Assembly: GCF_900155555.1 (NCBI RefSeq)
Contig: NZ_FUHN01000007.1
Location: forward strand, 303,912-367,911
From: Mobilibacterium timonense
GTDB lineage: Bacteria; Bacillota; Clostridia; Peptostreptococcales; Anaerovoracaceae
Direction: 5' to 3'
DNA length: 64,000 nucleotides
Shown here: in pieces, positions 1-64,000 of the stretch
How the letters are laid out: each line of letters opens with the position of its first letter
Numbering within the stretch: the first letter of the stretch is position 1
Position numbers and translations under genes: made by a program
The notes under the pieces: model-generated
The model's input: the letters and a program-made list of their open reading frames with translations, nothing else
Told to the model about the DNA's origin: nothing
Databases searched by the model: none

Positions 1-21
1 GTGATCTTTAGTGTAAAAAAA

Positions 22-40
22 CCACCGGCTAAGCCGGTGG
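22..40. repeat. Left-end IS200 hairpin
   Basis: Perfect 8-bp stem CCACCGGC/GCCGGTGG with a TAA loop. In IS200/IS605 elements such subterminal hairpins are the TnpA recognition structure. A second hairpin, GAAGCT-TT-AGCTTC at 46-59, follows directly and lies upstream of the tnpA ribosome binding site. In other IS200 elements, leader hairpins reduce read-through and translation. Confidence 0.75.
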
Positions 41-131
41 AGTAAGAAGCTTTAGCTTCAAGAAAAAACCTCCTGTGATATCATGAATGAGGCTTCCAAC
101 CGCACTCATGTAACAAAGGAGGAATAAATCG

Positions 132-617
132 ATGGGTAATATTACCAAAACCGACATCAATAGTTTAACACATTCGAAGTGGCGGTGTCAGTATCACGTA
201 GTGTTTGCGCCGAAGTACAGGAGACAAATTATCTACGGAAAAATAAAAGAGGATATTGGCAAGATACTTAGGCAGTTGTGTGATCAGAAAGGCATAGAAA
301 TAATAGAAGCGGAGTTGTGCCCTGATCATGTACACATGCTGATATCAATTCCGCCAAAATACAGCGTATCGCAAGTGATGGGATATCTGAAGGGAAAAAG
401 CTCACTGATGATATTCGACAGACATGCGAATATGAAATATCGGTATGGGAACAGGCATTTCTGGTGCCGTGGCTATTATGTCGATACAGTTGGCAGAAAC
501 AAAAAGGCAATCGCAGAATACATACGAAACCAACTGCAAGAAGATATCGCAAATGATCAATTAACATTGAAGGAGTACATAGACCCGTTCACGGGTAGCA
601 AGAATACGAAGGCATAA
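132..617 (+). CDS. tnpA: IS200-type transposase TnpA (HUH Y1 family)
   Basis: This 161-residue protein has the usual length of an IS200/IS605 TnpA, a dimeric Y1 transposase that cuts and rejoins single-stranded DNA at subterminal hairpins. The metal-binding HUH motif is visible as DHVHML near residues 65-70. The candidate catalytic tyrosine lies in the C-terminal helix segment (YYVDTVGRNKKAIAEYI). The opening, HSKWRCQYHVVFAPKYRR, is typical of the family. The start is supported by the AGGAGG box at 118-123. There is no frameshift, so the element may be active. The gene stands alone within its hairpin ends, without a TnpB nuclease partner. Confidence 0.95.
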   Translation: MGNITKTDINSLTHSKWRCQYHVVFAPKYRRQIIYGKIKEDIGKILRQLCDQKGIEIIEAELCPDHVHMLISIPPKYSVSQVMGYLKGKSSLMIFDRHANMKYRYGNRHFWCRGYYVDTVGRNKKAIAEYIRNQLQEDIANDQLTLKEYIDPFTGSKNTKA

Positions 618-757
618 TAAAAAGCGCCCTTAGGCGCAGCCGGAAAATAGAGATGCGGTTGGCAGTCTATTTCGGTGCGTCTTAAGACGCCTGCAAGTAA
701 CAGGCCCTTTTAGGGCAAGGACAAACCACCAGTTCAACTGGTGGTTATGATTCTGGT
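618..757 (+). repeat. Hairpin-rich 3' segment and right end of the IS200 element
   Basis: Five stems lie in about 125 bases after the tnpA stop. GCGCC/GGCGC is at 624-637. A 14-bp perfect palindrome, GCGTCTTAAGACGC, is at 677-690. GCCTG/CAGGC is at 689-705, GCCC/GGGC at 704-716, and the long right-end hairpin at 724-746. Only the last is needed as a TnpA recognition structure. The rest may form a structured noncoding RNA or a transcription stop. No open reading frame is apparent here on the plus strand. Confidence 0.55.
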
Positions 758-758
758 G

Positions 759-914
759 CTAGGAGAGCAGCCAGTCGATAAGCCGGACAGACCTTATACC
801 CTCGTACGTCGTCTCCAATCCCGGATCAAGAGAGTGGATAGCATTATTTTTATTCAAGTTTATGCTATTGATTGCAGAAAAATCAAAATCGTCGTTCAAC
901 TCGTCAGCTCTCAT
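759..914 (-). pseudogene. 51-codon ORF translationally coupled to the FtsX permease, probably the start of a gene cut by the IS
   Basis: The reading frame starts with an ATG that overlaps the stop of the upstream ABC permease as ATGA (911-914), the classic coupling arrangement. It encodes 51 residues beginning MRADELNDDFDFSAI and ending in a TAG at 759-761, just inside or beside the right end of the IS200 element. The coupling and residue make-up look like a real gene start, but the product matches nothing I recognise. The simplest reading is a third gene of the exporter operon truncated by the insertion. A genuine short peptide gene cannot be excluded. Confidence 0.45.
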
Positions 915-3403
915 TCGACTGCCTTGAGTGATTCCGCCATCTGGATGCCGGCGATGGAACGCCGCATGAACAGATTCACGACTGCCGCAAAGATCATCGT
1001 ACAGACAACCGCAAACAGATAGCTGATACCGTGGATCACAAACGGAAACGTCATGTCGTCCAGCAGGATCCTTCCCAGAACGAACCGGGTGAACAGCCAT
1101 CCTCCCGGAAGTCCAATGAATCCGGCCAGGGCTGAAATGACCATGTTTTCCCACAGCACGTACGATCTCGTCTCCTCAGGGTAAAATCCGAGCACCTCTA
1201 CCGTAGCGATCTCCCGGCTTCTTTCAGCAATATTGATGTTCGTAAGGTTGAAAATGACGATGAACGACAGCGCGCCCGAGAACAGCACGAGGAGCCAGAT
1301 GATGTAGTTCAGGCAGGAAACGGACTCATTGACATCCGCACGCGTATCCTCCAGATCCGTCACGCCCGAAATACCGTTAATTCCGTTGATCTGCTTCAGC
1401 AGCGTCTTGTCAGGCGCTCCATCGGTTTTGACAAGACAGGTATTTTCCATATTCGTAAAATCTTCAGCATTATTATCTTCACCCGCACCGAGGATCTCCC
1501 GGCAGGTCTTTTCGTTGATGAAGATCGTGTTTCCAATGTAATTCGTATAAACGCCCTCGACCTTCAGTTCAGCTGTCATTGTTGCACCGTTTCCTGCTGA
1601 AGATCCCTCGATCCTGAAGGCGTCGCCCTTCTTCAATCCAAGCTTATCCGCCAGCCTCTTGCTGATGACCGCGCCGTTCTCCTGTTCCGGCAGGCGTACT
1701 CGTCCTCCGCTTCCGTCCACACGGGTCAGGTTCCAGAATCCACTGATGTCCGCATCGTCGGCAAAGCTCATCAGCGTCACAAATCCCATGCGCTCATCTG
1801 CCGAGACGTCCACGATCTGACTCACGCAGGGCAGGACATGTTCCACCTTCGGGTTTTGCTGTATCTCTGCTACGGACGACATGCCCCCCTCATCAATTGT
1901 GACGGCGAGCTGATAGGTCTGTATATCCTCGAACTGGATGTCCCCTACATGGATCATCGAATCACGCACACCAAACCCGGTCAGCACCAGCGAAGTGCAG
2001 CTGCCGACACCGACCAGCATCATTATCATGCGCGCCTTATATCGGAACATGTTGCGCAGCGTCACCTTTCGCAGAAAAGGAAGCCGCTTCCACAGAGGAC
2101 GGATCTTTTCGATCCAAATGCGTTTGCCCGGTTTCGCGGACTTCGGCCGGACCAATGCGGCCGGCGAGCTGAGAAGCTCACTTCTGCAAGAAAACCATAC
2201 GCTCAGGGACACCGCGGCCAGCGACACACCGAAGGTGAGAAGCGCCATCTTCGTGCTGAACACATATGGGAGAGGTGCGAAATCATACAGTGTCCTGTAC
2301 GCCCACCAGAAAATTTTCGGCAGCCCCCAGGTCCCGACAGGAAATCCGACAGCCCACCCGATCAAGGCTGCGCTCCCGGCGTAGAGCATATATTTCATCG
2401 TGATCGAAAGATCCGAACATCCCAGCGCCTTCAGGGTGCCTATCTGAGTACGTTCCTCCTCGACCATGCGTGTCATCGTAGTGATGCATACGAGCAGCGC
2501 TATCAGGATGAAAAAAACAGGAAACACATCGGCTATGCCATCGATGATCGACGTATCGTTCTTAAAGCTGGCGTATCCGGTATTTTCCGAGCGCGTCAGC
2601 ACATATGTCGATGGTGCATATCCATCCTGCTCCGAAGCGGCCGCCGATGTGAGCGCCTCCTCCACATCGTCCTTTTTTTCCTTGATGAGATCCGAATATT
2701 CGTCGCTGTAAACAGCCTCGTTTTCCGTAGCACGCAGAGTCATGTCTACCTCTGTGTATCGCGGAGAAGTGAAGTTGTTCTCAGAAAGATAGACAAAACC
2801 AGTGCGCTTTGCGCTGTCTATCGTAGAAGAGCCTCTGTCGTTGTTGAGATAGAGCGGCGAATCTACCGTGCCTACGACCTTGTAAGTCCTGTTTTTCAAG
2901 CCCACATTATCTATGCTTCCGCTGCCTGAAAAAGTGATCGTGCTTCCCACTATCCTGCTCCCGGCGACACGGTCGTCGACCACGCATTCGTCGTCTGCTT
3001 CCGGCATCCGGCCGGAGACAAGAGAAGGAATGTTCACTTTTTCCGGCACAGACATCAGGAGAAATGTGCCGCTGTGTGCAGTACCCTTTGTGTCATCGTA
3101 TGTTCCTGCGGCATCTGTGGACTTCATTCCCTCGATGCTCTGGATCACTGCTCCTTTTGGATCCATCTGGTCCCGGATCACATCGATCTCATCATCCGTG
3201 AAACCAAGGGAGGAATACAGACGGTAATCGTAAAAGTTCTGAGCCTTCAGATAATTCTGACAGGCCATCCACATCTGATCACGACAGACCTTCAGACCTG
3301 AAAAGAATCCGACGCTCAGCATGACTATCAGAAAGAGCGCCAGCCAGCGTCCTTTTGAGGCTTGCACGCTTCTGATGAACGATCGTACTGACGTATTTTT
3401 CAT
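911..3403 (-). CDS. ABC transporter permease with two FtsX domains
   Basis: This 830-residue membrane protein is the permease half of a MacB-like (type VII fold) ABC system. A first membrane helix lies at about residues 18-38, followed by a large extracytoplasmic domain of about 240 residues. Three helices of the first FtsX domain follow at about 285-410. A repeat of the same plan comes next: helix near 455-475, external domain, and three helices at about 690-815. The duplicated layout and length are normal for the bacitracin/lipoprotein-type exporters of Bacillota. The start is fixed by a GGAGG box a few bases upstream. The gene follows its ATPase by 39 bp. The substrate (antimicrobial peptide, lipid or lipoprotein) cannot be deduced. 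Confidence 0.9.
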   Translation of the reverse strand: MKNTSVRSFIRSVQASKGRWLALFLIVMLSVGFFSGLKVCRDQMWMACQNYLKAQNFYDYRLYSSLGFTDDEIDVIRDQMDPKGAVIQSIEGMKSTDAAGTYDDTKGTAHSGTFLLMSVPEKVNIPSLVSGRMPEADDECVVDDRVAGSRIVGSTITFSGSGSIDNVGLKNRTYKVVGTVDSPLYLNNDRGSSTIDSAKRTGFVYLSENNFTSPRYTEVDMTLRATENEAVYSDEYSDLIKEKKDDVEEALTSAAASEQDGYAPSTYVLTRSENTGYASFKNDTSIIDGIADVFPVFFILIALLVCITTMTRMVEEERTQIGTLKALGCSDLSITMKYMLYAGSAALIGWAVGFPVGTWGLPKIFWWAYRTLYDFAPLPYVFSTKMALLTFGVSLAAVSLSVWFSCRSELLSSPAALVRPKSAKPGKRIWIEKIRPLWKRLPFLRKVTLRNMFRYKARMIMMLVGVGSCTSLVLTGFGVRDSMIHVGDIQFEDIQTYQLAVTIDEGGMSSVAEIQQNPKVEHVLPCVSQIVDVSADERMGFVTLMSFADDADISGFWNLTRVDGSGGRVRLPEQENGAVISKRLADKLGLKKGDAFRIEGSSAGNGATMTAELKVEGVYTNYIGNTIFINEKTCREILGAGEDNNAEDFTNMENTCLVKTDGAPDKTLLKQINGINGISGVTDLEDTRADVNESVSCLNYIIWLLVLFSGALSFIVIFNLTNINIAERSREIATVEVLGFYPEETRSYVLWENMVISALAGFIGLPGGWLFTRFVLGRILLDDMTFPFVIHGISYLFAVVCTMIFAAVVNLFMRRSIAGIQMAESLKAVE

Positions 3404-3442
3404 GCAGATCTACCTCCACGACTTCTAAGCTGCCATCAGTTC

Positions 3443-4150
3443 TCACCATGCAATGGAATCTACTGGCCGCTTGTCTGTATTCACTTCATTCGCCTCGATC
3501 TTTCCGCTGCGAATCCTGAGGATCCTGTCCGCCATCGGTGCGATCGCCTGATTGTGAGTGATCATGAGCACCGTCGTTCCACGCTCCCTGCCAAGCTCAT
3601 GAAGGATCTTGAGGACCGACTTGCCGGTCGAGTAATCGAGGGCACCGGTCGGCTCATCGCAAAGCAGCATCCTCGGGTTTTTCGCCAGGGCACGGGCGAT
3701 CGCCACGCGCTGCTGCTCTCCGCCGGAAAGCTGCGCCGGAAAGTGGTCATGCCTGTGTGACAGTCCTACCAGATCCAGCGCCTCACCGGCGGGTATCGGA
3801 TCATCGCAGAGCATTGCGGCGATCTCTACGTTCTCCAGCGCCGTGAGGTTCGGGATCAGGTTGTAGAATTGAAACACGAAGCCCACATCTTTCCTGCGGT
3901 ACGCGACGAGCTGTTTTTTAGAAAAATCAGAAACATCGCGCCCATCGAACCATATATCGCCGCAGGTCACACTGTCCATTCCGCCGAGCATATTCAGCAG
4001 CGTCGTTTTCCCTGCTCCTGAAGAACCAAGCAGAACGCAGAATTCGCCCTCATCCACGTAGAAACTGATACCATCCAGCGCCCGGACCTCCGCCTCACCA
4101 GACCCGTATACCTTGGTCACGTTTTTGAATTCTATGAAATGTGATGTCAT
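3443..4150 (-). CDS. ABC transporter ATP-binding protein (LolD/MacB type)
   Basis: This is the nucleotide-binding subunit that drives the permease encoded just downstream. Walker A GSSGAGKT is at residues 42-49, the signature LSGGEQQ at about 141-147, and Walker B ending in DEPTGALD near 165-172, followed by the H-loop in ITHNQ. The sequence type is that of MacB/LolD/FtsE ATPases. I place the start at 4150 because GGAG lies seven bases upstream and the protein then begins [16 protein letters not shown]. An upstream in-frame ATG would add 11 residues with no good ribosome site. It forms an operon with the FtsX permease. Confidence 0.95.
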
Positions 4151-4243
4151 AAACTGCTCCAGTCGCACACATCCGTCAGACACACCTATATCGAATTTTG
4201 CTGAGGAAGACTATATCAACGCCGATACTTTGCAGCGCTCTCA

Positions 4244-4816
4244 TCATTTCTCGTAAGTATTCATGCCCCTCATGATCATAATGAATACCGCCGCGGCCAA
4301 CACCCCGATGGACACCAGCGGAGGCCAGAATATCACGCCCAGAACGGTCCCGGCGATCTTGATGCCGACATCGATCAACAGCAAGCCCCGGACCCTGCCC
4401 ATGTACTCGACCGTCACTTCGCGTTCGTCATCCTTTGCAAGGCTGCCGTAGATCAGTATCAGCATGACAGTAGTGGCGATCACGATGATGCCGTAAAAGC
4501 CCTGTACCACCCTGCTCATGAAATACGTGGAGACAAGGCTTGTGGCGTAGGGAAAGAGAGACGAGAAAAAAAGCAGTCCCATGCTGAGCCACATCGTCCT
4601 CTTGCCGATCCTGCTCACGACGTGCCAGGCATTGTGGAGGCTCGTCCACATCGCCGCAAGCCACAGGAAGGACAGAGCGTACGCGGCGAAATTGATCCTC
4701 AGGTCCCAGAAAGCCCCAAGCGTCGGCGCCGCCGGCTTTTCCAACTCCAGTACCAATATGGTCATAACAATGGCAATGACCGCATCCATGAATGCACCCA
4801 GACGTTCCTTATTCAT
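4244..4816 (-). CDS. TMEM175-family (DUF1211) membrane protein
   Basis: This 190-residue protein has about six membrane segments. Its opening, RLGAFMDAVIAIVMTILVLEL, matches the first-helix pattern of the TMEM175 family, whose bacterial members form tetrameric potassium-permeable channels. The family motif is usually F-S-D in this helix, and here the second position is Met (AFMDA), so selectivity cannot be assumed. The length is that of a single-repeat bacterial member. It lies 93 bp upstream of the ABC ATPase and 65 bp downstream of phzF on the same strand. Cotranscription is possible, but no functional link is evident. Confidence 0.8.
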   Translation of the reverse strand: MNKERLGAFMDAVIAIVMTILVLELEKPAAPTLGAFWDLRINFAAYALSFLWLAAMWTSLHNAWHVVSRIGKRTMWLSMGLLFFSSLFPYATSLVSTYFMSRVVQGFYGIIVIATTVMLILIYGSLAKDDEREVTVEYMGRVRGLLLIDVGIKIAGTVLGVIFWPPLVSIGVLAAAVFIMIMRGMNTYEK

Positions 4817-4881
4817 ACTTTATCCTTTACTTATCTCTCTGATGACTCGCCTGTCGGCGAGACAAACATGTGTTTTGCTAT

Positions 4882-5652
4882 TTACAGGATATTTCCCTCT
4901 GAGTAAAGGACCGCCTTTCCCGCCACAGTCACCCTGTCGCCGGAAATTCCAGTATAGAGCAGCCCCGACCGCTCGGAGGCCTGGTAGCACGTAAGGTGAT
5001 CCTTCCCGAGCTTCTCACACCAGTACGGCGTGATCATGCAATGGGCGCTGCCGGTTACAGGGTCTTCCTCCACTGCCAGCTTCGGTGCAAAGACACGGGA
5101 AACGCAGTCATATTCGCTTCCTTTTGCAGTGACCGCCACCAGAAGCCCATCCAGTTCTCCCATCTTCCTCTGATCCGGCCGGAGATCGATAACGGTCTCC
5201 TCGTCTTTCAGCACCAGCAGAAGATCCCGGTCCAGATAAGCCTCAAGAACTTCTGCGCCGATCGCATCCTTCATCGCCTGGGTCACAGGTATGGGCCTGC
5301 AGTGATAGGCAGGAAAATCCATGACGAACGTGCCCCCTTCTCTACGTACCGCGAGAGTACCGACCTGCGTCGTGAATTTTATCTCCTCTGCATTTTTTTC
5401 ATAGAATGTAAAAAGTACGAACGATGTGCCAAGTGTCGCATGTCCGCAGAAATCGATCTCACCGCCCGGAGTGAACCAGCGCAGGTGGTAGGTATTTCCT
5501 TCCTTCACTGTGAAGGCGGTCTCCGAAAAGCGGTTTTCCTTCGCGATGTTCTGCATCAGACCGTCAGGGATCCATTCGTCCATGACGCACACTGCCGCCT
5601 GATTTCCCTTGAAGAGGGTATCCGTGAAAGCATCTGCAATGTATTGTTTCAT
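4882..5652 (-). CDS. PhzF-family isomerase/epimerase-like protein
   Basis: This protein of about 256 residues has the PhzF fold (two diaminopimelate-epimerase-like halves). The N-terminal block ADAFTDTLFKGNQAAV and the ENRFSETAF segment, carrying the acid equivalent to the catalytic glutamate of PhzF, are conserved. So are GHATLGTSFV and, in the second half, DPVTGSAHC. PhzF itself isomerises a phenazine precursor, but most homologues have unknown substrates, and no phenazine genes are nearby. The start at 5652 is preceded by AAGGAGGG at an ideal distance. An earlier in-frame start would place that box inside the gene. Confidence 0.88.
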   Translation of the reverse strand: MKQYIADAFTDTLFKGNQAAVCVMDEWIPDGLMQNIAKENRFSETAFTVKEGNTYHLRWFTPGGEIDFCGHATLGTSFVLFTFYEKNAEEIKFTTQVGTLAVRREGGTFVMDFPAYHCRPIPVTQAMKDAIGAEVLEAYLDRDLLLVLKDEETVIDLRPDQRKMGELDGLLVAVTAKGSEYDCVSRVFAPKLAVEEDPVTGSAHCMITPYWCEKLGKDHLTCYQASERSGLLYTGISGDRVTVAGKAVLYSEGNIL

Positions 5653-5746
5653 GCCGCTCCCTCCTTTTAGAAAAAGCATAGCATAAAGTTCTAAAAGGAA
5701 AAAGCTTTTGCACTTGAGCGTACAGAATTTGTATGAAATCTGAATA

Positions 5747-6274
5747 TCAGTATATTGACGCAGCGATCTGCGTCATTTTCTCTGGTGTCTCTCTCATGTC
5801 GTGGGAGAACCAGAGGAGCAGACACGAATATATACCACCTATCTGGTACGCTGTTCGATATTGCCCTATTGTCACGTTATCAGTGAACGAGTCTCCGTCC
5901 TCTTCTCCATCGTCAAAATCGAAATAGTCCTTCAAAACATCCATGAGCAGGCTTGAAAGACCGGTTCGATGTATCGACAGCATCTGTTCTTTTTTGTCAT
6001 AAATCGCCTGGAATACTGGCCTGATAAAAGAAGTAAAATCCTCGTGCAGAAGGCTTCTGTCACCTTCAGCTTCCTTTATAATTTCTGAAAGGCAGCAGCG
6101 AAGCACATCCTCTTTAGAGCTGAAATGCCTGTAAAAAGTGGCTCTGTGCACCCCCGCCCTCTCCGCAATCTCGCCAACTGAGATATCACCATAATCCTTT
6201 TTTTCCATGAGCTGCATAAGAGCCTCAGTCAGATACTCCCGGATCAGGCTGTGATCAAGATTTTTTCTTCTCAA
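5747..6274 (-). CDS. TetR/AcrR-family transcriptional regulator (TTG start)
   Basis: This 175-residue regulator has an N-terminal TetR helix-turn-helix (ISVGEIAERAGVHRATFYRHF) and a C-terminal ligand or dimer domain like that of the TetR_C_33 group. The best start is the TTG at 6272-6274: GGGGGAGGTG sits seven bases upstream and the product begins LRRKNLDHSLIREYLTEAL. Starting at the upstream ATG (6358) would add 28 poorly conserved residues without a ribosome site. It is divergent from the DUF1295 membrane protein gene, and a palindrome lies inside that gene's promoter, so it probably represses its neighbour and perhaps itself. Confidence 0.9.
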   Translation of the reverse strand: MRRKNLDHSLIREYLTEALMQLMEKKDYGDISVGEIAERAGVHRATFYRHFSSKEDVLRCCLSEIIKEAEGDRSLLHEDFTSFIRPVFQAIYDKKEQMLSIHRTGLSSLLMDVLKDYFDFDDGEEDGDSFTDNVTIGQYRTAYQIGGIYSCLLLWFSHDMRETPEKMTQIAASIY

Positions 6275-6329
6275 AAAGCGACACCTCCCCCTCTTCTGTT
6301 GCAGATATTGGTTTTCCCGCTGAAAAGCA

Positions 6330-6358
6330 TTGAAAATAACGACACCTGTCGCTATCAT
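6330..6358 (+). promoter_or_regulatory. Predicted sigma-A promoter for the DUF1295 operon
   Basis: TTGAAA at 6330-6335 and TATCAT at 6353-6358 are separated by 17 bp, and the gene starts 52 bp downstream. The spacer contains the palindrome described separately. Confidence 0.55.
6340..6351. promoter_or_regulatory. Candidate TetR operator
   Basis: The sequence CGACACCTGTCG is an inverted repeat with 5-bp arms and a 2-bp centre, located between the -35 and -10 boxes of the rightward promoter. The half site GCGACACCT recurs at 6278-6286 beside the regulator's own ribosome binding site. Position and symmetry suit a TetR-family repressor. Binding is inferred. Confidence 0.45.
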
Positions 6359-6409
6359 TGATTATGCTTCAATTATAAAAAACATGTCAAACAATATTCG
6401 AGGAGAAAC

Positions 6410-7201
6410 ATGAAAACATTTCTGATAATCTTTGTGCTGGCCATGATCGCCAGCTCCTGCGGTTTCCGCAAATATGTGTGGTTCATTTCACTGGGATACG
6501 GCGCAGCCGTTGCCCTGATTGGTGCAGGCCTTCTGTTTCTATTTCCCCAGGTACTAACCGTAGGAACGATCCTGGAGTGCGTGCTGTTTATTGTATACGG
6601 ATGCAGGCTGTCGGGATATCTGGCCTACCGGGATCTGAAAACTGCATACACCGGGCGTATGAAGGGGGAGGTAAAAACTAATGACGGAGTCTCCTTCGCA
6701 GCTAAGATGGGGATCTGGATCTCAGCAGCGATTCTGTATGCCCTTCAGACCTCTCCTGTTACTTTCCGCCTCATGGAAGGAAATGATACCGATGGATTCT
6801 GCATCGCCGGTCTTGTAATTTCTGCCGCCGGACTTATCCTTGAAACAACCGCAGACCTTCAGAAAAACAAAGCCAAAAAAAAGAATCCCCGCCGTTTTGT
6901 GGACACCGGCCTGTTCCGCCTGGTGCGCTGTCCCAACTATTTCGGGGAGATGGTCTTCTGGACCGGAGTATTCATCTCAGGCCTGAATGTGTACAGCAGC
7001 GCCCTTCAATGGATCGTCGCCATTCTCGGTTACGCCGGAATCATCTACGTAATGTTCGGCGGAGCCCGCAGGCTTGAGATCCGTCAGGACAAGAACTACG
7101 GAAACGATCCGGAATACAGGAAATACAAATCCACTACACCGATTATGATTCCCTTCATTCCTCTCTACTCGGTGAAAGAACATAAATGGCTGGTGGCGTA
7201 A
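6410..7201 (+). CDS. DUF1295 / steroid 5-alpha-reductase-like membrane enzyme
   Basis: This 263-residue integral membrane protein has about seven hydrophobic segments. The C-terminal signature is of the DUF1295/isoprenylcysteine methyltransferase-like fold: FVDTGLFRLVRCPNYFGEM followed by an aromatic-rich helix and a short basic tail (RRLEIRQDKNYG). Homologues bind NADPH or S-adenosylmethionine and act on lipids, but bacterial substrates are mostly unknown. The ribosome site GAGGAG precedes the ATG. The gene is divergent from the TetR gene and overlaps the next membrane protein gene by one base (TAATG), so the two are probably coexpressed under TetR control. Confidence 0.82.
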   Translation: MKTFLIIFVLAMIASSCGFRKYVWFISLGYGAAVALIGAGLLFLFPQVLTVGTILECVLFIVYGCRLSGYLAYRDLKTAYTGRMKGEVKTNDGVSFAAKMGIWISAAILYALQTSPVTFRLMEGNDTDGFCIAGLVISAAGLILETTADLQKNKAKKKNPRRFVDTGLFRLVRCPNYFGEMVFWTGVFISGLNVYSSALQWIVAILGYAGIIYVMFGGARRLEIRQDKNYGNDPEYRKYKSTTPIMIPFIPLYSVKEHKWLVA

Positions 7202-7728
7202 TGGAAATGAATAAGAACAGGAAAAAAGAAATTTCGAATAGTCAGGCGTCTTCGGCCGTGCCTGAGGGATTTTCTCTTGCCCTGGCCATTGCGGACTGCC
7301 TGCCAGTGCTGTTTTTCAGCATCAACTCCGCCATCCTGGCTTCACGCTTTGACAACACCCTTTTCCGCGTGGGCATCGCCCTTGTGATTATTGCCGGAGC
7401 ATTTAAAGCAGGCTGGAAATTCGCCATCGCCCTGCTCCACAAAGACTTGCCTTTTCTCAGCAGGCAGATGCGATTTGTTATGCCTGCCGGCTTCCTGCTG
7501 GTGCTTGTCTCTCTCATGGTTGACCACAATGAATGGTCCTTTGGAGCCGTCGCCGGACATATGGTGCACATGCCATCTCTGATATTTTTCCTCTGCGGAG
7601 CAGCTGGCCTGGTGATGATGACATGGCTGGCCAGAAGCCAGGACAGGAGAAATGCAAAAGCTAACTGGATAGAACAGATAGTAAACTCCATATCCCAGTT
7701 CTGTATAATGATAGGTATCCTTCTATAG
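7201..7728 (+). CDS. Uncharacterised five-helix membrane protein
   Basis: This protein of about 175 residues has a polar N-terminus of about 25 residues (several Lys, Ser) and then hydrophobic stretches at about 30-50, 55-75, 90-110, 120-145 and at the C-terminus. I do not recognise a family. The start codon ATG at 7201 shares its A with the stop of the preceding gene, and a second ATG two codons later is also possible. The tight coupling suggests the two membrane proteins act together in the TetR-controlled unit. It ends 7 bp from the convergent diguanylate cyclase gene, with no obvious terminator between them. Confidence 0.75.
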   Translation: MEMNKNRKKEISNSQASSAVPEGFSLALAIADCLPVLFFSINSAILASRFDNTLFRVGIALVIIAGAFKAGWKFAIALLHKDLPFLSRQMRFVMPAGFLLVLVSLMVDHNEWSFGAVAGHMVHMPSLIFFLCGAAGLVMMTWLARSQDRRNAKANWIEQIVNSISQFCIMIGILL

Positions 7729-7735
7729 CCGCTTT

Positions 7736-8731
7736 TTATAAAACGTCCTCATCGGTCACTACTCGATCACCCTTTTCCTCCTTCGCAAGGAACATATACT
7801 TGTCTGCACGAGCAACGACAGTTTCCACGTCGTCATTTTCACGAACAACGGTGATCCCTATGGAAGCCCTGCAGGAGATACTCTGTCCATCGACAACGAT
7901 CTCTGTGTTTTTTGAAAGCTGCAGAAAACGCTGAGCCAGACCACGAACATCTTCCTCTGACTTAAGTTGAAGTACACCGACAAATTCATCACCACCCCAC
8001 CGGCAGAATCGATCTGTGCGCCTGCCATAGTGGCGCAGCCTGAAGCCAAATTCTTTTAACAGATCATCACCTGCGCTGTGTCCATACTGGTTATTCACAT
8101 CGTGAAAACGGTCAACGTCTGTATACATGACAGCAAAGGGATGACCAGTGCGCTTGTAGCGTTCCAGCTCCTCCGAAAGGTATGACTCCATATACTTCCG
8201 TCCCGGCAGACATGTGACTGGATCTCTCGTTGCCACCTCGTAGATATCACGCATCAGATCTTCATTGTATGGATCCTCCGTAACCGGGATGAAAAGTGAC
8301 ATCATCTCGCTGACTCCCCCATCCTTACCCTTCAGGGGTATCACGGTATTGCGGATCAGAATGCTATCACCATTCTTTTTTCGCATGAACATCTTCATTG
8401 TCTGCACTTGTTTTGAGCGGCAAGCCAATATAGCCGGGCAGCTTGGTGTCGGGATCGCATCTCCACTGACAAAGGAGCAGGAAAACGGTAGCTGTGCACA
8501 CCGCTTTCCGATCACCTCTCCAGGTGCATATCCGATGAGTTTACTTGCTTCTCTGTTCCAGAAATGGACCATCTGATCCGGACTCAGAACATAGCATCCA
8601 AAGGGAAGATCATCCAGAATTCTGAAAAGCTCATCTCTGTCTGGCAGTATAGCACCAAGTGAGCTGGAGATCTCAGCCGTATCATTCCCTGAAGAGATGG
8701 TCGATTCTTTCTCTTTTTTTATTTCGTTCAT
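7736..8731 (-). CDS. PAS-GGDEF diguanylate cyclase
   Basis: This 331-residue soluble protein has a PAS sensor domain (about residues 35-150) and a C-terminal GGDEF domain (about 165-325) that makes cyclic di-GMP from two GTP. The active-site loop is intact, RWGGDEF, with GGDEF at 246-250. The product-inhibition I-site is also present: RRTD at 237-240, exactly five residues upstream. The PAS domain carries several cysteines (C78, C85, C98, C104), a pattern seen in some redox- or metal-linked PAS domains. There is no EAL or HD-GYP hydrolase and no PilZ effector in the window. The gene appears monocistronic. Confidence 0.93.
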   Translation of the reverse strand: MNEIKKEKESTISSGNDTAEISSSLGAILPDRDELFRILDDLPFGCYVLSPDQMVHFWNREASKLIGYAPGEVIGKRCAQLPFSCSFVSGDAIPTPSCPAILACRSKQVQTMKMFMRKKNGDSILIRNTVIPLKGKDGGVSEMMSLFIPVTEDPYNEDLMRDIYEVATRDPVTCLPGRKYMESYLSEELERYKRTGHPFAVMYTDVDRFHDVNNQYGHSAGDDLLKEFGFRLRHYGRRTDRFCRWGGDEFVGVLQLKSEEDVRGLAQRFLQLSKNTEIVVDGQSISCRASIGITVVRENDDVETVVARADKYMFLAKEEKGDRVVTDEDVL

Positions 8732-8891
8732 TTAATACGTACCCCTCTCTCACTTCTCAAAACAGTTTGCCGCTCGGTTTCATTGTACCACTTTCAATTT
8801 ATTGCCATGCCTCTAAAACCACTTATTTATCTCCGTTCACCCTGGATATTCTGAGTGGTATCAATATCGCACTCATAAATCAATTTGTTGC

Positions 8892-9551
8892 TTATCTTTT
8901 CTTTCTGCGTTTCTTATAATCCTCGTCTATCCGTTTCTTCCAGCTTGCTCCTAGTGTCGCCTCGCTGCAGCGCATCTCGCAGACAGTTTCAGACAGCACT
9001 TCGTAATTCAAGATTGTTCCTGTATGATCGCAGTGATAGTTGGCGGCACGATCTGCAAAGATACCGATACTGCTAGCCGTTTTGACCGCATCTATATTAG
9101 CCCCGAGGAAAAGAAACTCCCAGCCGTACTTTTTCTTCTGCCGCACGAGCATCTTCTTGACCTGTTCGTGAGAATATCTTCGGCTGGCATTTTCCAGGCC
9201 ATCTGTGATGATCACGAATATCGTCTTTCCCGGTCTGTCTTTCTCCCGAGCATACTTGTGAACATTTGCTATGTGGTGGATAGCGCCTCCCACGGCATCC
9301 AGAAGTGCAGTGCTGCCGTAAACGCAGTATTCCTTTTCTGTCATCCGTGGCATTCTGGAAAGTGGCACGCGGTCATAGATCACTTGACTGCGTTCGTTGA
9401 ACAGGACCGTTGATACAAGCACCTCGCCTTTTGTCTTCTTCTTCTGCTTCTTCAGCATGCTGTTATAACCGCCTATGGTATCTCTCTCCAGCCCTCCCAT
9501 GGAATCGCTTCTGTCGAGGATCAATACCAGCTCCGTCAAATTCTTATTCAT
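8892..9551 (-). CDS. VWA-domain protein (TerY-like)
   Basis: This protein of about 219 residues is a single von Willebrand A domain. The MIDAS metal site is complete in outline: D13-x-S15-x-S17 in DRSDSMGG, a threonine in GSTALLDAV, and the aspartate of ITDGLENAS. There is no signal peptide, so it is cytosolic. The C-terminus ends in a basic run (KKRIDEDYKKRRKKR). The ATG at 9551 has AAGGAGG nine bases upstream. It lies 150 bp downstream of a macro-domain gene on the same strand. Stand-alone cytosolic VWA proteins often sit with stress or ADP-ribose genes and act as metal-dependent protein scaffolds. The partner is unknown. Confidence 0.85.
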   Translation of the reverse strand: MNKNLTELVLILDRSDSMGGLERDTIGGYNSMLKKQKKKTKGEVLVSTVLFNERSQVIYDRVPLSRMPRMTEKEYCVYGSTALLDAVGGAIHHIANVHKYAREKDRPGKTIFVIITDGLENASRRYSHEQVKKMLVRQKKKYGWEFLFLGANIDAVKTASSIGIFADRAANYHCDHTGTILNYEVLSETVCEMRCSEATLGASWKKRIDEDYKKRRKKR

Positions 9552-9701
9552 TCTGCACACCCTCCTTATCTTTCATCACGAGTCTCCAATTGCCATGACC
9601 AACAGGTCTTAAGGTATTGGCCAGTCTCGTGTGTGCTCCAGTTGATGGTGCAAGTATACCTGGTCTGCAAAAAGGTGTGGTCGCTTGTAAAGCGACAGTT
9701 G

Positions 9702-10760
9702 TCAGCCGAGGATCGGCTGGTCGAACTTGAATAGAAGCGCGTTGACTTCGAAAATATCGTAGATGCCGTTTTTGATACAATAACTCACGATGACATCCGC
9801 TTTGCTGTTGTTGGTGAGTATCAACCCTGCACTTGCAAGAAGGTCTCTGGTATCATCGAGGTTCAGTCGCAATGCTATCGCCAGAGCTATTATGGTCTTT
9901 TTCTTCGGTAAATAATCCTCGCTGCACCGGATCTTTGAAAAGAGCTTTCTGTCTATGTTAGCGCGCTTATAAACTTCCGGATCTGTCATTCCCCTTTCGT
10001 CTATCATGCGAAGCAATCGTGCCTGAAAGCTTTCTCCCAGATCATTGACCACGTCCTCCAAAGATTCACTTTCCTTTTCACGTAAGATCTCCTCGCCTTC
10101 ACCGGAATCAGGATATAAAAGATCCGCTTCAGATTCATCAGCCTCAGTAGCACCGAAAACATATGATGATGGCGCATCCAGAATACTTTTTGGCGGATAC
10201 TCTTCGAAATATTCTTCCCTCGTCCGTTCTGCGATGTAGTTTTCATCGATGTATTCTTCTATCTGCTCCGCCAGTCCGTATGCGATCTGGTATGAGCTCC
10301 TGCCGAACACCACAAGGATGACATCTACATCGGAATCATTCAGATGTTCACGGATCGTGGATAGCGCGATCTCCAGCGCCTTATCCTTAGGAAAACCATT
10401 CACGCCTGTCGCTATAAGTGGAAAAGCTATGCTCTTGCAGCCGAGCTGATCCGCCAGCAAAAGTGACCGACGGTAACATGAGCGCAAAACGTCATATTCA
10501 CCGTGATCTCCATCGATCCACGCGGGGCCGACCGTATGTATGATGTACTTTGCCGGAAGCTTGAACGCGGATGTGACCGCCGCATCGCCAGGCGCGATAC
10601 GACCGATCTTCTTCCTCTCCAAAAGAAGATCCACGGCCCCCGCTACATTGTAGATCGCCGAATCCGTACCGCTGGCGTATCTAGGCTGCGGATTTGCGGT
10701 ATTTACGATGGCGTCTGCCCTTACCTTTGTAATGTCATTCCTGATGATCTTAAATGACAA
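9702..10760 (-). CDS. Macro domain protein with C-terminal HTH-like domain
   Basis: This 352-residue protein has an N-terminal macro domain (about 1-170) that binds ADP-ribose. The family signatures NDITKVRADAIVNTAN, GDAAVTSAFKLPAKYIIHTVGP and PLIATGVNGFPK are clear. An acidic linker of about 70 residues (many Asp, Glu, Ser) follows. A C-terminal domain of about 110 residues (LLRMIDERGMTDPEVYKRA and on) looks all-helical and resembles an Xre-like helix-turn-helix. Macro proteins of this class remove ADP-ribose from proteins or hydrolyse O-acetyl-ADP-ribose. The fusion suggests a protein- or DNA-binding module that senses ADP-ribose. The VWA gene lies directly downstream. Confidence 0.85.
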   Translation of the reverse strand: MSFKIIRNDITKVRADAIVNTANPQPRYASGTDSAIYNVAGAVDLLLERKKIGRIAPGDAAVTSAFKLPAKYIIHTVGPAWIDGDHGEYDVLRSCYRRSLLLADQLGCKSIAFPLIATGVNGFPKDKALEIALSTIREHLNDSDVDVILVVFGRSSYQIAYGLAEQIEEYIDENYIAERTREEYFEEYPPKSILDAPSSYVFGATEADESEADLLYPDSGEGEEILREKESESLEDVVNDLGESFQARLLRMIDERGMTDPEVYKRANIDRKLFSKIRCSEDYLPKKKTIIALAIALRLNLDDTRDLLASAGLILTNNSKADVIVSYCIKNGIYDIFEVNALLFKFDQPILG

Positions 10761-10828
10761 GCTGTCATCACCTGCTTTCCGTTGTCTGTTCTGCTGCTCT
10801 TATTGATAGACCAGCGCTCCAGACTGCA

Positions 10829-11347
10829 TTACAGCCACTCCACCATGTTGTCCCATTCTGGATACTCAGTATGCCTCGGTGCCGGCTTGCAGTCCGGGTC
10901 TGCATATCCTGCAGGCATCAGGAGAACCGGAACAAGATTGTCCGGCAGGCCGAAGGCTTTTGCGGTCTCTGTGTTCGGGAAAAAGTTCACCCAGCATGTG
11001 CCTATTCCCAGGTCTGCTGCTTCCATCATCATGTGAGTTGCGACGATCGAAGCATCTTCCTGTCCGGATCTCACGCCTTCTTCCAGGGGATTGTGCCACT
11101 CTTTTTCCTTGTCATAGGCGATAAGGAATACTATCTTAGCCCCGAAGATGCACCTGGTCAGACCATTTATCTTTTTCAGAGCTTCCTCGCTCTGAAGTAC
11201 ATAGATCTTCACTGGCTGAAGGTTTTTTGCTGTCGGCGCCACCTTGGCTGCTTCCAGAATTTTTTCCAACTTATCCTTTTCTATAGGCTTGTCAGTGAAT
11301 TTACGCACTGAGTAACGCTCTTTTGCCAGATCCAGAAAATTATTCAT
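10829..11347 (-). CDS. Nitroreductase-family protein
   Basis: This 172-residue FMN-dependent oxidoreductase begins with the family hallmark RYSVRKFTDKPIEKDKLEKIL and has APTAKNLQP, which contacts flavin. It later has IGTCWVNFF and the C-terminal PVLLMPAGYAD block. Members reduce nitro compounds, quinones or flavins with NAD(P)H, usually as homodimers. The length is that of a short clostridial type. It lies 26 bp downstream of a pyridoxamine-phosphate-oxidase-like flavoprotein gene on the same strand, so two flavin-binding proteins are likely coexpressed. The natural substrate cannot be deduced. Confidence 0.93.
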   Translation of the reverse strand: MNNFLDLAKERYSVRKFTDKPIEKDKLEKILEAAKVAPTAKNLQPVKIYVLQSEEALKKINGLTRCIFGAKIVFLIAYDKEKEWHNPLEEGVRSGQEDASIVATHMMMEAADLGIGTCWVNFFPNTETAKAFGLPDNLVPVLLMPAGYADPDCKPAPRHTEYPEWDNMVEWL

Positions 11348-11373
11348 ATCAGAATCTCCTTTCTTATCAGTCT

Positions 11374-11916
11374 TTAATTAATTCGGACGGTTCCTCCCGT
11401 TTCACCCACTGCTCGCCAGATCTGCCTGCTTCCGTAACCGTTCTTCTTGAAATCTGAATTCAGGCATGTCATCTCTGTCGGCACCAGTTTAAGGAGCCAC
11501 ATGGATTCAGGCAGCTTTTTCAGTGTTTCCAGAGGTATCTTCCGGAATGCTGCAGCTGAAATATATTCATCTGTAAAAGGCTCTATTATATCTAAATTTC
11601 CTTCAACTTGAATGGACTTCAGACCGCCGAAGGATGGGTCAGGGTCAAATATCGCCGCTGCAGCGTGCCGGTTATCCTGCAGGGCCTTGAACTTCATTCC
11701 CCCTTCTGTGAAAATCCACAGCGCACCATCATGCCATGAATATTCCAGAGGTGTGCAGCGGATGAAATTCCTGGTGCAGACTGCCAGGGCCAGTACCTTG
11801 TGAGAAGAGAGAAAATCGTCGATCCACCCGGAAAGCCTCTCATGATCTAACCTCTTTTCTCCCTGATCCTTCTTCGTCCAGAAGGAGATAGCTTGAGAAA
11901 ATTGTTCGTCAGTCAT
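11374..11916 (-). CDS. Pyridoxamine 5'-phosphate oxidase-like flavin-binding protein
   Basis: This 180-residue protein has a split-barrel FMN-binding fold. The core runs from SSHKVLALAVCTRNFIRC through YSWHDGALWIFTEGG, KFKALQDNRHAAAAIFDP and IQVEGNLDII, the usual order of strands in the PNPOx-like superfamily. It is not a true PdxH, because the substrate-binding C-terminus is absent. Relatives reduce or bind flavins, F420 or haem. An N-terminal extension of about 30 residues precedes the barrel. AGGAGG is just upstream of the ATG. It lies in the same-strand run of small genes, directly upstream of the nitroreductase. Confidence 0.8.
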   Translation of the reverse strand: MTDEQFSQAISFWTKKDQGEKRLDHERLSGWIDDFLSSHKVLALAVCTRNFIRCTPLEYSWHDGALWIFTEGGMKFKALQDNRHAAAAIFDPDPSFGGLKSIQVEGNLDIIEPFTDEYISAAAFRKIPLETLKKLPESMWLLKLVPTEMTCLNSDFKKNGYGSRQIWRAVGETGGTVRIN

Positions 11917-11959
11917 TCTTACCTCCTTTTATTGTAAAACTCATTTATATCTGTTCCAC

Positions 11960-12307
11960 TTATCTCATGATTTTTTCAATTGCTTTACCTTTTGCCAGCT
12001 CGTCGATCAGCTTGTCGAGATAGCGGATCTTTTGCATGAGCGGGTCCTGGATATCCTGAACCTTAACGCCGCAAACGCTTCCTGTAATCAAGTGGTAATT
12101 TGAATTCATCTGGGGAGCTTCTTCAAAAAAGGTTCTGTAGTCCACCTCTCTGTCCAGCTGCTCCTGCAGCTGTTTTTCATCGTATCCGGTAAGCCAGCAG
12201 ATAAGCTGGTCTACCTCACCCTTAGTTCTGCCTTTACGCTCCGCCTTCTTCACCAGCAGCGGATAAACGGCAGAAAACTTCATGGCAAATACTTTTTCAT
12301 TTTCCAT
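11960..12307 (-). CDS. DUF2200 family protein
   Basis: This protein of about 115 residues resembles the DUF2200 family: FAMKFSAVYPLLVKKAERKGR, then EVDQLICWLTGYDE and a C-terminal helix ending in ELAKGKAIEKIMR. No catalytic function is known. The protein is charged, probably helical and cytosolic, with no signal or membrane segment. The ATG at 12307 is placed eight bases after AAGGGAGTGG. A GTG four codons upstream would overlap that ribosome site. It lies 20 bp downstream of the esterase-like gene in the same run. Confidence 0.78.
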   Translation of the reverse strand: MENEKVFAMKFSAVYPLLVKKAERKGRTKGEVDQLICWLTGYDEKQLQEQLDREVDYRTFFEEAPQMNSNYHLITGSVCGVKVQDIQDPLMQKIRYLDKLIDELAKGKAIEKIMR

Positions 12308-12327
12308 AAGATAAACCACTCCCTTTG

Positions 12328-13047
12328 CTATGCCCGGTCAGCTTCTATGCACCACAGAAAGCCTTTGGCCGTTCTTTCCCCGGAATCCTGAAAATGGCCT
12401 CCTGCATTCCATTCCAACGTAGTTGTAATGTTCTGCTCTTTCAGGATCTCCGCCTGTGTCCTGATGGCATCACCCACACGCCTCATTATCTTGTTCTTTG
12501 TTTTTTCTTCTCTGTCTCCCAGGCTGAGATAGATCATATCTGTCAGAGGCTTGTGTTCTTCTGCGTATTGGACCCAACCTTCGAACCACACAGAAGGAGA
12601 AGCGGCGGCTATGGCATCGAAGGTTTTCGTCTGATAGCCACTCCAAAGGCTGAACAGCCCTGCCAGCGAATATCCCCCTAATATGATCCTGACGTTCTCG
12701 TCAAGGCCGTATTCTTCACGGACCTGAGGCAGTAACTTTTTTTCTGTAAAAATAAGAGTCTCTCCTGCGAGCCCTCCGAATCCTTCTTTTCCAAAGACCG
12801 CAGGCATGGGCCACGGCGACAGTTCATCGTTCCAGTTTTCAGCCTGAAACGCAACTAAAAGAATGCCTTCATCTGCCTTTGCGGACAGGATCTCCATCTC
12901 CTCACCCAGGGCTTCTATATCGTGTTCATCCACCGGCTGCAGCAGAAGATATCCGGGCTTGCCGCACATATATGCAATGCAGTTCTTTCCATCAATAGTA
13001 AATACTTCTTTTTCCCAGTTCATTTTATTTTCTCTTTCACAGATCAT
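12328..13047 (-). CDS. Putative alpha/beta-hydrolase (esterase-like)
   Basis: This 239-residue protein has a nucleophile elbow in GGYSLAGLFSLW (G-Y-S-L-A, serine as likely nucleophile) and a downstream histidine in GGHFQDSGER. An aspartate in LGDREEK completes the likely triad. The pattern resembles the Fes/esterase D-like putative esterase family, here a short version. There is no signal peptide, so it acts in the cytosol. The start ATG overlaps the stop of the DUF1905 gene as ATGA, suggesting translational coupling. A second ATG eight codons later (13023) is possible. The substrate is unknown. Confidence 0.75.
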   Translation of the reverse strand: MICERENKMNWEKEVFTIDGKNCIAYMCGKPGYLLLQPVDEHDIEALGEEMEILSAKADEGILLVAFQAENWNDELSPWPMPAVFGKEGFGGLAGETLIFTEKKLLPQVREEYGLDENVRIILGGYSLAGLFSLWSGYQTKTFDAIAAASPSVWFEGWVQYAEEHKPLTDMIYLSLGDREEKTKNKIMRRVGDAIRTQAEILKEQNITTTLEWNAGGHFQDSGERTAKGFLWCIEADRA

Positions 13048-13328
13048 ACCTGAGGATATAGGTCCACATGTACCTCGTCACCTATGCCCTTCCCCATTTT
13101 GTTCTGAATATCTTTACGGACCCCGATAATATAGCAGATAGATCCGTCTTCGTTTTTTACTCCCATGTTGACTACGCTGCCGTCGTAGGGAACGCCGTTG
13201 AACTCCGCATGTACTTTTAGTCTTCCTTTTCCAGATTCGGCTCGTATGTCGACAGGCACCCTGACGAATGCACCACCCTTGCCCTCAACCGGCTCGATCG
13301 CTGCATCAAAAGAATATTTTTCTTTCAT
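13044..13328 (-). CDS. DUF1905 family protein
   Basis: This protein of about 94 residues forms a small beta-rich domain of the DUF1905 type: FVRVPVDIRAESGKGRLKV followed by VNMGVKNEDGSICYIIGVRKDI and the closing GDEVHVDLYP. In other bacteria this domain is often fused to a YdeI/OmpD-like segment. Here it stands alone. No biochemical role is established. The ATG at 13328 follows GGAAGGA at a normal distance, and the gene ends by overlapping the next start by four bases. It belongs to the accessory run of small genes. Confidence 0.82.
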   Translation of the reverse strand: MKEKYSFDAAIEPVEGKGGAFVRVPVDIRAESGKGRLKVHAEFNGVPYDGSVVNMGVKNEDGSICYIIGVRKDIQNKMGKGIGDEVHVDLYPQV

Positions 13329-13358
13329 GTACTTGCTCCTTCCTGCTGCGATGCACAT

Positions 13359-13991
13359 CTATGCTTTTTTTATCGGGTGCCTGATCACAGTCTTCAGCTT
13401 CTCCGGTGACACCTTTCTGGCATCACTCAGATAGATCTCGTGGTGGTGCCTCTCATCTGTGATATCCAGAGTATATCCCTGCTGATCGATAAACTCGTGC
13501 ATCCGCGCTACTGTTTCCGGCTCAGCGTCATAAGGACCGATGTGCATGCACTGAACACAAAGTCCCTCGTCAATGGACAGAAATTCGACCTTTGAAAAAT
13601 CGGTTTTCTTTTTCCTTGTCGCTTCTCTCACGGCCCATTGATAATCTTCGCTGGTCACGAAATCCGGGAGACGTATCAGTGAGATCCACCGGAAATCCTC
13701 CTTGCGACTGTAATCTACACCTTTTACTCCATCCTGCCACCAGAAGCCTTCAAGAGGAGGAACCACGAAATCAAAATACCCGTCTATATGATGATCGCCT
13801 TTCTTGCTCATCTTTATGGTATAGGCGATCCCATAGAGCAGTCCGATGGACTGCTTGTATTCGCCCTCTTCCTCATCAGGGTCACCCTGACCGCGAACTC
13901 CAATGTAGTTCATGCTGGGAACCGTCACGATGGACGGTTTTTTCTCTGGCATGTAAAATTCTTTGTATTCTTTCTTATAATCAAACGCCAT
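13359..13991 (-). CDS. GyrI-like small-molecule-binding domain protein
   Basis: This 210-residue protein of the GyrI-like (SHS2 double-repeat) type begins with the conserved MAFDYKKEYKEFYMPEKKP segment and PSMNYIGVRGQGDP. It later has MHIGPYDAEPETVARMHEFI and a C-terminal HHEIYLSDARKV. The fold binds hydrophobic or cationic small molecules. Close relatives occur as stand-alone proteins in many gut Bacillota, and some hydrolyse cyclopropanoid toxins. AGGAGG precedes the ATG. It heads the leftward run of six small genes and is divergent from the methyltransferase gene. Confidence 0.85.
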   Translation of the reverse strand: MAFDYKKEYKEFYMPEKKPSIVTVPSMNYIGVRGQGDPDEEEGEYKQSIGLLYGIAYTIKMSKKGDHHIDGYFDFVVPPLEGFWWQDGVKGVDYSRKEDFRWISLIRLPDFVTSEDYQWAVREATRKKKTDFSKVEFLSIDEGLCVQCMHIGPYDAEPETVARMHEFIDQQGYTLDITDERHHHEIYLSDARKVSPEKLKTVIRHPIKKA

Positions 13992-14074
13992 GTGACGACC
14001 TCCTGTTTACATGCGATATTCATCGATCTTCAATGCCAGCGTATCGATCCACCGTTCACCAGCGCATTGACATT

Positions 14075-14080
14075 ATTATA
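14075..14080 (-). promoter_or_regulatory. Extended -10 box for the GyrI-led gene run
   Basis: On the minus strand the sequence reads TGCTATAAT, a perfect extended -10 element (TGnTATAAT). No strong -35 is seen, as is usual with extended -10 promoters. It lies 84 bp upstream of the GyrI-like start and within 20 bp of the opposing promoter for the methyltransferase. Confidence 0.45.
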
Positions 14081-14086
14081 GCAACC

Positions 14087-14115
14087 TTGCTTGTGTTTTG
14101 CTCCATCAGTATTAT
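14087..14115 (+). promoter_or_regulatory. Predicted promoter for the methyltransferase gene
   Basis: TTGCTT (14087-14092), a 17-bp spacer and TATTAT (14110-14115) lie 55 bp before the start. It faces away from the GyrI-like promoter, so the two polymerase sites nearly abut. Confidence 0.5.
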
Positions 14116-14170
14116 ACTTTCCAGAGAGTGCATACTATTTCTGAATGGCGAGAATGATCGGGAGGTCAGA

Positions 14171-14710
14171 ATGATCTATACCAACCATTATGAATCACCT
14201 CTGGGAAATATTCTGCTTGCGGGAGATGAAGAAGGGCTTACCGGGCTCTGGTTTACGGAAGGCGGCAGATATACAGGCCTTGGGCTGAAAAAAGATGCTG
14301 TCCCCCGTGATACAGAATATTTTGAACAGACGAAAAGGTGGCTGGATGTTTATTTCACAGGCCGCGATCCCGGCTTCGTGCCGAAAATGCATCTGGTTGG
14401 TTCGGACTTTCGAAACCGTGTGGGCGAGATCATGTGTGAGATCCCCTTCGGAGAAACTGTGACATATGGATGGATCGCTGACAGAATAGCAAGAGAAAGG
14501 GGCCTTGAAAAAATGTCTGCACAGGCCGTGGGCGGTGCGGTGGGACACAATCCCATCTGTATCATTGTCCCATGTCACCGTGTGGTGGGCGCCAACGGAA
14601 GTCTGACCGGATACGGCGGCGGGATCTTAAGAAAAAAAGCTCTCCTGGAGCTGGAAGGTGTGGATATAGATACGTTGCGGAAATCCACTGCCTTCCATTG
14701 TCATACATAA
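14171..14710 (+). CDS. ogt: Methylated-DNA--protein-cysteine methyltransferase
   Basis: This 179-residue DNA repair protein transfers alkyl groups from O6-alkylguanine to its own cysteine in a suicide reaction. The active-site block IIVPCHRVVGANGSLTGYGGG is present with C135 as acceptor, and the DNA-binding helix region IPFGETVTYGWIA precedes it. The true start is ATG 14171, with GGGAGG just upstream. The frame stays open for another 193 codons upstream, but that part is an antisense shadow of the GyrI-like gene. No Ada regulatory domain is attached. Confidence 0.95.
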   Translation: MIYTNHYESPLGNILLAGDEEGLTGLWFTEGGRYTGLGLKKDAVPRDTEYFEQTKRWLDVYFTGRDPGFVPKMHLVGSDFRNRVGEIMCEIPFGETVTYGWIADRIARERGLEKMSAQAVGGAVGHNPICIIVPCHRVVGANGSLTGYGGGILRKKALLELEGVDIDTLRKSTAFHCHT

Positions 14711-14721
14711 CTCCAATTCCA

Positions 14722-15618
14722 TTATTTTTCATGGTAAGGATTCACGTGGATCATGATGTGTTTAATATTGCTGTCATGTGCCTCGACCCGGTCGTGGACC
14801 TTTTCGGCTATGGAATGTGCCTCATCCAGTGTCATGGCTCCATCCACGGCGATCTCGGCGTCAACATATATTCTGTTTCCGAAGATCCTCGTGTGAAGCA
14901 TGTCGACCCTTTTTACACCATCAACCTTTATGATCATTTCAGACAGCCGGTCTTCATACTCCCTGCCGCACGAGGTATCGATCATGTTGTCCAGGGCGCC
15001 CCTGATAATATCATAAGCTACCTTGAAGATGCACAGACAGATAAAAAGACTGGCCACCGGATCCAGGACCGGGAATCCAAGTCTGGCCCCACCAATACCT
15101 ATAAGAGAACCAACTGACGAAAGGGCGTCGGAGCGGTGATGCCAGGCATCTGCCATGAAAGCCTCCGAATTCAATATCTTTGCACAATGCATTGTATAGT
15201 GGAACATTGCTTCCTTTGTCGCAATTGAAACAATAGCGGCGATCAAAGCGATCATTCCCGGAACAGCCAGAGGTTGTCCACTGATCATCTTCTTGACAGT
15301 CACGATACCTATCTCGAAGCCTGTCATAAGAAGAATGAATCCCAGTATCAGAGAGGCTGCACACTCGATCCTTTCATGGCCATACTGGTGCTCCTCGTCA
15401 GGTTTCTTCTTTGACATGTTTACTCCCATATATGCAATCACGGTTGCAAACACGTCTGACAATGAATGTACTGCATCTGATATCATTGCTCCCGAGTGTC
15501 CAAGTATTCCTGCAATGAGCTTGAACACAGAGAGAATGATGTTTCCGGTGATCCCGATAACGGAGACCCGGTTGACTATCTTCGCTTCATTGATTTTATT
15601 ATCTGATATCTTATCCAT
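14722..15618 (-). CDS. Cation diffusion facilitator family transporter
   Basis: This 298-residue inner-membrane protein should exchange divalent metal (Zn, Mn, Fe or Co) for protons. Six membrane segments occupy about residues 15-210. Metal-site residues are visible in helix 2 (ISDAVHSLSDVF) and helix 5 (ADAWHHRSDALSS, an HxxxD arrangement). A cytosolic C-terminal domain (DRLSEMIIKVDGVKRVDMLHTRIFGNRIYVDAEI) follows and is typical of the dimerisation domain. It starts 7 bp after the RNA methyltransferase gene on the same strand, the last gene of the ruv-que run. Metal identity is not clear. Confidence 0.93.
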   Translation of the reverse strand: MDKISDNKINEAKIVNRVSVIGITGNIILSVFKLIAGILGHSGAMISDAVHSLSDVFATVIAYMGVNMSKKKPDEEHQYGHERIECAASLILGFILLMTGFEIGIVTVKKMISGQPLAVPGMIALIAAIVSIATKEAMFHYTMHCAKILNSEAFMADAWHHRSDALSSVGSLIGIGGARLGFPVLDPVASLFICLCIFKVAYDIIRGALDNMIDTSCGREYEDRLSEMIIKVDGVKRVDMLHTRIFGNRIYVDAEIAVDGAMTLDEAHSIAEKVHDRVEAHDSNIKHIMIHVNPYHEK

Positions 15619-15625
15619 TTTTTCA

Positions 15626-17984
<2,359 letters not shown>

Positions 17985-19094
17985 TCACTCGATGAGCATT
18001 GCGTCTCCGTAGCTGAAGAACATGTACTTTTCCTTCACTGCCTCCCTGTACGCCTCCAGGATCTTCTCCCTGTCGTAGAAGGCAGAGATCAGCATTATCA
18101 GCGTGGATTTAGGCAGGTGGAAGTTGGTGATCAGGGCGTCTATGACCTTGAACTCGTATCCCGGATAGATAAAGATCCCCGTGCTGTTGTGTCCGGCCTG
18201 AACATGGTAGTTTCCGGTGACCTCATCAAGGACCGCCGCGCTCTCCAGCGTCCTGGTGGATGTTGTGCCTACGGACACGATCCGCCTGCCCTGATCGATG
18301 GCATCATTGATGATGTCGGCATTTTCACGGGAGATCGAATATTCTTCGAAATGCATCTTGTGGTCTTCCACGTTCTCGCACTTGACCGGGCGGAACGTTC
18401 CTATGCCTACGTGAAGGGTCACGAAGGCAAGCGTTACGCCCATGTCCTTTATCTCCTTGAGGAGTTCTTCCGTGAAGTGGAGCCCCGCCGTCGGGCAGGC
18501 CACTGAACCGTCTATCCTGCTGTAGACGTTCTGATATCTGTCCCTGTCGCTGGAGTCAGCGGCTCTTTCTATATAAGGAGGGAGCGGCATGGTGCCGAGT
18601 TCTTCCAGCCTCTCCATGAAGATCCCGGAATACTCGAAACGGATGACGCGGGTGCCATCGTTCTCGTTACAGATCCCCTCGATGTGAGCGCGGAAAAAGT
18701 CTCCCGTCTCAGCTGATCCGTTTTCCCCGGACTTTTCTTCATCGAACTCCAGGGCCTCCCTGCCGAATACCACCGTGTCTCCCTCTTTCAGTCTCTTTCC
18801 CGGCTTCACCATGGATTCCCACCGGTCTCCCTCAAGACGTTTTATCAGCAGCAGTTCGATATGTGCGCCCGTGCCGGCCTTACGGCCGTAGAGCCTCGCC
18901 GGGATGACCTTTGAATCGTTGAGGACAAGACAATCTCCGGGTCTCAGATAGTCCTTGATATCATAAAAATGACGGTGCTCTATGGAGCCCGTCTCCCTGT
19001 TCAAAACCATCAGCCTGCAGTGATCCCTCTGCTGGGACGGGACCTGAGCGATAAGCTCCTTCGGCAGGTCGTAATCAAATTCTTCCAGTTTCAT
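17985..19094 (-). CDS. queA: S-adenosylmethionine:tRNA ribosyltransferase-isomerase
   Basis: This 369-residue enzyme transfers and isomerises the ribosyl part of SAM onto preQ1 in tRNA, giving epoxyqueuosine. Family blocks are plain: [19 protein letters not shown] at the start, [46 protein letters not shown] and the C-terminal [15 protein letters not shown]. The length is slightly above the usual 340-355. An acidic insert, about residues 107-120, accounts for the difference. It lies between ruvB and tgt on the same strand. Confidence 0.98.
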
Positions 19095-19173
19095 TATGTT
19101 AAGATTCCTCTCGAATATTTATTTACACATAAAATTTATTTGTTATTTCGTTGCGGCTCGCACGTCCAGGTCG

Positions 19174-20226
19174 TCAATCCTCCGGATCCAGGTCCTGCAG
19201 GTTGAACTTCCTCTGTCCGTCCTGAGAATACAGGGCCTCCAGGCCCATGTGCTCATAGGCCTTTCTTGTGGCCATTCGTCCCTTTGGCGTCCTGTATATG
19301 AGTTCCTGCTGGATAAGGAAAGGCTCGTTCACGTCTTCCAATGTGACTCTCTCTTCACCGATGGCACTGGAGATGGTCTCAATACCCACGGGACCTCCTC
19401 CGAAGCCCTTGATTATTGTCGTCAGAATGTCCCTGTCCAGCTTTTCCAGGCCCATGTCGTCTATGCCCAGAGCATCGAGAGCCTTGTTGGTGATGGCCAG
19501 GTTCACCTTTCCGTCGGATATCACCTCACTGAAATCCCTCACCCTCTTCAGGAGCCTGTTCGCAATTCTAGGGGTTCCTCTGCTTCTGCCCGCCAGCTCG
19601 TTGAGGGACTGGTCGTCTATGGTGATGCCCATCTTGTTGGCGGATCTGTACAGGATCTCCTTAAGCTCTTCTTTAGTGTAAAAGTCGAACTTGGAGATTA
19701 TCCCGAACCTGTCTCTCAGAGGAGCCGAAAGGCTTCCAGCCCTGGTCGTGGCACCGATGAGTGTGAAGTGGGCCAGGTCGATCCTGAGTGACCTGGCTGC
19801 AGGGCCCTTTCCTATTATGATGTCCAGGGCGAAGTCCTCCATGGCGGAGTAAAGCACCTCCTCCACGGAACGGTTCAGTCTGTGTATCTCGTCTATGAAA
19901 AGCACGTCGTTTTCGTTGAGATTCGTCAGGATGGCGGCCAGGTCGCCGGCTCTGCCTATGGCCGGGCCCGATGTCACCTTGATGTCAACTCCGAGCTCGT
20001 TGGCTATTATCCCGGCCAATGTGGTCTTTCCAAGCCCCGGCGGACCGTAGAAAAGGACGTGGTCAAGGGATTCTCCTCTCATCTTGGCCGCTTCTATATA
20101 TATGGAAAGGTTTTCCTTTGTTCTCGACTGCCCGCAGTACTCGCTTAGGTACTGGGGCCTCAGGGTCATCTCCCCGTTAAGTTCTCCCGGTTTCATCTTC
20201 CCGGACGTGATATTGTCTGCTGCCAT
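19174..20226 (-). CDS. ruvB: Holliday junction branch migration helicase RuvB
   Basis: This 350-residue AAA+ motor drives branch migration with RuvA. It has Walker [12 protein letters not shown], Walker [13 protein letters not shown], sensor and arginine-finger segments ([16 protein letters not shown]), and a C-terminal winged-helix domain ([17 protein letters not shown] through [18 protein letters not shown]). The length is normal. It lies 72 bp downstream of ruvA and 79 bp upstream of queA, all leftward. Confidence 0.98.
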
Positions 20227-20298
20227 TTTCTCCTTGCCTTTAACTCTTCTTCAATGACGGAGCACCGGGGCTCCGGATAACTTCACATCACACTGACA

Positions 20299-20904
20299 TC
20301 AGAGAAGGTACTTCAGTGCCATTCTGATGTATTCCTCGGCATCCAGATCTTCCTCCGGCACACTGGCGATTGCTGTCTCTGCTTCCTTTCTGGTATATCC
20401 CAGTGTTGTGAGGGCGATCACAGCCTCGTTCCTCTCGCTGGTAAGAGCCGGGATATCTCCTCCCTGTACCCCCTGGAGGCCGCCGTCTTCCTCCGGGACG
20501 GCACTCACTTTTTCCGAAAGCTCCAGGATGATCCTCTCGGCCGACTTCTTACCGACGCCCTGTGCCTTGGCCAGTGACTTTGCGTCTTTCGCCGCGATGT
20601 ATGATTTGACGCGATTTGCCGAACCGAGGGAAAGAATGGCCATTGCCGCCTTCGGGCCTACGCCGCTCACCGTGAGGAGCTGCTGGAAGAGCTCCAGGCT
20701 GTCCCTGTCTGGAAAGCCGTAGAGGCTCATGCTGTCCTCTTTCACGGCCATGTAGGTGAAAACACTCACCGTATCGCCCTCACGAGAGTTCAGGATCGGC
20801 GAGAGATCCGTGACGAAGACCCGGAAGCCTATGCCTCCGGCGGTCTGGATCACAACTGCTCCTTTTTCATAATAGAGATATTCTCCTGTGATATGTCTTA
20901 TCAT
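20299..20904 (-). CDS. ruvA: Holliday junction DNA helicase subunit RuvA
   Basis: This 201-residue protein tetramerises on four-way junctions and recruits RuvB. An N-terminal OB fold (MIRHITGEYLYYEKGAVVIQ) is followed by two helix-hairpin-helix segments (LLTVSGVGPKAAMAIL and LAKAQGVGKKSAERIILEL), a flexible linker, and the C-terminal RuvB-binding helices (EAVIALTTLGYTRKEAETAI). It begins 15 bp after the ruvC stop on the same strand. Confidence 0.98.
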   Translation of the reverse strand: MIRHITGEYLYYEKGAVVIQTAGGIGFRVFVTDLSPILNSREGDTVSVFTYMAVKEDSMSLYGFPDRDSLELFQQLLTVSGVGPKAAMAILSLGSANRVKSYIAAKDAKSLAKAQGVGKKSAERIILELSEKVSAVPEEDGGLQGVQGGDIPALTSERNEAVIALTTLGYTRKEAETAIASVPEEDLDAEEYIRMALKYLL

Positions 20905-20919
20905 CGATCTGTCCTCTGT

Positions 20920-21420
20920 TTACATCTGGTTCAGGAGCCTGCTCACACGGCTGCCCCCTGAGTGGGCGTGGCATATCGCCGCCGCTACGGCGTCCGCGGT
21001 GTCGTCGGGCTGCGGGACCTCCTTCAGATTCAGGATGGTCTTGACCATGAGCTGCATCTGCTTCTTATCGGCCTTTCCGTATCCCGTGAGAGCCATCTTG
21101 ATCTGCATCGGGGTGTATTCGTAGACGGTTATGCCATGTACGGCACATGCCAGCATGGCCACACCTCTGGCCTCACCTACACCTATGGCGGTGGTGACGT
21201 TCCTGTTGAAGAATAGCTCCTCCATGGAACACTCGTCGGGCTGATGCTCAAGTATTATCTTCTCCAGGCCATTGTACAGGGTCTTAAGCCTGTCAGGCAT
21301 CGGCTCCCCTGCTTCCGTAAGCAGAGAGTCGTACGCCACCGTCTTGAAATGGTTCCCGGAGTAGTCCAGGACCCCCCAGCCAAGTATGGCGTAGCCGGGG
21401 TCTATTCCTAATATCCTCAT
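20920..21420 (-). CDS. ruvC: Holliday junction resolvase RuvC
   Basis: This 166-residue RNase H-fold endonuclease cuts junctions symmetrically. The first catalytic Asp is in MRILGIDPG. The Glu lies in CSMEELFFNRN. The C-terminal acid pair is in PQPDDTADAVAAAICHAH. The start is ATG 21420, giving the canonical N-terminus with AAGGAAA upstream. A longer in-frame opening to 21501 would add 27 non-conserved residues. It is the first gene of the leftward ruvC-ruvA-ruvB-queA-tgt run. Confidence 0.97.
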   Translation of the reverse strand: MRILGIDPGYAILGWGVLDYSGNHFKTVAYDSLLTEAGEPMPDRLKTLYNGLEKIILEHQPDECSMEELFFNRNVTTAIGVGEARGVAMLACAVHGITVYEYTPMQIKMALTGYGKADKKQMQLMVKTILNLKEVPQPDDTADAVAAAICHAHSGGSRVSRLLNQM

Positions 21421-21716
21421 TATAAAATGTGTTTCCTTTCTTGATCGCGACCGAGACCAGCAACGAGCATCGCCCTCTGATTTCAGCGCACAAAAAATCA
21501 TTGTAATTATACCCGAGTTGCGGATATATGTCTAACGGACAGGCCCGGTCACTTCCCTTACCTCGACATTTTCTTATCGTAATATGACTAAATATTCACG
21601 AATATACAATACAGGCCGTCTGCCCGCGCGCCGTGAATGAACTTTTCTGTTTGGTAAAATTACGGTATTACAGTAAATTTCTCTAAAATAACAACAAAAT
21701 ACATTGCAAAGATTTA

Positions 21717-21755
21717 TTCATAGTTTTTACTGAATATGCTATACTCATGGTGAAT
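21717..21755 (+). promoter_or_regulatory. argR promoter with candidate ARG boxes
   Basis: A -35 box TTCATA (21717-21722), a 17-bp spacer and an extended -10 TGCTATACT (TATACT 21740-21745) lie upstream of argR. ATTCA (21716-21720) and TGAAT (21731-21735) form an inverted repeat over the -35 and spacer. A third TGAAT follows at 21751-21755. TGAAT/ATTCA half sites are the core of ArgR operators, so autoregulation is likely. The rest of the 290-bp gap to ruvC is AT-rich, with no other feature seen. Confidence 0.45.
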
Positions 21756-21793
21756 AAATGCCGCCCCGCATGACGACTAAACGGAGGTTACAT

Positions 21794-22258
21794 ATGCGGT
21801 ACTCAAGACAGAATAAGATTTTGGAGATAATCAGCAGCCATGACGTCGAAACTCAGGATCAGCTCCAGGAACTGCTGAGCCAGGCGGGATACAATGTTAC
21901 ACAGGCCACCATCTCCAGGGATATCAAGGATCTTCAACTGGTCAAGGCGCTCACTTCCAATGGAAGATACAAGTATGCCGAGAACAGGAACGAGAACCAG
22001 CCAATTTCCGAGAGATTCATCCGCATCTTCCGGGACACCACGGTAAGCTACTCAGCCGCTGAGAATCTCATCGTGGTAAAGACTCTTTCGGGATGCGGAA
22101 ACGCTGCTGCAGAGGCCATCGACTGCCTGGAACTCCCTCACGTCGTTGGTTCCGTGGCAGGAGACAACACCATGCTGGTTGTAGTTGACAGCGTAGATCA
22201 CGTTTCAGATATCATCAAGACATTCGACAAGATAATCACCAAAAGAGATCAGGAGTGA
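21794..22258 (+). CDS. argR: Arginine repressor ArgR
   Basis: This protein of about 154 residues has an N-terminal winged helix (LLSQAGYNVTQATISRDIKDLQLVK) that binds ARG boxes and a C-terminal hexamerisation and arginine-binding domain (LPHVVGSVAGDNTMLVVV, corresponding to the usual GTxAGDDT block). It senses arginine and controls its synthesis and breakdown. The ATG at 21794 follows CGGAGG closely. Twelve upstream in-frame codons are excluded. recN follows 27 bp downstream, the classic Bacillota pairing. Confidence 0.96.
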   Translation: MRYSRQNKILEIISSHDVETQDQLQELLSQAGYNVTQATISRDIKDLQLVKALTSNGRYKYAENRNENQPISERFIRIFRDTTVSYSAAENLIVVKTLSGCGNAAAEAIDCLELPHVVGSVAGDNTMLVVVDSVDHVSDIIKTFDKIITKRDQE

Positions 22259-22285
22259 TCGATCAGATAGTACCAGAGATTTTTC

Positions 22286-23929
22286 ATGATCAACTTTGTA
22301 ACCATAGACAATTTCGCCACGATAGAGCATGTCTCGTTTCAGATGGGAGACAGGCTCAGCGTCATAACAGGTGAGACCGGAGCCGGAAAGTCCGTACTGG
22401 TCCAGGCCATAAGTACCGCCCTGGGAAGCAGGGCGGATATTTCTATGGTGCGAAGAGGCGCCGATAAAGCCGTGATCCAGATCGCCGGAGAATACAACGG
22501 CGAAGATCTTGTCATCAGGCGTGAGCTTCTGGCCTCTGGAAAAAGTCTGGCTAAGATCAATGGCGAGCTCGTCACCGTCGGACAGCTCCGGGACTTCTGC
22601 CGGGGATTTGCGGACATCCACGGTCAGTACGACAACCAGCCGATCATGGATCCGGAGAATCACACTGCGATGGTGGACCGGTACGGCCACCAGGACCTCG
22701 AGGAGACCCTCTCCAGGATGGGACACGACTATGCAATATGGCGAAGGGCAAAGGGCGAGTATGACAAGGTCCTCCGTGAGGAGGCAGAATACAGGAGACA
22801 GAAGGACTACTTCCAGTACGAGTTCGACTACATAGATCAGCTGGGCCTCACTCCCGGCGAGGACCAGGAGCTTGAGAACCAGCTTCAGCTGATGAAGAAC
22901 AGCGCTGGGATCTACACCGCAGTCGAGGGCACACACCAGCTTCTCCATGAATCCGAGCCTTCTGCATCAGAGATCATCGGCCGGTGCGCAGAGCTGATCT
23001 CCGGAGTGTCCCAGTACAGTCCGGAACTCGAGCAGACGGCCCAGGAGCTGAACGACATCTACTACCGTCTGGAGGACGTTTCCGACAGCCTTCGCCGCAT
23101 GTCACAGGGCATGGACTTCTCCGAGGAGGACATGGACCAGGTATCCCAACGGTTAAGTGCCATAGAAGATGCCAAGCGGAAGTACAAGATGGACGTGGAC
23201 GGGATAATCGCCTACGGAAAAGAGCTTGATGAGAAGCTACAGCTCATCACCAATTTTCAGGGTGAAAAAGAACGTCTCAAGAAGGCGGCAGATCAGGCCT
23301 ATGAAGCGGTGCTCATGGACGGAGATCAGCTTTCGGAGCTCCGCCACGCCATTGCGGAGAGACTGGAAAAAGCGATGGTGAAGGAGCTGGACGACCTGGA
23401 CTTCGCCAATGACCAGTTCAAAGTAGAGTTCACCAGGCTGCCAGAGGTCACCGCAAGCGGATATGACTCCCTGGAGTTCATGATCTCCACCAACCCGGGT
23501 GAGCCGCTAAGGCCACTTTCAAGCACGGCATCCGGAGGAGAGATATCCCGGATCATGCTGGCGTTCAAGCACATAATCGGAGAATCCGACGACGTGGACA
23601 CCATGATATTCGACGAGATAGACACCGGTATCAGCGGTCACACCGCCCTCGTTGTGGGAAAGAAACTCAGAGAGATATCACAGCACCATCAGGTCCTGTG
23701 CATCACTCATCTCCCTCAGATAGCCGCATACGGAGAGGATAACTTCCTCATAGAAAAAGACCTTTCCACTGGAAGGTCCTCCACCAGGATCACCCACCTG
23801 GACCGCCCGGGAAAAGTCAGAATGCTTGCAGCACTGTTCAGCGGCGGCACTTCGAACCGCTCCATGGAAGCCGCCGAAGAGCTCATAAGCAGTGTAGAAG
23901 GATCCGGGCAGCCTGAGCGATCCGAATGA
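22286..23929 (+). CDS. recN: DNA repair protein RecN
   Basis: This 547-residue SMC-like ATPase acts early in double-strand break repair. Walker A GETGAGKS is at about residues 29-36. Long coiled-coil stretches fill the middle (about 150-370). The C-terminal half has the ABC signature LSSTASGGEISRIMLAFK and Walker B TMIFDEIDTGISG. The length is typical. It is cotranscribed with argR. The ribosome site before the ATG is weak. It ends 4 bp from the convergent holA stop. Confidence 0.97.
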   Translation: MINFVTIDNFATIEHVSFQMGDRLSVITGETGAGKSVLVQAISTALGSRADISMVRRGADKAVIQIAGEYNGEDLVIRRELLASGKSLAKINGELVTVGQLRDFCRGFADIHGQYDNQPIMDPENHTAMVDRYGHQDLEETLSRMGHDYAIWRRAKGEYDKVLREEAEYRRQKDYFQYEFDYIDQLGLTPGEDQELENQLQLMKNSAGIYTAVEGTHQLLHESEPSASEIIGRCAELISGVSQYSPELEQTAQELNDIYYRLEDVSDSLRRMSQGMDFSEEDMDQVSQRLSAIEDAKRKYKMDVDGIIAYGKELDEKLQLITNFQGEKERLKKAADQAYEAVLMDGDQLSELRHAIAERLEKAMVKELDDLDFANDQFKVEFTRLPEVTASGYDSLEFMISTNPGEPLRPLSSTASGGEISRIMLAFKHIIGESDDVDTMIFDEIDTGISGHTALVVGKKLREISQHHQVLCITHLPQIAAYGEDNFLIEKDLSTGRSSTRITHLDRPGKVRMLAALFSGGTSNRSMEAAEELISSVEGSGQPERSE

Positions 23930-23933
23930 TCAC

Positions 23934-24995
23934 TCAGATGGATGCCGCAAATAGCTCAAGAGCCAGGCTGCTCTCCATACGACCTGTCTTGAACTGCTGA
24001 TCTATGTCGTAGACCTGGATCAGCAGATTTTTTATGTGTTTTTTCCCATATCCCCTCGCCGCCTGATACGCCTTCGAAAGCCGGTACTCATTGGCTCCGA
24101 GTTCCTTCGCCATCTCTTTTGGCGTCATCCCCCTCTCGCTCAGCTCAAGGGAATCGTACATCATCTCCAGCTGGCTTGTGAGAAGTCCCGTGAGGCTTAT
24201 TGCGATCTTGTTTTCATCGCTCTTGCTCTCGGCCTTTTCCAGATTGTTCAGGATCAGTTGAAATGCCGTCCTCTTATCCTTCCTGCCAAGTGCGTCTATC
24301 ATTGAAAAGACGAACCGCTCCTCGTCGCCGGTCATCATCTCGTCGATCAGCTCGCGGCTTATGCGCTGCCCGTCCTCTGCCCCGGTGAGCTTTTCCAGGT
24401 TCTTCTCTATCTCGTCCAGCGTGACGGTGCTCTCCTTGTTGAAGTATCCGGTGACGCTCACCAGATAGTCCATGTCCTTCGTGGTGATGAGCTTATCAGC
24501 TGCCCTGAGTCTTTTGCTGATGAACTGCTTCAGCTCGGCAGGACTTATGGCCCCCATCTCGTATGCTGAACACTTCTTCGCAAGTGCCTTCCCAGCGGCG
24601 TTCAGCTTCCCGCTCCCGCTGTACATGCTGTCCAGATAGAAAATAATTATCGAAGAGTCTGGCTGCTCGCCTGCAAGCCGCTCCAGCTGCTTCCTGGCAG
24701 CGTCGTCCTCTGCGCTCTTTTCCTTTCCCTTCCTGTGCAGGACGGGCAGGTTCCTGACCAGTATCACCCGTTTTCCCGGAAACATGGAGTACGTCATGGC
24801 ACTGGATACCACCTTTTCCATGTCCGCCGATTCGTCGAGCTGTAAAACGTTGAGGTCCCTGTACTCGGGAGTCACGTACTTATTGATCACCGCGTTTATA
24901 GCCCAGCGGATGAGCAGATTTTCCCTTCCGTAGAAGAAAAACACGCTCCCCGTCCTTCCGCTCCTGAAGTCCTCTGCAAAATCCTTATATGACAA
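23934..24995 (-). CDS. holA: DNA polymerase III delta subunit
   Basis: This 353-residue clamp-loader subunit opens the sliding clamp. The AAA+-like N-terminus (GSVFFFYGRENLLIRWAINAVI) has the degenerate, non-ATP-binding layout expected for delta. The conserved helical block YLVSVTGYFNKESTVTLDEIEKNLEKL and the C-terminal collar domain follow. The start codon is TTG, four bases after the comEC stop, with GGGGAA at the right distance and no nearby ATG alternative. The comEC-holA order is standard in Bacillota. Confidence 0.95.
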   Translation of the reverse strand: MSYKDFAEDFRSGRTGSVFFFYGRENLLIRWAINAVINKYVTPEYRDLNVLQLDESADMEKVVSSAMTYSMFPGKRVILVRNLPVLHRKGKEKSAEDDAARKQLERLAGEQPDSSIIIFYLDSMYSGSGKLNAAGKALAKKCSAYEMGAISPAELKQFISKRLRAADKLITTKDMDYLVSVTGYFNKESTVTLDEIEKNLEKLTGAEDGQRISRELIDEMMTGDEERFVFSMIDALGRKDKRTAFQLILNNLEKAESKSDENKIAISLTGLLTSQLEMMYDSLELSERGMTPKEMAKELGANEYRLSKAYQAARGYGKKHIKNLLIQVYDIDQQFKTGRMESSLALELFAASI

Positions 24996-24998
24996 TTC

Positions 24999-27404
24999 TC
25001 ATTCCCCTATCATGCTGTGGACGGCGATCCCTCCCGGCCTGAGCCTGATCCCCACGGCCCCGTTCACGTCCGTCCTGTATACCTTTATTTTTCTTTTTTC
25101 CAGCCTCTCCAGGACCTCACGGTGAGGATGTCCGTAAAGGTTATTCCTCCCCACCTGGATCACCGCTATCTCCGGATCCACCGCCTCGAGAAAAGCCTCC
25201 GAGGAGCTGCTCCTGCTCCCGTGATGGCCCACCTTGAGCACGTGGCACTTAAGCTTGTCCGACTGGCCGTAGTATTCTACCATGGCGGTTTCATCTTCCT
25301 CAAGGAGGTCCCCCGTGATCATCACCTTCTTATTGTTTATGTGAAAGATCATCACCATGTTCATCTCGTTGTCATTGGACGAGGCCTTGACGTCATCCTC
25401 GCCTTCCATTCCGTTTCCAGTCTCATCAAGCGGCCAGACGACCTCCATCCAGGCATCCCTGCCAAGACCCACCCTGTCTCCCTGAGAAAGCCGGAACACC
25501 CGGCCCGTGCCGGTGATGTTTTTCAGGTCTCCAATTCCATATCTCTCCGAGACCGCCACCGTTCTCACCGGAAATACCTCCCTCAGCTCCTCTGCTCCGA
25601 GGGCGTGGTCCTGGTGCAGATGTGTGAGAAAAGAAATATCGATGCTGGAGCAGCCGTTTTTGAGCAGATAAGGCCTTAGTGTGTCCTTTCCGATGTCATA
25701 TCTGTCCGACCCTCCGCCGTCCACAAGGAAATTTCCGGCACCCGTCCTGATGTGGATGCCGTCTCCCTGCCCCACGTCGAGGAATATCAGGTCGTCCTGT
25801 AAAAAATGGCTTCCCGCCGCGTACCCGGCGGCCCCTGCGGGGATGGCGAGAATGCACATGACGGTAAGGAGCCTTTTCCACTCTTTTCTTATTATCCGTA
25901 CCGTGGCGAACTCGGATGACATGTAGAACATCCCAAGATACAGCAGGGCCAGCGTCCATGCCGGTATCGATACGATCCCGAAGTCGGCCGCACCAGTCGC
26001 GAGAATGCTGTTTGACCTCACGATCATATGGCTCAGACCTTCCAGCGCAATTCTGGCAGGAGAAGGACATGTTCCCGTGACGGTCATCACACAAAGGGAT
26101 GATATGGCAACGGGACCGAAAATGGACGCCAGGAATATCATCGGTATGTTTATGAAGAGGCTGAATGGATTCATGCTGTTGAAAGAAAATGCCGTAAAAG
26201 GTGTCATGGCACCCTGCACTCCTGCGGCCGTACCGAGTCCTCTTCCCAGGAAATGCTCCAGCGGCCCGGAAAGGAATGCCATGCCCATCATCGCCAGTCC
26301 GGACATCAGGAAGCCTGTATTAAGAATGAGGTACGGCTGGATAGCCAGCATCGCCATTACCGCAGCGCTGAGGGCAGACAGCAGGTCAAAAGGCCGCCTC
26401 ACATGGGTGGCGAAGGCCGAGACGGTCAACATGATGCAGGCCTTCACAGTCGACGGGCTCCACAGAGTCATCTCTCCATATATGAAAAGCATGGATATTA
26501 TCACTATTGAGACGGCGAGTGTCCTTCTTGATCTCGTCAGAGACTTCAGCGCCCCATATATGATCCCCAGATGGAGACCGCTGACGGTGAGTATGTGAGC
26601 CGTATTGTTCAGGGCGAATTCGTCGTATGTCTCTTCGTCCAGGCCCGATTTGTCCCCGAAGACCGCTCCCTTAATGAATTCCCGCGTGAGCCTGTCTTCT
26701 CGGAAAGCATTCTGAAAATCGATGCGCTTTCTGAGAAGGATCCTTCGTGCTCCCCAAATGATGTCCTGCATATCCTTTTCGAATAGTTCGAGGTCACCAT
26801 TTCGTGTGTAAGCAGCATGATGATCTCCGCTCAGCGAGATCTCACAGGGCTCTGCCACGGCTGCGATGCCTCTGCTCTTCAGATAATTTCCGTAGTCGAA
26901 CATGCCGGGGTTCCTGGCTCCTTCCGCTCTTTCCCATATTCCGCGCACACTGACGAAACGTCCGACGAGGAGGAGAGGCTCTTTTTCCAGTATCTCAGGA
27001 TGACCCTTCACATCTACCGGCAGCAGGAATCTCCTTCCGCGGCCGTCACTGACCGTGAGCCTGAGCTTGTCCCTCTGCCCATCTTCGTTTTTATATTCTC
27101 TCGCGTCTACGATCCTGCCAGATATAAATTCAGCGGAATTCGTCCTGGACAGAGAATCGTAATTCTCTTCAAGCCGCGCCCCGTACCAGGCGATCAGTGA
27201 AAGTCCGATACCGGCCCAAATGAGAAGGCACGCGAGATCACCTGTCCCTATCTCCCCGTTTCCTGCAAGTACGACCACAGCAAATATCCCGGAAAGGATG
27301 ACCAGCAGTCCCTCAAGCATCATCCCCCTGTCCATCAATATATATCCGGCGAAAACGCCCCACATCATCGACACGGTATACGCGAAAAGCCTGCGCCTGA
27401 TCAT
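24999..27404 (-). CDS. comEC: DNA internalisation competence protein ComEC/Rec2
   Basis: This integral membrane protein of about 801 residues should form the channel through which single-stranded DNA enters the cell. Its parts are an N-terminal DUF4131 region with two or three membrane helices and a soluble OB-like domain, then the competence domain with about eight helices and the motif LTVSGLHLGIIYG. A C-terminal metallo-beta-lactamase domain (VGQGDGIHIR, then THLHQDHALGAEE) is intact and probably degrades the non-entering strand. I start at 27404 (MIRRRLFAYTVS) with AGGGAG upstream. ComEA and pilus genes are not in the window. Confidence 0.94.
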   Translation of the reverse strand: MIRRRLFAYTVSMMWGVFAGYILMDRGMMLEGLLVILSGIFAVVVLAGNGEIGTGDLACLLIWAGIGLSLIAWYGARLEENYDSLSRTNSAEFISGRIVDAREYKNEDGQRDKLRLTVSDGRGRRFLLPVDVKGHPEILEKEPLLLVGRFVSVRGIWERAEGARNPGMFDYGNYLKSRGIAAVAEPCEISLSGDHHAAYTRNGDLELFEKDMQDIIWGARRILLRKRIDFQNAFREDRLTREFIKGAVFGDKSGLDEETYDEFALNNTAHILTVSGLHLGIIYGALKSLTRSRRTLAVSIVIISMLFIYGEMTLWSPSTVKACIMLTVSAFATHVRRPFDLLSALSAAVMAMLAIQPYLILNTGFLMSGLAMMGMAFLSGPLEHFLGRGLGTAAGVQGAMTPFTAFSFNSMNPFSLFINIPMIFLASIFGPVAISSLCVMTVTGTCPSPARIALEGLSHMIVRSNSILATGAADFGIVSIPAWTLALLYLGMFYMSSEFATVRIIRKEWKRLLTVMCILAIPAGAAGYAAGSHFLQDDLIFLDVGQGDGIHIRTGAGNFLVDGGGSDRYDIGKDTLRPYLLKNGCSSIDISFLTHLHQDHALGAEELREVFPVRTVAVSERYGIGDLKNITGTGRVFRLSQGDRVGLGRDAWMEVVWPLDETGNGMEGEDDVKASSNDNEMNMVMIFHINNKKVMITGDLLEEDETAMVEYYGQSDKLKCHVLKVGHHGSRSSSSEAFLEAVDPEIAVIQVGRNNLYGHPHREVLERLEKRKIKVYRTDVNGAVGIRLRPGGIAVHSMIGE

Positions 27405-27624
27405 AGCTCCGTCTCCCTGCCCGCCTCCGGCACCCGCTGAAAACCCTTTTTCCAGACAATACCCTCGCAGGATCACAGAATCAACGGGGTCTGAACAATT
27501 GTGCATTTAAATGACGTTAAAATGTATTTTTTTGTAAAAAATGCCGATCAGACAACAGATCGTGCCAGAGTTCTACCTTCTAATATAAAGATTTTCTGAA
27601 AATTTCTGGGAAACCGTCAGTTAT

Positions 27625-27660
27625 GTTTCATTTGAATTGTGAAAAATGTTAAAATGAAAC
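27625..27660 (+). promoter_or_regulatory. PBP gene promoter overlapped by an inverted repeat
   Basis: A -10 box TAAAAT (27650-27655) and a weak -35 TTTCAT (27626-27631) are 18 bp apart. Perfect 9-bp arms GTTTCATTT (27625-27633) and AAATGAAAC (27652-27660) cover both boxes, as a repressor or activator dimer site might. The gap 27405-27624 shows no other feature. Confidence 0.4.
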
Positions 27661-27679
27661 GATTATTGAAAGGACTACT

Positions 27680-30600
27680 ATGGCAGAAAACAAGAAACCA
27701 AACTCAAATAACATAAACGGCAAGAGACCCGCTTCTTCCACCCCTGCCAGCGACGACGCGCGCAAACAGAAGGAGATGCAGGCTCTGGCAAGAGCAATGG
27801 CGAGAAAGCGTCTCCGCGAACAGCAGGAGGCGGCTGCCAGGAAAACTTCTGCTGCGACATCATCCGACCATTCTCAGGGAAGCAAAAGGAGCCAGGCAGG
27901 CCCGGGCACCACTGAGGAAATTTCCAGGGAAATAGCGCAGGCTCAGAAGTCCCAGGCTCAAAAGCAGCAGGAGATGCGTGAACTGGCCCAGGCCATGGCC
28001 CGCATGAAGCTGAAACAGGACAGGGAGCAGGCCGGTGTCAGTCCTGCCGCTCAGGCCGGCAGCGATCACGCCGCACATACCGGGATCTCAGAGAGCGCCC
28101 ATGCTGCCCGGACCACTGCTGCAAGCAAGTCCGCTGCAACTCAGCAACCACATCACCAGTCCAGAGTGGAAAGGCACATGGCCGAGAGCGCTGCACGTCA
28201 TAATACAGCAAGGCCACAGTCGCGGGTCCAGGCACCACAGTTCGCAGAACCATCCCTTCCGCTTTCTGACAGCCCTGATGACGATGATTTCCTGAAGCGT
28301 ATCGATGCTCAGCTCAGCGGTCAGGATCCTGAAGAAAAAGGACACAGGATAAAGCGGCACCTTCACCACAGATCTGAGGAGGCCACAGGTACTAAGGCAG
28401 CGGCTGAGAAGCATCCTAAACTAGAGGTTGCAAAGGAAAAACTGAAGCATCCGAAGGAGACCCTGATAGAGCTGTTCACCAGGGAGAACCCTGCCTACGA
28501 CCCGGACGGTGGAGATACCGTCACACTGAACGGCAAGAGCGTCAAGAACCGCCCTCGCCTCTTCAGCGTGAAGAAGACTGTTCGAAATGCCTTCGCTGTG
28601 GTCGGAGCAATGATAGTGATCTTTATCTTCTCCGCTGTGCTGATCATTGCCACCGCCCCGAAGATCGATCCGTCAAATATATATGACCAGATCTCACAGT
28701 CCTCAGTGATCTACGATCAGGACGGTAACGAGATCGATACCGTGAGCTACGGCCAGGACAGGACCATCATCAAATACAGTGACCTTAACAAGCAGACGGT
28801 CGACGCATTCGTGGCGCTGGAAGATAAGACGTTCTGGACGCATCACGGCTTCAACTGGACCAGAATGGCAGGAGCTGTTCTCCAGTCCTTCACCGGAGGC
28901 GGGATCAGCGGGACCAGCACGATCACCCAGCAGCTGGCGAGGAACGTCTACCTCCCAGAGATCAAGAGCCAGCGAAGCCTCAAGCGTAAGATCATCGAGA
29001 TGTACTATGCTCACGAGATAGAAAAGACTCTTTCCAAGAAAGAGATAGTTACCGCGTACCTGAACAGCATCTACTTCGGTTTCGGAAACTACGGCATAGA
29101 AGACGCCTCGGAGACCTATTTTTCCAAGCACGCAAAGGATCTCACCCTCGAGGAGAGCGCAGCGCTCGCCGCCCTCCCTCAGTCACCGGATTCCTATGCT
29201 TTCCTGGTGCCTCAGGACACGGCGACCGTCGACGGCACTGTGATAACCGTAAATGGAAACAACTACGTGGTGAACGATATATCCAAGTCGAGGCGCGACA
29301 TCTGCCTCGATTTGATGAAGGATCAGGGGTACATCACCAAGAGCGAGCATGATGAAGCATATGGAAAGGATCTTTCCTCCTTTATCAACCCGACGATCGC
29401 GGAGTCAGACGACAACGCTTCGTACTTCACGGACTTCGTCATAAGCCAGGTGATCTCCGACCTTCAAGACGAATACAACATGAGCTACAAGCGGGCTCAG
29501 GACCTGGTCTATGCAGGCGGACTGAAGATACACACCACCATGGACGAGACGGCTCAGGATGTCATCGAGAAGGAGTTCGAGGACAACTCGAACTTCCCTG
29601 GACTCACCAACCTGCAGAAGGACGGAAACAACAACATCGTTTCCGATTCGGGCTCCATCATCCTCTACGATTACGCGAACATGATCACTGACGGAAAGTT
29701 CGTGTTCCAGGATGGCGAGTACAAGCAGAAGAGCGACGGCTCCCTGGTGGTTTACAAGAACAAGAGGCTGAACATATACAAGACCAGCACCTCCAGCGGT
29801 ACTGACTACAGTCTGGAGTTCAAGTCCTCCTACGTCACCGAGGACGGGACGATCTACATCTATCCGGGCGGATACATAAACATCCCTGCTCAGTACAAGT
29901 CGCTGGACAAGAATGGCAATCTGGTGATCTCCGCTGAGTATATAAATAAGAACAGCGACATGTTCACCGAGGTGGACGGTCACCCGGCGTTTACGGAAAA
30001 GGCATATACCATGCAGGCGAAGGTCGTGCAGCCTCAGGCGGCGATGGTCATCACCGAGGTCGGCACCGGAGAATTGAAGGCAATGGTCGGCGGAAGAGGT
30101 GTGACAGGTTCAAACCTGTACAACAGAGCCACCAACACGAGGCAGCCTGGTTCCTCCATCAAGCCGATAGGCGTCTACAGCACGGCACTTCAGATGAGCA
30201 AGGAGGCCGAGAGCCAGGGCAAGACCTTCGATTTCAAGGACCCTGGTAACGACACGCAGGGTGCCGACGGATACGGCGATTATCTGACGGCCTCGTCCAT
30301 CATCAAGGATGAGCCGCTGACCTTCGACGGAAAGATATGGCCTAAGAACTCCTACAACGGCTTCAAGGGCAACGTCACCATGAGATACGCCCTCCAGCAG
30401 TCCATCAACACCGTAGCCGTAAAGCTCTACGAGCAGGAGGGATACAAGAACGTCGCCAACACGATCAAGAAATTCGGCATTTCATCGCTGGATCTCGATG
30501 AATCAACGGGAAGCAAGGACGCAGGTCCTGCTTCTCTGGCTCTGGGAGGTCTCTCCAACGGAGTTTCTCCTTACGAGATGGCAGAAGCGTATGCTACCTT

Positions 30601-31318
30601 CCCTAACAACGGTGTGCGAAAGGATACCATCTGCTATACCACCGTCGAGGACAGCAGCGGAGTTCTCCTTAAGTCAAAGTCAAAGTCACACACGGTTCTG
30701 GACAAAGGCGTAGCATGGATAATGACAGACATGCTGAAGTCGGTCGTATCTGACGGTATCGGAAGCAACGCCGCCATCAGCGGGGTACAGTCCGGTGGTA
30801 AGACGGGAACCACAGAGAATAACTATGATATCTGGTTCTGCGGATTCACTCCTAACTACTCCGCCGCGCTGTGGATAGGAACAGACGTGAACATCCAGCT
30901 CACATCTGCATCCGGAATGGCTGCAAGACTCTGGGGACGCATAATGAACCAGATCCCTGCCGCAAAGCAGGGCAAGTACAAGAGCATGCCGAGCAACGTG
31001 GTCAAATACCACGGCGAGTACTACACGAAGGGTACTGAGCCTACCAAATCACAACTGCAGACTATCGAGGAGACCCAGGAAGAAGAGACTACGCCTCAGG
31101 AGGTCCCTAAGAACGAGGAGAACAACTCCAGTGGCGAGAACACAGGTGATAACACCGGTGGTAATACTGGTGGTAACACTGGAGGCAATACCGGCGGAAA
31201 CACCGGTGGCAACACTGGTGGTAACACCGGCGGCAATACCGGCGGAAACACCGGTGGCAACACTGGTGGTAACACCGGCGGTAATACCGGTGGTGATAAT
31301 ACCAACACTACCGGATAA
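27680..31318 (+). CDS. Class A penicillin-binding protein with long cytosolic tail and NTGG-repeat C-terminus
   Basis: This 1,212-residue bifunctional peptidoglycan synthase is far longer than the usual 700-900. Residues 1-300 are a hydrophilic, Ala/Gln/Lys-rich cytosolic tail. It contains a duplicated helix motif, KQKEMQALARAMARKRL (29-45) and KQQEMRELAQAMARMKL (95-111). The single membrane helix lies near 304-327. The GT51 glycosyltransferase domain has EDKTFWTHHG at about 381 and STITQQLARN. In the transpeptidase domain the serine motif is S825-S-I-K, the second motif S908-I-N, and the third KTG at 1041. The last about 50 residues are NTGG repeats. A promoter and a strong terminator bracket it, so it is monocistronic. 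Confidence 0.97.
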   Translation: MAENKKPNSNNINGKRPASSTPASDDARKQKEMQALARAMARKRLREQQEAAARKTSAATSSDHSQGSKRSQAGPGTTEEISREIAQAQKSQAQKQQEMRELAQAMARMKLKQDREQAGVSPAAQAGSDHAAHTGISESAHAARTTAASKSAATQQPHHQSRVERHMAESAARHNTARPQSRVQAPQFAEPSLPLSDSPDDDDFLKRIDAQLSGQDPEEKGHRIKRHLHHRSEEATGTKAAAEKHPKLEVAKEKLKHPKETLIELFTRENPAYDPDGGDTVTLNGKSVKNRPRLFSVKKTVRNAFAVVGAMIVIFIFSAVLIIATAPKIDPSNIYDQISQSSVIYDQDGNEIDTVSYGQDRTIIKYSDLNKQTVDAFVALEDKTFWTHHGFNWTRMAGAVLQSFTGGGISGTSTITQQLARNVYLPEIKSQRSLKRKIIEMYYAHEIEKTLSKKEIVTAYLNSIYFGFGNYGIEDASETYFSKHAKDLTLEESAALAALPQSPDSYAFLVPQDTATVDGTVITVNGNNYVVNDISKSRRDICLDLMKDQGYITKSEHDEAYGKDLSSFINPTIAESDDNASYFTDFVISQVISDLQDEYNMSYKRAQDLVYAGGLKIHTTMDETAQDVIEKEFEDNSNFPGLTNLQKDGNNNIVSDSGSIILYDYANMITDGKFVFQDGEYKQKSDGSLVVYKNKRLNIYKTSTSSGTDYSLEFKSSYVTEDGTIYIYPGGYINIPAQYKSLDKNGNLVISAEYINKNSDMFTEVDGHPAFTEKAYTMQAKVVQPQAAMVITEVGTGELKAMVGGRGVTGSNLYNRATNTRQPGSSIKPIGVYSTALQMSKEAESQGKTFDFKDPGNDTQGADGYGDYLTASSIIKDEPLTFDGKIWPKNSYNGFKGNVTMRYALQQSINTVAVKLYEQEGYKNVANTIKKFGISSLDLDESTGSKDAGPASLALGGLSNGVSPYEMAEAYATFPNNGVRKDTICYTTVEDSSGVLLKSKSKSHTVLDKGVAWIMTDMLKSVVSDGIGSNAAISGVQSGGKTGTTENNYDIWFCGFTPNYSAALWIGTDVNIQLTSASGMAARLWGRIMNQIPAAKQGKYKSMPSNVVKYHGEYYTKGTEPTKSQLQTIEETQEEETTPQEVPKNEENNSSGENTGDNTGGNTGGNTGGNTGGNTGGNTGGNTGGNTGGNTGGNTGGNTGGNTGGDNTNTTG
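31151..31294 (+). repeat. Twelve tandem 12-bp units encoding NTGG
   Basis: Twelve in-frame units of AA(C/T)AC(C/T)GG(N)GG(N) code for (NTGG)12 at the PBP C-terminus. A higher-order 48-bp block of four units occurs at 31187-31234 and again at 31235-31282, differing only at the last base. This indicates recent duplication and likely length variation between strains. Confidence 0.95.
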
Positions 31319-31376
31319 TATTCACTAGGGTGGCAGCACGCCCGCCCGGTAAAGCTTCGAATACTTCAGACACACG

Positions 31377-31422
31377 AAAAGACGAGGCGATGACACGAAC
31401 GGTGTCAAAGCCTCGTCTTTTT
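31377..31422 (+). terminator. Rho-independent terminator of the PBP gene
   Basis: The stem GACGAGGC (31381-31388) pairs with GCCTCGTC (31410-31417). A nested TGACAC/GTGTCA hairpin sits in its loop, and five T residues follow. The flanking A and T runs extend the stem and would also allow some stopping of leftward transcription. Confidence 0.85.
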
Positions 31423-31490
31423 ATGTGCGATCACATGCACCACTGGCGGATCCGTATCACAATAACAGACCTGCCATGTCTATATCTGGT

Positions 31491-32147
31491 CTATATCTGC
31501 ATCTGACCTTGTATCTCTCTGATGGCCATGGCTCTGTCCTCAGCCTTGAACACTGCGGAGCCAGCCACCAGGATATCAGCACCGGCCTCCTCGAGCTTCC
31601 TGGCGTTGTTCCCATTAACTCCGCCATCGACCTCTATTTCGTAGCCGAACCCACCGCTTTTCCTGAGCTGATCGAGCCTTCTTATCTTTTCGAAGGAATT
31701 CTCTATGAATTTCTGACCGCCGAACCCGGGGTTCACAGACATCACCAGGACGAGATCCGCATAAGGAAGCACGTATTCCAGGGCAGACTCCGGAGTGGCA
31801 GGGTTGAGAGCCACGCCGGCCTTTACGCCCAGGCTGTGGATGTGTTGGATAGTCCTGTTCAAGTGGAGACAGGCCTCAGCGTGGACCGTTATGAATTCCG
31901 TCCTGTCGGTAATGAAATCTTCCAGGTATCTGTCAGGATCCTGGATCATCAGGTGCACATCATATGGAACACTGGATATCCTGTTCAGGCTCTTCATGAC
32001 TGGAGCCCCGAAACTAATATTGGGAACGAACATCCCATCCATCACGTCTACATGTATGTAATCCGCCCCAGAATCACAAACCTGGGCAACGTCTCTGCCC
32101 AGGTTTGCAAAATCGGCTGATAAAATCGAAGGCGCTATCTTCGCCAT
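31491..32147 (-). CDS. rpe: Ribulose-phosphate 3-epimerase
   Basis: This enzyme of about 218 residues is a TIM barrel interconverting ribulose-5-phosphate and xylulose-5-phosphate in the pentose phosphate pathway. MAKIAPSILSADFANLGRD, the metal histidines in YIHVDVMDGMFVPNISFG and DVHLMI, the aspartate in EVDGGVNGNNA, and AGSAVF are all present. The ATG at 32147 overlaps the rsgA stop by 13 bp and has AAAGAGG upstream. The 29 codons before it are not conserved. It is the last gene of the priA-rpe run. Confidence 0.97.
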   Translation of the reverse strand: MAKIAPSILSADFANLGRDVAQVCDSGADYIHVDVMDGMFVPNISFGAPVMKSLNRISSVPYDVHLMIQDPDRYLEDFITDRTEFITVHAEACLHLNRTIQHIHSLGVKAGVALNPATPESALEYVLPYADLVLVMSVNPGFGGQKFIENSFEKIRRLDQLRKSGGFGYEIEVDGGVNGNNARKLEEAGADILVAGSAVFKAEDRAMAIREIQGQMQI

Positions 32148-33004
32148 TCTGATACCTCTTTCATTATCTGCAAATAAGATCCATATCGGCTTTGGGAGAT
32201 CTCTCCCCTTTCCAGCCCTTCCTTCACGGCACACTCAGGCTCGTTTCTGTGGACACAGTCCAGATACCTGCACATGCCGTCGTATCTCCTGAACTCCGGA
32301 AAAAAATCCCTCACGTTTTTTTCGTTCAGCTCCGGCGCATCCAGGGAAGTGAATCCCGGAGTGTCGTAGAGGAATGTGTCACACTCAAGGCAGAAGATCT
32401 CAACATGTCTTGTGGTGTGCTTTCCACGCCCGGTCTTTTCGCTGATACTTCCGGTCTCCGCTGCACCATTGCCGGCAAGGTGATTGACCATGGTGGATTT
32501 ACCGACGCCGGACTGTCCGGCAAAGGCCGCACTCTTTCCCCTTATCGCCTCAAGGATCTCATCCACGCCTTCTCCAGTCATTCCGTCGACCGTAAATACC
32601 GGATATATATCTTTGTATATGTCGACCAGCTCCTGAAGCCTCCCGGCCGTCACCTTGTCTCTCTTGGTTATCGCTATGATGACCTCAAGCCCCAGCGCCT
32701 CGGCTCCCACACACAGCTTGTCCGCCGTGATGAGGCTCGGCTCCGGCTCTGCGGCCGCAAACGTGACGATAAGAGTGTCCAGGTTTGAAACGGGCGGTCG
32801 GGAAAGAATATTTATGCGTTTCTCCACACCGGTAATAACTGAATCTCCGGTGTCCGAAAGGTGATATTCCACGTGATCACCCACATACAGGATGTTCTTT
32901 CCCCGCTTGAACTTCCCCAGAGCCTTTCCCATGTGGACCTGTCCGGTCTCATCGTCCCTGACGAAGTAGAACCCGCCTATGCCTTTTACAACTCGTCCTT
33001 TCAT
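32135..33004 (-). CDS. rsgA: Ribosome small subunit GTPase RsgA
   Basis: This 289-residue circularly permuted GTPase assists 30S subunit maturation. An N-terminal OB fold (VVKGIGGFYFVRDDETG) is followed by the permuted G motifs: G4 ITKRDKV, G1 GQSGVGKSTMVNHL and G3 DTPGF. The C-terminal zinc site includes CRYLDCVHRNEPECAVK. The order prkC-rsgA-rpe is standard for Bacillota. Confidence 0.97.
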   Translation of the reverse strand: MKGRVVKGIGGFYFVRDDETGQVHMGKALGKFKRGKNILYVGDHVEYHLSDTGDSVITGVEKRINILSRPPVSNLDTLIVTFAAAEPEPSLITADKLCVGAEALGLEVIIAITKRDKVTAGRLQELVDIYKDIYPVFTVDGMTGEGVDEILEAIRGKSAAFAGQSGVGKSTMVNHLAGNGAAETGSISEKTGRGKHTTRHVEIFCLECDTFLYDTPGFTSLDAPELNEKNVRDFFPEFRRYDGMCRYLDCVHRNEPECAVKEGLERGEISQSRYGSYLQIMKEVSEWRR

Positions 33005-33034
33005 ATCCTCCCGTCATTCTAACCGGCTCGATCT

Positions 33035-34732
33035 CTAACCTGTTGTCGTAGAATCACCCGTGTCGCCGCTGTCGCCACCGTTATCCGTCTGAGGCTTGCC
33101 CTTGCTGACCTCGATGTCGATGGTAGTACCCTTGTCCAGCTGTGTATTAGCCGCGTACTGCTGCCACATAACGTAACCATTGCCGTAGACATTGGACTCG
33201 TCATATGTGATGTTTCCTACTGTGAATCCGGCGTTTGCAATAGCTGCCTTGGCCTGAGCGAGACTCATTCCCGTTACAGACGGTACTGTAGCCTTCTCCT
33301 TACCCTTTCCATCGGAGATCACGATGTTGACTCTGGATCCCTTGCTGGCATCTGCTCCGCCCTCAGGATCTTGTGACAGGATGGTTCCTGCGGCCTGTGT
33401 GGAAGTCTGTTCTTTTACCACGCCCAGCTTGTATCCGTATTTCTTGAGGTACTTCTCCACCTCATCGTAGTTCATTCCCACGACATTAGGTACGGTCCCG
33501 TCCTTGGAGCCCTTGCTCAGGTTGACCGTGATCGTACGGCCCCTCTTTGCCTCGGTCCCGGCACCCGGATCCTGATCTGCGACGTGATTCTTAGTCACGG
33601 AGTCGGAATACACGGAAGAGCCCTTCTCGATCTTGAATCCGGCATCTTCTGCTGCGGCCTTGGCCTCGGCATAAGTCATATTTGACAGATCTGGTACCGT
33701 CGTCTTCGCAGTGGTCAGGGCCTTCACTCCCAGCACCAGGAGTGGTATCAGACAGATAGCCGCAACAATTGCGATTATGCGTCTCTTTTTCTTCTGCTCA
33801 GGCGTGAGATGTCTCTTCTTTTTCTTTTTCTTCTTCTTGCCGGAGTCCTCTTCTTCCTCTTCCTGATCCTTGGTCTCCATCGCCTTGTTCAGGGCGCTCT
33901 CTCCGACCATCTTGGTCACGAACTCGATGTTGTCCAGCTCCTCGATGAGCTCATCGGCGCTTGAGTACCTGTTGGTCTGGAACTTGTCGGTACATTTCAT
34001 TATGCACCGCTCAAGAGCAGGAGGAATACCGCTGACAAACTCGCTCGGCGGGATGACGTCCTCGTTTATGTGTTTGAGAGCGACCGTCACCGGGTTGTCT
34101 CCGTCAAAAGGCACCCTGCCGGTGATCATCTCATACATCACGATACCCAGGGAATAGATATCGGATCTCTCGTCCACGTAATTTCCCCTTGCCTGCTCAG
34201 GCGAGAAATAGTGAATGGATCCTATCACCTTGCTTCCCGTGGAGAGGGTGGCGTCGTTCACGGCCTTTGCGATACCGAAATCCGCCAGCTTGGCCACACC
34301 GTCCTTGGTCATGAGAATGTTGTGAGGCTTTACATCTCTGTGGATTATCTTGTTCTTGTGGGCCACGCTCAGCGCGGATGCCACCTGACGGGCGATGTTG
34401 ATCACCGTCCTGTAGTCCATAGGAGCCTCCTCTGCGATGATATCGCTGAGAGGACGACCGTCCACGAGCTCCATTACGATATAGTTGATGTTACCTTCTT
34501 TTCCTACATCATAGACACCTACGATGTTAGGATGAGAAAGCTTTGCCGCGGCCTGGGATTCTCTCTTGAAATTCTCGACGAATACCTCGTCCTTCGTGAA
34601 TTCCGGCCGCAGTATCTTGATCGCGATATATCTGTTCAGTAGCTTGTCCTTGGCCTTGTACACAACCGCCATGCCGCCATCGCCTATCTTCTGGATAAGC
34701 TCATACCTGCCGGCCAAAAGTCTGCTGCTCAT
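33035..34732 (-). CDS. prkC: PASTA-domain Ser/Thr protein kinase (PrkC/Stk1 type)
   Basis: This 565-residue membrane kinase is thought to sense peptidoglycan fragments or lipid II. The kinase domain (about 8-270) has GDGGMAVVYKAKD, the catalytic HRDVKPHNIL and the metal-binding DFGIAKA, with a threonine-rich activation loop. A lysine-rich juxtamembrane stretch precedes one membrane helix (about 330-350). Three extracellular PASTA domains follow, each opening with a VP motif (TVPDL, TVPNVVG, TVPSVTG), and an unusual short Gly/Asp/Thr tail ends the protein. It overlaps functionally with prpC immediately upstream (stop and start one base apart). Confidence 0.97.
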   Translation of the reverse strand: MSSRLLAGRYELIQKIGDGGMAVVYKAKDKLLNRYIAIKILRPEFTKDEVFVENFKRESQAAAKLSHPNIVGVYDVGKEGNINYIVMELVDGRPLSDIIAEEAPMDYRTVINIARQVASALSVAHKNKIIHRDVKPHNILMTKDGVAKLADFGIAKAVNDATLSTGSKVIGSIHYFSPEQARGNYVDERSDIYSLGIVMYEMITGRVPFDGDNPVTVALKHINEDVIPPSEFVSGIPPALERCIMKCTDKFQTNRYSSADELIEELDNIEFVTKMVGESALNKAMETKDQEEEEEDSGKKKKKKKKRHLTPEQKKKRRIIAIVAAICLIPLLVLGVKALTTAKTTVPDLSNMTYAEAKAAAEDAGFKIEKGSSVYSDSVTKNHVADQDPGAGTEAKRGRTITVNLSKGSKDGTVPNVVGMNYDEVEKYLKKYGYKLGVVKEQTSTQAAGTILSQDPEGGADASKGSRVNIVISDGKGKEKATVPSVTGMSLAQAKAAIANAGFTVGNITYDESNVYGNGYVMWQQYAANTQLDKGTTIDIEVSKGKPQTDNGGDSGDTGDSTTTG

Positions 34733-34733
34733 C

Positions 34734-35468
34734 TTACTCCTCCATCATGTCTATGCAAATCACGGAAATGTTGTCGCTTCCACCTCTTTCGTTGGCCATA
34801 TCCACGAGAGTCTTTGCGCAGTCCTGCATGCTCTCCGCAGACTGAAACGTCTCCATGATATCCTTTTCGCTGACCTCGTCATACAATCCGTCGCTGCAGA
34901 TGAGGATCTTATCATCAGGCTCTATGAAAATGTTGAAGCAGTCGGGGCTGTTGTAAGCGTTTGCTCCTATAGCCCTGGTTATCACATTTTTCTTCTCGTG
35001 CACGGCAGCCTCAGCCTTTGTGATGGCTCCCATCTTGAGAAGATCGTTTACATAAGTGTGATCTTCTGTGATCTGATGGATCTCGTTGTTGTGAATGAAA
35101 TACACCCTGCTGTCGCCGACGTTGGCGATATACAGGATCTTGCCGTCTACGTAAGCGAACACCAGCGTAGTGGCCATTCCATTGTATTCGGGCTTCTCCT
35201 GAGACATCTCCCGAATGTATTCGTTAACGTAATTCACCGCATTCTCGAAATACCTGAACATGGCTTCCCTGCCGGCCACGCCGCTGAGGGGATTCTGTTC
35301 AACGTAATCCTGCAATGCATCCAGCGCACCCTGGCTGGCCACCTCTCCAGACTTGTTTCCTCCTACACCGTCGGCCAGCATGAAAAACTTCTTGTCCTCC
35401 AGGACACGCAATGCATCTTCGTTTTTCGTGCGACGTCTTCCAGGATCTGTAAAGTATCCTATATTCAT
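34734..35468 (-). CDS. prpC: PP2C-family Ser/Thr phosphatase, partner of PrkC
   Basis: This protein of about 244 residues is a metal-dependent phosphatase that reverses PrkC phosphorylation. PP2C motifs include RTKNEDA, FMLADGVGGNKSGEVAS, NVGDSRVYF, LICSDGLYDEV and the closing GGSDNISVICI. The ATG at 35468 is preceded by AAAGGTGG and gives the usual N-terminus MNIGYFTDPGRRRTKNED. 18 upstream codons are excluded. It is cotranscribed with prkC. Confidence 0.97.
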   Translation of the reverse strand: MNIGYFTDPGRRRTKNEDALRVLEDKKFFMLADGVGGNKSGEVASQGALDALQDYVEQNPLSGVAGREAMFRYFENAVNYVNEYIREMSQEKPEYNGMATTLVFAYVDGKILYIANVGDSRVYFIHNNEIHQITEDHTYVNDLLKMGAITKAEAAVHEKKNVITRAIGANAYNSPDCFNIFIEPDDKILICSDGLYDEVSEKDIMETFQSAESMQDCAKTLVDMANERGGSDNISVICIDMMEE

Positions 35469-35505
35469 TAAACCACCTTTATAAATATTGATCGATTCCC
35501 GGTCT

Positions 35506-36897
35506 TCACTGTCTCTGAGCACTCTTCCTCAGAATACACCAATAAAAACCTGTCGTAATATTATATGGTAACAACAGGCATTTTTCAACACACTCAAGGT
35601 CATCTCCGCTATTTTCGGCGGCATTCATCTCCCGGAGAAAGCCGTCTGTCACACCTTCGTTTTCATCTCTGTTCAGCGTGCATGTTGAATACATCAGCAT
35701 CCCACCCGGCCTCACATAAGAAGCAGCGTTTGCAAGGATCTTCCTCTGTATTTCAGCAAGCCGCGAAAATCCTGCCACATCTCCCCTGAGCTTTATCTCC
35801 GGCTTTCCTCCGATGGTCCCCAGCCCGGAGCACGGAACGTCTGCCAGCACCAGGTCAAAGGCGTCCTCCCACTCGTCCCTGTGTTCGCTGCCGTCGCTCA
35901 GACATGTGGAAATGCTTTTCAGCCCCAGGCGTTCTGCATTCTTCTCGATCAGTTCAAGTCTGTGGTCGTACACGTCGCAGGCCGTGATGCTGCATCGGTC
36001 TCCCGTCAGCTCGGCCATTGCCGCCGTCTTTCCTCCAGGGGCCGCACACATGTCAAGTATCCTCGTCTTTCCGGAAAAAACATCTTCGTCTGGCGATATT
36101 TCCCGACTCTCCCGGAAGTTCCTGATGAGATGCTCTATGGCCGTAAGGGACCCAGCACCCTGCACCGAATAGTGCCCTCTGGCGAAGAGATCATCCCCGA
36201 CCGGAGCACCCTCCCTCACCACGACACCCGTATCCGTGCCCGCAAGAGCCTCTACAGTGCATCCTTCTTTTTCCAGAGCCGACATGAGAGTCCCGCGGTC
36301 GGTCCTGGTCCTGTTCACCCTGAGGATAAGCGGCTTCTTTTCGTTCATCCCCTCCATGATCCTAACCGCTTCGCCCTCTCCGTACTGCCGGATCAACAAC
36401 TCCACAAGTTCTCTGTTGTAGGAGAGGGTGATGGACAGCCTGTCCACAGGGTCCGTGGTCCCATCAAATGCAGGGTGATGCCAGTTTTCCAGAAAAAGGT
36501 TCTTCCGCTGGCGCATGTAACTGCGAAGGATCGCGTTTATGAATCCGGCAGTGCCCTTCGAAACTCTGCGTGCAAGAGCTACCGACTCGTTCACCGCCGC
36601 GTATTCCGGCATTGAGTCCATCTCCTCCACAGCGAATATACCCATGCGCAGAATGATCTTTGTCCGGTTTTTTATTCCTTTGATACCCTTCGAAGCCAGC
36701 CTGTCGATATAGTAGTCCGCCAGGATGGAGTTTCTCAGTACTCCTCGCGTCATGGCCCTGACAAATGCTCCGTCGCAGCCACGGTGTTCTTCTACTGCCT
36801 TGTTAACCGCCAGATTAGAAAAAGCCTGTTCGACATATACCTCTCTCAGTGCCTGAAAGGAGGCCAGCATGTTCTGATTCATGTTTATATCTTCCAT
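35506..36897 (-). CDS. rsmB: 16S rRNA (cytosine-967-C5)-methyltransferase
   Basis: This 463-residue enzyme has an N-terminal NusB-like RNA-binding domain (about 5-145) and a C-terminal SAM methyltransferase domain. The SAM site is LDMCAAPGGKTAAMAEL. The two catalytic cysteines lie in LADVPCSGLGTIG and MYSTCTLNRDENE. The start is ambiguous: ATG 36897 has its ribosome site too close, while ATG 36882, five codons on, follows GGAAG by eight bases. In most Clostridia rlmN follows this gene, but here prpC follows directly. Confidence 0.96.
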   Translation of the reverse strand: MEDINMNQNMLASFQALREVYVEQAFSNLAVNKAVEEHRGCDGAFVRAMTRGVLRNSILADYYIDRLASKGIKGIKNRTKIILRMGIFAVEEMDSMPEYAAVNESVALARRVSKGTAGFINAILRSYMRQRKNLFLENWHHPAFDGTTDPVDRLSITLSYNRELVELLIRQYGEGEAVRIMEGMNEKKPLILRVNRTRTDRGTLMSALEKEGCTVEALAGTDTGVVVREGAPVGDDLFARGHYSVQGAGSLTAIEHLIRNFRESREISPDEDVFSGKTRILDMCAAPGGKTAAMAELTGDRCSITACDVYDHRLELIEKNAERLGLKSISTCLSDGSEHRDEWEDAFDLVLADVPCSGLGTIGGKPEIKLRGDVAGFSRLAEIQRKILANAASYVRPGGMLMYSTCTLNRDENEGVTDGFLREMNAAENSGDDLECVEKCLLLPYNITTGFYWCILRKSAQRQ

Positions 36898-36933
36898 CCT
36901 CTCCCGTTGATTCGCGGGATCTTAACTAAGAAA

Positions 36934-36956
36934 TGCCGGCTCCAAGAGAGCCGGCA
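36934..36956 (-). terminator. Weak terminator hairpin after the YugP-like gene
   Basis: A perfect 9-bp stem TGCCGGCTC/GAGCCGGCA with a 5-base loop is followed on the minus strand by TTTCTTA. The T-run is short, so partial read-through into rsmB is expected. Confidence 0.5.
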
Positions 36957-36969
36957 GCAAAAATACCTA

Positions 36970-37680
36970 TCAGTTCCTGTCCCTCAGGAGCATGATCCTG
37001 AGCAGGGACGCCACGGCGGTGGCTAGGGCAGCCACATAGGTCATTGCAGCGGCCCTCAGGACTTTTTTGCTTCCTGTATAATCTGCGTCGTCCACTATTC
37101 CTATGGTCCTCATCTGTTTCAGCGCCCTTCTGCTGGCGTTCAGCTCCACCGGAAGTGTAACCAGGTGGAAAAGCACCACAAACACGAAGCAGAGCGTGCC
37201 TATGTTGAAGAACAGGGAGCCGTAGGCGTTGGTAGTGGACAGCACAAGCCCGAGAATTATCAGTGGCCAGGAGAATCTGGAGGTCAGGTTCACCACCGGA
37301 ACAAGCAGGTTCCTGACCTTGATGGGAGCATATCCGACCCCATGCTGAATGGCGTGGCCCACCTCATGACAGGCGATGCACATCGCTGCTATGGAACTGG
37401 TCCCCGCGATCTCACTGGACAGGTTCACTGAATTGCTGGAAGGATCGTAATAATCGTTGAGAGCCTCCCCCCTTATCACGTTCACCGGAACGTTCTGAAG
37501 TCCGTTGGCATCCAGCACCATTCTGGCCGCCTGGGCTCCCGTGATCCCCCTGCTGTTCCTTATCTGTGAATATCTGCTGTATGCTGATTTTATGTTAGCC
37601 TGCACGATGATGGTGAAAATCATGGCAGGTATCAGTACTATCATGGATGTGTAATATCCCCATCCTCCGTAATAATACAT
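36970..37680 (-). CDS. Membrane zinc metallopeptidase, YugP family
   Basis: This 236-residue membrane protein has a zinc-metalloprotease motif CIACHEVGHAIQH (HEVGH at 105-109). An N-terminal membrane helix (about 12-28) and three more after the active site complete it. YugP-family members are inner-membrane proteases without an established substrate. The gene sits between fmt and rsmB in the same orientation, a common location in Clostridia. Confidence 0.93.
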   Translation of the reverse strand: MYYYGGWGYYTSMIVLIPAMIFTIIVQANIKSAYSRYSQIRNSRGITGAQAARMVLDANGLQNVPVNVIRGEALNDYYDPSSNSVNLSSEIAGTSSIAAMCIACHEVGHAIQHGVGYAPIKVRNLLVPVVNLTSRFSWPLIILGLVLSTTNAYGSLFFNIGTLCFVFVVLFHLVTLPVELNASRRALKQMRTIGIVDDADYTGSKKVLRAAAMTYVAALATAVASLLRIMLLRDRN

Positions 37681-37720
37681 TTATCTACACCCCTTTCGAT
37701 GATCTCTGCTTCAGTCCCGC

Positions 37721-38665
37721 TTAACCGGGCTCGTTGGTGAAACGATCCCCCGGCGCGAGCCGCCTTCCCCGCAGGAAATCCCTTGCGCTCATCCGCTTTT
37801 TCCCCTGGAGCTGCAGCTCGTATATCCTCAGCTGACCCTCTCCGCAGCTGATGTCGAACCAGTCTTTTGTCACATCGGATATGGTACCCGGAACGCCTTT
37901 CGCCGGGAGGTCCAGCACCTCACCGCCGTAAAACTTCACCATCTTGTCCCCGAGAAAACTGTGGAGAACAGGCCAGGACTTGAATGCCCTGAGCTTTCTC
38001 TCCTCCTCCCGGGCACTGCCGGAAAAGTCCGTAAGTCCGTCCGATTTTTTTATCATGTGGGCGTATGTTGAAAGGCTGTCGTCCTGTGGAACGGCCTTTA
38101 TCGTCCTGTCCACTATTCCCGGGAGAGTGTCCATGAAGAGCTGTGCCCCCATGTGAGACAGCTCTTCTGACAGCTGTAGGATGTCCTTGTCTCCGATCTC
38201 CAGTTCACGGCTCGCCAGCATGTCCCCTGTATCCAGGCCTTTGTCCATCTGCATCAGTGTTACGCCGGTCTTTTCCTTTCCCTGGAGTATAGCGTACTGC
38301 ATGGGAGCAGCGCCTCTCAGCTCCGGAAGAAGAGATCCGTGGATGTTCACGCATCCCAGCTCCGGGATGCTCAGCACGCTCTCCGGCAATATCTGCCCGT
38401 AGGCCGCCACCACTATGATGTCCGGTCTAAGCTCCCTGAGTCTCTCGATGAATTCCTGATCCTTTCTCACCGAAAAAGGCTGAGCCACCTGCAAGCCGTA
38501 TTCCTCTGCGGCCTTCTTGACAGGGGAGCTGGTCATCTTTCCCCGGTTGCCCCTCTTGTCAGGCTGTGTCACCACCAGCTCCAGTTCGATGTCATCCCTC
38601 TCCGCCATCGCTCTGAGACACGGAACCGCGAAATCCGGAGTCCCCATATATACTGCTTTTATCAA
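37721..38665 (-). CDS. fmt: Methionyl-tRNA formyltransferase
   Basis: This enzyme of about 314 residues formylates initiator Met-tRNA. Its N-terminal fold has AVYMGTPDFAVPCLRAM, the tetrahydrofolate site INIHGSLLPELRGAAPMQYAIL with catalytic Asn and His, and LDTGDM. The C-terminal domain follows. The likely start is TTG 38665, six bases after AAAGG, giving the standard MIKAVYMGTPDF. A GTG eight codons earlier has a poor ribosome site. def lies directly upstream, coupling formylation and deformylation. Confidence 0.96.
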   Translation of the reverse strand: MIKAVYMGTPDFAVPCLRAMAERDDIELELVVTQPDKRGNRGKMTSSPVKKAAEEYGLQVAQPFSVRKDQEFIERLRELRPDIIVVAAYGQILPESVLSIPELGCVNIHGSLLPELRGAAPMQYAILQGKEKTGVTLMQMDKGLDTGDMLASRELEIGDKDILQLSEELSHMGAQLFMDTLPGIVDRTIKAVPQDDSLSTYAHMIKKSDGLTDFSGSAREEERKLRAFKSWPVLHSFLGDKMVKFYGGEVLDLPAKGVPGTISDVTKDWFDISCGEGQLRIYELQLQGKKRMSARDFLRGRRLAPGDRFTNEPG

Positions 38666-38733
38666 ATCAACGCCTTTCTTCTCTGCCACTGTCTGTTTCT
38701 GTCTGCCTTTGTATACTTCTGTATACTTCTTGT

Positions 38734-39255
38734 CTATTTTTCTGCAGCTGCTTCTTTCTTTCTCTCTTCCTCCAGGGCCTCCTCATACTCCTCGTTTGTC
38801 ATGACCTCTTCCGCCTTGTCGGTGTAGATCACCCCATCCAGGTGTTCATACTCGTGGCAGTTGACCACGGCCGCAAAATCTTCAAACTCGTATTCGTGCC
38901 ACTCGCCCTCAAGGTCCTGAGCTCTCATCTTGATCTTCTTCGGCCTGTTCACGTGTCCGATATATCCCGGCACGCTCAGGCACCCCTCCAGCGATGTCTG
39001 CTCTCCCTCTTTCTCGTAGATTTCAGGATTCACCATTACCAGATACTTTTCCTGGTCATCCAGATAGGGCCGGGCCACGTAGATCCTCTTAAGTACGCTC
39101 ACCTGGGGCGCTGCAAGCCCCACTCCGTCCGCCTTGTCCATGGTCTCCACCATGTCCTCGGCAAGGGCCCTTAGCCTTTGATCGAATTTCTTCACTTCCT
39201 TGCAGTGCTTCCTCAGTATGGGATCTCCAACTTCTGCTATCACCCTTGTTGCCAT
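38734..39255 (-). CDS. def: Peptide deformylase
   Basis: This 173-residue metalloenzyme removes the formyl group from nascent proteins. All three motifs are intact: GVGLAAPQ (44-51), EGCLSVPG with metal ligand C92, and HEYEHLDG with ligands H134 and H138 and catalytic E135. The C-terminal tail is Glu/Lys-rich. The gap to fmt contains a short direct repeat GTATACTTCT (twice, near 38710-38730). Confidence 0.98.
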   Translation of the reverse strand: MATRVIAEVGDPILRKHCKEVKKFDQRLRALAEDMVETMDKADGVGLAAPQVSVLKRIYVARPYLDDQEKYLVMVNPEIYEKEGEQTSLEGCLSVPGYIGHVNRPKKIKMRAQDLEGEWHEYEFEDFAAVVNCHEYEHLDGVIYTDKAEEVMTNEEYEEALEEERKKEAAAEK

Positions 39256-39290
39256 AAAAACTCACTCCTTTGACGTTCTTGTATGTGCGA

Positions 39291-41291
39291 TCAATATGGA
39301 TTGATATCTATCTCAATGTGCCACGGGTCTTTCCGTTCCATGCCCCGCTCCCTCTCTTCCATGAAAAGGCGGACATATCCCGACCTGGTCCCCTTAGGCG
39401 CTTTGATGATGAATGTCACCCTTTCTCTTCCGCCGGTCCTCAACGTATCCGGCTTCACCTTCAGGTACTGGGCTCCAGGAGGCATGCCCGGGATGGTCAT
39501 CAGCATCTGTTTGAATGCCTCGGCCTTTTCCATAAGCTGGTCCTCCGTGACCTCGTCATATGCTCCCGTGAATGATATTGCGATTATATCAGAGAAGGGT
39601 GGGTAATTCATGATTCTTCTGTGTAGCAGCTCCGTCTCGTAGAACCCCTCATAATCTCCTCTGGCTGCAGCTGCTATGGCGTCGTCCTCGGGTTCGAAGG
39701 TCTGGATGATGACCCGGCTCCTTCCCGACCGCCTGCCGGCCCTGCCGGAGACCTGGGTTATGAGCTGAAAAGTCCTCTCCGATGCCCTGTAGTCCGGGAT
39801 GTTCAGCGTTGTGTCCGCAAGGACGATGCCCACAAGTCCCACATTGCCGAAGTCCAATCCCTTGGCCAGTATCTGTGTGCCGATGAGGATGTTGGTCTTC
39901 CCCTTCTCAAAATCCGAGATGGTCCTGTCTATATCCTTCTGAGACGTGGCAGTATCCAGGTCGAACCTGGCCGTACTGGCATCCGGGAAGAGTGCTTCCA
40001 CCTGTTCCTGGATGCGCTCTGTCCCCGCTCCCATCATCCTGAGCTCGGTGCTGCCGCATTCAGGGCACTTGTCCGGCACCGGAAAGACCCTGCCGCAATA
40101 GTGACACATGGCCCCTCTCAGGGATTTATGATATGTCAGTGAAATGCCGCAGTCCGGGCACTTCAGCCTGGCTCCGCAGTCCCGGCAGAATATAGAAGGA
40201 GCAAAACCTCTCCTGTTGAGAAAAAGGATGATCTGCTCGTCCCTGTCCAGGGTCTCTCGAATGGCTTCATAGAGGCGCCGGCTGAGGAGATTCCTGTTGC
40301 CATCCCTCGCCTCCTGCCTCATGTCGGCTATCTCTACGTCCGGCATGACGCTGGAACCGATGCGGCTGTTCATGGTTATAAGCTGATAGATACCGGCCTT
40401 CGCCCTGGAATATGAAACTATGCTGGGAGTCGCGCTGCCCATGAGGAGCACACCTCCATTCATGAGGCATCTCTTGTAGGCCACATCCACGGTCTCGTAT
40501 TTAGGATTGTGATCAGACTTGTAAGTCGTCTCGTGTTCCTCGTCTATTACGATCAGACCTATGTTCTCCGCAGGGGCGAACACAGCAGTCCTGGCCCCGA
40601 CGATTATTCTTGCAGTACCCTCTCTTATCCTCAGCCATTCGGCCAGCTTCTGAGATGTTGTGAGCCTGCTGTGGAGCGTGGCCATCATCTCCTTTCCGAA
40701 GCGCGTTTCGAACCTTCTTCTGATCTGTGTGGAAAGGGCTATCTCAGATGCCAGAACGATGACGGTCCTCCCGAGCGCCAGGGCCTTTTCCGCTGCCCTC
40801 ATGTAAACCTCGGTCTTGCCGCTGTTGGTGACACCTTTTATCAGAAAAGCCCCCGCTTCACCGGCTTCCAGCTGATCATCGATCCTGTCCACGGCCTTCT
40901 GCTGATCGCTGCTGAGGGTCATGACCTGCTCTTCGTCGGGTCCATCCTGGATCTTCACCATCTTCCTGGTGTCCTTCTTGCCGCCCACCGTAAAGAGCTT
41001 GATACCGTCTATGTATTTCGTGCCGTATCTGCCCTTCATCCATACAGCGGTCTCAACCATCTCCGCGTTCAGAGACCTCTTGATGTCCACATCAGATATG
41101 TCCTTGATCCTCGAAGGGCTTATCTCAGGTTCTATACCGGTCTCAAATACATATCCATTCACCGGTTTTTTCCTCCTGGCGAATGGCACCAGCACCTTGT
41201 CCCCAACGACCACGCTGTCGGGAGCCCTGTAGGTGTAAAAAGTATCAGTGTTCTGACTCTTGTTGTCTATGACTACGCTGACATACTGCAC
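39291..41291 (-). CDS. priA: Primosomal replication helicase PriA
   Basis: This 666-residue helicase restarts stalled forks. An N-terminal DNA 3'-end-binding domain is followed by helicase motif I GVTNSGKTEVYMRA, motif II DEEHETTYKSD and SATPSI. The zinc cluster has four C-x2-C pairs (CRDCGARLKCPDC, CHYCG, CPECG). The second helicase lobe has GTQILAKGLDFGNVGL and SGRAGR. It is shorter than E. coli PriA (732) but normal for Clostridia. The start is GTG 41291 with AGGAGGG upstream. Confidence 0.97.
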   Translation of the reverse strand: MQYVSVVIDNKSQNTDTFYTYRAPDSVVVGDKVLVPFARRKKPVNGYVFETGIEPEISPSRIKDISDVDIKRSLNAEMVETAVWMKGRYGTKYIDGIKLFTVGGKKDTRKMVKIQDGPDEEQVMTLSSDQQKAVDRIDDQLEAGEAGAFLIKGVTNSGKTEVYMRAAEKALALGRTVIVLASEIALSTQIRRRFETRFGKEMMATLHSRLTTSQKLAEWLRIREGTARIIVGARTAVFAPAENIGLIVIDEEHETTYKSDHNPKYETVDVAYKRCLMNGGVLLMGSATPSIVSYSRAKAGIYQLITMNSRIGSSVMPDVEIADMRQEARDGNRNLLSRRLYEAIRETLDRDEQIILFLNRRGFAPSIFCRDCGARLKCPDCGISLTYHKSLRGAMCHYCGRVFPVPDKCPECGSTELRMMGAGTERIQEQVEALFPDASTARFDLDTATSQKDIDRTISDFEKGKTNILIGTQILAKGLDFGNVGLVGIVLADTTLNIPDYRASERTFQLITQVSGRAGRRSGRSRVIIQTFEPEDDAIAAAARGDYEGFYETELLHRRIMNYPPFSDIIAISFTGAYDEVTEDQLMEKAEAFKQMLMTIPGMPPGAQYLKVKPDTLRTGGRERVTFIIKAPKGTRSGYVRLFMEERERGMERKDPWHIEIDINPY

Positions 41292-41352
41292 GGCTCCCTC
41301 CTTTCACCAAAATGACCCGGAGCTTGAGCGCCCCGGGCCAAAACTCTCTGAT

Positions 41353-41358
41353 ATTATA
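41353..41358 (-). promoter_or_regulatory. Candidate -10 box upstream of priA
   Basis: The minus strand carries a perfect TATAAT about 60 bases before the priA start. No convincing -35 is seen. A GC-rich hairpin (CCCGG/CCGGG arms near 41315-41338) would lie in the leader. Confidence 0.3.
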
Positions 41359-41418
41359 CACTCATCGGGGACGTCGCGCGACCCCGCGTCACAGGCATAT
41401 GTTTTTTCAAAGCGGCCA

Positions 41419-42429
41419 CTACAGAAGGAAGATGTTGTTCTCAGCACACTCCTTGATCATGTCCTCAGGCCATACGGAGACCTGGACCTCTCCGATGTGG
41501 GCTTTTCTCAGGAAATACATGCAGAGACGGCTCTGGCCGATGCCTCCGCCGATGGACAGCGGGATGGTGCCGTCTATGACTCCCTTGTGGAAAGGCATCT
41601 CCAGCCTGTCCAGTTTTCCGTCTATCTCCAGCTGGCGCTTCATGGCCTCGGCATCTACTCTGATGCCCATGGAAGAGATCTCAAAAGCCTCCTGCAGGAT
41701 GTCGTTCCAAAGGATGATGTCTCCGTTCAGCTCCCAGTCGTCGTAATCCGGAGCTCTTCCGTCGTGCTTCTCGCCGGAAGCCAGGACGCCGCCGATCTTC
41801 TTGATGAATACTGCACCGTACTTCTCGGCGACGATGCTCTCTCTTTCCTTAGGAGTCTTGTCGGGATATGCATCCTCCAGCTCCTGTGAGGTGATGAACG
41901 TTATCTCGTTAGGAATCTCGTTCTGGATGTCTCTGTAGAGCCTGTTCACATAATCGCTGAGGTTCTTGATGGCGTTGTAGATGGTCCTTACGGTCTCCTC
42001 GAGGTACTCCTCGGTCCTCTGCTCCTTTGTGATGACCTTCTCCCAGTCCCACTGGTCGACGTACACGGAGTGTAGGTTATCCATCTCCTCGTCTCTCCTT
42101 ATGGCGTTCATGTCCGTGTAGATGCCCTTGCCAGGCTCCACACCGTACTTTCCGAGAGCCATCCTCTTCCACTTTGCCAGAGACTGGACCACTTCTACCT
42201 TCGCTTCATTCATGTCCTTGATGGTAAATTCAACGCGCCTCTCGTATCCGTTCAGAGTGTCGTTGAGTCCGGATTCCGGGAAAACGAAAAGCGGTGCGGT
42301 CACACGTCTCAGCTGCAGGCCGTAGGCCAGCTCCTGCTGGAAGTAGTCTTTCACCTTCTTGATGGCCCTCTGGGTCTCTCTCTGGTCGAGGATCGGCTGG
42401 TAGCCCTCCGGAATTATAACCTTGCTCAT
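41419..42429 (-). CDS. asnA: Aspartate--ammonia ligase (AsnA-type asparagine synthetase)
   Basis: This enzyme of about 336 residues has the class II aminoacyl-tRNA-synthetase fold and makes asparagine from aspartate, ammonia and ATP. Conserved blocks are YQPILDQRETQRAIKKVKDYFQ, RVTAPLFVFPESGLNDTLNG, HSVYVDQWDWEKVI and the C-terminal GGGIGQSRLCMYFLRKAHIGEVQ. The start at 42429 follows AAAGGGG. An upstream ATG adds six residues. It lies 50 bp downstream of queH on the same strand. Confidence 0.98.
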   Translation of the reverse strand: MSKVIIPEGYQPILDQRETQRAIKKVKDYFQQELAYGLQLRRVTAPLFVFPESGLNDTLNGYERRVEFTIKDMNEAKVEVVQSLAKWKRMALGKYGVEPGKGIYTDMNAIRRDEEMDNLHSVYVDQWDWEKVITKEQRTEEYLEETVRTIYNAIKNLSDYVNRLYRDIQNEIPNEITFITSQELEDAYPDKTPKERESIVAEKYGAVFIKKIGGVLASGEKHDGRAPDYDDWELNGDIILWNDILQEAFEISSMGIRVDAEAMKRQLEIDGKLDRLEMPFHKGVIDGTIPLSIGGGIGQSRLCMYFLRKAHIGEVQVSVWPEDMIKECAENNIFLL

Positions 42430-42479
42430 TTTCAATACCCCTTTCATGCTTACTCATATCCGTAAAAGGAACGAAATCG

Positions 42480-43196
42480 TTATCTGCGGGCCGGCTCGAC
42501 CAGGCCATTGTCTCTGGCGTACTCGCAGCCGCAGAAGCGCTGACGGTACAGCCCGTATTTCTTCGACAGCTCCACGCTTCTCCTGAAACCGTCTTTTTTC
42601 TTGAAGTCTATATCTAAAAAGTCAGCGTTCATGCCCTCTCCGAGGGAGTTGCCAATTTGAGAGATCAGCTGGTAGTTCTTGTGAGGGCTCACCGTCATGG
42701 TGGTCGTAAAGTAGTCGAACCCCAGCGACTCGGCCGTCCGCGCCGTCTCCGCCAGCCTCATCTCGAAGCACACCGTGCAGCGCTTTCCTCCCTCGGGCTC
42801 ATCCTTCAGAGGCTCAGCTCTCTTCAGATACTCCCAGGTATCGTATGGCCCTTCCATGTAATCCACGAAGGTCTCATCCTTGTGATCCCTGTTGAATCCG
42901 TCCAGGAACTTCCTGAGGTTGTCTCTCCTGAGATAATATTCTTCACTGTCCGTGATGTTTGGATTATAATAAAAAACCGTCACGGAATAGTCGAAAGCGA
43001 TACGCTCTACACAGGCGGTGGCGCATGGTCCGCAGCAGGCGTGCAGCAGCACACGCGGCTTCTCCGGATCCAGCATCAGACCGCCGTATTTGCCGGTCAC
43101 GAGGCCAGACATGCCCACATGATCCACGGGAACGACACCCATGGTCTTCTGGCTCTTTTCCCTTGAGCTCTTATCGCTGCCGGTCATTCCAGACAT
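42480..43196 (-). CDS. queH: Epoxyqueuosine reductase QueH
   Basis: This 238-residue enzyme (formerly DUF208) catalyses the last step of queuosine synthesis, reducing epoxyqueuosine in tRNA. It is the non-cobalamin alternative to QueG. Its iron-sulfur and second-metal cysteines are visible: HACCGPCATAC near residue 52, RCTVCFEMRL and RFCGCEYAR. An N-terminal extension of about 40 residues is poorly conserved. queA and tgt lie about 22 kb away in this window, so the pathway end is complete, while queuosine-precursor genes are not present here. Confidence 0.94.
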   Translation of the reverse strand: MSGMTGSDKSSREKSQKTMGVVPVDHVGMSGLVTGKYGGLMLDPEKPRVLLHACCGPCATACVERIAFDYSVTVFYYNPNITDSEEYYLRRDNLRKFLDGFNRDHKDETFVDYMEGPYDTWEYLKRAEPLKDEPEGGKRCTVCFEMRLAETARTAESLGFDYFTTTMTVSPHKNYQLISQIGNSLGEGMNADFLDIDFKKKDGFRRSVELSKKYGLYRQRFCGCEYARDNGLVEPARR

Positions 43197-43406
43197 CTCC
43201 TTTCAAAAAACCACGGTGGAAGTATACCATATATTTAATGTAACGTACATGTTTTTCTGTATTTTTACATAAAGCAGCGGTTTAATTTATGGTATTTTTA
43301 TAAAAGCAACATTATTTCGCATTATTTTGTTCATATATCACGAATATCGTTCGGTTTCGCCTCTGTCAGTATATCAGATGGTGATCCCGGAATTGGGGAA
43401 GAAAAA

Positions 43407-44348
43407 ATGGATCAGATCCAGCGATTTTATTCTATCAGCTCATATCTCAGAAGGACGTTCGGAAAAAAGATGGTGAAACTCTCTCTTGACGGAGGTTTCA
43501 CCTGTCCTAACAGGGACGGGACCATTGGCACAGGAGGCTGTGCCTTCTGCTCGCCCGAAGGGTCCGGAGAACTGGCCTCCGACATTCCCGGCCAGATCGC
43601 CCTGCTCAGGGATAAGTGGCCGGATGCAGGTCATCTGGCATACTTCCAGAGCCACACAAACACATACGGCCCGGTGGATGACCTTCGCAGACTGTACATG
43701 TCTGCTCTTGACGACCCGCATATCTCAGGGCTGGCCATAGCGACCCGCCCTGACTGCCTGAGCGATGAGGTCCTGGACCTCCTTTCAGAGATAAACCGCA
43801 GCAACTTCCTGTGGGTCGAGCTCGGTCTCCAGTCCACAAAGGCCTCCACCATGGAAGCCATGGGGCTCGGGTATACATTCGGCGACTATGAAAGGGCGAT
43901 CGCGGAGCTGAACAGGAGAAACATCAGGACCGTATCCCACCTGATCCTCGGCCTGCCCGGAGAGACCGAAGATGACATGTTCCGGTCCGTAAGGGATGTG
44001 GTGTCCGGTGACCACGGCAGTGTCTTCGGATTGAAGCTGCACCTCCTCAACGTGGTCAGAGGCTCTGCCCTCGGAAACGCCATGCCTGACTATGTTCCGT
44101 TTTATTCTATGGAGAGTTACTGCGATCTGGTGGTCAGGCTCCTGGAAGTGATCCCTGCAGACATCACGATCCACAGGCTGACAGGAGATGTGCCAAGAGG
44201 ACTTCTCATATCTCCTGAATGGAGCTACAGAAAGCGTAGCATCCTGAATACCATCAACAGGTATCTCAGGGAGAGGGACACCTGGCAGGGAAAAGCCCTC
44301 GGACAGTGCCCGCAAGACTACTGGTCGCCCGATCCGGCAAGACCGTAA
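43407..44348 (+). CDS. Radical SAM protein, YhcC/TIGR01212 family
   Basis: This 313-residue radical SAM enzyme has the family-specific cluster motif TCPNRDGTIGTGGCAFC, with cysteines spaced more widely than the classic CxxxCxxC. It then has LATRPDCLSDEVLDLL, ELGLQSTK and RTVSHLILGLPGE, and the C-terminal block HLLNVVRGSALG. The reaction is unknown in most bacteria, and a role in translation or tRNA modification has been suspected. The gene is monocistronic, divergent from queH, and ends at a bidirectional terminator. The upstream gap 43197-43406 is AT-rich, with no clear operator. Confidence 0.93.
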   Translation: MDQIQRFYSISSYLRRTFGKKMVKLSLDGGFTCPNRDGTIGTGGCAFCSPEGSGELASDIPGQIALLRDKWPDAGHLAYFQSHTNTYGPVDDLRRLYMSALDDPHISGLAIATRPDCLSDEVLDLLSEINRSNFLWVELGLQSTKASTMEAMGLGYTFGDYERAIAELNRRNIRTVSHLILGLPGETEDDMFRSVRDVVSGDHGSVFGLKLHLLNVVRGSALGNAMPDYVPFYSMESYCDLVVRLLEVIPADITIHRLTGDVPRGLLISPEWSYRKRSILNTINRYLRERDTWQGKALGQCPQDYWSPDPARP

Positions 44349-44386
44349 GAATTTTTTTCGAGCATCATTATTTCATACAGACCCTC

Positions 44387-44428
44387 AAAAGGCGCCCCAT
44401 TCCGGAACACCGGAACAGGACGCCTTTT
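44387..44428. terminator. Bidirectional terminator between convergent genes
   Basis: AAAAGGCG (44387-44394) pairs with CGCCTTTT (44421-44428). An inner TTCCGG/CCGGAA stem (44400-44415) sits inside it. The A and T runs at both ends let it stop transcription from either side (YhcC-like rightward, cell-wall hydrolase leftward). Confidence 0.8.
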
Positions 44429-44452
44429 ACTTTGAATTTTTCCAGGACCCGC

Positions 44453-47065
44453 CTAGCTTGGAAGCGACGTGGAAGCCGGCATGTTGTCGTATACCGGAAT
44501 GAGGAACACCAGTGCCTCGTTGGTGATCCCGTATGTGGCGTAGGCGTTCTTCGTGGAAAGCGCCTCGCTGTACGGAGCCATGATGTTCGTCATGTACTGG
44601 TGTGTCGCGACCTTGGACGCACCGTTCGCAACGTTGAACCTCTCAAGGTAGATCGTGTTCTGTTTATTGTTTATGTATCCGCTGGCGAGGAACGATGCCG
44701 CACCGTTGATGGCCGTCTGCTTGGAGCTCCAGCCCTGCTTCTTTGCATACTGCATGCCCAGAAGCACAGGATTGCTGGATGTGTAAGCCCCAATATTGAA
44801 CGGATTGTAATAGGTCACTCCGCCGATGGTGTAACCGCTCTCGGCGATGCTTCCCCCTCCGGTCTCCTGCCGCGCTCTTGCCGCCAGGGACACAGGGCTG
44901 ATACCGTACTTAGCTCCGGCTGATACGAACCAGGATGCCTGGTAACCGTCTCTCTGGAGGGCCGTTCCGGACAGTATCTTGCTGACCACCTGAACGGTCT
45001 GGTATGAGCTGTTGTATCCCAGATACTCGAACATGTATACCCTGTCTTCGTTCAGGAAGTTCCTCGGGTCAACGAAATACGCCACGGTCTGCGAGTTGGC
45101 AGAATACCAGGAGCTTCCGTCCTTAGGAATGTAAGTGCCTTCCACTATGCTCCCTGCTCCGGTGAGCTTTGACACGTCCGTTGTGGTCGTGGAAGCTGCG
45201 GTGCCGGAAGATGCCTGGGCAGGCGCAGCGAAAGATGCTGATGACGCCGTGCTTCTCGCTTCCTGCTGTGTAGTGTCGGCCTTCTCTGTTCCGAGAGTCA
45301 CCCAGTCGGATGCAAGGTATATGTCCTTACCGTTGTATGTGGCTCTGTACCATACGTAGTTTCCGGATTTTTTTGCACCCGTTATCGTCACGGCAGTTCC
45401 CTTTCCGAAGGTGCCGAGCCTGGTGGCATCCGTTCCCGCCTCAGAGCGATAATTCAGAGGGCTGTTCACTGTTCCCGGAACTGCTGCAGTCCCTGCTGTC
45501 ACCGTGCCTGAAACATCCACGTATGTGGACAGTACGTATACCACATCTCCATTGTAGTTTATCTTGTACCACGTGTTGTTGTCGCAGGATGTCACAGAGG
45601 CCAGCACCGTTACAGACTGCCCGCTGCTGAACATGCCCACCTTAGGGAAGTTCACTCCAGGTCCCTTCCTGTAGTTCAGTGCCGTGTTGGTCTTTCCTGT
45701 TACCGCAGTCCCAGCGGTCGTCTGGGACTGGGACTGATCCTGATCCGAAGGAGTCTGTCCCTGACCGCTGTCGCCCTGCTGGATCTCCGTAGGCTGCAGC
45801 GTCACATAATCGCCGCATATATATCTGCAGGTGCTGCCGTCCCTGAACTTATACCAGGTCCTTCCGCTGCTGTCCTTCGCTGCAAGAACGACATCTATAG
45901 ATGTGTCTGCAGTAAGTGTTCTCACATATGACCCTGAAGCAGTTCCGGCAATGGTCCTGATGTTGGTGTTCTTCTGGGCCGTCGCCCTGATGCTTGATCC
46001 GTATGACTCACTGGTAACTGCTCCGTTTATATAACCCGTAATCCCGTTTGAGAGCTTCACATGCACCCACTTTGCACTTGACGACGTGCTGTTCGACGTG
46101 AATTTCTCATCCAGGATGGTGAAGGTCTCGCTGTTGGCAACGTGGCCCACCTTGCCAGACGAAGTACTCGTGCTGCTGTAGACATCGCGTCCGCTTCCCG
46201 CCCTGAAGTCTCCGGATGCCGTGCTTCTGTAAGACAGAGGGTATGCGGCATTCACAAGGGAAACGTTGTTCGAGCTCTCCTTGCTCACTACTGTGTTGAA
46301 ATCCAGACCAGTCTTTATGCTCTGGAATACCCAGTTAGGATGTGATGCGTGAAGTTTTCTCAGATACATCTTGTATTCTTCCGGGAATCCCTGTGCGGTC
46401 AGCTGATCCTCAAAGGATCCGGATGTGGTGCCGGAATTTCCGGAATTGCCCGAGTTTCCGGAATTGCCCGAATTTGAATTAGATCCGCCGCTATTTGAAG
46501 GGGTAGAAGGCTTTGTAAAGATCGAACCGGTAATGTCCACATACGTACCGCAAACATATCTGTACGAATTTCCGATCTTCACCTTGTACCAGGTGGTGCT
46601 GGAGTTGTATGGCTTAGCCTTGAGCACAACGGCCAGCGTCTTCCCTGTAGCCAGCGTTCCAAGGCGCGTCATACCCGTGCCCGCTCCCGTCCTGTAGTTA
46701 AGAGCCGTGGTGGTCACCCCGTTCACGGTGGTATAACTTATCCCGTCGATGAGATCAGACCTGATGTACCCGGTCCTTCCACCGTAACTGACCTGGTACC
46801 ATTTATTTACCGAAGAAGTGCTGCTCCGGCTCGTGAAGACCTCCTGGGTGATCGTTACCTTGGTGTTGTCTCGCAAACCGAAGGCGATCTTATATCTCGT
46901 GCCGGCTCCCGATCTGACGTTGACGCCAAACCTGGCGTTCACGTATCCGGTTGCATTGTTGACCGATGCTGCATGAGCGTCAACTGTTCCCAGGCCCAGT
47001 ACTATCAGCAGGGCCATGAGAATAACTGCCGGCAAAAATTTTATTTTCCTAGCGGCAAGTCCCAT
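44453..47065 (-). CDS. Secreted SH3b-repeat cell-wall hydrolase (glucosaminidase type)
   Basis: This 870-residue exported protein has a signal peptide (1 to about 33, ending in DAHAAS). Two SH3b repeats (about 38-105 and 113-180) precede a Ser/Asn/Gly linker with NSG repeats. A conserved HPNWVFQSIKTGLDFNTVV module lies near 245. Four more SH3b repeats (about 285-595, one preceded by a Gln/Asp/Ser linker) follow. The C-terminal glucosaminidase-like domain (about 650-860) has VDPRNFLNEDRVYMFEYL, the catalytic-glutamate-like ARARQETGGG and YYNPFNIGAY. It probably cleaves the glycan strand of peptidoglycan during growth or division. The gene is monocistronic. Confidence 0.92.
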   Translation of the reverse strand: MGLAARKIKFLPAVILMALLIVLGLGTVDAHAASVNNATGYVNARFGVNVRSGAGTRYKIAFGLRDNTKVTITQEVFTSRSSTSSVNKWYQVSYGGRTGYIRSDLIDGISYTTVNGVTTTALNYRTGAGTGMTRLGTLATGKTLAVVLKAKPYNSSTTWYKVKIGNSYRYVCGTYVDITGSIFTKPSTPSNSGGSNSNSGNSGNSGNSGNSGTTSGSFEDQLTAQGFPEEYKMYLRKLHASHPNWVFQSIKTGLDFNTVVSKESSNNVSLVNAAYPLSYRSTASGDFRAGSGRDVYSSTSTSSGKVGHVANSETFTILDEKFTSNSTSSSAKWVHVKLSNGITGYINGAVTSESYGSSIRATAQKNTNIRTIAGTASGSYVRTLTADTSIDVVLAAKDSSGRTWYKFRDGSTCRYICGDYVTLQPTEIQQGDSGQGQTPSDQDQSQSQTTAGTAVTGKTNTALNYRKGPGVNFPKVGMFSSGQSVTVLASVTSCDNNTWYKINYNGDVVYVLSTYVDVSGTVTAGTAAVPGTVNSPLNYRSEAGTDATRLGTFGKGTAVTITGAKKSGNYVWYRATYNGKDIYLASDWVTLGTEKADTTQQEARSTASSASFAAPAQASSGTAASTTTTDVSKLTGAGSIVEGTYIPKDGSSWYSANSQTVAYFVDPRNFLNEDRVYMFEYLGYNSSYQTVQVVSKILSGTALQRDGYQASWFVSAGAKYGISPVSLAARARQETGGGSIAESGYTIGGVTYYNPFNIGAYTSSNPVLLGMQYAKKQGWSSKQTAINGAASFLASGYINNKQNTIYLERFNVANGASKVATHQYMTNIMAPYSEALSTKNAYATYGITNEALVFLIPVYDNMPASTSLPS

Positions 47066-47220
47066 CTCTTCCTCCTCAGGGTACCTATCACATTCTCGAC
47101 ATAATTACTGAACAATATTATTTTATCTGAAAATTATCTTCTGTCAAAGATTTGTTTTCATAACCTTGTTTTTTTGTCTTTACACGAGGAGCCGTGGCTC
47201 CCGCCGCTCCTCCTGAAGGC

Positions 47221-47273
47221 AAAAAAATCACCTCATACAGTGGCAGGGCATATTCCCCTCCACTATATGAGGT
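47221..47273 (-). terminator. Terminator of the glycerol-3-phosphate operon
   Basis: A 13-bp stem with one mismatch (47231-47243 with 47260-47272) is followed on the minus strand by seven T residues (47221-47227). It sits about 30 bp past the DUF1667 stop. The rest of the 47066-47303 gap holds one more GC-rich hairpin (GAGGAGC/GCTCCTC near 47186-47212) and the SH3b gene's leader. Confidence 0.85.
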
Positions 47274-47303
47274 CGTATCTTCAGTATGATCCGGCTTGAG
47301 CTG

Positions 47304-47711
47304 CTACTGCACTCTGTTGATGTTTTTCGTGGCTACTATGTTGGATCCTGTCCCGCAGACATTCTCCACCAGGATCTGACCCATTTTCACCGGCGCATCC
47401 ACCTCGACATCCTTGAGTGCGGACATGCAGCTTCCGATCAGTTTCTTCGGTATGTCGTGGTCCGTCTTTACCGAGACGCTTGGAAGGGATCCGCCTCTGA
47501 CACGCACTGTGGATGTCACGATCCTCCTCGGGTCTGTCAGCTCCTTCCTGGCATAATCGTCCCCTATGGGACAGGTGTTACCTTTGACTGTGAGCTCGTC
47601 CCGCATCTCCACAGGAAAAGTATCCTCACCTTCCGGAATGTCCCGATCCGAAGTTACTGTAAGGCCGCATCCCATCGGACATCCGATGCATGTAAGCTCT
47701 TTTTTGAACAT
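47304..47711 (-). CDS. DUF1667 protein of the glycerol-3-phosphate oxidation operon
   Basis: This 135-residue cytosolic protein has six cysteines. The N-terminal CIGCPMGCGL and later NTCPIGDDYARKEL suggest a metal or iron-sulfur site. DUF1667 proteins regularly accompany the two FAD enzymes encoded just upstream and are presumed to be the electron-transfer subunit of an anaerobic glycerol-3-phosphate dehydrogenase complex, like GlpC in role but unrelated. It ends the operon before a strong terminator. Confidence 0.92.
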   Translation of the reverse strand: MFKKELTCIGCPMGCGLTVTSDRDIPEGEDTFPVEMRDELTVKGNTCPIGDDYARKELTDPRRIVTSTVRVRGGSLPSVSVKTDHDIPKKLIGSCMSALKDVEVDAPVKMGQILVENVCGTGSNIVATKNINRVQ

Positions 47712-47739
47712 TCTATGCCTCCTGATATATTTCCTTTTA

Positions 47740-48999
47740 TCACTCTGTTTCTATAGCCACCGTTATGTTCTGAAGGTCACCGTGCTGCTGCAGAACGTCT
47801 TTCTTGAGTATCACCTGCTCCATCTCTCCCGGAGCCATGATCCTCTTCTTCACGCTGCTGAGCTGCTCTCCATCGGCATAGGTGACGATCCTGGCATTCT
47901 TGAATACCTGTCCTACTCTGAACCTGACGACCTGCTTGTCGGCCATCCTTCCCAGGTCTATGCTTGCGGGGACCGTGTATCTCACACCGCCCTTACAGCT
48001 GATCCCGACTTCTTTTACCGGAGTCCCGAGCCTTCCCTGTACGAACTCTGCGGCCTTTTCTCCGGCGACAGATGCCTCCTGAGAAACAAAGTCCACAAGA
48101 TCGTGTACGTGGAGCACATTGCCGCAGGCGAAAATCCCCTCCACCTGTGTCTCAAGGCTCTCGTCCACTACCGGGCCCTTTGTGACCGGATCAAGCTTTA
48201 TACCGGCGCTCTTGCTCAATTCGTTCTCGGGAATGAGTCCACAGGACAGCAGAAGCGTATCACAGTCGTAATGTTCCTCAGTGCCCGGGATCGGCTTCAT
48301 CTTCTCATCTACCTGAGCTATGGTCACGCCTTCGACTCTGTCCTTACCCTGAATGTCCACCACCGTGTGGCTCAGCTTCAGAGGAATGCCGAAGTCGTCC
48401 AGGCACTGAACTATATTTCTCTTCAGTCCCCCGGAAAATGGCATGAGTTCTGCAACCACCTGCACGTGAGCACCTTCAAGAGTCATTCTTCTGGCCATGA
48501 TCAGGCCGATATCCCCCGATCCAAGGATGACGACTTCTTTTCCCGGCATGCGCCCTTCCATGTTCACGTACCGCTGGGCCGTTCCGGCGGAATATATTCC
48601 TGCAGGTCTGTATCCCGGAATATTGAGGGCACCCCTTGATCTCTCTCTGCATCCCATGGCAAGGACGATGGCACCGGCTTCTACCGTGTAAATGCCCTTT
48701 TCCCGGCTCATGAGTGTGATGACCCTGTCGCTTGATATGTCCATGGCCATGGTCTTCAGAACATACGGAATATTTCTCTCTTTGACCATGTCCACGTATC
48801 TTCCCGCATACTCCGGCCCTGTAAGCTCTTCCTTGAATGTATGGAGCCCAAACCCGTTATGCACACACTGGTTCAGGATTCCTCCCAACTCGTTGTCTCT
48901 CTCTATGATAAGGATGTCCTTTACACCTGCATCGTGTGCAGCTGCGGCCGCAGCCAGTCCGGCAGGGCCTCCTCCAATAATGGCGATATCTGTCTTCAT
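47740..48999 (-). CDS. FAD-dependent NAD(P)-disulfide-type oxidoreductase
   Basis: This 419-residue flavoprotein has an N-terminal Rossmann FAD site DIAIIGGGPAGLAAAAAAHDAG, a second nucleotide site KEVVILGSGDIGLIMARRM, and GIFACGNVLHVHDLVDFVSQE closing the FAD fold. It belongs to the GlpB-replacing oxidoreductases in Bacillota that sit with GlpA-like and DUF1667 proteins. It overlaps the dehydrogenase gene upstream by four bases, showing tight coupling. Its probable role is passing electrons from glycerol-3-phosphate to NAD or quinone. Confidence 0.92.
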   Translation of the reverse strand: MKTDIAIIGGGPAGLAAAAAAHDAGVKDILIIERDNELGGILNQCVHNGFGLHTFKEELTGPEYAGRYVDMVKERNIPYVLKTMAMDISSDRVITLMSREKGIYTVEAGAIVLAMGCRERSRGALNIPGYRPAGIYSAGTAQRYVNMEGRMPGKEVVILGSGDIGLIMARRMTLEGAHVQVVAELMPFSGGLKRNIVQCLDDFGIPLKLSHTVVDIQGKDRVEGVTIAQVDEKMKPIPGTEEHYDCDTLLLSCGLIPENELSKSAGIKLDPVTKGPVVDESLETQVEGIFACGNVLHVHDLVDFVSQEASVAGEKAAEFVQGRLGTPVKEVGISCKGGVRYTVPASIDLGRMADKQVVRFRVGQVFKNARIVTYADGEQLSSVKKRIMAPGEMEQVILKKDVLQQHGDLQNITVAIETE

Positions 49000-50438
49000 G
49001 CCCTTATTCCCTCCTTGTCATATCCTTCCAGAAACTGCGATCCCGGACCTTTCTTGGTGATCTGCTCCTCATCGACTCCAAGCTCTCTCGCAAGTATCTC
49101 CACAACTCTAGGGTTGCAGAATCCCGACTGGCACCGGCCCATGCCAGCGCCGGTCCTGCGCTTGATGCCGTCAACAGTGGTCGCTCCAAGCGTTCGATGG
49201 ATCGCATTTACGATCTCGCCCTCAGTTACGGTGCAGCAGCGGCAGATGACGTTGCCATAGGCAGGATCCTTTTCGATCTGTTTCTTCCTTTCATCAAAAG
49301 AAGCGTATCTCATCTGCGGGATGCCCTTGCGGGTGCCGATGAAATCTGTCTTTTCCTCTGCAGGAAGAATGCCCTGTACTATCTCTGCCACGTATTGCCC
49401 GACCGCAGGGGCACTGGAAAGCCCCGGTGATTCCATGCCTGCAACATCCACGAATCCGGGAGCTCCATCGACTTCCTCTATGACAAAGTCGTGCTCTGGC
49501 CTGTGGGCTCTGAGCCCGCTGAAGGATGTGATGATCTCCCTTCTGGGCAGGTTCGGCGTGCTGAGCTCCGCCTTCTTGAGGAGTTCGTTCATTCCCTCCG
49601 CAGTGGTATTGACGCCCTCTTTGTCGTCGATATCAGTGGCGGTCGGCCCTGTGAGCAGATTGCCATGGACGGTAGGTGTCACCAGAACACCCTTTCCGTA
49701 GGCTGTAGGGAGTTGAAAAACAGTGCTGTGAACAAAATCTCCCACAGTGCTGTCCATGAGGCAATACTCGCCCTTTCTAGGTATAATGGTCATTTTATCC
49801 TCGCTGACCATGTTGTGGAACTTATCGGCATAAACGCCTGCGGCATTTATGACAACCCTGGCGGAGTACTCCTCGCCGCCGGCTACGACCTGATAAAAGC
49901 CATCTTTTTTCTTTATGTCTGTGACCTCAGTACCCAGCCTGAACTCCACTCCGTTATCGGCAGCGTTTTCCGCAAGGGCGATGGTGAGGTTGAATGGACA
50001 TACTATACCGCCAGTAGGCGCATAAAGAGCCGCGGTGACCTTGTCGGAGATGTTAGGCTCCATCTCCCTCACCTGATCTCCCGAAAGGATCCTGAGGCCG
50101 GGAACACCGTTGGCCTCCCCCCTTTTCTTAAGATCTTCAAGCTTGTATTCATCATCAGCATCAAAGCAGAGAACAAGAGAACCGTTCCTGATAAAAGGAA
50201 AATCCAGTTCCTTTGAAAGCTGCTCCATCATCGCATTGCCTCTCACATTCATTTTTGCCATGAGAGATCCCGGCTCGTTGTCGAAGCCGGCGTGAACTAT
50301 GCCGCTGTTCGCCTTGGATGTTCCCTCAGCCACATCTGAGCACTTCTCCAGTACCAGAGTACTGTACTGATACCTTGATAGCTCGCGTGCAGCTGCGCAT
50401 CCGGAAACCCCTGCGCCAATAATGATAACGTCATACAT
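48996..50438 (-). CDS. FAD-dependent glycerol-3-phosphate dehydrogenase-like protein with BFD [2Fe-2S] domain
   Basis: This 480-residue enzyme is of the GlpA/LhgO type. It has DVIIIGAGVSGCAAARELSRY at the FAD site, EGTSKANSGIVHAGFD and VNAAGVYADKFHNMV, and a C-terminal BFD-like iron-sulfur domain with cysteines in VICRCCTVTEGEI and GAGMGRCQSGFC. It probably oxidises glycerol-3-phosphate to dihydroxyacetone phosphate. L-2-hydroxyglutarate oxidase activity is an alternative for this fold. It is first in a three-gene leftward operon. Confidence 0.9.
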   Translation of the reverse strand: MYDVIIIGAGVSGCAAARELSRYQYSTLVLEKCSDVAEGTSKANSGIVHAGFDNEPGSLMAKMNVRGNAMMEQLSKELDFPFIRNGSLVLCFDADDEYKLEDLKKRGEANGVPGLRILSGDQVREMEPNISDKVTAALYAPTGGIVCPFNLTIALAENAADNGVEFRLGTEVTDIKKKDGFYQVVAGGEEYSARVVINAAGVYADKFHNMVSEDKMTIIPRKGEYCLMDSTVGDFVHSTVFQLPTAYGKGVLVTPTVHGNLLTGPTATDIDDKEGVNTTAEGMNELLKKAELSTPNLPRREIITSFSGLRAHRPEHDFVIEEVDGAPGFVDVAGMESPGLSSAPAVGQYVAEIVQGILPAEEKTDFIGTRKGIPQMRYASFDERKKQIEKDPAYGNVICRCCTVTEGEIVNAIHRTLGATTVDGIKRRTGAGMGRCQSGFCNPRVVEILARELGVDEEQITKKGPGSQFLEGYDKEGIRA

Positions 50439-50492
50439 ACTCTTACGCCTCCTCAGGTTATGTATTTCAATAGTTGTGATCAGAATTGCGTA

Positions 50493-51761
50493 CTATGCCC
50501 ATACGAGCCAGATGAAGATATAGCCGACCATCACGGCAGTCAGTGTGAACGGAACACCTATCTTCATGAATTCCTTAAAGCTCACTTCATGGCCTTCCTT
50601 CTTGAGAATGCCCGTTGCCGTAATATTTGCAGAAGCACCGACCGGCGTGAGATTTCCTCCAAGAGTAGCTCCTGAAAGCAATCCGAAATACAGCAGGTTC
50701 GGGCTTATACCAAGGCTTCCTGTGAGATTTGTTACCACTGGCAGCATTGTAGCAACATATGGAATATTGTCAATAAAGGCAGAGAAAAGAACTGATGCCC
50801 ACACCACGATGGTATACAGAACGAAAATATGATCTCCTCCCACGTTTCCGATCGTGTCTGCGATCAGATCGATTATGCCCGTCTCTATCAGACCCTGTAT
50901 CACTATGAAAAGACCTAAAAGGAGACCCAGTGTTTCAAAGTCGATACTCTTCAAAGCGGCCTTTATCTCACTCCTGTCGCTTGTGATCATGTAGTCATAG
51001 AAGATAGCAATGATCGCCATACCGCAGCAGATGAGACCGTTGGACACGTCAGGCTTGTCCTTTATGAATGAGGCCATTATCAGCAACACCACTGTGCCCA
51101 CCAGGAAGACAGATGGCATAATATCATCCGCCTTGCAATATTCACTGGCGTCCACAGTCTGACGAAATTTTCCGAAAAGGAACATCATCACAGGTACCGT
51201 GGCAAGGGCCCCGAGTTCCACTGCGAAGAAGATACCCGGCTTTCCCTCCATCCAGAAAAATGACGTGAAATCCATGTGGGCATACGCTCCGAGCATTATG
51301 GAGGTAGTATCTCCCACCAGTGTTGCTGCACCCTGGAGATTTGATGATACGGCTATCGACAGGACCATAGGCACCGGATCTATGTCCAGCTTCCTGCAGA
51401 CAGCCATTCCCACCGGGGCCACCATCAGAACAGTGGCCACGTTGTCGACAAAGGCGGATATGACTCCGGCAAACAGGCTCATGAAGATTATGACCCACAT
51501 AACATCTGGAGCCTTATCGAGCAGCCAGTCAGCTATCTGATTCGGCATCTTAGACTTGATAAAATAGTAGACCAGCACCATCGTACCGGCGATCATCAAC
51601 AGGACGTTCCAGTTGATGGCCCCGGGTACTGCTCTTAGAGGAACCGCCCCGGTCACGAGAAAAAGAACTGCTGTTCCCAGAACGATCCACAGTCTCTTAG
51701 GCATGAACAAAGTCATCAATACATACATGGCCACAAAGGCCACGCCAGCGAAAATCTGCAT
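50493..51761 (-). CDS. ArsB/NhaD (ion transporter superfamily) permease
   Basis: This 422-residue protein has about eleven to twelve membrane segments in two similar halves. Each half has the family hairpin signature: AFVDNVATVLMVAPVG in the first half and AFIDNIPYVATMLPVV in the second. It also has LQGAATLVGDTTSIMLG and LGGNLTPVGASANI. Such transporters move sodium, arsenite, citrate or dicarboxylates. No ars genes are nearby. It ends 54 bp before the glycerol-3-phosphate operon, so coexpression is possible. Its promoter carries a palindrome. Confidence 0.88.
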   Translation of the reverse strand: MQIFAGVAFVAMYVLMTLFMPKRLWIVLGTAVLFLVTGAVPLRAVPGAINWNVLLMIAGTMVLVYYFIKSKMPNQIADWLLDKAPDVMWVIIFMSLFAGVISAFVDNVATVLMVAPVGMAVCRKLDIDPVPMVLSIAVSSNLQGAATLVGDTTSIMLGAYAHMDFTSFFWMEGKPGIFFAVELGALATVPVMMFLFGKFRQTVDASEYCKADDIMPSVFLVGTVVLLIMASFIKDKPDVSNGLICCGMAIIAIFYDYMITSDRSEIKAALKSIDFETLGLLLGLFIVIQGLIETGIIDLIADTIGNVGGDHIFVLYTIVVWASVLFSAFIDNIPYVATMLPVVTNLTGSLGISPNLLYFGLLSGATLGGNLTPVGASANITATGILKKEGHEVSFKEFMKIGVPFTLTAVMVGYIFIWLVWA

Positions 51762-51779
51762 AAAATCTCCTTTATTCAG

Positions 51780-51803
51780 TTGACTGACCTTTTGACTGAC
51801 CTT
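51780..51803 (-). repeat. Tandem 12-bp repeat in the permease leader
   Basis: TTGACTGACCTT occurs twice head to tail (51780-51791 and 51792-51803), between the permease -10 box and its ribosome site. It could be a regulator site or a leader RNA element. Confidence 0.7.
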
Positions 51804-51806
51804 GTA

Positions 51807-51828
51807 ATTATAGATTACCAGTACTGGT
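51807..51828 (-). promoter_or_regulatory. Permease -10 box with adjacent operator-like palindrome
   Basis: TATAAT on the minus strand (51807-51812) is preceded, four bases upstream, by the perfect 12-bp palindrome ACCAGTACTGGT (51817-51828), which fills the promoter spacer. No strong -35 is visible, which suggests activator dependence or repression by a dimeric regulator. Confidence 0.5.
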
Positions 51829-51871
51829 CATTCCAGTAAAAAGAGGTGAATTATTGAAATCTGTACACAAA

Positions 51872-51905
51872 GAAAAAGGCTGCCGCACGATACGCACAAC
51901 AGCCT
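51872..51905 (-). terminator. Terminator of the tRNA operon
   Basis: AGGCTG (51900-51905) pairs with CAGCCT (51877-51882). The stem is extended by G-U pairs and followed on the minus strand by TTTTTC. It lies directly after the CCA end of tRNA-Phe. Confidence 0.75.
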
Positions 51906-51907
51906 CC

Positions 51908-51983
51908 TGGTGCCCAGACTCGGAATTGAACCAAGGACACTGTGATTTTCAGTCACATGCTCTACCAACTGAGCTATCTGGGC
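51908..51983 (-). tRNA. tRNA-Phe (GAA)
   Basis: Full cloverleaf with 7-bp acceptor GCCCAGA/TCTGGGC, anticodon loop CTGAAAA, GGTTCAATTCC T-arm and encoded CCA. It is the last gene of the cluster in transcription order. Confidence 0.97.
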
Positions 51984-52002
51984 ATAACGTATTCAATAAT
52001 AA

Positions 52003-52079
52003 TGGTGGGCCATCGGGGACTTGAACCCAGGACCTGCCGGTTATGAGCCGGATGCTCTGACCAACTGAGCTAATGGCCC
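52003..52079 (-). tRNA. tRNA-Met (CAT), elongator type
   Basis: Acceptor GGGCCAT/ATGGCCC, loop CTCATAA, encoded CCA. The paired first acceptor base excludes the initiator. A lysidine-modified tRNA-Ile2 with the same anticodon cannot be fully excluded by eye. Confidence 0.9.
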
Positions 52080-52092
52080 ACTTTAGAAATTT

Positions 52093-52169
52093 TGGTCGGG
52101 GTGGCAGGATTTGAACCCGCGGCCCACTGGTCCCAAACCAGTTGCGCTACCAAGCTGCGCTACACCCCG
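52093..52169 (-). tRNA. tRNA-Pro (TGG), copy 1
   Basis: Acceptor CGGGGTG/CACCCCG, loop TTTGGGA, encoded CCA. Identical over its 77 bases to the copy at 52306-52382. Confidence 0.97.
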
Positions 52170-52201
52170 TCAAGCTCTGTATGATCTTTTTTAAAAAAAC
52201 A

Positions 52202-52278
52202 TGGTCGGAGTGGCAGGATTCGAACCTGCGACCCACTGATCCCGAACCAGTTGCGCTACCGGACTGCGCTACACCCCG
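52202..52278 (-). tRNA. tRNA-Pro (CGG)
   Basis: Acceptor CGGGGTG/CACTCCG with one G-U pair, loop TTCGGGA, encoded CCA. Similar to the flanking Pro(TGG) genes, suggesting local duplication and anticodon change. Confidence 0.96.
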
Positions 52279-52305
52279 ATGACACATGTTTTTACTATTT
52301 AAGAA

Positions 52306-52382
52306 TGGTCGGGGTGGCAGGATTTGAACCCGCGGCCCACTGGTCCCAAACCAGTTGCGCTACCAAGCTGCGCTACACCCCG
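52306..52382 (-). tRNA. tRNA-Pro (TGG), copy 2
   Basis: Exact duplicate of the gene at 52093-52169, loop TTTGGGA, encoded CCA. Confidence 0.97.
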
Positions 52383-52385
52383 TTA

Positions 52386-52461
52386 TGGCAGGGGCAGTAG
52401 GATTTGAACCCACGGCACGCGGTTTTGGAGACCGCTGCTCTACCAACTGAGCTATACCCCT
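52386..52461 (-). tRNA. tRNA-Trp (CCA)
   Basis: Acceptor AGGGGTA/TGCCCCT, discriminator G, loop CTCCAAA, encoded CCA. Confidence 0.97.
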
Positions 52462-52467
52462 ATCGAT

Positions 52468-52560
52468 TGGCGGAGAAGATGGGATTCGAACCCATGCGGC
52501 CCTAAATCGAACCCTAACGGTTTAGCAAACCGTCCTCTTCAGCCTCTTGAGTACTTCTCC
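52468..52560 (-). tRNA. tRNA-Ser (GCT)
   Basis: Acceptor GGAGAAG/CTTCTCC, loop TTGCTAA, long class II variable arm, discriminator G, encoded CCA. Confidence 0.97.
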
Positions 52561-52573
52561 ACAGTGTCTCTTA

Positions 52574-52662
<89 letters not shown>

Positions 52663-52675
52663 GAATATTAATGAT

Positions 52676-52751
52676 TGGTGACCCATCGGAGATTCGAACT
52701 CCGGACACCTTGATTAAAAGTCAAGTGCTCTGCCACCTGAGCTAATGGGTC
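52676..52751 (-). tRNA. tRNA-Lys (TTT)
   Basis: Acceptor GACCCAT/ATGGGTC, loop CTTTTAA, encoded CCA. Confidence 0.97.
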
Positions 52752-52756
52752 ATAAA

Positions 52757-52832
52757 TGGCTGGGGTAGCAGGACTCGAACCTACGAATAACGGAGTCAAA
52801 GTCCGTTGCCTTAACCACTTGGCTATACCCCA
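52757..52832 (-). tRNA. tRNA-Gln (TTG)
   Basis: Acceptor TGGGGTA/TACCCCA, discriminator G, loop CTTTGAC, encoded CCA. Confidence 0.97.
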
Positions 52833-52869
52833 TTATCAAGGCCGGCTGCATCCTCTTCTCTTATAAAAT

Positions 52870-52946
52870 TGGTGAGCCCACAGGGATTCGAACCCCGGAC
52901 ACACGGCTTAGAAGGCCGTTGCTCTATCCAACTGAGCTATGGGCCC
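52870..52946 (-). tRNA. tRNA-Arg (TCT)
   Basis: Acceptor GGGCCCA/TGGGCTC with one G-U pair, loop CTTCTAA, encoded CCA. Confidence 0.97.
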
Positions 52947-52980
52947 ACATGCCATACGAAAGACTCTTTTTACAGAAAAC

Positions 52981-52995
52981 GCCGACCTAGTCGGC
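52981..52995 (-). terminator. Internal hairpin in the tRNA cluster
   Basis: A GCCGAC/GTCGGC stem with a 3-base loop is followed on the minus strand by GTTTTCT. Outer arms CCATACGAA/TTCGTATGG lie in the same spacer. It may be a processing signal or a partial terminator between tRNA-Gly(TCC) and tRNA-Arg. Confidence 0.4.
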
Positions 52996-53018
52996 GGCTT
53001 CGTATGGATTTGTAATTG

Positions 53019-53092
53019 TGGAGCAGATGGCGGGAATCGAACCCGCGGCTTCAGCTTGGAAGGCTGAGGTATTACCATTATACGACATCTGC
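53019..53092 (-). tRNA. tRNA-Gly (TCC)
   Basis: Acceptor GCAGATG/CATCTGC, discriminator T, loop CTTCCAA, encoded CCA. Confidence 0.97.
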
Positions 53093-53097
53093 ATATT

Positions 53098-53172
53098 TGG
53101 AGCGGAAGACGAGATTCGAACTCGCGACCCTCGCCTTGGCAAGGCGATGCTCTACCCCTGAGCCACTTCCGC
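53098..53172 (-). tRNA. tRNA-Gly (GCC)
   Basis: Acceptor GCGGAAG/CTTCCGC, discriminator T, loop TTGCCAA, encoded CCA. Confidence 0.97.
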
Positions 53173-53175
53173 ATA

Positions 53176-53260
53176 TGGTCGAGGGAGATGGATTCGAACC
53201 ATCGAAAGCACAGCTAACGGATTTACAGTCCGCCCCCTTTGGCCACTCGGGAATCCCTCG
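53176..53260 (-). tRNA. tRNA-Tyr (GTA)
   Basis: Acceptor CGAGGGA/TCCCTCG, loop CTGTAAA, long class II variable arm, encoded CCA. The GUA anticodon is a queuosine target of Tgt. Confidence 0.97.
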
Positions 53261-53266
53261 ATATAT

Positions 53267-53341
53267 TGGAGCTGATGGAGGGAATCGAACCCCCAACCTG
53301 CTGATTACAAATCAGCTGCTCTACCGTTGAGCCACATCAGC
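53267..53341 (-). tRNA. tRNA-Thr (TGT)
   Basis: Acceptor GCTGATG/CATCAGC, discriminator T, loop TTTGTAA, encoded CCA. Confidence 0.97.
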
Positions 53342-53374
53342 AAAAGCTGACACATTCATCAGAATGTATCAAAT

Positions 53375-53451
53375 TGGCGACCGGGAACGGGCTCGAACCG
53401 TCGACCTCCAGCGTGACAGGCTGGCATTCTAACCAACTGAACTACCCGGCC
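53375..53451 (-). tRNA. tRNA-Asp (GTC)
   Basis: Acceptor GGCCGGG/CCCGGTC with one G-U pair, discriminator G, loop CTGTCAC, encoded CCA. Queuosine target. Confidence 0.97.
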
Positions 53452-53458
53452 ATAAATT

Positions 53459-53534
53459 TGGTGGGCGCTATAGGGCTCGAACCTATGACCCTCTGCTTGT
53501 AAGGCAGATGCTCTCCCAGCTGAGCTAAGCGCCC
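53459..53534 (-). tRNA. tRNA-Val (TAC)
   Basis: Acceptor GGGCGCT/AGCGCCC, loop CTTACAA, encoded CCA. It is the first gene of the cluster in transcription order. Confidence 0.97.
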
Positions 53535-53646
53535 GCACCAGACACCCTGTCATCTCAAACAGTTCAACCATCATTAGTCGTCAAAATACTTCTGATGACC
53601 GCAGTGATCTGCTCAACGTCTTGTGAATCAAACGACTGCGAGAAGT

Positions 53647-53675
53647 ATGTTAGCATATCTAGCGCTCACTGTCAA
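53647..53675 (-). promoter_or_regulatory. Promoter of the tRNA cluster
   Basis: A perfect -35 TTGACA (53670-53675 on the minus strand), an exact 17-bp spacer and a -10 TAACAT (53647-53652) lie about 110 bp before tRNA-Val. The remaining AT-rich sequence up to yigZ (53676-53814) shows nothing else. Confidence 0.7.
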
Positions 53676-53814
53676 GAGAAATTGTTTTTACATTTTTCTC
53701 TCTTTCAGTCTCAGCGGGTTGAACCGTGCGACTTGTATAGTTTAATACAATTTAGACCTGAAAACAAGTACTAATTTTATCTTTATTTTTACGATTGCTT
53801 TACTTCAGAAAAAT

Positions 53815-54444
53815 TCATACTCGTATCCGTTGCACTCCCTCAGTGGAATCAAGTATCTCACCGCGTCCGGAAGTTACATCAGCCAGCATCTTTCTGAGAT
53901 CTCCTGCATTCTCGGCATCACCTATCAGTTCGATGGTCACCTTATCTGTGTATTCTATACTTCCGGTGGAAAAACTTCCATCCTTTTCCATCGACTTTAT
54001 TTTTTCCAGAAACGAATAATCGATACGGCATTTCAGTTTCACTACGCTGTTTACAGTACACACACCTGCGTTTTCTATCGCTTTTTCAGCGACAGAGGAA
54101 TAGGCTCTGACAAGACCTCCAGTTCCGAGTTTTACACCGCCGAAATATCTTGTTACCACTACTACCATATCAGTCAGATCACTGTCTGTGATCAGCTTAA
54201 GGATTGGGGGACCTGACGTCCCCTGCGGTTCCCCGTCATCGCTCGCCCACTGAAGCTCCTGTTTTTTTCCCACAACAAAAGCTGGAACGTTATGTGTGGC
54301 ATCCTTGTATTTTTCCTTTACGACCGAAATAAACTCACGTGCCTCCACGTCATTGCTGACGGGAGACACATGAGCGATGAATCTCGATCTGTTTATGATC
54401 TCTTCGGCCTCTCCGGGACCGAAGACCGATCTATATAACAGCAT
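53815..54444 (-). CDS. YigZ/IMPACT family protein
   Basis: This 209-residue protein has an N-terminal UPF0029 (IMPACT) domain (SRFIAHVSPVSNDVEAREFI, then HNVPAFVVG, SDDGEPQGTSGPPIL and VVTRYFGGVKLGTGGLVRAYS) and a C-terminal DUF1949 domain with a ferredoxin-like fold. Yeast and mammalian relatives influence translational control by Gcn2. The bacterial function is unclear. It begins 8 bp after hslU on the same strand, so it is probably cotranscribed with the protease genes. Confidence 0.93.
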   Translation of the reverse strand: MLLYRSVFGPGEAEEIINRSRFIAHVSPVSNDVEAREFISVVKEKYKDATHNVPAFVVGKKQELQWASDDGEPQGTSGPPILKLITDSDLTDMVVVVTRYFGGVKLGTGGLVRAYSSVAEKAIENAGVCTVNSVVKLKCRIDYSFLEKIKSMEKDGSFSTGSIEYTDKVTIELIGDAENAGDLRKMLADVTSGRGEILDSTEGVQRIRV

Positions 54445-54452
54445 GGAGCCTC

Positions 54453-55895
54453 CTACAATATGTACTTATCCACATCTACCTGCTTTATCTTTTCCTTGAA
54501 GCAATCCTGGACATAGGCTCTGTCAATGGTGACTTCGCTGATATCAGGATCAGGAAGCCTGAATGACAGATCCTCCAGGAGCACTTCCAGGATAGTATGA
54601 AGTCTTCTGGCACCTATGTTTTCTGTTTCCTCGTTCATCAGATATGCCATGCTGGCGATCTCGTCGATAGCGTCGTCGGTGAAGTTGATCTCCACTCCCT
54701 CTGTTTCCAGAAGGGCCTTCTGCTGCTTTGTAACAGCGTTCTCCGGGACCGTGAGGATCTTCTTGAAGTCCTCCTTGTCCAGGTTCTTGAGCTCAACGTT
54801 GATTGGAAATCTTCCCTGGAGTTCAGGGATGAGGTCGGAAGGCTTTGCCGTGTGGAAGGCTCCCGCACCTATGAAAAGCATGTGGTCGGTCTTTACCGGT
54901 CCGTGCTTCGTGTTGACAACGCTTCCCTCTACGATAGGGAGGATGTCTCTCTGAACGCCTTCCCTCGAAACGTCTGCGCCCGAACTCATGGAACTGCCGG
55001 AAGCTATCTTGTCGATCTCATCTATGAAAATGATGCCGTTCTGCTCTGCGTTGTCCAGCGCTTCGTCAACCACCTGGTCCATGTCGATGAGCTTGTTGGC
55101 CTCTTCCTCAGTGAGGATCTTCCTGGCCTCCCTGACGGTGACCTTCTTGTGCTTCATCTTCTTAGGCATCATGTCACCGAAAATGTTTCCGATGGCTATG
55201 CCCATACCCTCGTTCTGCATATCCAGCTGGTTCGTCTTGGGAGCTTCCTCTACTTCTATCTCTATGAGGGTATCCTCCAGCTTTCCTTCCTTCAGGTCTC
55301 TCTTTACCTGCTCTCTGGCGAGATCGATCTCGCTTCTGGAAGGAGAGTTTTTCTTAGCCTCTTCCTGCTGCTTAGCCTCGTACTGAGCCTTCTGGCTGGT
55401 GTATCCCCCGCCGTTCATGATCATGTCAAAAGGATTGGATGATTTCTTAGAGTCAGGCGACGTCTCTCCGTCGGGGATCAACGCCTCTACGATGCGTTCC
55501 TCGGCCTGCTGCTCGGCAACCTCTCTCTTTTCCGATATCCTTTTCTGCTTCGTGAGCCTTACAGAGGCCTCTACCAGGTCTCTCACCATGGAATCCACAT
55601 CTCTGCCGACGTATCCGACCTCGGTGAACTTTGTAGCCTCCACCTTCACGAACGGGGCATCCATGATCCTTGCCAGGCGCCTTGCGATCTCTGTTTTTCC
55701 GACGCCGGTAGGACCCATCATGAGGATGTTTTTCGGAGTGATCTCCTCCCTCATCTCATCGCTCAGCTTATTCCTTCTGTATCTGTTCCTCAAGGCGATG
55801 GCTACGGATTTCTTGGCCTCGTCCTGACCTATTATGTATTTATCGAGCTCCGCAACTATCTGCTTCGGAGTCATGTTCTTGATATTGTCACTCAT
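54453..55895 (-). CDS. hslU: HslU ATPase subunit of the HslUV protease
   Basis: This 480-residue AAA+ unfoldase feeds substrates to HslV. The N-terminus [34 protein letters not shown] is canonical. Walker A is [13 protein letters not shown], and the pore loop is in GYVGRDV. The charged I-domain (about 110-240) is followed by Walker [12 protein letters not shown]. The C-terminus QVDVDKYIL has the conserved hydrophobic ending that inserts into HslV. The length is slightly above average because of the I-domain. hslV is upstream by 31 bp. Confidence 0.98.
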
Positions 55896-55926
55896 CTTGC
55901 TCTCCTTAGAAATCGTTTTGTCTTAA

Positions 55927-56466
55927 TTATAATTTCTCTACAGAGATATTCCCGTTCGTGTAAACGCAGATATTCGAAGCTATCTCAAGAGACTTTCTGA
56001 CTATGGACTCTGCGTCCAGATCTGTGTTCTCATACAGTGCCGTTGCTGCCGAATAGGCGTAGTTTCCACCGGATCCTATGGCCACCACGTCCTTGTCAGG
56101 CACGATGACCTCTCCGTTTCCGGATATTACCAGCATATCGTCCTGGTCGACCACTATCATTAGTGCCTCAAGACTCCTGGTGGCCTTGTCGCTCCTCCAG
56201 AACTGTGCGAGATCCACGGCAGCCCTCTTAAGATTTCCTCCGTGTTCCTCCAGCTTGCTCTCAAACTTGTCCGTCAGCGAAAAGGCATCCGCCACAGATC
56301 CGGCAAACCCGCTGAGCACCTTGCCGTTATATATTTTCTTTACTTTCTTTGCGCCATTTTTCATGATGGTAGTTTCACCCATGGTGACCTGGCCGTCTCC
56401 TCCGATGCACACATCACCGTTTGGCCTCTTTACTGCGCAGATGGTAGTCGCGTGAAATTGTACCAT
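55927..56466 (-). CDS. hslV: HslV protease subunit (with short propeptide)
   Basis: This protein of about 179 residues has the proteasome-like fold of the HslV/ClpQ peptidase. The core [36 protein letters not shown] and [12 protein letters not shown] are conserved. The start is ATG 56466 with AAAGGA upstream. The mature N-terminal nucleophile is preceded by MVQFHA, so processing before Thr7 would be needed. B. subtilis CodW instead has Ser2 at the start. An in-frame extension to 56535 lacks a ribosome site. Confidence 0.95.
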
Positions 56467-56601
56467 TGTATTTTCCTTTCTGATCCCTTCCGGATCGTAT
56501 GAGCTACGGGACGTCACTCCCAGTGTATTTCGCATATCATAAACATCGATACTATCCCACCAAATAGTGGTGGCTTAATGTAGTGGATATCAAGCAAATG
56601 T

Positions 56602-56639
56602 GAAGAAGCCGCCAGGATCTACTCGGCAGCGGCTTCTTC
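56602..56639 (-). repeat. Hairpin spanning the topA stop codon
   Basis: Perfect 11-bp arms GAAGAAGCCGC (56602-56612) and GCGGCTTCTTC (56629-56639) enclose the topA stop. No strong T-run follows on the minus strand. A second hairpin, CCACCA/TGGTGG, lies at 56557-56573 before hslV. Together they may modulate read-through from topA into hslVU or mRNA stability. Confidence 0.6.
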
Positions 56640-58793
56640 GTTATCTTTACCGGCTTTTTCCTTGTACTTGCACTCCGGGTTAGAGCATTTTATCTGCTTC
56701 GTCTTGCCCTTCGTCTCCACGAGCATTGCTCCGCACTCAGGACACATCCTCCCCGTAGGCTTGTCCCAGTAAACGACAGTACAGTCAGGATACCCCATGC
56801 ACCCATAAAAGATCCTTCCGCGCTTGCGGCTCTTCTTCTCCACTATGTCCTTGCCGCACACCGGGCACTTTACTCCGGTCTTCTTGACGATAGGCTTGGT
56901 GTTCTTGCACTCAGGATATCCTGTGCATGCCATGAACTTTCCGAACCGGCCTTCTTTGATGGCCATCGGGCGGCCGCAGAGCTCACACTTTTCATCGCTC
57001 AGGACCACTTCCTGCTGTATCCTCTCCACTTCCTTTTCGGCCACCTCCAGCTCCTTGCTGAAGCCGCCGTAGAAGTCTTCGATAACGTGCTTCCAGGCCT
57101 CCTTGTTCATCTCCACGTCGTCGAGCTTATCCTCCATCTCTCCGGTGAACTTCACGTCCACAATGTCGGTGAAATAATCCTGGAGGATCCCGATGACATC
57201 AAAGCCCAGCTTGGTAGGCACCAGGCTCTTCTTCTCACGCTTCACGTATTTTCTGGCAGTGAGAGTGGTGATGATAGCGGCGTATGTGCTCGGCCTTCCG
57301 ATGTTCTGCTCTTCCATCTCCTTGACCAGGCCTGCTTCGGTATATCTTGCCGGAGGCTGGGTGAATTTCTGTTCTTTTATTATCTCTTTTTCACCCAGCT
57401 GCTGTCCCTGTTCAAGCACTGGCAAGTCAGCTTCTTCCCCTTGAGCGCTGGTCTTGTATACTTTTCTCCAGCCGTCGAACACCTGCCTGGAGCCATTTGC
57501 CTTCAGTTCGAACCTGCCGTTTTTCACCTTGACAGCCATGGTCTCGACTTCGGCGGGCGCCATCTGGGAGGCAACGAAGCGGGTCCATATGAGGTTGTAG
57601 AGCTTGTACTGATCCGGGGAAAGGGATCCTTTTGCCTCTTCCGGGGTCAGCGTCACGTCCGCAGGTCTTATGGCCTCGTGGGCGTCCTGAATGTCCTTCT
57701 TCTTGTTGCTGTAGAAATTGTCAGATGTATATCTGCTCCCGTAATTCTCCTCGATAAAGTCCTTTGCCGCAGCTCTGGCCGCCGAGGATATCCTCACAGA
57801 ATCCGTACGGATGTAGGTCACCAGACCTCTGGCTCCCCTTCCTTTTATCTCGATACCTTCGTACAGCTGCTGGGCTACCTGCATGGTCTTCCTCGTCTGA
57901 AATCCCAGCTTGATGGAAGCATCCTGCTGCATGCTGGATGTGGTGAACGGCGCATAAGCCTTAGGACTCCTGTGGCCCGGCTTTATCTCGCTTATTTCGT
58001 ATTCTCCAGCGTGGAGCTCTGCTGCGATCGCCTCCGCGTCATCCTTTGTGGCGACAGCCGCCTTTTTTCCACCTATCCTGGACAGCTGTGCCTTAAAGCC
58101 CTCGGTGAAGTCCGAATATATGTTCCAGTATTCTTCAGGAATGAAGTTCTGTATCTCGGTCTCTCTGTCACATAGTATCTTAAGAGCAGCAGACTGGACG
58201 CGCCCCGCTGAAAGTCCCCTGCGGACCTTTTTCCAGAGCAGAGGGCTGATCTGATATCCTACCAGCCGGTCCAGTACCCTCCTGGCCTGCTGGGCGTCTA
58301 CAAGTCCCATGTCGATAGGCCGCGGATGCTTTAAAGCCTCCTTCACGGCCTCCTTGTTGATCTCGTTGAATGTCACCCTGCATTCAGAGGCCGGATCTAT
58401 GTCCAGGATGTACGCCAGGTGCCAGGCTATGGCCTCTCCCTCGCGGTCCGGGTCCGTTGCCAGAAGGATACGGGACGCTGCCTTGCCCTCTTTCTTGATC
58501 GCCTTGATCGTGTCGCTCTTGCCGCGGATGTTGATGTACTCCGGTTCAAAATCGTTGTCCACCTCAACTCCGAGCCTGCTCTTCGGCAGGTCTCTGACGT
58601 GGCCAACCGACGCTATGACCTTGTAGCTGGAGCCGAGATACTTTCCTATTATCTTCGCCTTGGAAGGAGACTCCACCACCAGAAGTGTTTTTTTCCTGGC
58701 GGTCTTCGTCGTCTTCCCGGTCTTCTTAGCCGTAGTCTTTGTCCCGGCAGCCTTTGTAGTGCGGCTGCCTGATGTTGCGGTTTTATCTGCCAT
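56619..58793 (-). CDS. topA: DNA topoisomerase I
   Basis: This type IA topoisomerase of about 724 residues relaxes negative supercoils. A Lys/Thr-rich N-terminal tail of about 35 residues precedes the Toprim domain (KKTLLVVESPSKAKIIGKYLG, ATDPDREGEAIAWHL). The catalytic tyrosine lies in GLVTYIRTDSVRIS. Three C-terminal zinc ribbons (CELCGRPM/CTGYPEC, CPVCGKD/CMGYPDC, CPECGAM/CSNPEC) end the protein. The start at 58793 follows GAAGGAA. The 37 codons upstream are not conserved. dprA precedes it, as in most Bacillota. Confidence 0.97.
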   Translation of the reverse strand: MADKTATSGSRTTKAAGTKTTAKKTGKTTKTARKKTLLVVESPSKAKIIGKYLGSSYKVIASVGHVRDLPKSRLGVEVDNDFEPEYINIRGKSDTIKAIKKEGKAASRILLATDPDREGEAIAWHLAYILDIDPASECRVTFNEINKEAVKEALKHPRPIDMGLVDAQQARRVLDRLVGYQISPLLWKKVRRGLSAGRVQSAALKILCDRETEIQNFIPEEYWNIYSDFTEGFKAQLSRIGGKKAAVATKDDAEAIAAELHAGEYEISEIKPGHRSPKAYAPFTTSSMQQDASIKLGFQTRKTMQVAQQLYEGIEIKGRGARGLVTYIRTDSVRISSAARAAAKDFIEENYGSRYTSDNFYSNKKKDIQDAHEAIRPADVTLTPEEAKGSLSPDQYKLYNLIWTRFVASQMAPAEVETMAVKVKNGRFELKANGSRQVFDGWRKVYKTSAQGEEADLPVLEQGQQLGEKEIIKEQKFTQPPARYTEAGLVKEMEEQNIGRPSTYAAIITTLTARKYVKREKKSLVPTKLGFDVIGILQDYFTDIVDVKFTGEMEDKLDDVEMNKEAWKHVIEDFYGGFSKELEVAEKEVERIQQEVVLSDEKCELCGRPMAIKEGRFGKFMACTGYPECKNTKPIVKKTGVKCPVCGKDIVEKKSRKRGRIFYGCMGYPDCTVVYWDKPTGRMCPECGAMLVETKGKTKQIKCSNPECKYKEKAGKDNEEAAAE

Positions 58794-58912
58794 ATGCGGT
58801 AAAATTCCTTCTATCAAAATTCTTTCTACTATAATATATCTTGCGTTTCGATCTCCATGACCTGCATAGTTACAGATAATACGATGAAATTTGTGATTTT
58901 TCAAGGAAATGA

Positions 58913-59800
58913 TCAGATATGGCCCAAAAAAATTCTTCCCGAGGATGTGGTTATTGCCCCTTTTATCTCCAATACAGTGAGTATTCCGTTGACTTTTGAC
59001 ACCGGCAGTCCGGAGCGGCTCCCGATCTGATCCGGAGTCAGCCCCTGCTCTCCACGAACCAGCCTGTATATCGCGACCTCGTCCTCTCCCATTGAGCTTT
59101 CAAGGCTTTCGTCATCTGTTCCAACAATGCCCGAAGGCTCGACACCCATCTCTCTGACGACATCCTCTATGACCACAAGAGGCGATGCTCCGTCTCTTAT
59201 GAGGAGATTCGTACCAATACTGAACTGACTGTTGATGTTCCCCGGAACAGCATATACCGTCCTGCCCTGTTCCCCTGCTATCTGAGCGGTTATCAGTGAT
59301 CCGCTGTTCAGGCCTGCCTCCACGACTATGGTCACCTGGCTCAGCCCGCTTATTATCCTGTTCCTCGCCGGAAAGCCATAGCTGCTCCCTGGAAAATCCG
59401 GAGGGTATTCACTTATCACCAGTCCCCGTTTCTCTATCTCATCCATGAGCTTCTGATTGGAAGCCGGATATGCCTTGCCTATGGCAGTTCCGAGGACGGC
59501 TATCGTCTTTCCGTTTTCCGGCATCAACGCCCCCTGGTGAGCAAAGGAGTCTATTCCTTTCGCCATCCCGGAGACCACGGTTATTCCGTTTTCGGCGAGC
59601 ATCCGGCCGATCATCATAGCGACTTGTTTTCCGTATATGGTATGGCGTCTGGAGCCCACCACCGCCGCGCAGCGACCGGAAAGCAGCGATATGTCACCAA
59701 CGCAGTAAAGCCTTTTTGGCGCCCTCGGTATCTCCAGCAGGGAAACCGGAAAGTCAGGGGAATCCCGGTCCAATCTTATTATTTTCATATTCTCCCCCAT
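58913..59800 (-). CDS. dprA: DNA-processing protein DprA
   Basis: This protein of about 295 residues has a Rossmann-like fold and loads RecA on incoming single-stranded DNA. CAAVVGSRRHTIYGKQVA, VVSGMAKGIDSFAHQGAL, FPARNRIISGLSQVTIVVEA, SLITAQIAGEQGRTVYAVPG and the C-terminal winged-helix domain (DQIGSRSGLPVSKVNGILTVLE) are in order. The SAM-like N-terminal domain of longer DprA proteins is missing. The start may be ATG 59800 (AGAGGTG upstream) or ATG 59788 four codons later. Confidence 0.96.
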   Translation of the reverse strand: MGENMKIIRLDRDSPDFPVSLLEIPRAPKRLYCVGDISLLSGRCAAVVGSRRHTIYGKQVAMMIGRMLAENGITVVSGMAKGIDSFAHQGALMPENGKTIAVLGTAIGKAYPASNQKLMDEIEKRGLVISEYPPDFPGSSYGFPARNRIISGLSQVTIVVEAGLNSGSLITAQIAGEQGRTVYAVPGNINSQFSIGTNLLIRDGASPLVVIEDVVREMGVEPSGIVGTDDESLESSMGEDEVAIYRLVRGEQGLTPDQIGSRSGLPVSKVNGILTVLEIKGAITTSSGRIFLGHI

Positions 59801-59802
59801 TC

Positions 59803-61338
59803 TCAAAACACCTCTGACGGCCTGTATATCAACGCCTCAGACAGGTGCTGAAACCTGATCTCACGGCTTTCATCCATATCCGCTATGGTCCTCGCAATGC
59901 GCAGTACCTTCATGCCTGTCCTCGGTGTGAGGGCCAGAGAATCGAAGGCCTTATGGAAAAGTTTATCGGTCTCGTCGTCCATCTCCGCGGCTCCCAGAAG
60001 GTCGTCGTCATCCATCCTGCCCGGAGGTCTGTTTCTCCCGGCATCGATCCTGAACCTTCCCGCCGTGTCCACCCATCGCTTCATCTCCTCCGAACTTATC
60101 CCCTGCTCTATATCAACCAGCCCTCGGCTGAACTGACTGTATTCCACCCGCTCCATCCTGACATGGATATCTATCCTGTCCAGCATCGCCCCGCTCAGTC
60201 TTTTCTGATACCTCTCTATATCCGCCTGGCTGCACGTGCACTCTCTTGTTTTATCCCCGAGGTAACCGCATTTGCACGGGTTCGCGGCACACACGAGCAT
60301 GAAATCGCTGGGGAACCTGTACGCTCTCCCCTGACGGAAGTGTGTGATCTCCAGGTCTTCTGCGGGAGTCCGAAGCCCGTCTATTATCCCGGGGCTGAAC
60401 TCCGGAAGCTCATCCAGGAAAAGCACTCCGTTGTGAGCCAGGGATATCTCTCCGGGGACCGGGTAAGCCCCGCCTCCCAGGAGCCCTGCCCTTCCTATGG
60501 TAGAGTGCGGACTCCTGTACGGTCTCTGTGTCACCGCAGAAGTCTCCCCAAGCAGACCCGCTGCGGAATATATCATCGTGGTCTCCAGCATTTCCTTTCT
60601 GGTCATCGGCGGCAGAATGGTCCTTAGTCTTCTGGCCAGCATGGTCTTTCCGCATCCCGGACTCCCGACCATGAGAATGCCGTGCCTTCCTGCCGCCGCG
60701 ATGGCCATGCCGCGCTTTATCAGCGACTGCCCTCGCACATCGTCAAAGCTTATCTCCTTCTCGCTCTGGCCCGCCAGAGAAATATTTCTTTTTTCAGGGA
60801 TGCATATATCCGGCTTCTCCCCGTTGCTCATTTCCTGAAGCACGGCAAAGCACTCCCTCAGGCTCCTCACCGGTATGATCCCCTGCCTTCCGCCTTGCAC
60901 CGCCTCCCAGTAATTTTCATCCGGCACGAAAATGGTCCTGATCCCCTGCTCCCTTAGGCACATCACTATCGGAAGGACCCCATCCACCCTGGTGGTGCTT
61001 CCGTCCAGGGAAAGCTCTCCCAGCATCCCGACTTTTTCCATGATCTCGGTATCGACACAGGAGCCTGCCCCAAGTATCCCCATTGCGATGGGAAGGTCCA
61101 GGTGGCTCCCCGTCTTTCTCAGCTCCGCAGGCCACATGTTTACTACAACTCTGTTTCTCGGATACATGAATCCGGAGTTGCTGACCGCGGCCCGGATCCG
61201 CTCCTTCGATTCACTGACTATCTGAGACGGATGTCCGACTATGGTAAAGTTGGGAAGTCCCCTTGTCACATCTGTCTCCACCACCACCAGTTTTCCCTGT
61301 ATACCGTCGCATACCCCTGTGTTTACGTGACAGATCAT
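59803..61338 (-). CDS. comM: ComM/YifB-family AAA+ ATPase
   Basis: This 511-residue Mg-chelatase-like ATPase is related to ComM, a branch-migration helicase for transformation. The N-terminal Lon-protease-like domain contains VETDVTRGLPNFTIVGHPSQIV. The ATPase core has Walker A GSPGCGKTMLARRL, Walker B GVLFLDELPEF and a zinc-like CNPCKCGYLGDKTRECTC segment. The Mg_chelatase C-terminal domain (LALTPRTGMKVLRIARTIADM) ends it. It sits between yraN and dprA. Confidence 0.95.
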   Translation of the reverse strand: MICHVNTGVCDGIQGKLVVVETDVTRGLPNFTIVGHPSQIVSESKERIRAAVSNSGFMYPRNRVVVNMWPAELRKTGSHLDLPIAMGILGAGSCVDTEIMEKVGMLGELSLDGSTTRVDGVLPIVMCLREQGIRTIFVPDENYWEAVQGGRQGIIPVRSLRECFAVLQEMSNGEKPDICIPEKRNISLAGQSEKEISFDDVRGQSLIKRGMAIAAAGRHGILMVGSPGCGKTMLARRLRTILPPMTRKEMLETTMIYSAAGLLGETSAVTQRPYRSPHSTIGRAGLLGGGAYPVPGEISLAHNGVLFLDELPEFSPGIIDGLRTPAEDLEITHFRQGRAYRFPSDFMLVCAANPCKCGYLGDKTRECTCSQADIERYQKRLSGAMLDRIDIHVRMERVEYSQFSRGLVDIEQGISSEEMKRWVDTAGRFRIDAGRNRPPGRMDDDDLLGAAEMDDETDKLFHKAFDSLALTPRTGMKVLRIARTIADMDESREIRFQHLSEALIYRPSEVF

Positions 61339-61347
61339 CCTATCCTC

Positions 61348-61677
61348 CTAGAAACACTCTGTTATGTGCCTGATCTCCACGGCCATAACGTCAAAAGATA
61401 TCTCCCTTTCATCCAGACCGTGTTCCATCAGGTAAAGCTGTGCGGCTCTCCTGATATGGACCGCCTTGGACCTCCCCACAGCCTCCTCAGGATGACCGTA
61501 ACTCCCGGAGCTCCTGGTCTTCACCTCAACAAAATGGATGACTCCCTCCATATCCGCCACGATGTCTATCTCGCCCATCCTGGTACGGTAGTTCGTCTCC
61601 AGTATCCTGTAGCCTTTCTGTTCAAGCATTGCCGCCGCCAGAGACTCCCCTCTCTGTCCCAGTATCATCTTATCCAC
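61348..61677 (-). CDS. yraN: YraN/UPF0102 family protein
   Basis: This 109-residue protein has a nuclease-like fold: GESLAAAMLEQKGYRILETNYRTRMGEIDIVAD, then VHFVEVKTRSSGSYGHPEEAV, the ExD...ExK pattern of restriction-like endonucleases. It has no proven activity. The start codon is GTG 61677, six bases after AGGAGG. It is the first gene of the leftward comM-dprA-topA-hslVU run. Confidence 0.95.
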   Translation of the reverse strand: MDKMILGQRGESLAAAMLEQKGYRILETNYRTRMGEIDIVADMEGVIHFVEVKTRSSGSYGHPEEAVGRSKAVHIRRAAQLYLMEHGLDEREISFDVMAVEIRHITECF

Positions 61678-61716
61678 GAACTTCCTCCTGACCTTCTATG
61701 CAAAACTCCTGAGAAC

Positions 61717-61745
61717 CTTATATCACAACGGCAAGGCCGTTTCAG
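61717..61745 (-). promoter_or_regulatory. Candidate promoter of the yraN-hslU run
   Basis: On the minus strand CTGAAA (61740-61745), a 17-bp spacer and extended -10 TGATATAAG (TATAAG 61717-61722) lie 40 bp before yraN. The spacer holds an ACGGC/GCCGT inverted repeat (61728-61740). Confidence 0.4.
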
Positions 61746-61795
61746 CACTCCAGAGAAATTGTGCATTTATTCGTCGGATAAAGATATTTTTCTGT

Positions 61796-61822
61796 AAAAA
61801 AAATCCGCAGCAACTGCTGCGG
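61796..61822 (-). terminator. Terminator of the HAD phosphatase gene
   Basis: CCGCAG (61805-61810) pairs with CTGCGG (61817-61822), and eight T residues follow on the minus strand (61796-61803). It sits 20 bp past the gene's stop. Confidence 0.85.
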
Positions 61823-61842
61823 GTATCGCGGCGATGCGTCAG

Positions 61843-62700
61843 TCATCGCTTAAGCACAAATTTTTCGATGGCCTTTGCCACTCCGTCCCTCTCGTTTGTG
61901 TCGGTCACGTAGTCGGCCGCATCCTTCACCTGATCCCATGCATTTCCCATGGCGATCCCTATGCCTGCATCCCTGATCATAGGTATGTCGTTCGGAGCAT
62001 CGCCCATGCACATGAGCTCACCATAGCTGAGATCCAGACGGTCCATGATGAACTTGAGCGCTACGCTTTTGTTGGTGTTCTTTCCTCCGATCTCTATGTT
62101 ATTAGGAACAGATGAAAGGACGGTCGCATTCGGTATGGATTCCAGGAGCGGCTGCCACTTCTTCCTGTCGTCAACTGTGGGAAAGAAGAAATTGATGTTT
62201 TCCATCTGATCCCGGTGGCTGATGATAAATGCAAGAATATCGTCCAGCGGAGTCCTTGTCTTCAGAACGTAATCCCTCGGCCTGAAGCTGCACCCGAAGT
62301 CTCTGATCTCGTCATAAAGCCCTCTGTCGATATATGCCCTGTCGTCGTAGAATGCCTCAAGAGTGAGACCGTTTTCCCTGGCTATTTTCACCGACTCGTC
62401 AACTGCCTCAGGATCGATATAGCTGCTGTAGATCTGTTCCCCTGTAGAAAGATCCGTGACGTGAGCGCCATTTGACGAAATGACGTATCTTAGTCCTTTT
62501 ACATTCAGCAGCACATCAGGCACGGCCGTGAAAGATCTCCCCGTAGATATGCAGACGTTTACACCCATTGCAATGGCCGCCTCTATCGCCTTCCTGTTGC
62601 CCTCAGACAGGCGGCTCCCCTCGCAGAGCGTGGTCCCGTCCAAATCCAGGGCTATGATCTTTATCTCCCGATCTCTTCCGTTCTCTGTCACCTTTTCCAT
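61843..62700 (-). CDS. Cof-type HAD-IIB hydrolase
   Basis: This phosphatase of about 285 residues has the haloacid dehalogenase fold. Motif I is IIALDLDGTTL (nucleophile Asp), motif II is ISTGRSF, and motifs III and IV are NKSVALKFIMD and CMGDAPNDIPMI. Its C2B cap domain is of the Cof/YwpJ group, which acts on sugar phosphates or flavin phosphates. The start at 62700 follows AGGAGG by six bases. The open frame upstream (52 codons) is not conserved. It is divergent from the TrkA gene. Confidence 0.95.
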   Translation of the reverse strand: MEKVTENGRDREIKIIALDLDGTTLCEGSRLSEGNRKAIEAAIAMGVNVCISTGRSFTAVPDVLLNVKGLRYVISSNGAHVTDLSTGEQIYSSYIDPEAVDESVKIARENGLTLEAFYDDRAYIDRGLYDEIRDFGCSFRPRDYVLKTRTPLDDILAFIISHRDQMENINFFFPTVDDRKKWQPLLESIPNATVLSSVPNNIEIGGKNTNKSVALKFIMDRLDLSYGELMCMGDAPNDIPMIRDAGIGIAMGNAWDQVKDAADYVTDTNERDGVAKAIEKFVLKR

Positions 62701-62939
62701 CCTGTTCCTCCTGATGTCCCCGATATGATGATGGCCTCCGGACGTCTCCCGTGGGCACCGGTAAAAAAGCACCCGAAAGCCTTGTTTTTTAAGGGATTTT
62801 TTTGTCATCGATTTGTGAAAGATCAGTATTGAAAAACACAAATCACAGTAGTACAATACCTAGACGTTGGCTCAAGTGCGGTCCACGTACAGAGGTCAGT
62901 ATATAACGAATATATTTTCAATACCAGTCCGCTTTCACT

Positions 62940-62964
62940 CACCCCTCACCTCGTGGGAGGCGTG
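62940..62964 (+). repeat. Hairpin in the TrkA gene leader
   Basis: An imperfect stem, CACCCCTC with GGGAGGCGTG and a GC-rich loop, lies about 60 bases upstream of the start. It does not match any riboswitch class I know, including the c-di-AMP (ydaO) class that often precedes potassium transporters. Confidence 0.35.
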
Positions 62965-63021
62965 ACGGATCGGCGAGACACTTCACTACGCAATTAATTT
63001 GATATTCAGGGGAACAGTAAA

Positions 63022-64000
63022 ATGCTATCCATTTCTTCCAGAGAAAGAACGGTGAGAGTTGCTATCTTCGGCGCCGGCAAGCTCGGCATCAGGATCGTAT
63101 CGGCTCTCCTCGACGGCAACTACGACATCACTCTCGTTGACATAAACGAAAAGAAGCTCCTCCAGGTAGCGCAGCGCCTGGACGTCTTCACAGTCACAGG
63201 CGACGTGAAGTCTCTTGAGCTGCTCAAAAGCATCGATGCCGGCCGCTACGATTTCATATTCAGCTGCACTACATCTGATGAGGTCAACATCCTTTCTGCA
63301 TCGTTCAGCAAGCTTCTGGGATGCAAGACCGTGGCTGCCCGTGTCAGGGCCCCTGAATACATGAATCAGCTTGATTTCATCCGGGAGCACTACCACATCG
63401 ACATGATGGTCAACCCGGACTTTCTCATATCCTCGGAGATCTACCGCTACCTCGTAGAAAAATACACCCTGAGCAACGGTATCTTCACCAGCCACAGGAT
63501 AGGGCTCATCGAGATCGAGGCCAGGAAAAAGCCTCAGCTTATAGGCAAGAACCTCGCAGAGTTCCGCACGGTCATGCCCAACACCCTTATCGTAGGCATC
63601 TCAAGAAAAGGAAAATTCATCATTCCTCACGGGCAGGACATCATCGAGTCGGAAGATCTCCTGTATCTTGCCGGAGAGCGCCACGAGATCGTGGAACTTG
63701 GAGAAAAATATCAGGCCCACATGAAAAAGTCTGATATAAACAAGGTCATGATCATCGGCGGAGGAAAGACCGGATATTACCTCGCCCGCCAGCTGTCCGA
63801 ATACGGGTGCTTCGTAAAGATCATAGAGCAGAGCAAGGAGAGGTGTCATTATCTTACGAACAAGCTGACGGACGTGATGGTCCTCAACGGTGACGGAGCC
63901 GACATGAAGCTTCTCGAGGAAGAGAATATCGACGATATGGACGCCTTTGTTACCGCGACGGGATACGACGAGGAGAATCTCCTTCTCTCTCTCACCGCAA
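63022..64000 (+). CDS. trkA: Trk potassium uptake regulator TrkA (3' end outside window)
   Basis: The first 326 codons of a peripheral membrane regulator of Trk/Ktr potassium channels are present. The first RCK unit has the Rossmann motif VRVAIFGAGKLGIRIV and LVDINEKKLLQVA, followed by a RCK_C domain (about 140-230, QLIGKNLAEFR). The second unit begins VMIIGGGKTGYYLARQL and IEQSKERCHYL. NAD(H) or ATP binding to these units gates the channel. The ATG at 63022 follows AGGGGAA. The frame runs to the window edge without a stop. Confidence 0.95.
   Translation, partial: MLSISSRERTVRVAIFGAGKLGIRIVSALLDGNYDITLVDINEKKLLQVAQRLDVFTVTGDVKSLELLKSIDAGRYDFIFSCTTSDEVNILSASFSKLLGCKTVAARVRAPEYMNQLDFIREHYHIDMMVNPDFLISSEIYRYLVEKYTLSNGIFTSHRIGLIEIEARKKPQLIGKNLAEFRTVMPNTLIVGISRKGKFIIPHGQDIIESEDLLYLAGERHEIVELGEKYQAHMKKSDINKVMIIGGGKTGYYLARQLSEYGCFVKIIEQSKERCHYLTNKLTDVMVLNGDGADMKLLEEENIDDMDAFVTATGYDEENLLLSLTA

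Follow-up and report, generated by a model that had tools for sequence, protein, structure and literature searches.

What does a class A penicillin-binding protein (PBP) do with a long cytosolic tail that carries the same helix twice? The window analyzed here, a stretch of 64,000 nucleotides from the 2.09 Mb genome of Mobilibacterium timonense, codes for such a protein, of 1212 aa. The preliminary description of this DNA gave it a cytosolic tail of 300 residues with the motif KQxEMxxLAxAMARxxL in two copies, and proposed that the helix binds a cytosolic partner. We have confirmed the layout: ~302 residues are found N-terminal of the transmembrane (TM) helix, and the motif lies exactly at residues 29-45 (KQKEMQALARAMARKRL) and 95-111 (KQQEMRELAQAMARMKL), both inside 27680-28580 on the forward strand. 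Class A PBPs carry the catalytic motifs EDxxF..H.G in the glycosyltransferase (GT) domain and SxxK and KTG in the transpeptidase (TP) domain. Here a single TM helix precedes both catalytic domains on one chain, the bifunctional class A arrangement (Table 1), and the sequence contains EDKTFWTHHG, PGSSIKP and KTGTT; EDKTFW-H-G, GSSIKP and KTGTT are invariant across the seven rows of our alignment A3. Most of these rows, except L005, also share Gly-rich C-termini. Besides, a conserved segment of ~130 residues is found between the GT and TP domains (PBP residues ~640-780, 29597-30019) and is perhaps an accessory domain.

Table 1. Features of the PBP gene, in positions of the window (aa, residues of the PBP)
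Feature	Positions	Strand	Evidence
Class A PBP, clade A paralogue	27680..31318	+	Pfam Transgly + Transpeptidase; clade A UFBoot/SH-aLRT 100/99
E1 helix copy 1, aa 29-50	27764..27829	+	16/22 identical to B. intestinalis; AF2 helix 22-59
E1 helix copy 2, aa 91-114	27950..28021	+	19/24 identical to B. intestinalis; AF2 helix 77-117
Third conserved island LPLSxSPDDDDFLKRIDAQLSG, aa 193-214	28256..28321	+	21/22 identical, dN 0.04
Juxtamembrane conserved element, aa 262-302	28463..28585	+	31/41 identical to B. intestinalis, dN 0.21
Transmembrane helix, ~aa 303-325	28586..28654	+	Sequence; AF2 helix 297-325
Glycosyltransferase domain, aa 349-514	28724..29221	+	Pfam PF00912 (Transgly), E 1.2e-52
Transpeptidase domain, aa 874-1063	30299..30868	+	Pfam PF00905 (Transpeptidase), E 7.6e-25
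Extracellular C-terminal NTGG repeats	31139..31294	+	~13 copies, 12-base unit

Class A PBPs of textbook species have short cytosolic tails, and for them the preliminary description was right to call the class short-tailed. The statement does not extend to this family, in which 34 of the 84 tails that we measured (from the earliest start codon of each frame to 75 residues before the ED..F motif of the glycosyltransferase) had at least 200 residues and nine at least 300, with a median of 170.5. Long tails being common in the family, the length of the window tail is by itself unremarkable. Its composition is rich in A, S, K, R, E and Q, and a Pfam search of the tail returned a single irrelevant match at E 0.06. 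The best 17-residue self-match within the 302 residues scored 53 (BLOSUM62), with starts at 26 and 92, i.e. an offset of 66 residues. Over 1000 shuffles of the tail the mean was 29.9 (sd 3.6) and the maximum 53, so that at least one shuffle equalled the observed score. A repeat of this quality is expected by chance about once in 1000, and conservation is the stronger evidence.

The closest orthologue, in Baileyella intestinalis, is 74% identical over the whole PBP and has kept both copies of the helix, which we call E1. Against this species dN was 0.18 for the first helix, 0.12 for the second and 0.04 for the third island, compared to 0.088 for the TM helix plus glycosyltransferase. The linkers gave 0.86, with 48 of 170 aligned positions identical and 23 of their 193 positions unaligned. 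Synonymous sites were near saturation throughout (pS 0.58-0.96), for which reason dN/dS ratios are not reported. The same contrast appears between Mogibacterium kristiansenii and the metagenome-assembled genome S25M, with dN of 0.10 in the helix and 0.61 in the linkers. The islands of the tail are under purifying selection, with dN values ~5-20 times below those of the linkers in two species pairs.

Outside the PBP no further E1 was found in M. timonense, where the best third match (E 0.66) crossed a stop codon. With a first profile (A1), strong matches were confined to PBPs of four of the 349 family genomes, three of which (M. timonense, B. intestinalis and M. kristiansenii) had supplied its rows; nine more genomes, at E 0.01-0.08, were at chance level. 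Divergent copies in named relatives were then recognised by eye and added to make profile A4, with which eight of the 349 genomes had a match at E 8.5e-6 or below, each in a frame 1089-1227 residues long, and five others matched weakly (E 0.004-0.043). Since six of the eight had supplied rows of A4, the new finds are only G255 and G256 (M. pumilum). We have compared this distribution with the phylogeny of the PBPs, taking as named relatives the best 80 of 216. In a tree of 82 catalytic parts, the window protein falls in a clade A of six rows, and a clade B has 36. A careful tree of 25 gave clade A eight rows with 100/99 (UFBoot/SH-aLRT) and clade B twelve with 98/98. Among the best 80 of 216 relatives, all six clade A tails, which were chosen blind to the motif, carry E1. 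The E1-guided finds G255 and G256 fall in clade A as well, making eight clade A PBPs with E1, and in the sequences examined E1 is restricted to this clade. As the relatives are the best 80 of 216, clade A may include further PBPs that lack E1.

Two copies of E1 are found in the window species, B. intestinalis and CO.O62, and one in the other five clade A PBPs, M. kristiansenii, S25M and oral Mogibacterium among them. As the copy number varies between one and two, the duplication is not essential. Aligned by eye, the copies follow the pattern [ML]-[RQ]-x-[LVY]-A-x-x-mostly hydrophobic-A-x-x-mostly R/K-[LMF]. Ala37 and Ala41 are invariant in all 11 copies of the eight proteins (two of which, G255 and G256, were discovered via the motif itself), and the window PBP carries E1 with both alanines, by which we define the clade A E1 tail. 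A single Thr in one of the 11 cores is the only Ser or Thr there, and none is conserved.

In bits the likeness across the clade is weak. With a model made from the E1 copies of CO.O62 and oral Mogibacterium, the remaining four clade A tails were the top non-members among the 82 tails, scoring 9.2, 8.5, 7.0 and 2.4 bits, when the best of 1640 shuffles reached 9.2, 5.6 and 4.6 bits. The same model gave copy 1 of the window only 0.8 bits, under an unrelated tail (L166, 1.9). With the reverse model M. timidum (5.3) and M. pumilum (2.9) were the best non-members, the best shuffle scoring 3.9, and neither CO.O62 nor G255 was in its top 18 matches. The scores being low, homology of E1 across clade A appears probable on account of its rank, its position and the common pattern. 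The clade A tails of oral Mogibacterium (L103, L223, L224) have a different repeat as well, two copies of FHEQVAKAEA or of a sequence close to it, and the CO.O62 tail (L104) has one related copy. We also considered the FHEQVxKAE repeats of oral Mogibacterium as kin of the third island, a relation that the model scores did not show.

M. timonense has a second, clade B paralogue (L033 on contig C3, near recG) with a tail of 167 aa. It is 55% identical to the window PBP over the whole length and has the juxtamembrane element in common with it, as seen in the alignment, but it has no E1 match and carries DIDEFLSKFD near its N-terminus. Tails of this type have EIDDFLxxF near residue 14, and we have examined the peptide with a profile from which the window protein and its orthologue were excluded, on 82 of the 84 tails (L161 and L174, with fewer than 20 residues, were left out) and 4100 shuffles; rows of the profile came from at least four of the tested tails (the M. 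timonense clade B tail, L105, L106 and L178). The best shuffle was beaten in 45 of the 82 tails. In 44 of these the match begins at residues 12-33, and in one at 58, regardless of tail length. Of the 36 clade B tails 35 passed (for L124, EIDDFLSSF at 7.9 bits), and none of the eight clade A tails did, the window tail reaching 0.2 bits at best. Clade A and clade B paralogues thus differ in the signals of their tails. Profile A2, in which the window protein was included, matched 89 of 349 genomes in 35 of 92 genera at E 0.01, in frames that are putative PBPs. We also considered the third island (DDDDFLKRIDAQL) as an inward-shifted copy of the clade B peptide, which was not supported: it obtained 0.2 bits once the rows of the window protein and its orthologue had been left out. 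Three clade B tails (L130, L126 and L150) reach 425-485 residues, with long acidic or Lys-rich stretches, and each keeps EIDDFLxxF at residue 13 or 14. The M. timonense FtsZ ends in FDVPDFLK and its DivIVA contains EVDEFL; for EIDDFL as a mimic of either, the likeness covers six residues and concerns clade B, not the window protein, and we keep this reading only for the bolder picture given below. The pattern [DE][IVL]x[DES]F[LF] had no occurrence in the 30,408 residues of window open frames longer than 150 residues.

The gene neighborhoods of the two clades differ too. By the signature patterns that we take to mark comEC and recG, comEC adjoins six of eight clade A genes and 28 of the 40 family genes that belong to neither clade, and it adjoins no gene among the 36 of clade B. 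No clade A gene has recG nearby; in clade B, 19 of the 36 genes do, counted as the M. timonense gene and 18 of 35 loci. Clade A is not always beside comEC, whose signature was not seen at the M. kristiansenii gene or in S25M, where the contig has 4.3 kb. The PBP is followed by rpe and rsgA in the window species, in B. intestinalis and in several outgroups, and relatives belonging to neither clade have comEC upstream of it as well. The simplest history that we infer is one in which the gene duplicated and the clade A copy, at the old comEC locus, acquired E1 and was left without EIDDFLxxF.

AlphaFold2 (AF2) was run on six tails. In the window tail both E1 copies lie within long predicted helices (Table 1), with pLDDT of 91 at aa 31-50 and 83-89 at aa 91-110. 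A weak short helix is predicted at aa 199-212, in the third island (pLDDT ~62 at aa 201-210), and strands at 280-283, 286-289 and 293-295 in the juxtamembrane element; confidence is low at aa 61-74 and 127-198. With a mean pLDDT of 61 and a pTM of 0.22 the helices have no confident relative placement. The tail is largely disordered by prediction and yet has strongly conserved islands, which is not the low-complexity tail without conservation that the preliminary description allowed for; neither was its other misgiving, absence of the motif from close orthologues, borne out. Compared with solved structures, profiles of E1 and EIDDFLxxF retrieved nothing convincing (best E 0.94 and 0.043, respectively). 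A helix that is predicted with confidence and keeps small residues invariant along one face would favour protein binding, and invariant Ala37 and Ala41 are what is expected for close helix-helix packing. Our preferred reading, to which we give a probability of roughly 0.55, is that the tail is a disordered docking arm and that E1 recruits the PBP to a cytosolic scaffold. The arm would bear the tandem amphipathic E1, the third short conserved segment and the juxtamembrane element; E1 would pack as a helix against the scaffold protein, two copies per chain would raise avidity, and the clade A paralogue would be recruited to, or retained at, a site of wall growth that differs in place or regulation from that of clade B.

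The packing partner might also be E1 itself, forming a coiled coil that oligomerises the PBP or pairing its two copies without any foreign partner. The long predicted helices, separated by a low-confidence linker, together with the heptad-like spacing and the invariant alanines, which suit helix-helix packing, agree with this reading, but one-copy species exist, so intramolecular pairing is not general, and AF2 places the helices in no confident relation to each other. We regard self-association as unlikely, though less so than the readings that follow. E1 could otherwise be an amphipathic helix resting on the membrane surface, with the tail stretched out along it. The HeliQuest-type discrimination factor is calculated by a formula whose threshold is ~1.3, and the best windows of six E1 copies gave 1.2-2.2. 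This is in favor of membrane binding, but the hydrophobic moment is only ~0.2-0.4, the mean hydrophobicity is near zero or negative, and invariant alanines are unnecessary for such a role, which makes it a doubtful explanation. We give slightly less credit to a regulatory role, in which the tail would be a platform for phosphorylation by the PASTA kinase whose gene lies ~2 kb downstream of the PBP (33035-34732), along the lines of mycobacterial PonA1, whose phosphorylated cytoplasmic tail slows elongation (PMC4483258). The conserved serines in LPLSxSPDDDD could be its targets, but E1 cores have no conserved Ser or Thr, the comEC/rpe/rsgA order found also outside clades A and B leaves the neighborhood with little to tell, and nothing beyond gene proximity was seen to link the kinase to the tail. 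Finally, a neutrally drifting low-complexity tail with a fortuitous Ala/Lys/Arg/Glu-rich repeat would suit the composition, the weakly constrained linkers and the shuffle scores, but is very improbable in view of the low island dN in two species pairs and the recurrence of E1 throughout clade A.

Returning to the docking arm, which scaffold could E1 bind? The helix of the preliminary description stands, conserved and predicted; two of the partners named for it fare worse. Strong MreB matches were found in three of seven family genomes examined, all draft assemblies, and were missing in M. timonense, B. intestinalis, M. kristiansenii and G005. These four gave weak matches of at most 72 bits, in frames of 630-668 residues (282 in G005), which we took for putative Hsp70. 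The M. timonense genome is 90% complete, and the absence of MreB is concordant across three related drafts. MreB is thus an unlikely partner, with no strong match in M. timonense, B. intestinalis or M. kristiansenii. A tie between the loss of MreB and long tails is not strict, since G005 combines a short PBP tail with the lack of a strong MreB match. B. intestinalis is described as a pig-gut species of short straight rods of ~1 um (PMC7738495), and the replacement name Allobaileyella has been proposed for the genus in 2026 (PMC12872784); the lineage without a strong MreB match hence includes short straight rods. As to GpsB, each of the seven genomes has one DivIVA-domain match (in M. timonense a frame of 250 residues) and in none was there a second one of GpsB type, though a very divergent GpsB could escape this search. 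The motif SRxxR(R/K), which GpsB-docking class A PBPs have near the membrane, is not conserved: exact occurrences are limited to two of 84 tails, those of B. intestinalis (SRHSRR, residue 220) and L176. In the window tail nothing closer to it than SRVERH occurs, at 161 and thus ~137 residues away from the membrane, and in the alignment with B. intestinalis a gap takes in most of these letters. On both counts the GpsB candidate is left unsupported.

FtsZ is present in all seven genomes, and M. timonense has both ftsZ and a DivIVA gene, so either product is a possible partner of E1. The M. timonense genome contains two SEDS genes, one 3 kb from ftsZ and the other an FHA-SEDS fusion whose neighbor encodes a transpeptidase domain (locus L071, 3078-9454, contig C1); glutamyl/glutaminyl-tRNA-synthetase-like and Mur-ligase-like genes follow this pair. 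We infer that neither SEDS gene is RodA and that canonical RodA is absent. In a rod apparently without MreB and canonical RodA the scaffold would be that of the divisome or the pole (FtsZ-FtsA/SepF or DivIVA), which we consider more likely for E1 than the elongasome.

There are precedents for cytosolic docking by class A PBPs. Cytoplasmic mini-domains that bind GpsB are described in PBP1 of Bacillus subtilis, PBPA1 of Listeria monocytogenes and PBP2a of Streptococcus pneumoniae (PMC6335420). They resemble E1 as short cytosolic motifs, helical in B. subtilis, that link a class A PBP to a scaffold (PMC6335420). In contrast, the motif of the window is Ala-centred, repeated and ~190-275 residues from the membrane, in a system with neither a conserved SRxxR(R/K) nor a separate GpsB-type match. 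PonA1 shares the long cytosolic tail, but there the tail is described as unconserved and controlled by phosphorylation (PMC4483258), whereas that of the window protein has conserved repeated helices. PBP1 of Clostridioides difficile, also a class A PBP of Clostridia, is described with IDRs at both ends (PMC12539705), and the window protein too has a low-complexity C-terminus, the NTGG repeats. The N-terminal IDR of the C. difficile PBP1 is of 46 aa and dispensable (PMC12539705), against ~302 aa with conserved islands in the window tail, and its dispensability cautions that tails of this kind may do no more than tune localisation. As for the C. difficile type of divisome, defined by PBP1 in place of a functional FtsW/FtsI pair, M. 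timonense has two SEDS genes, one of them beside the transpeptidase-domain gene, read from sequence alone. E1 is a real, conserved and paralogue-specific element, best read as a docking helix, a new version of the known theme of cytosolic docking motifs in class A PBPs. Among the titles and abstract openings listed from the open-licence literature we found no description of the E1 tail motif or of Baileyella/Mogibacterium PBPs.

A bolder picture, for which we would give little more than an outside chance, is that in these rods, apparently without MreB and canonical RodA, two class A PBPs direct wall growth through different tail signals, with clade B guided by EIDDFL, in the manner of the FtsZ C-terminus or DivIVA, and clade A by E1, in some species in tandem, on a scaffold; a swap of signals after the duplication would have sent the two synthases to different sites. 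If true, it would provide a natural pair of duplicated wall synthases with different tail signals in a lineage of short rods apparently without MreB, and the steering of class A PBPs without Rod complex or GpsB would become testable. E1 and EIDDFLxxF could serve as compact baits for scaffold hunting. Elsewhere in the window, 17 tRNA genes are clustered on the reverse strand at 51908-53534, three of them consecutive tRNA-Pro genes.
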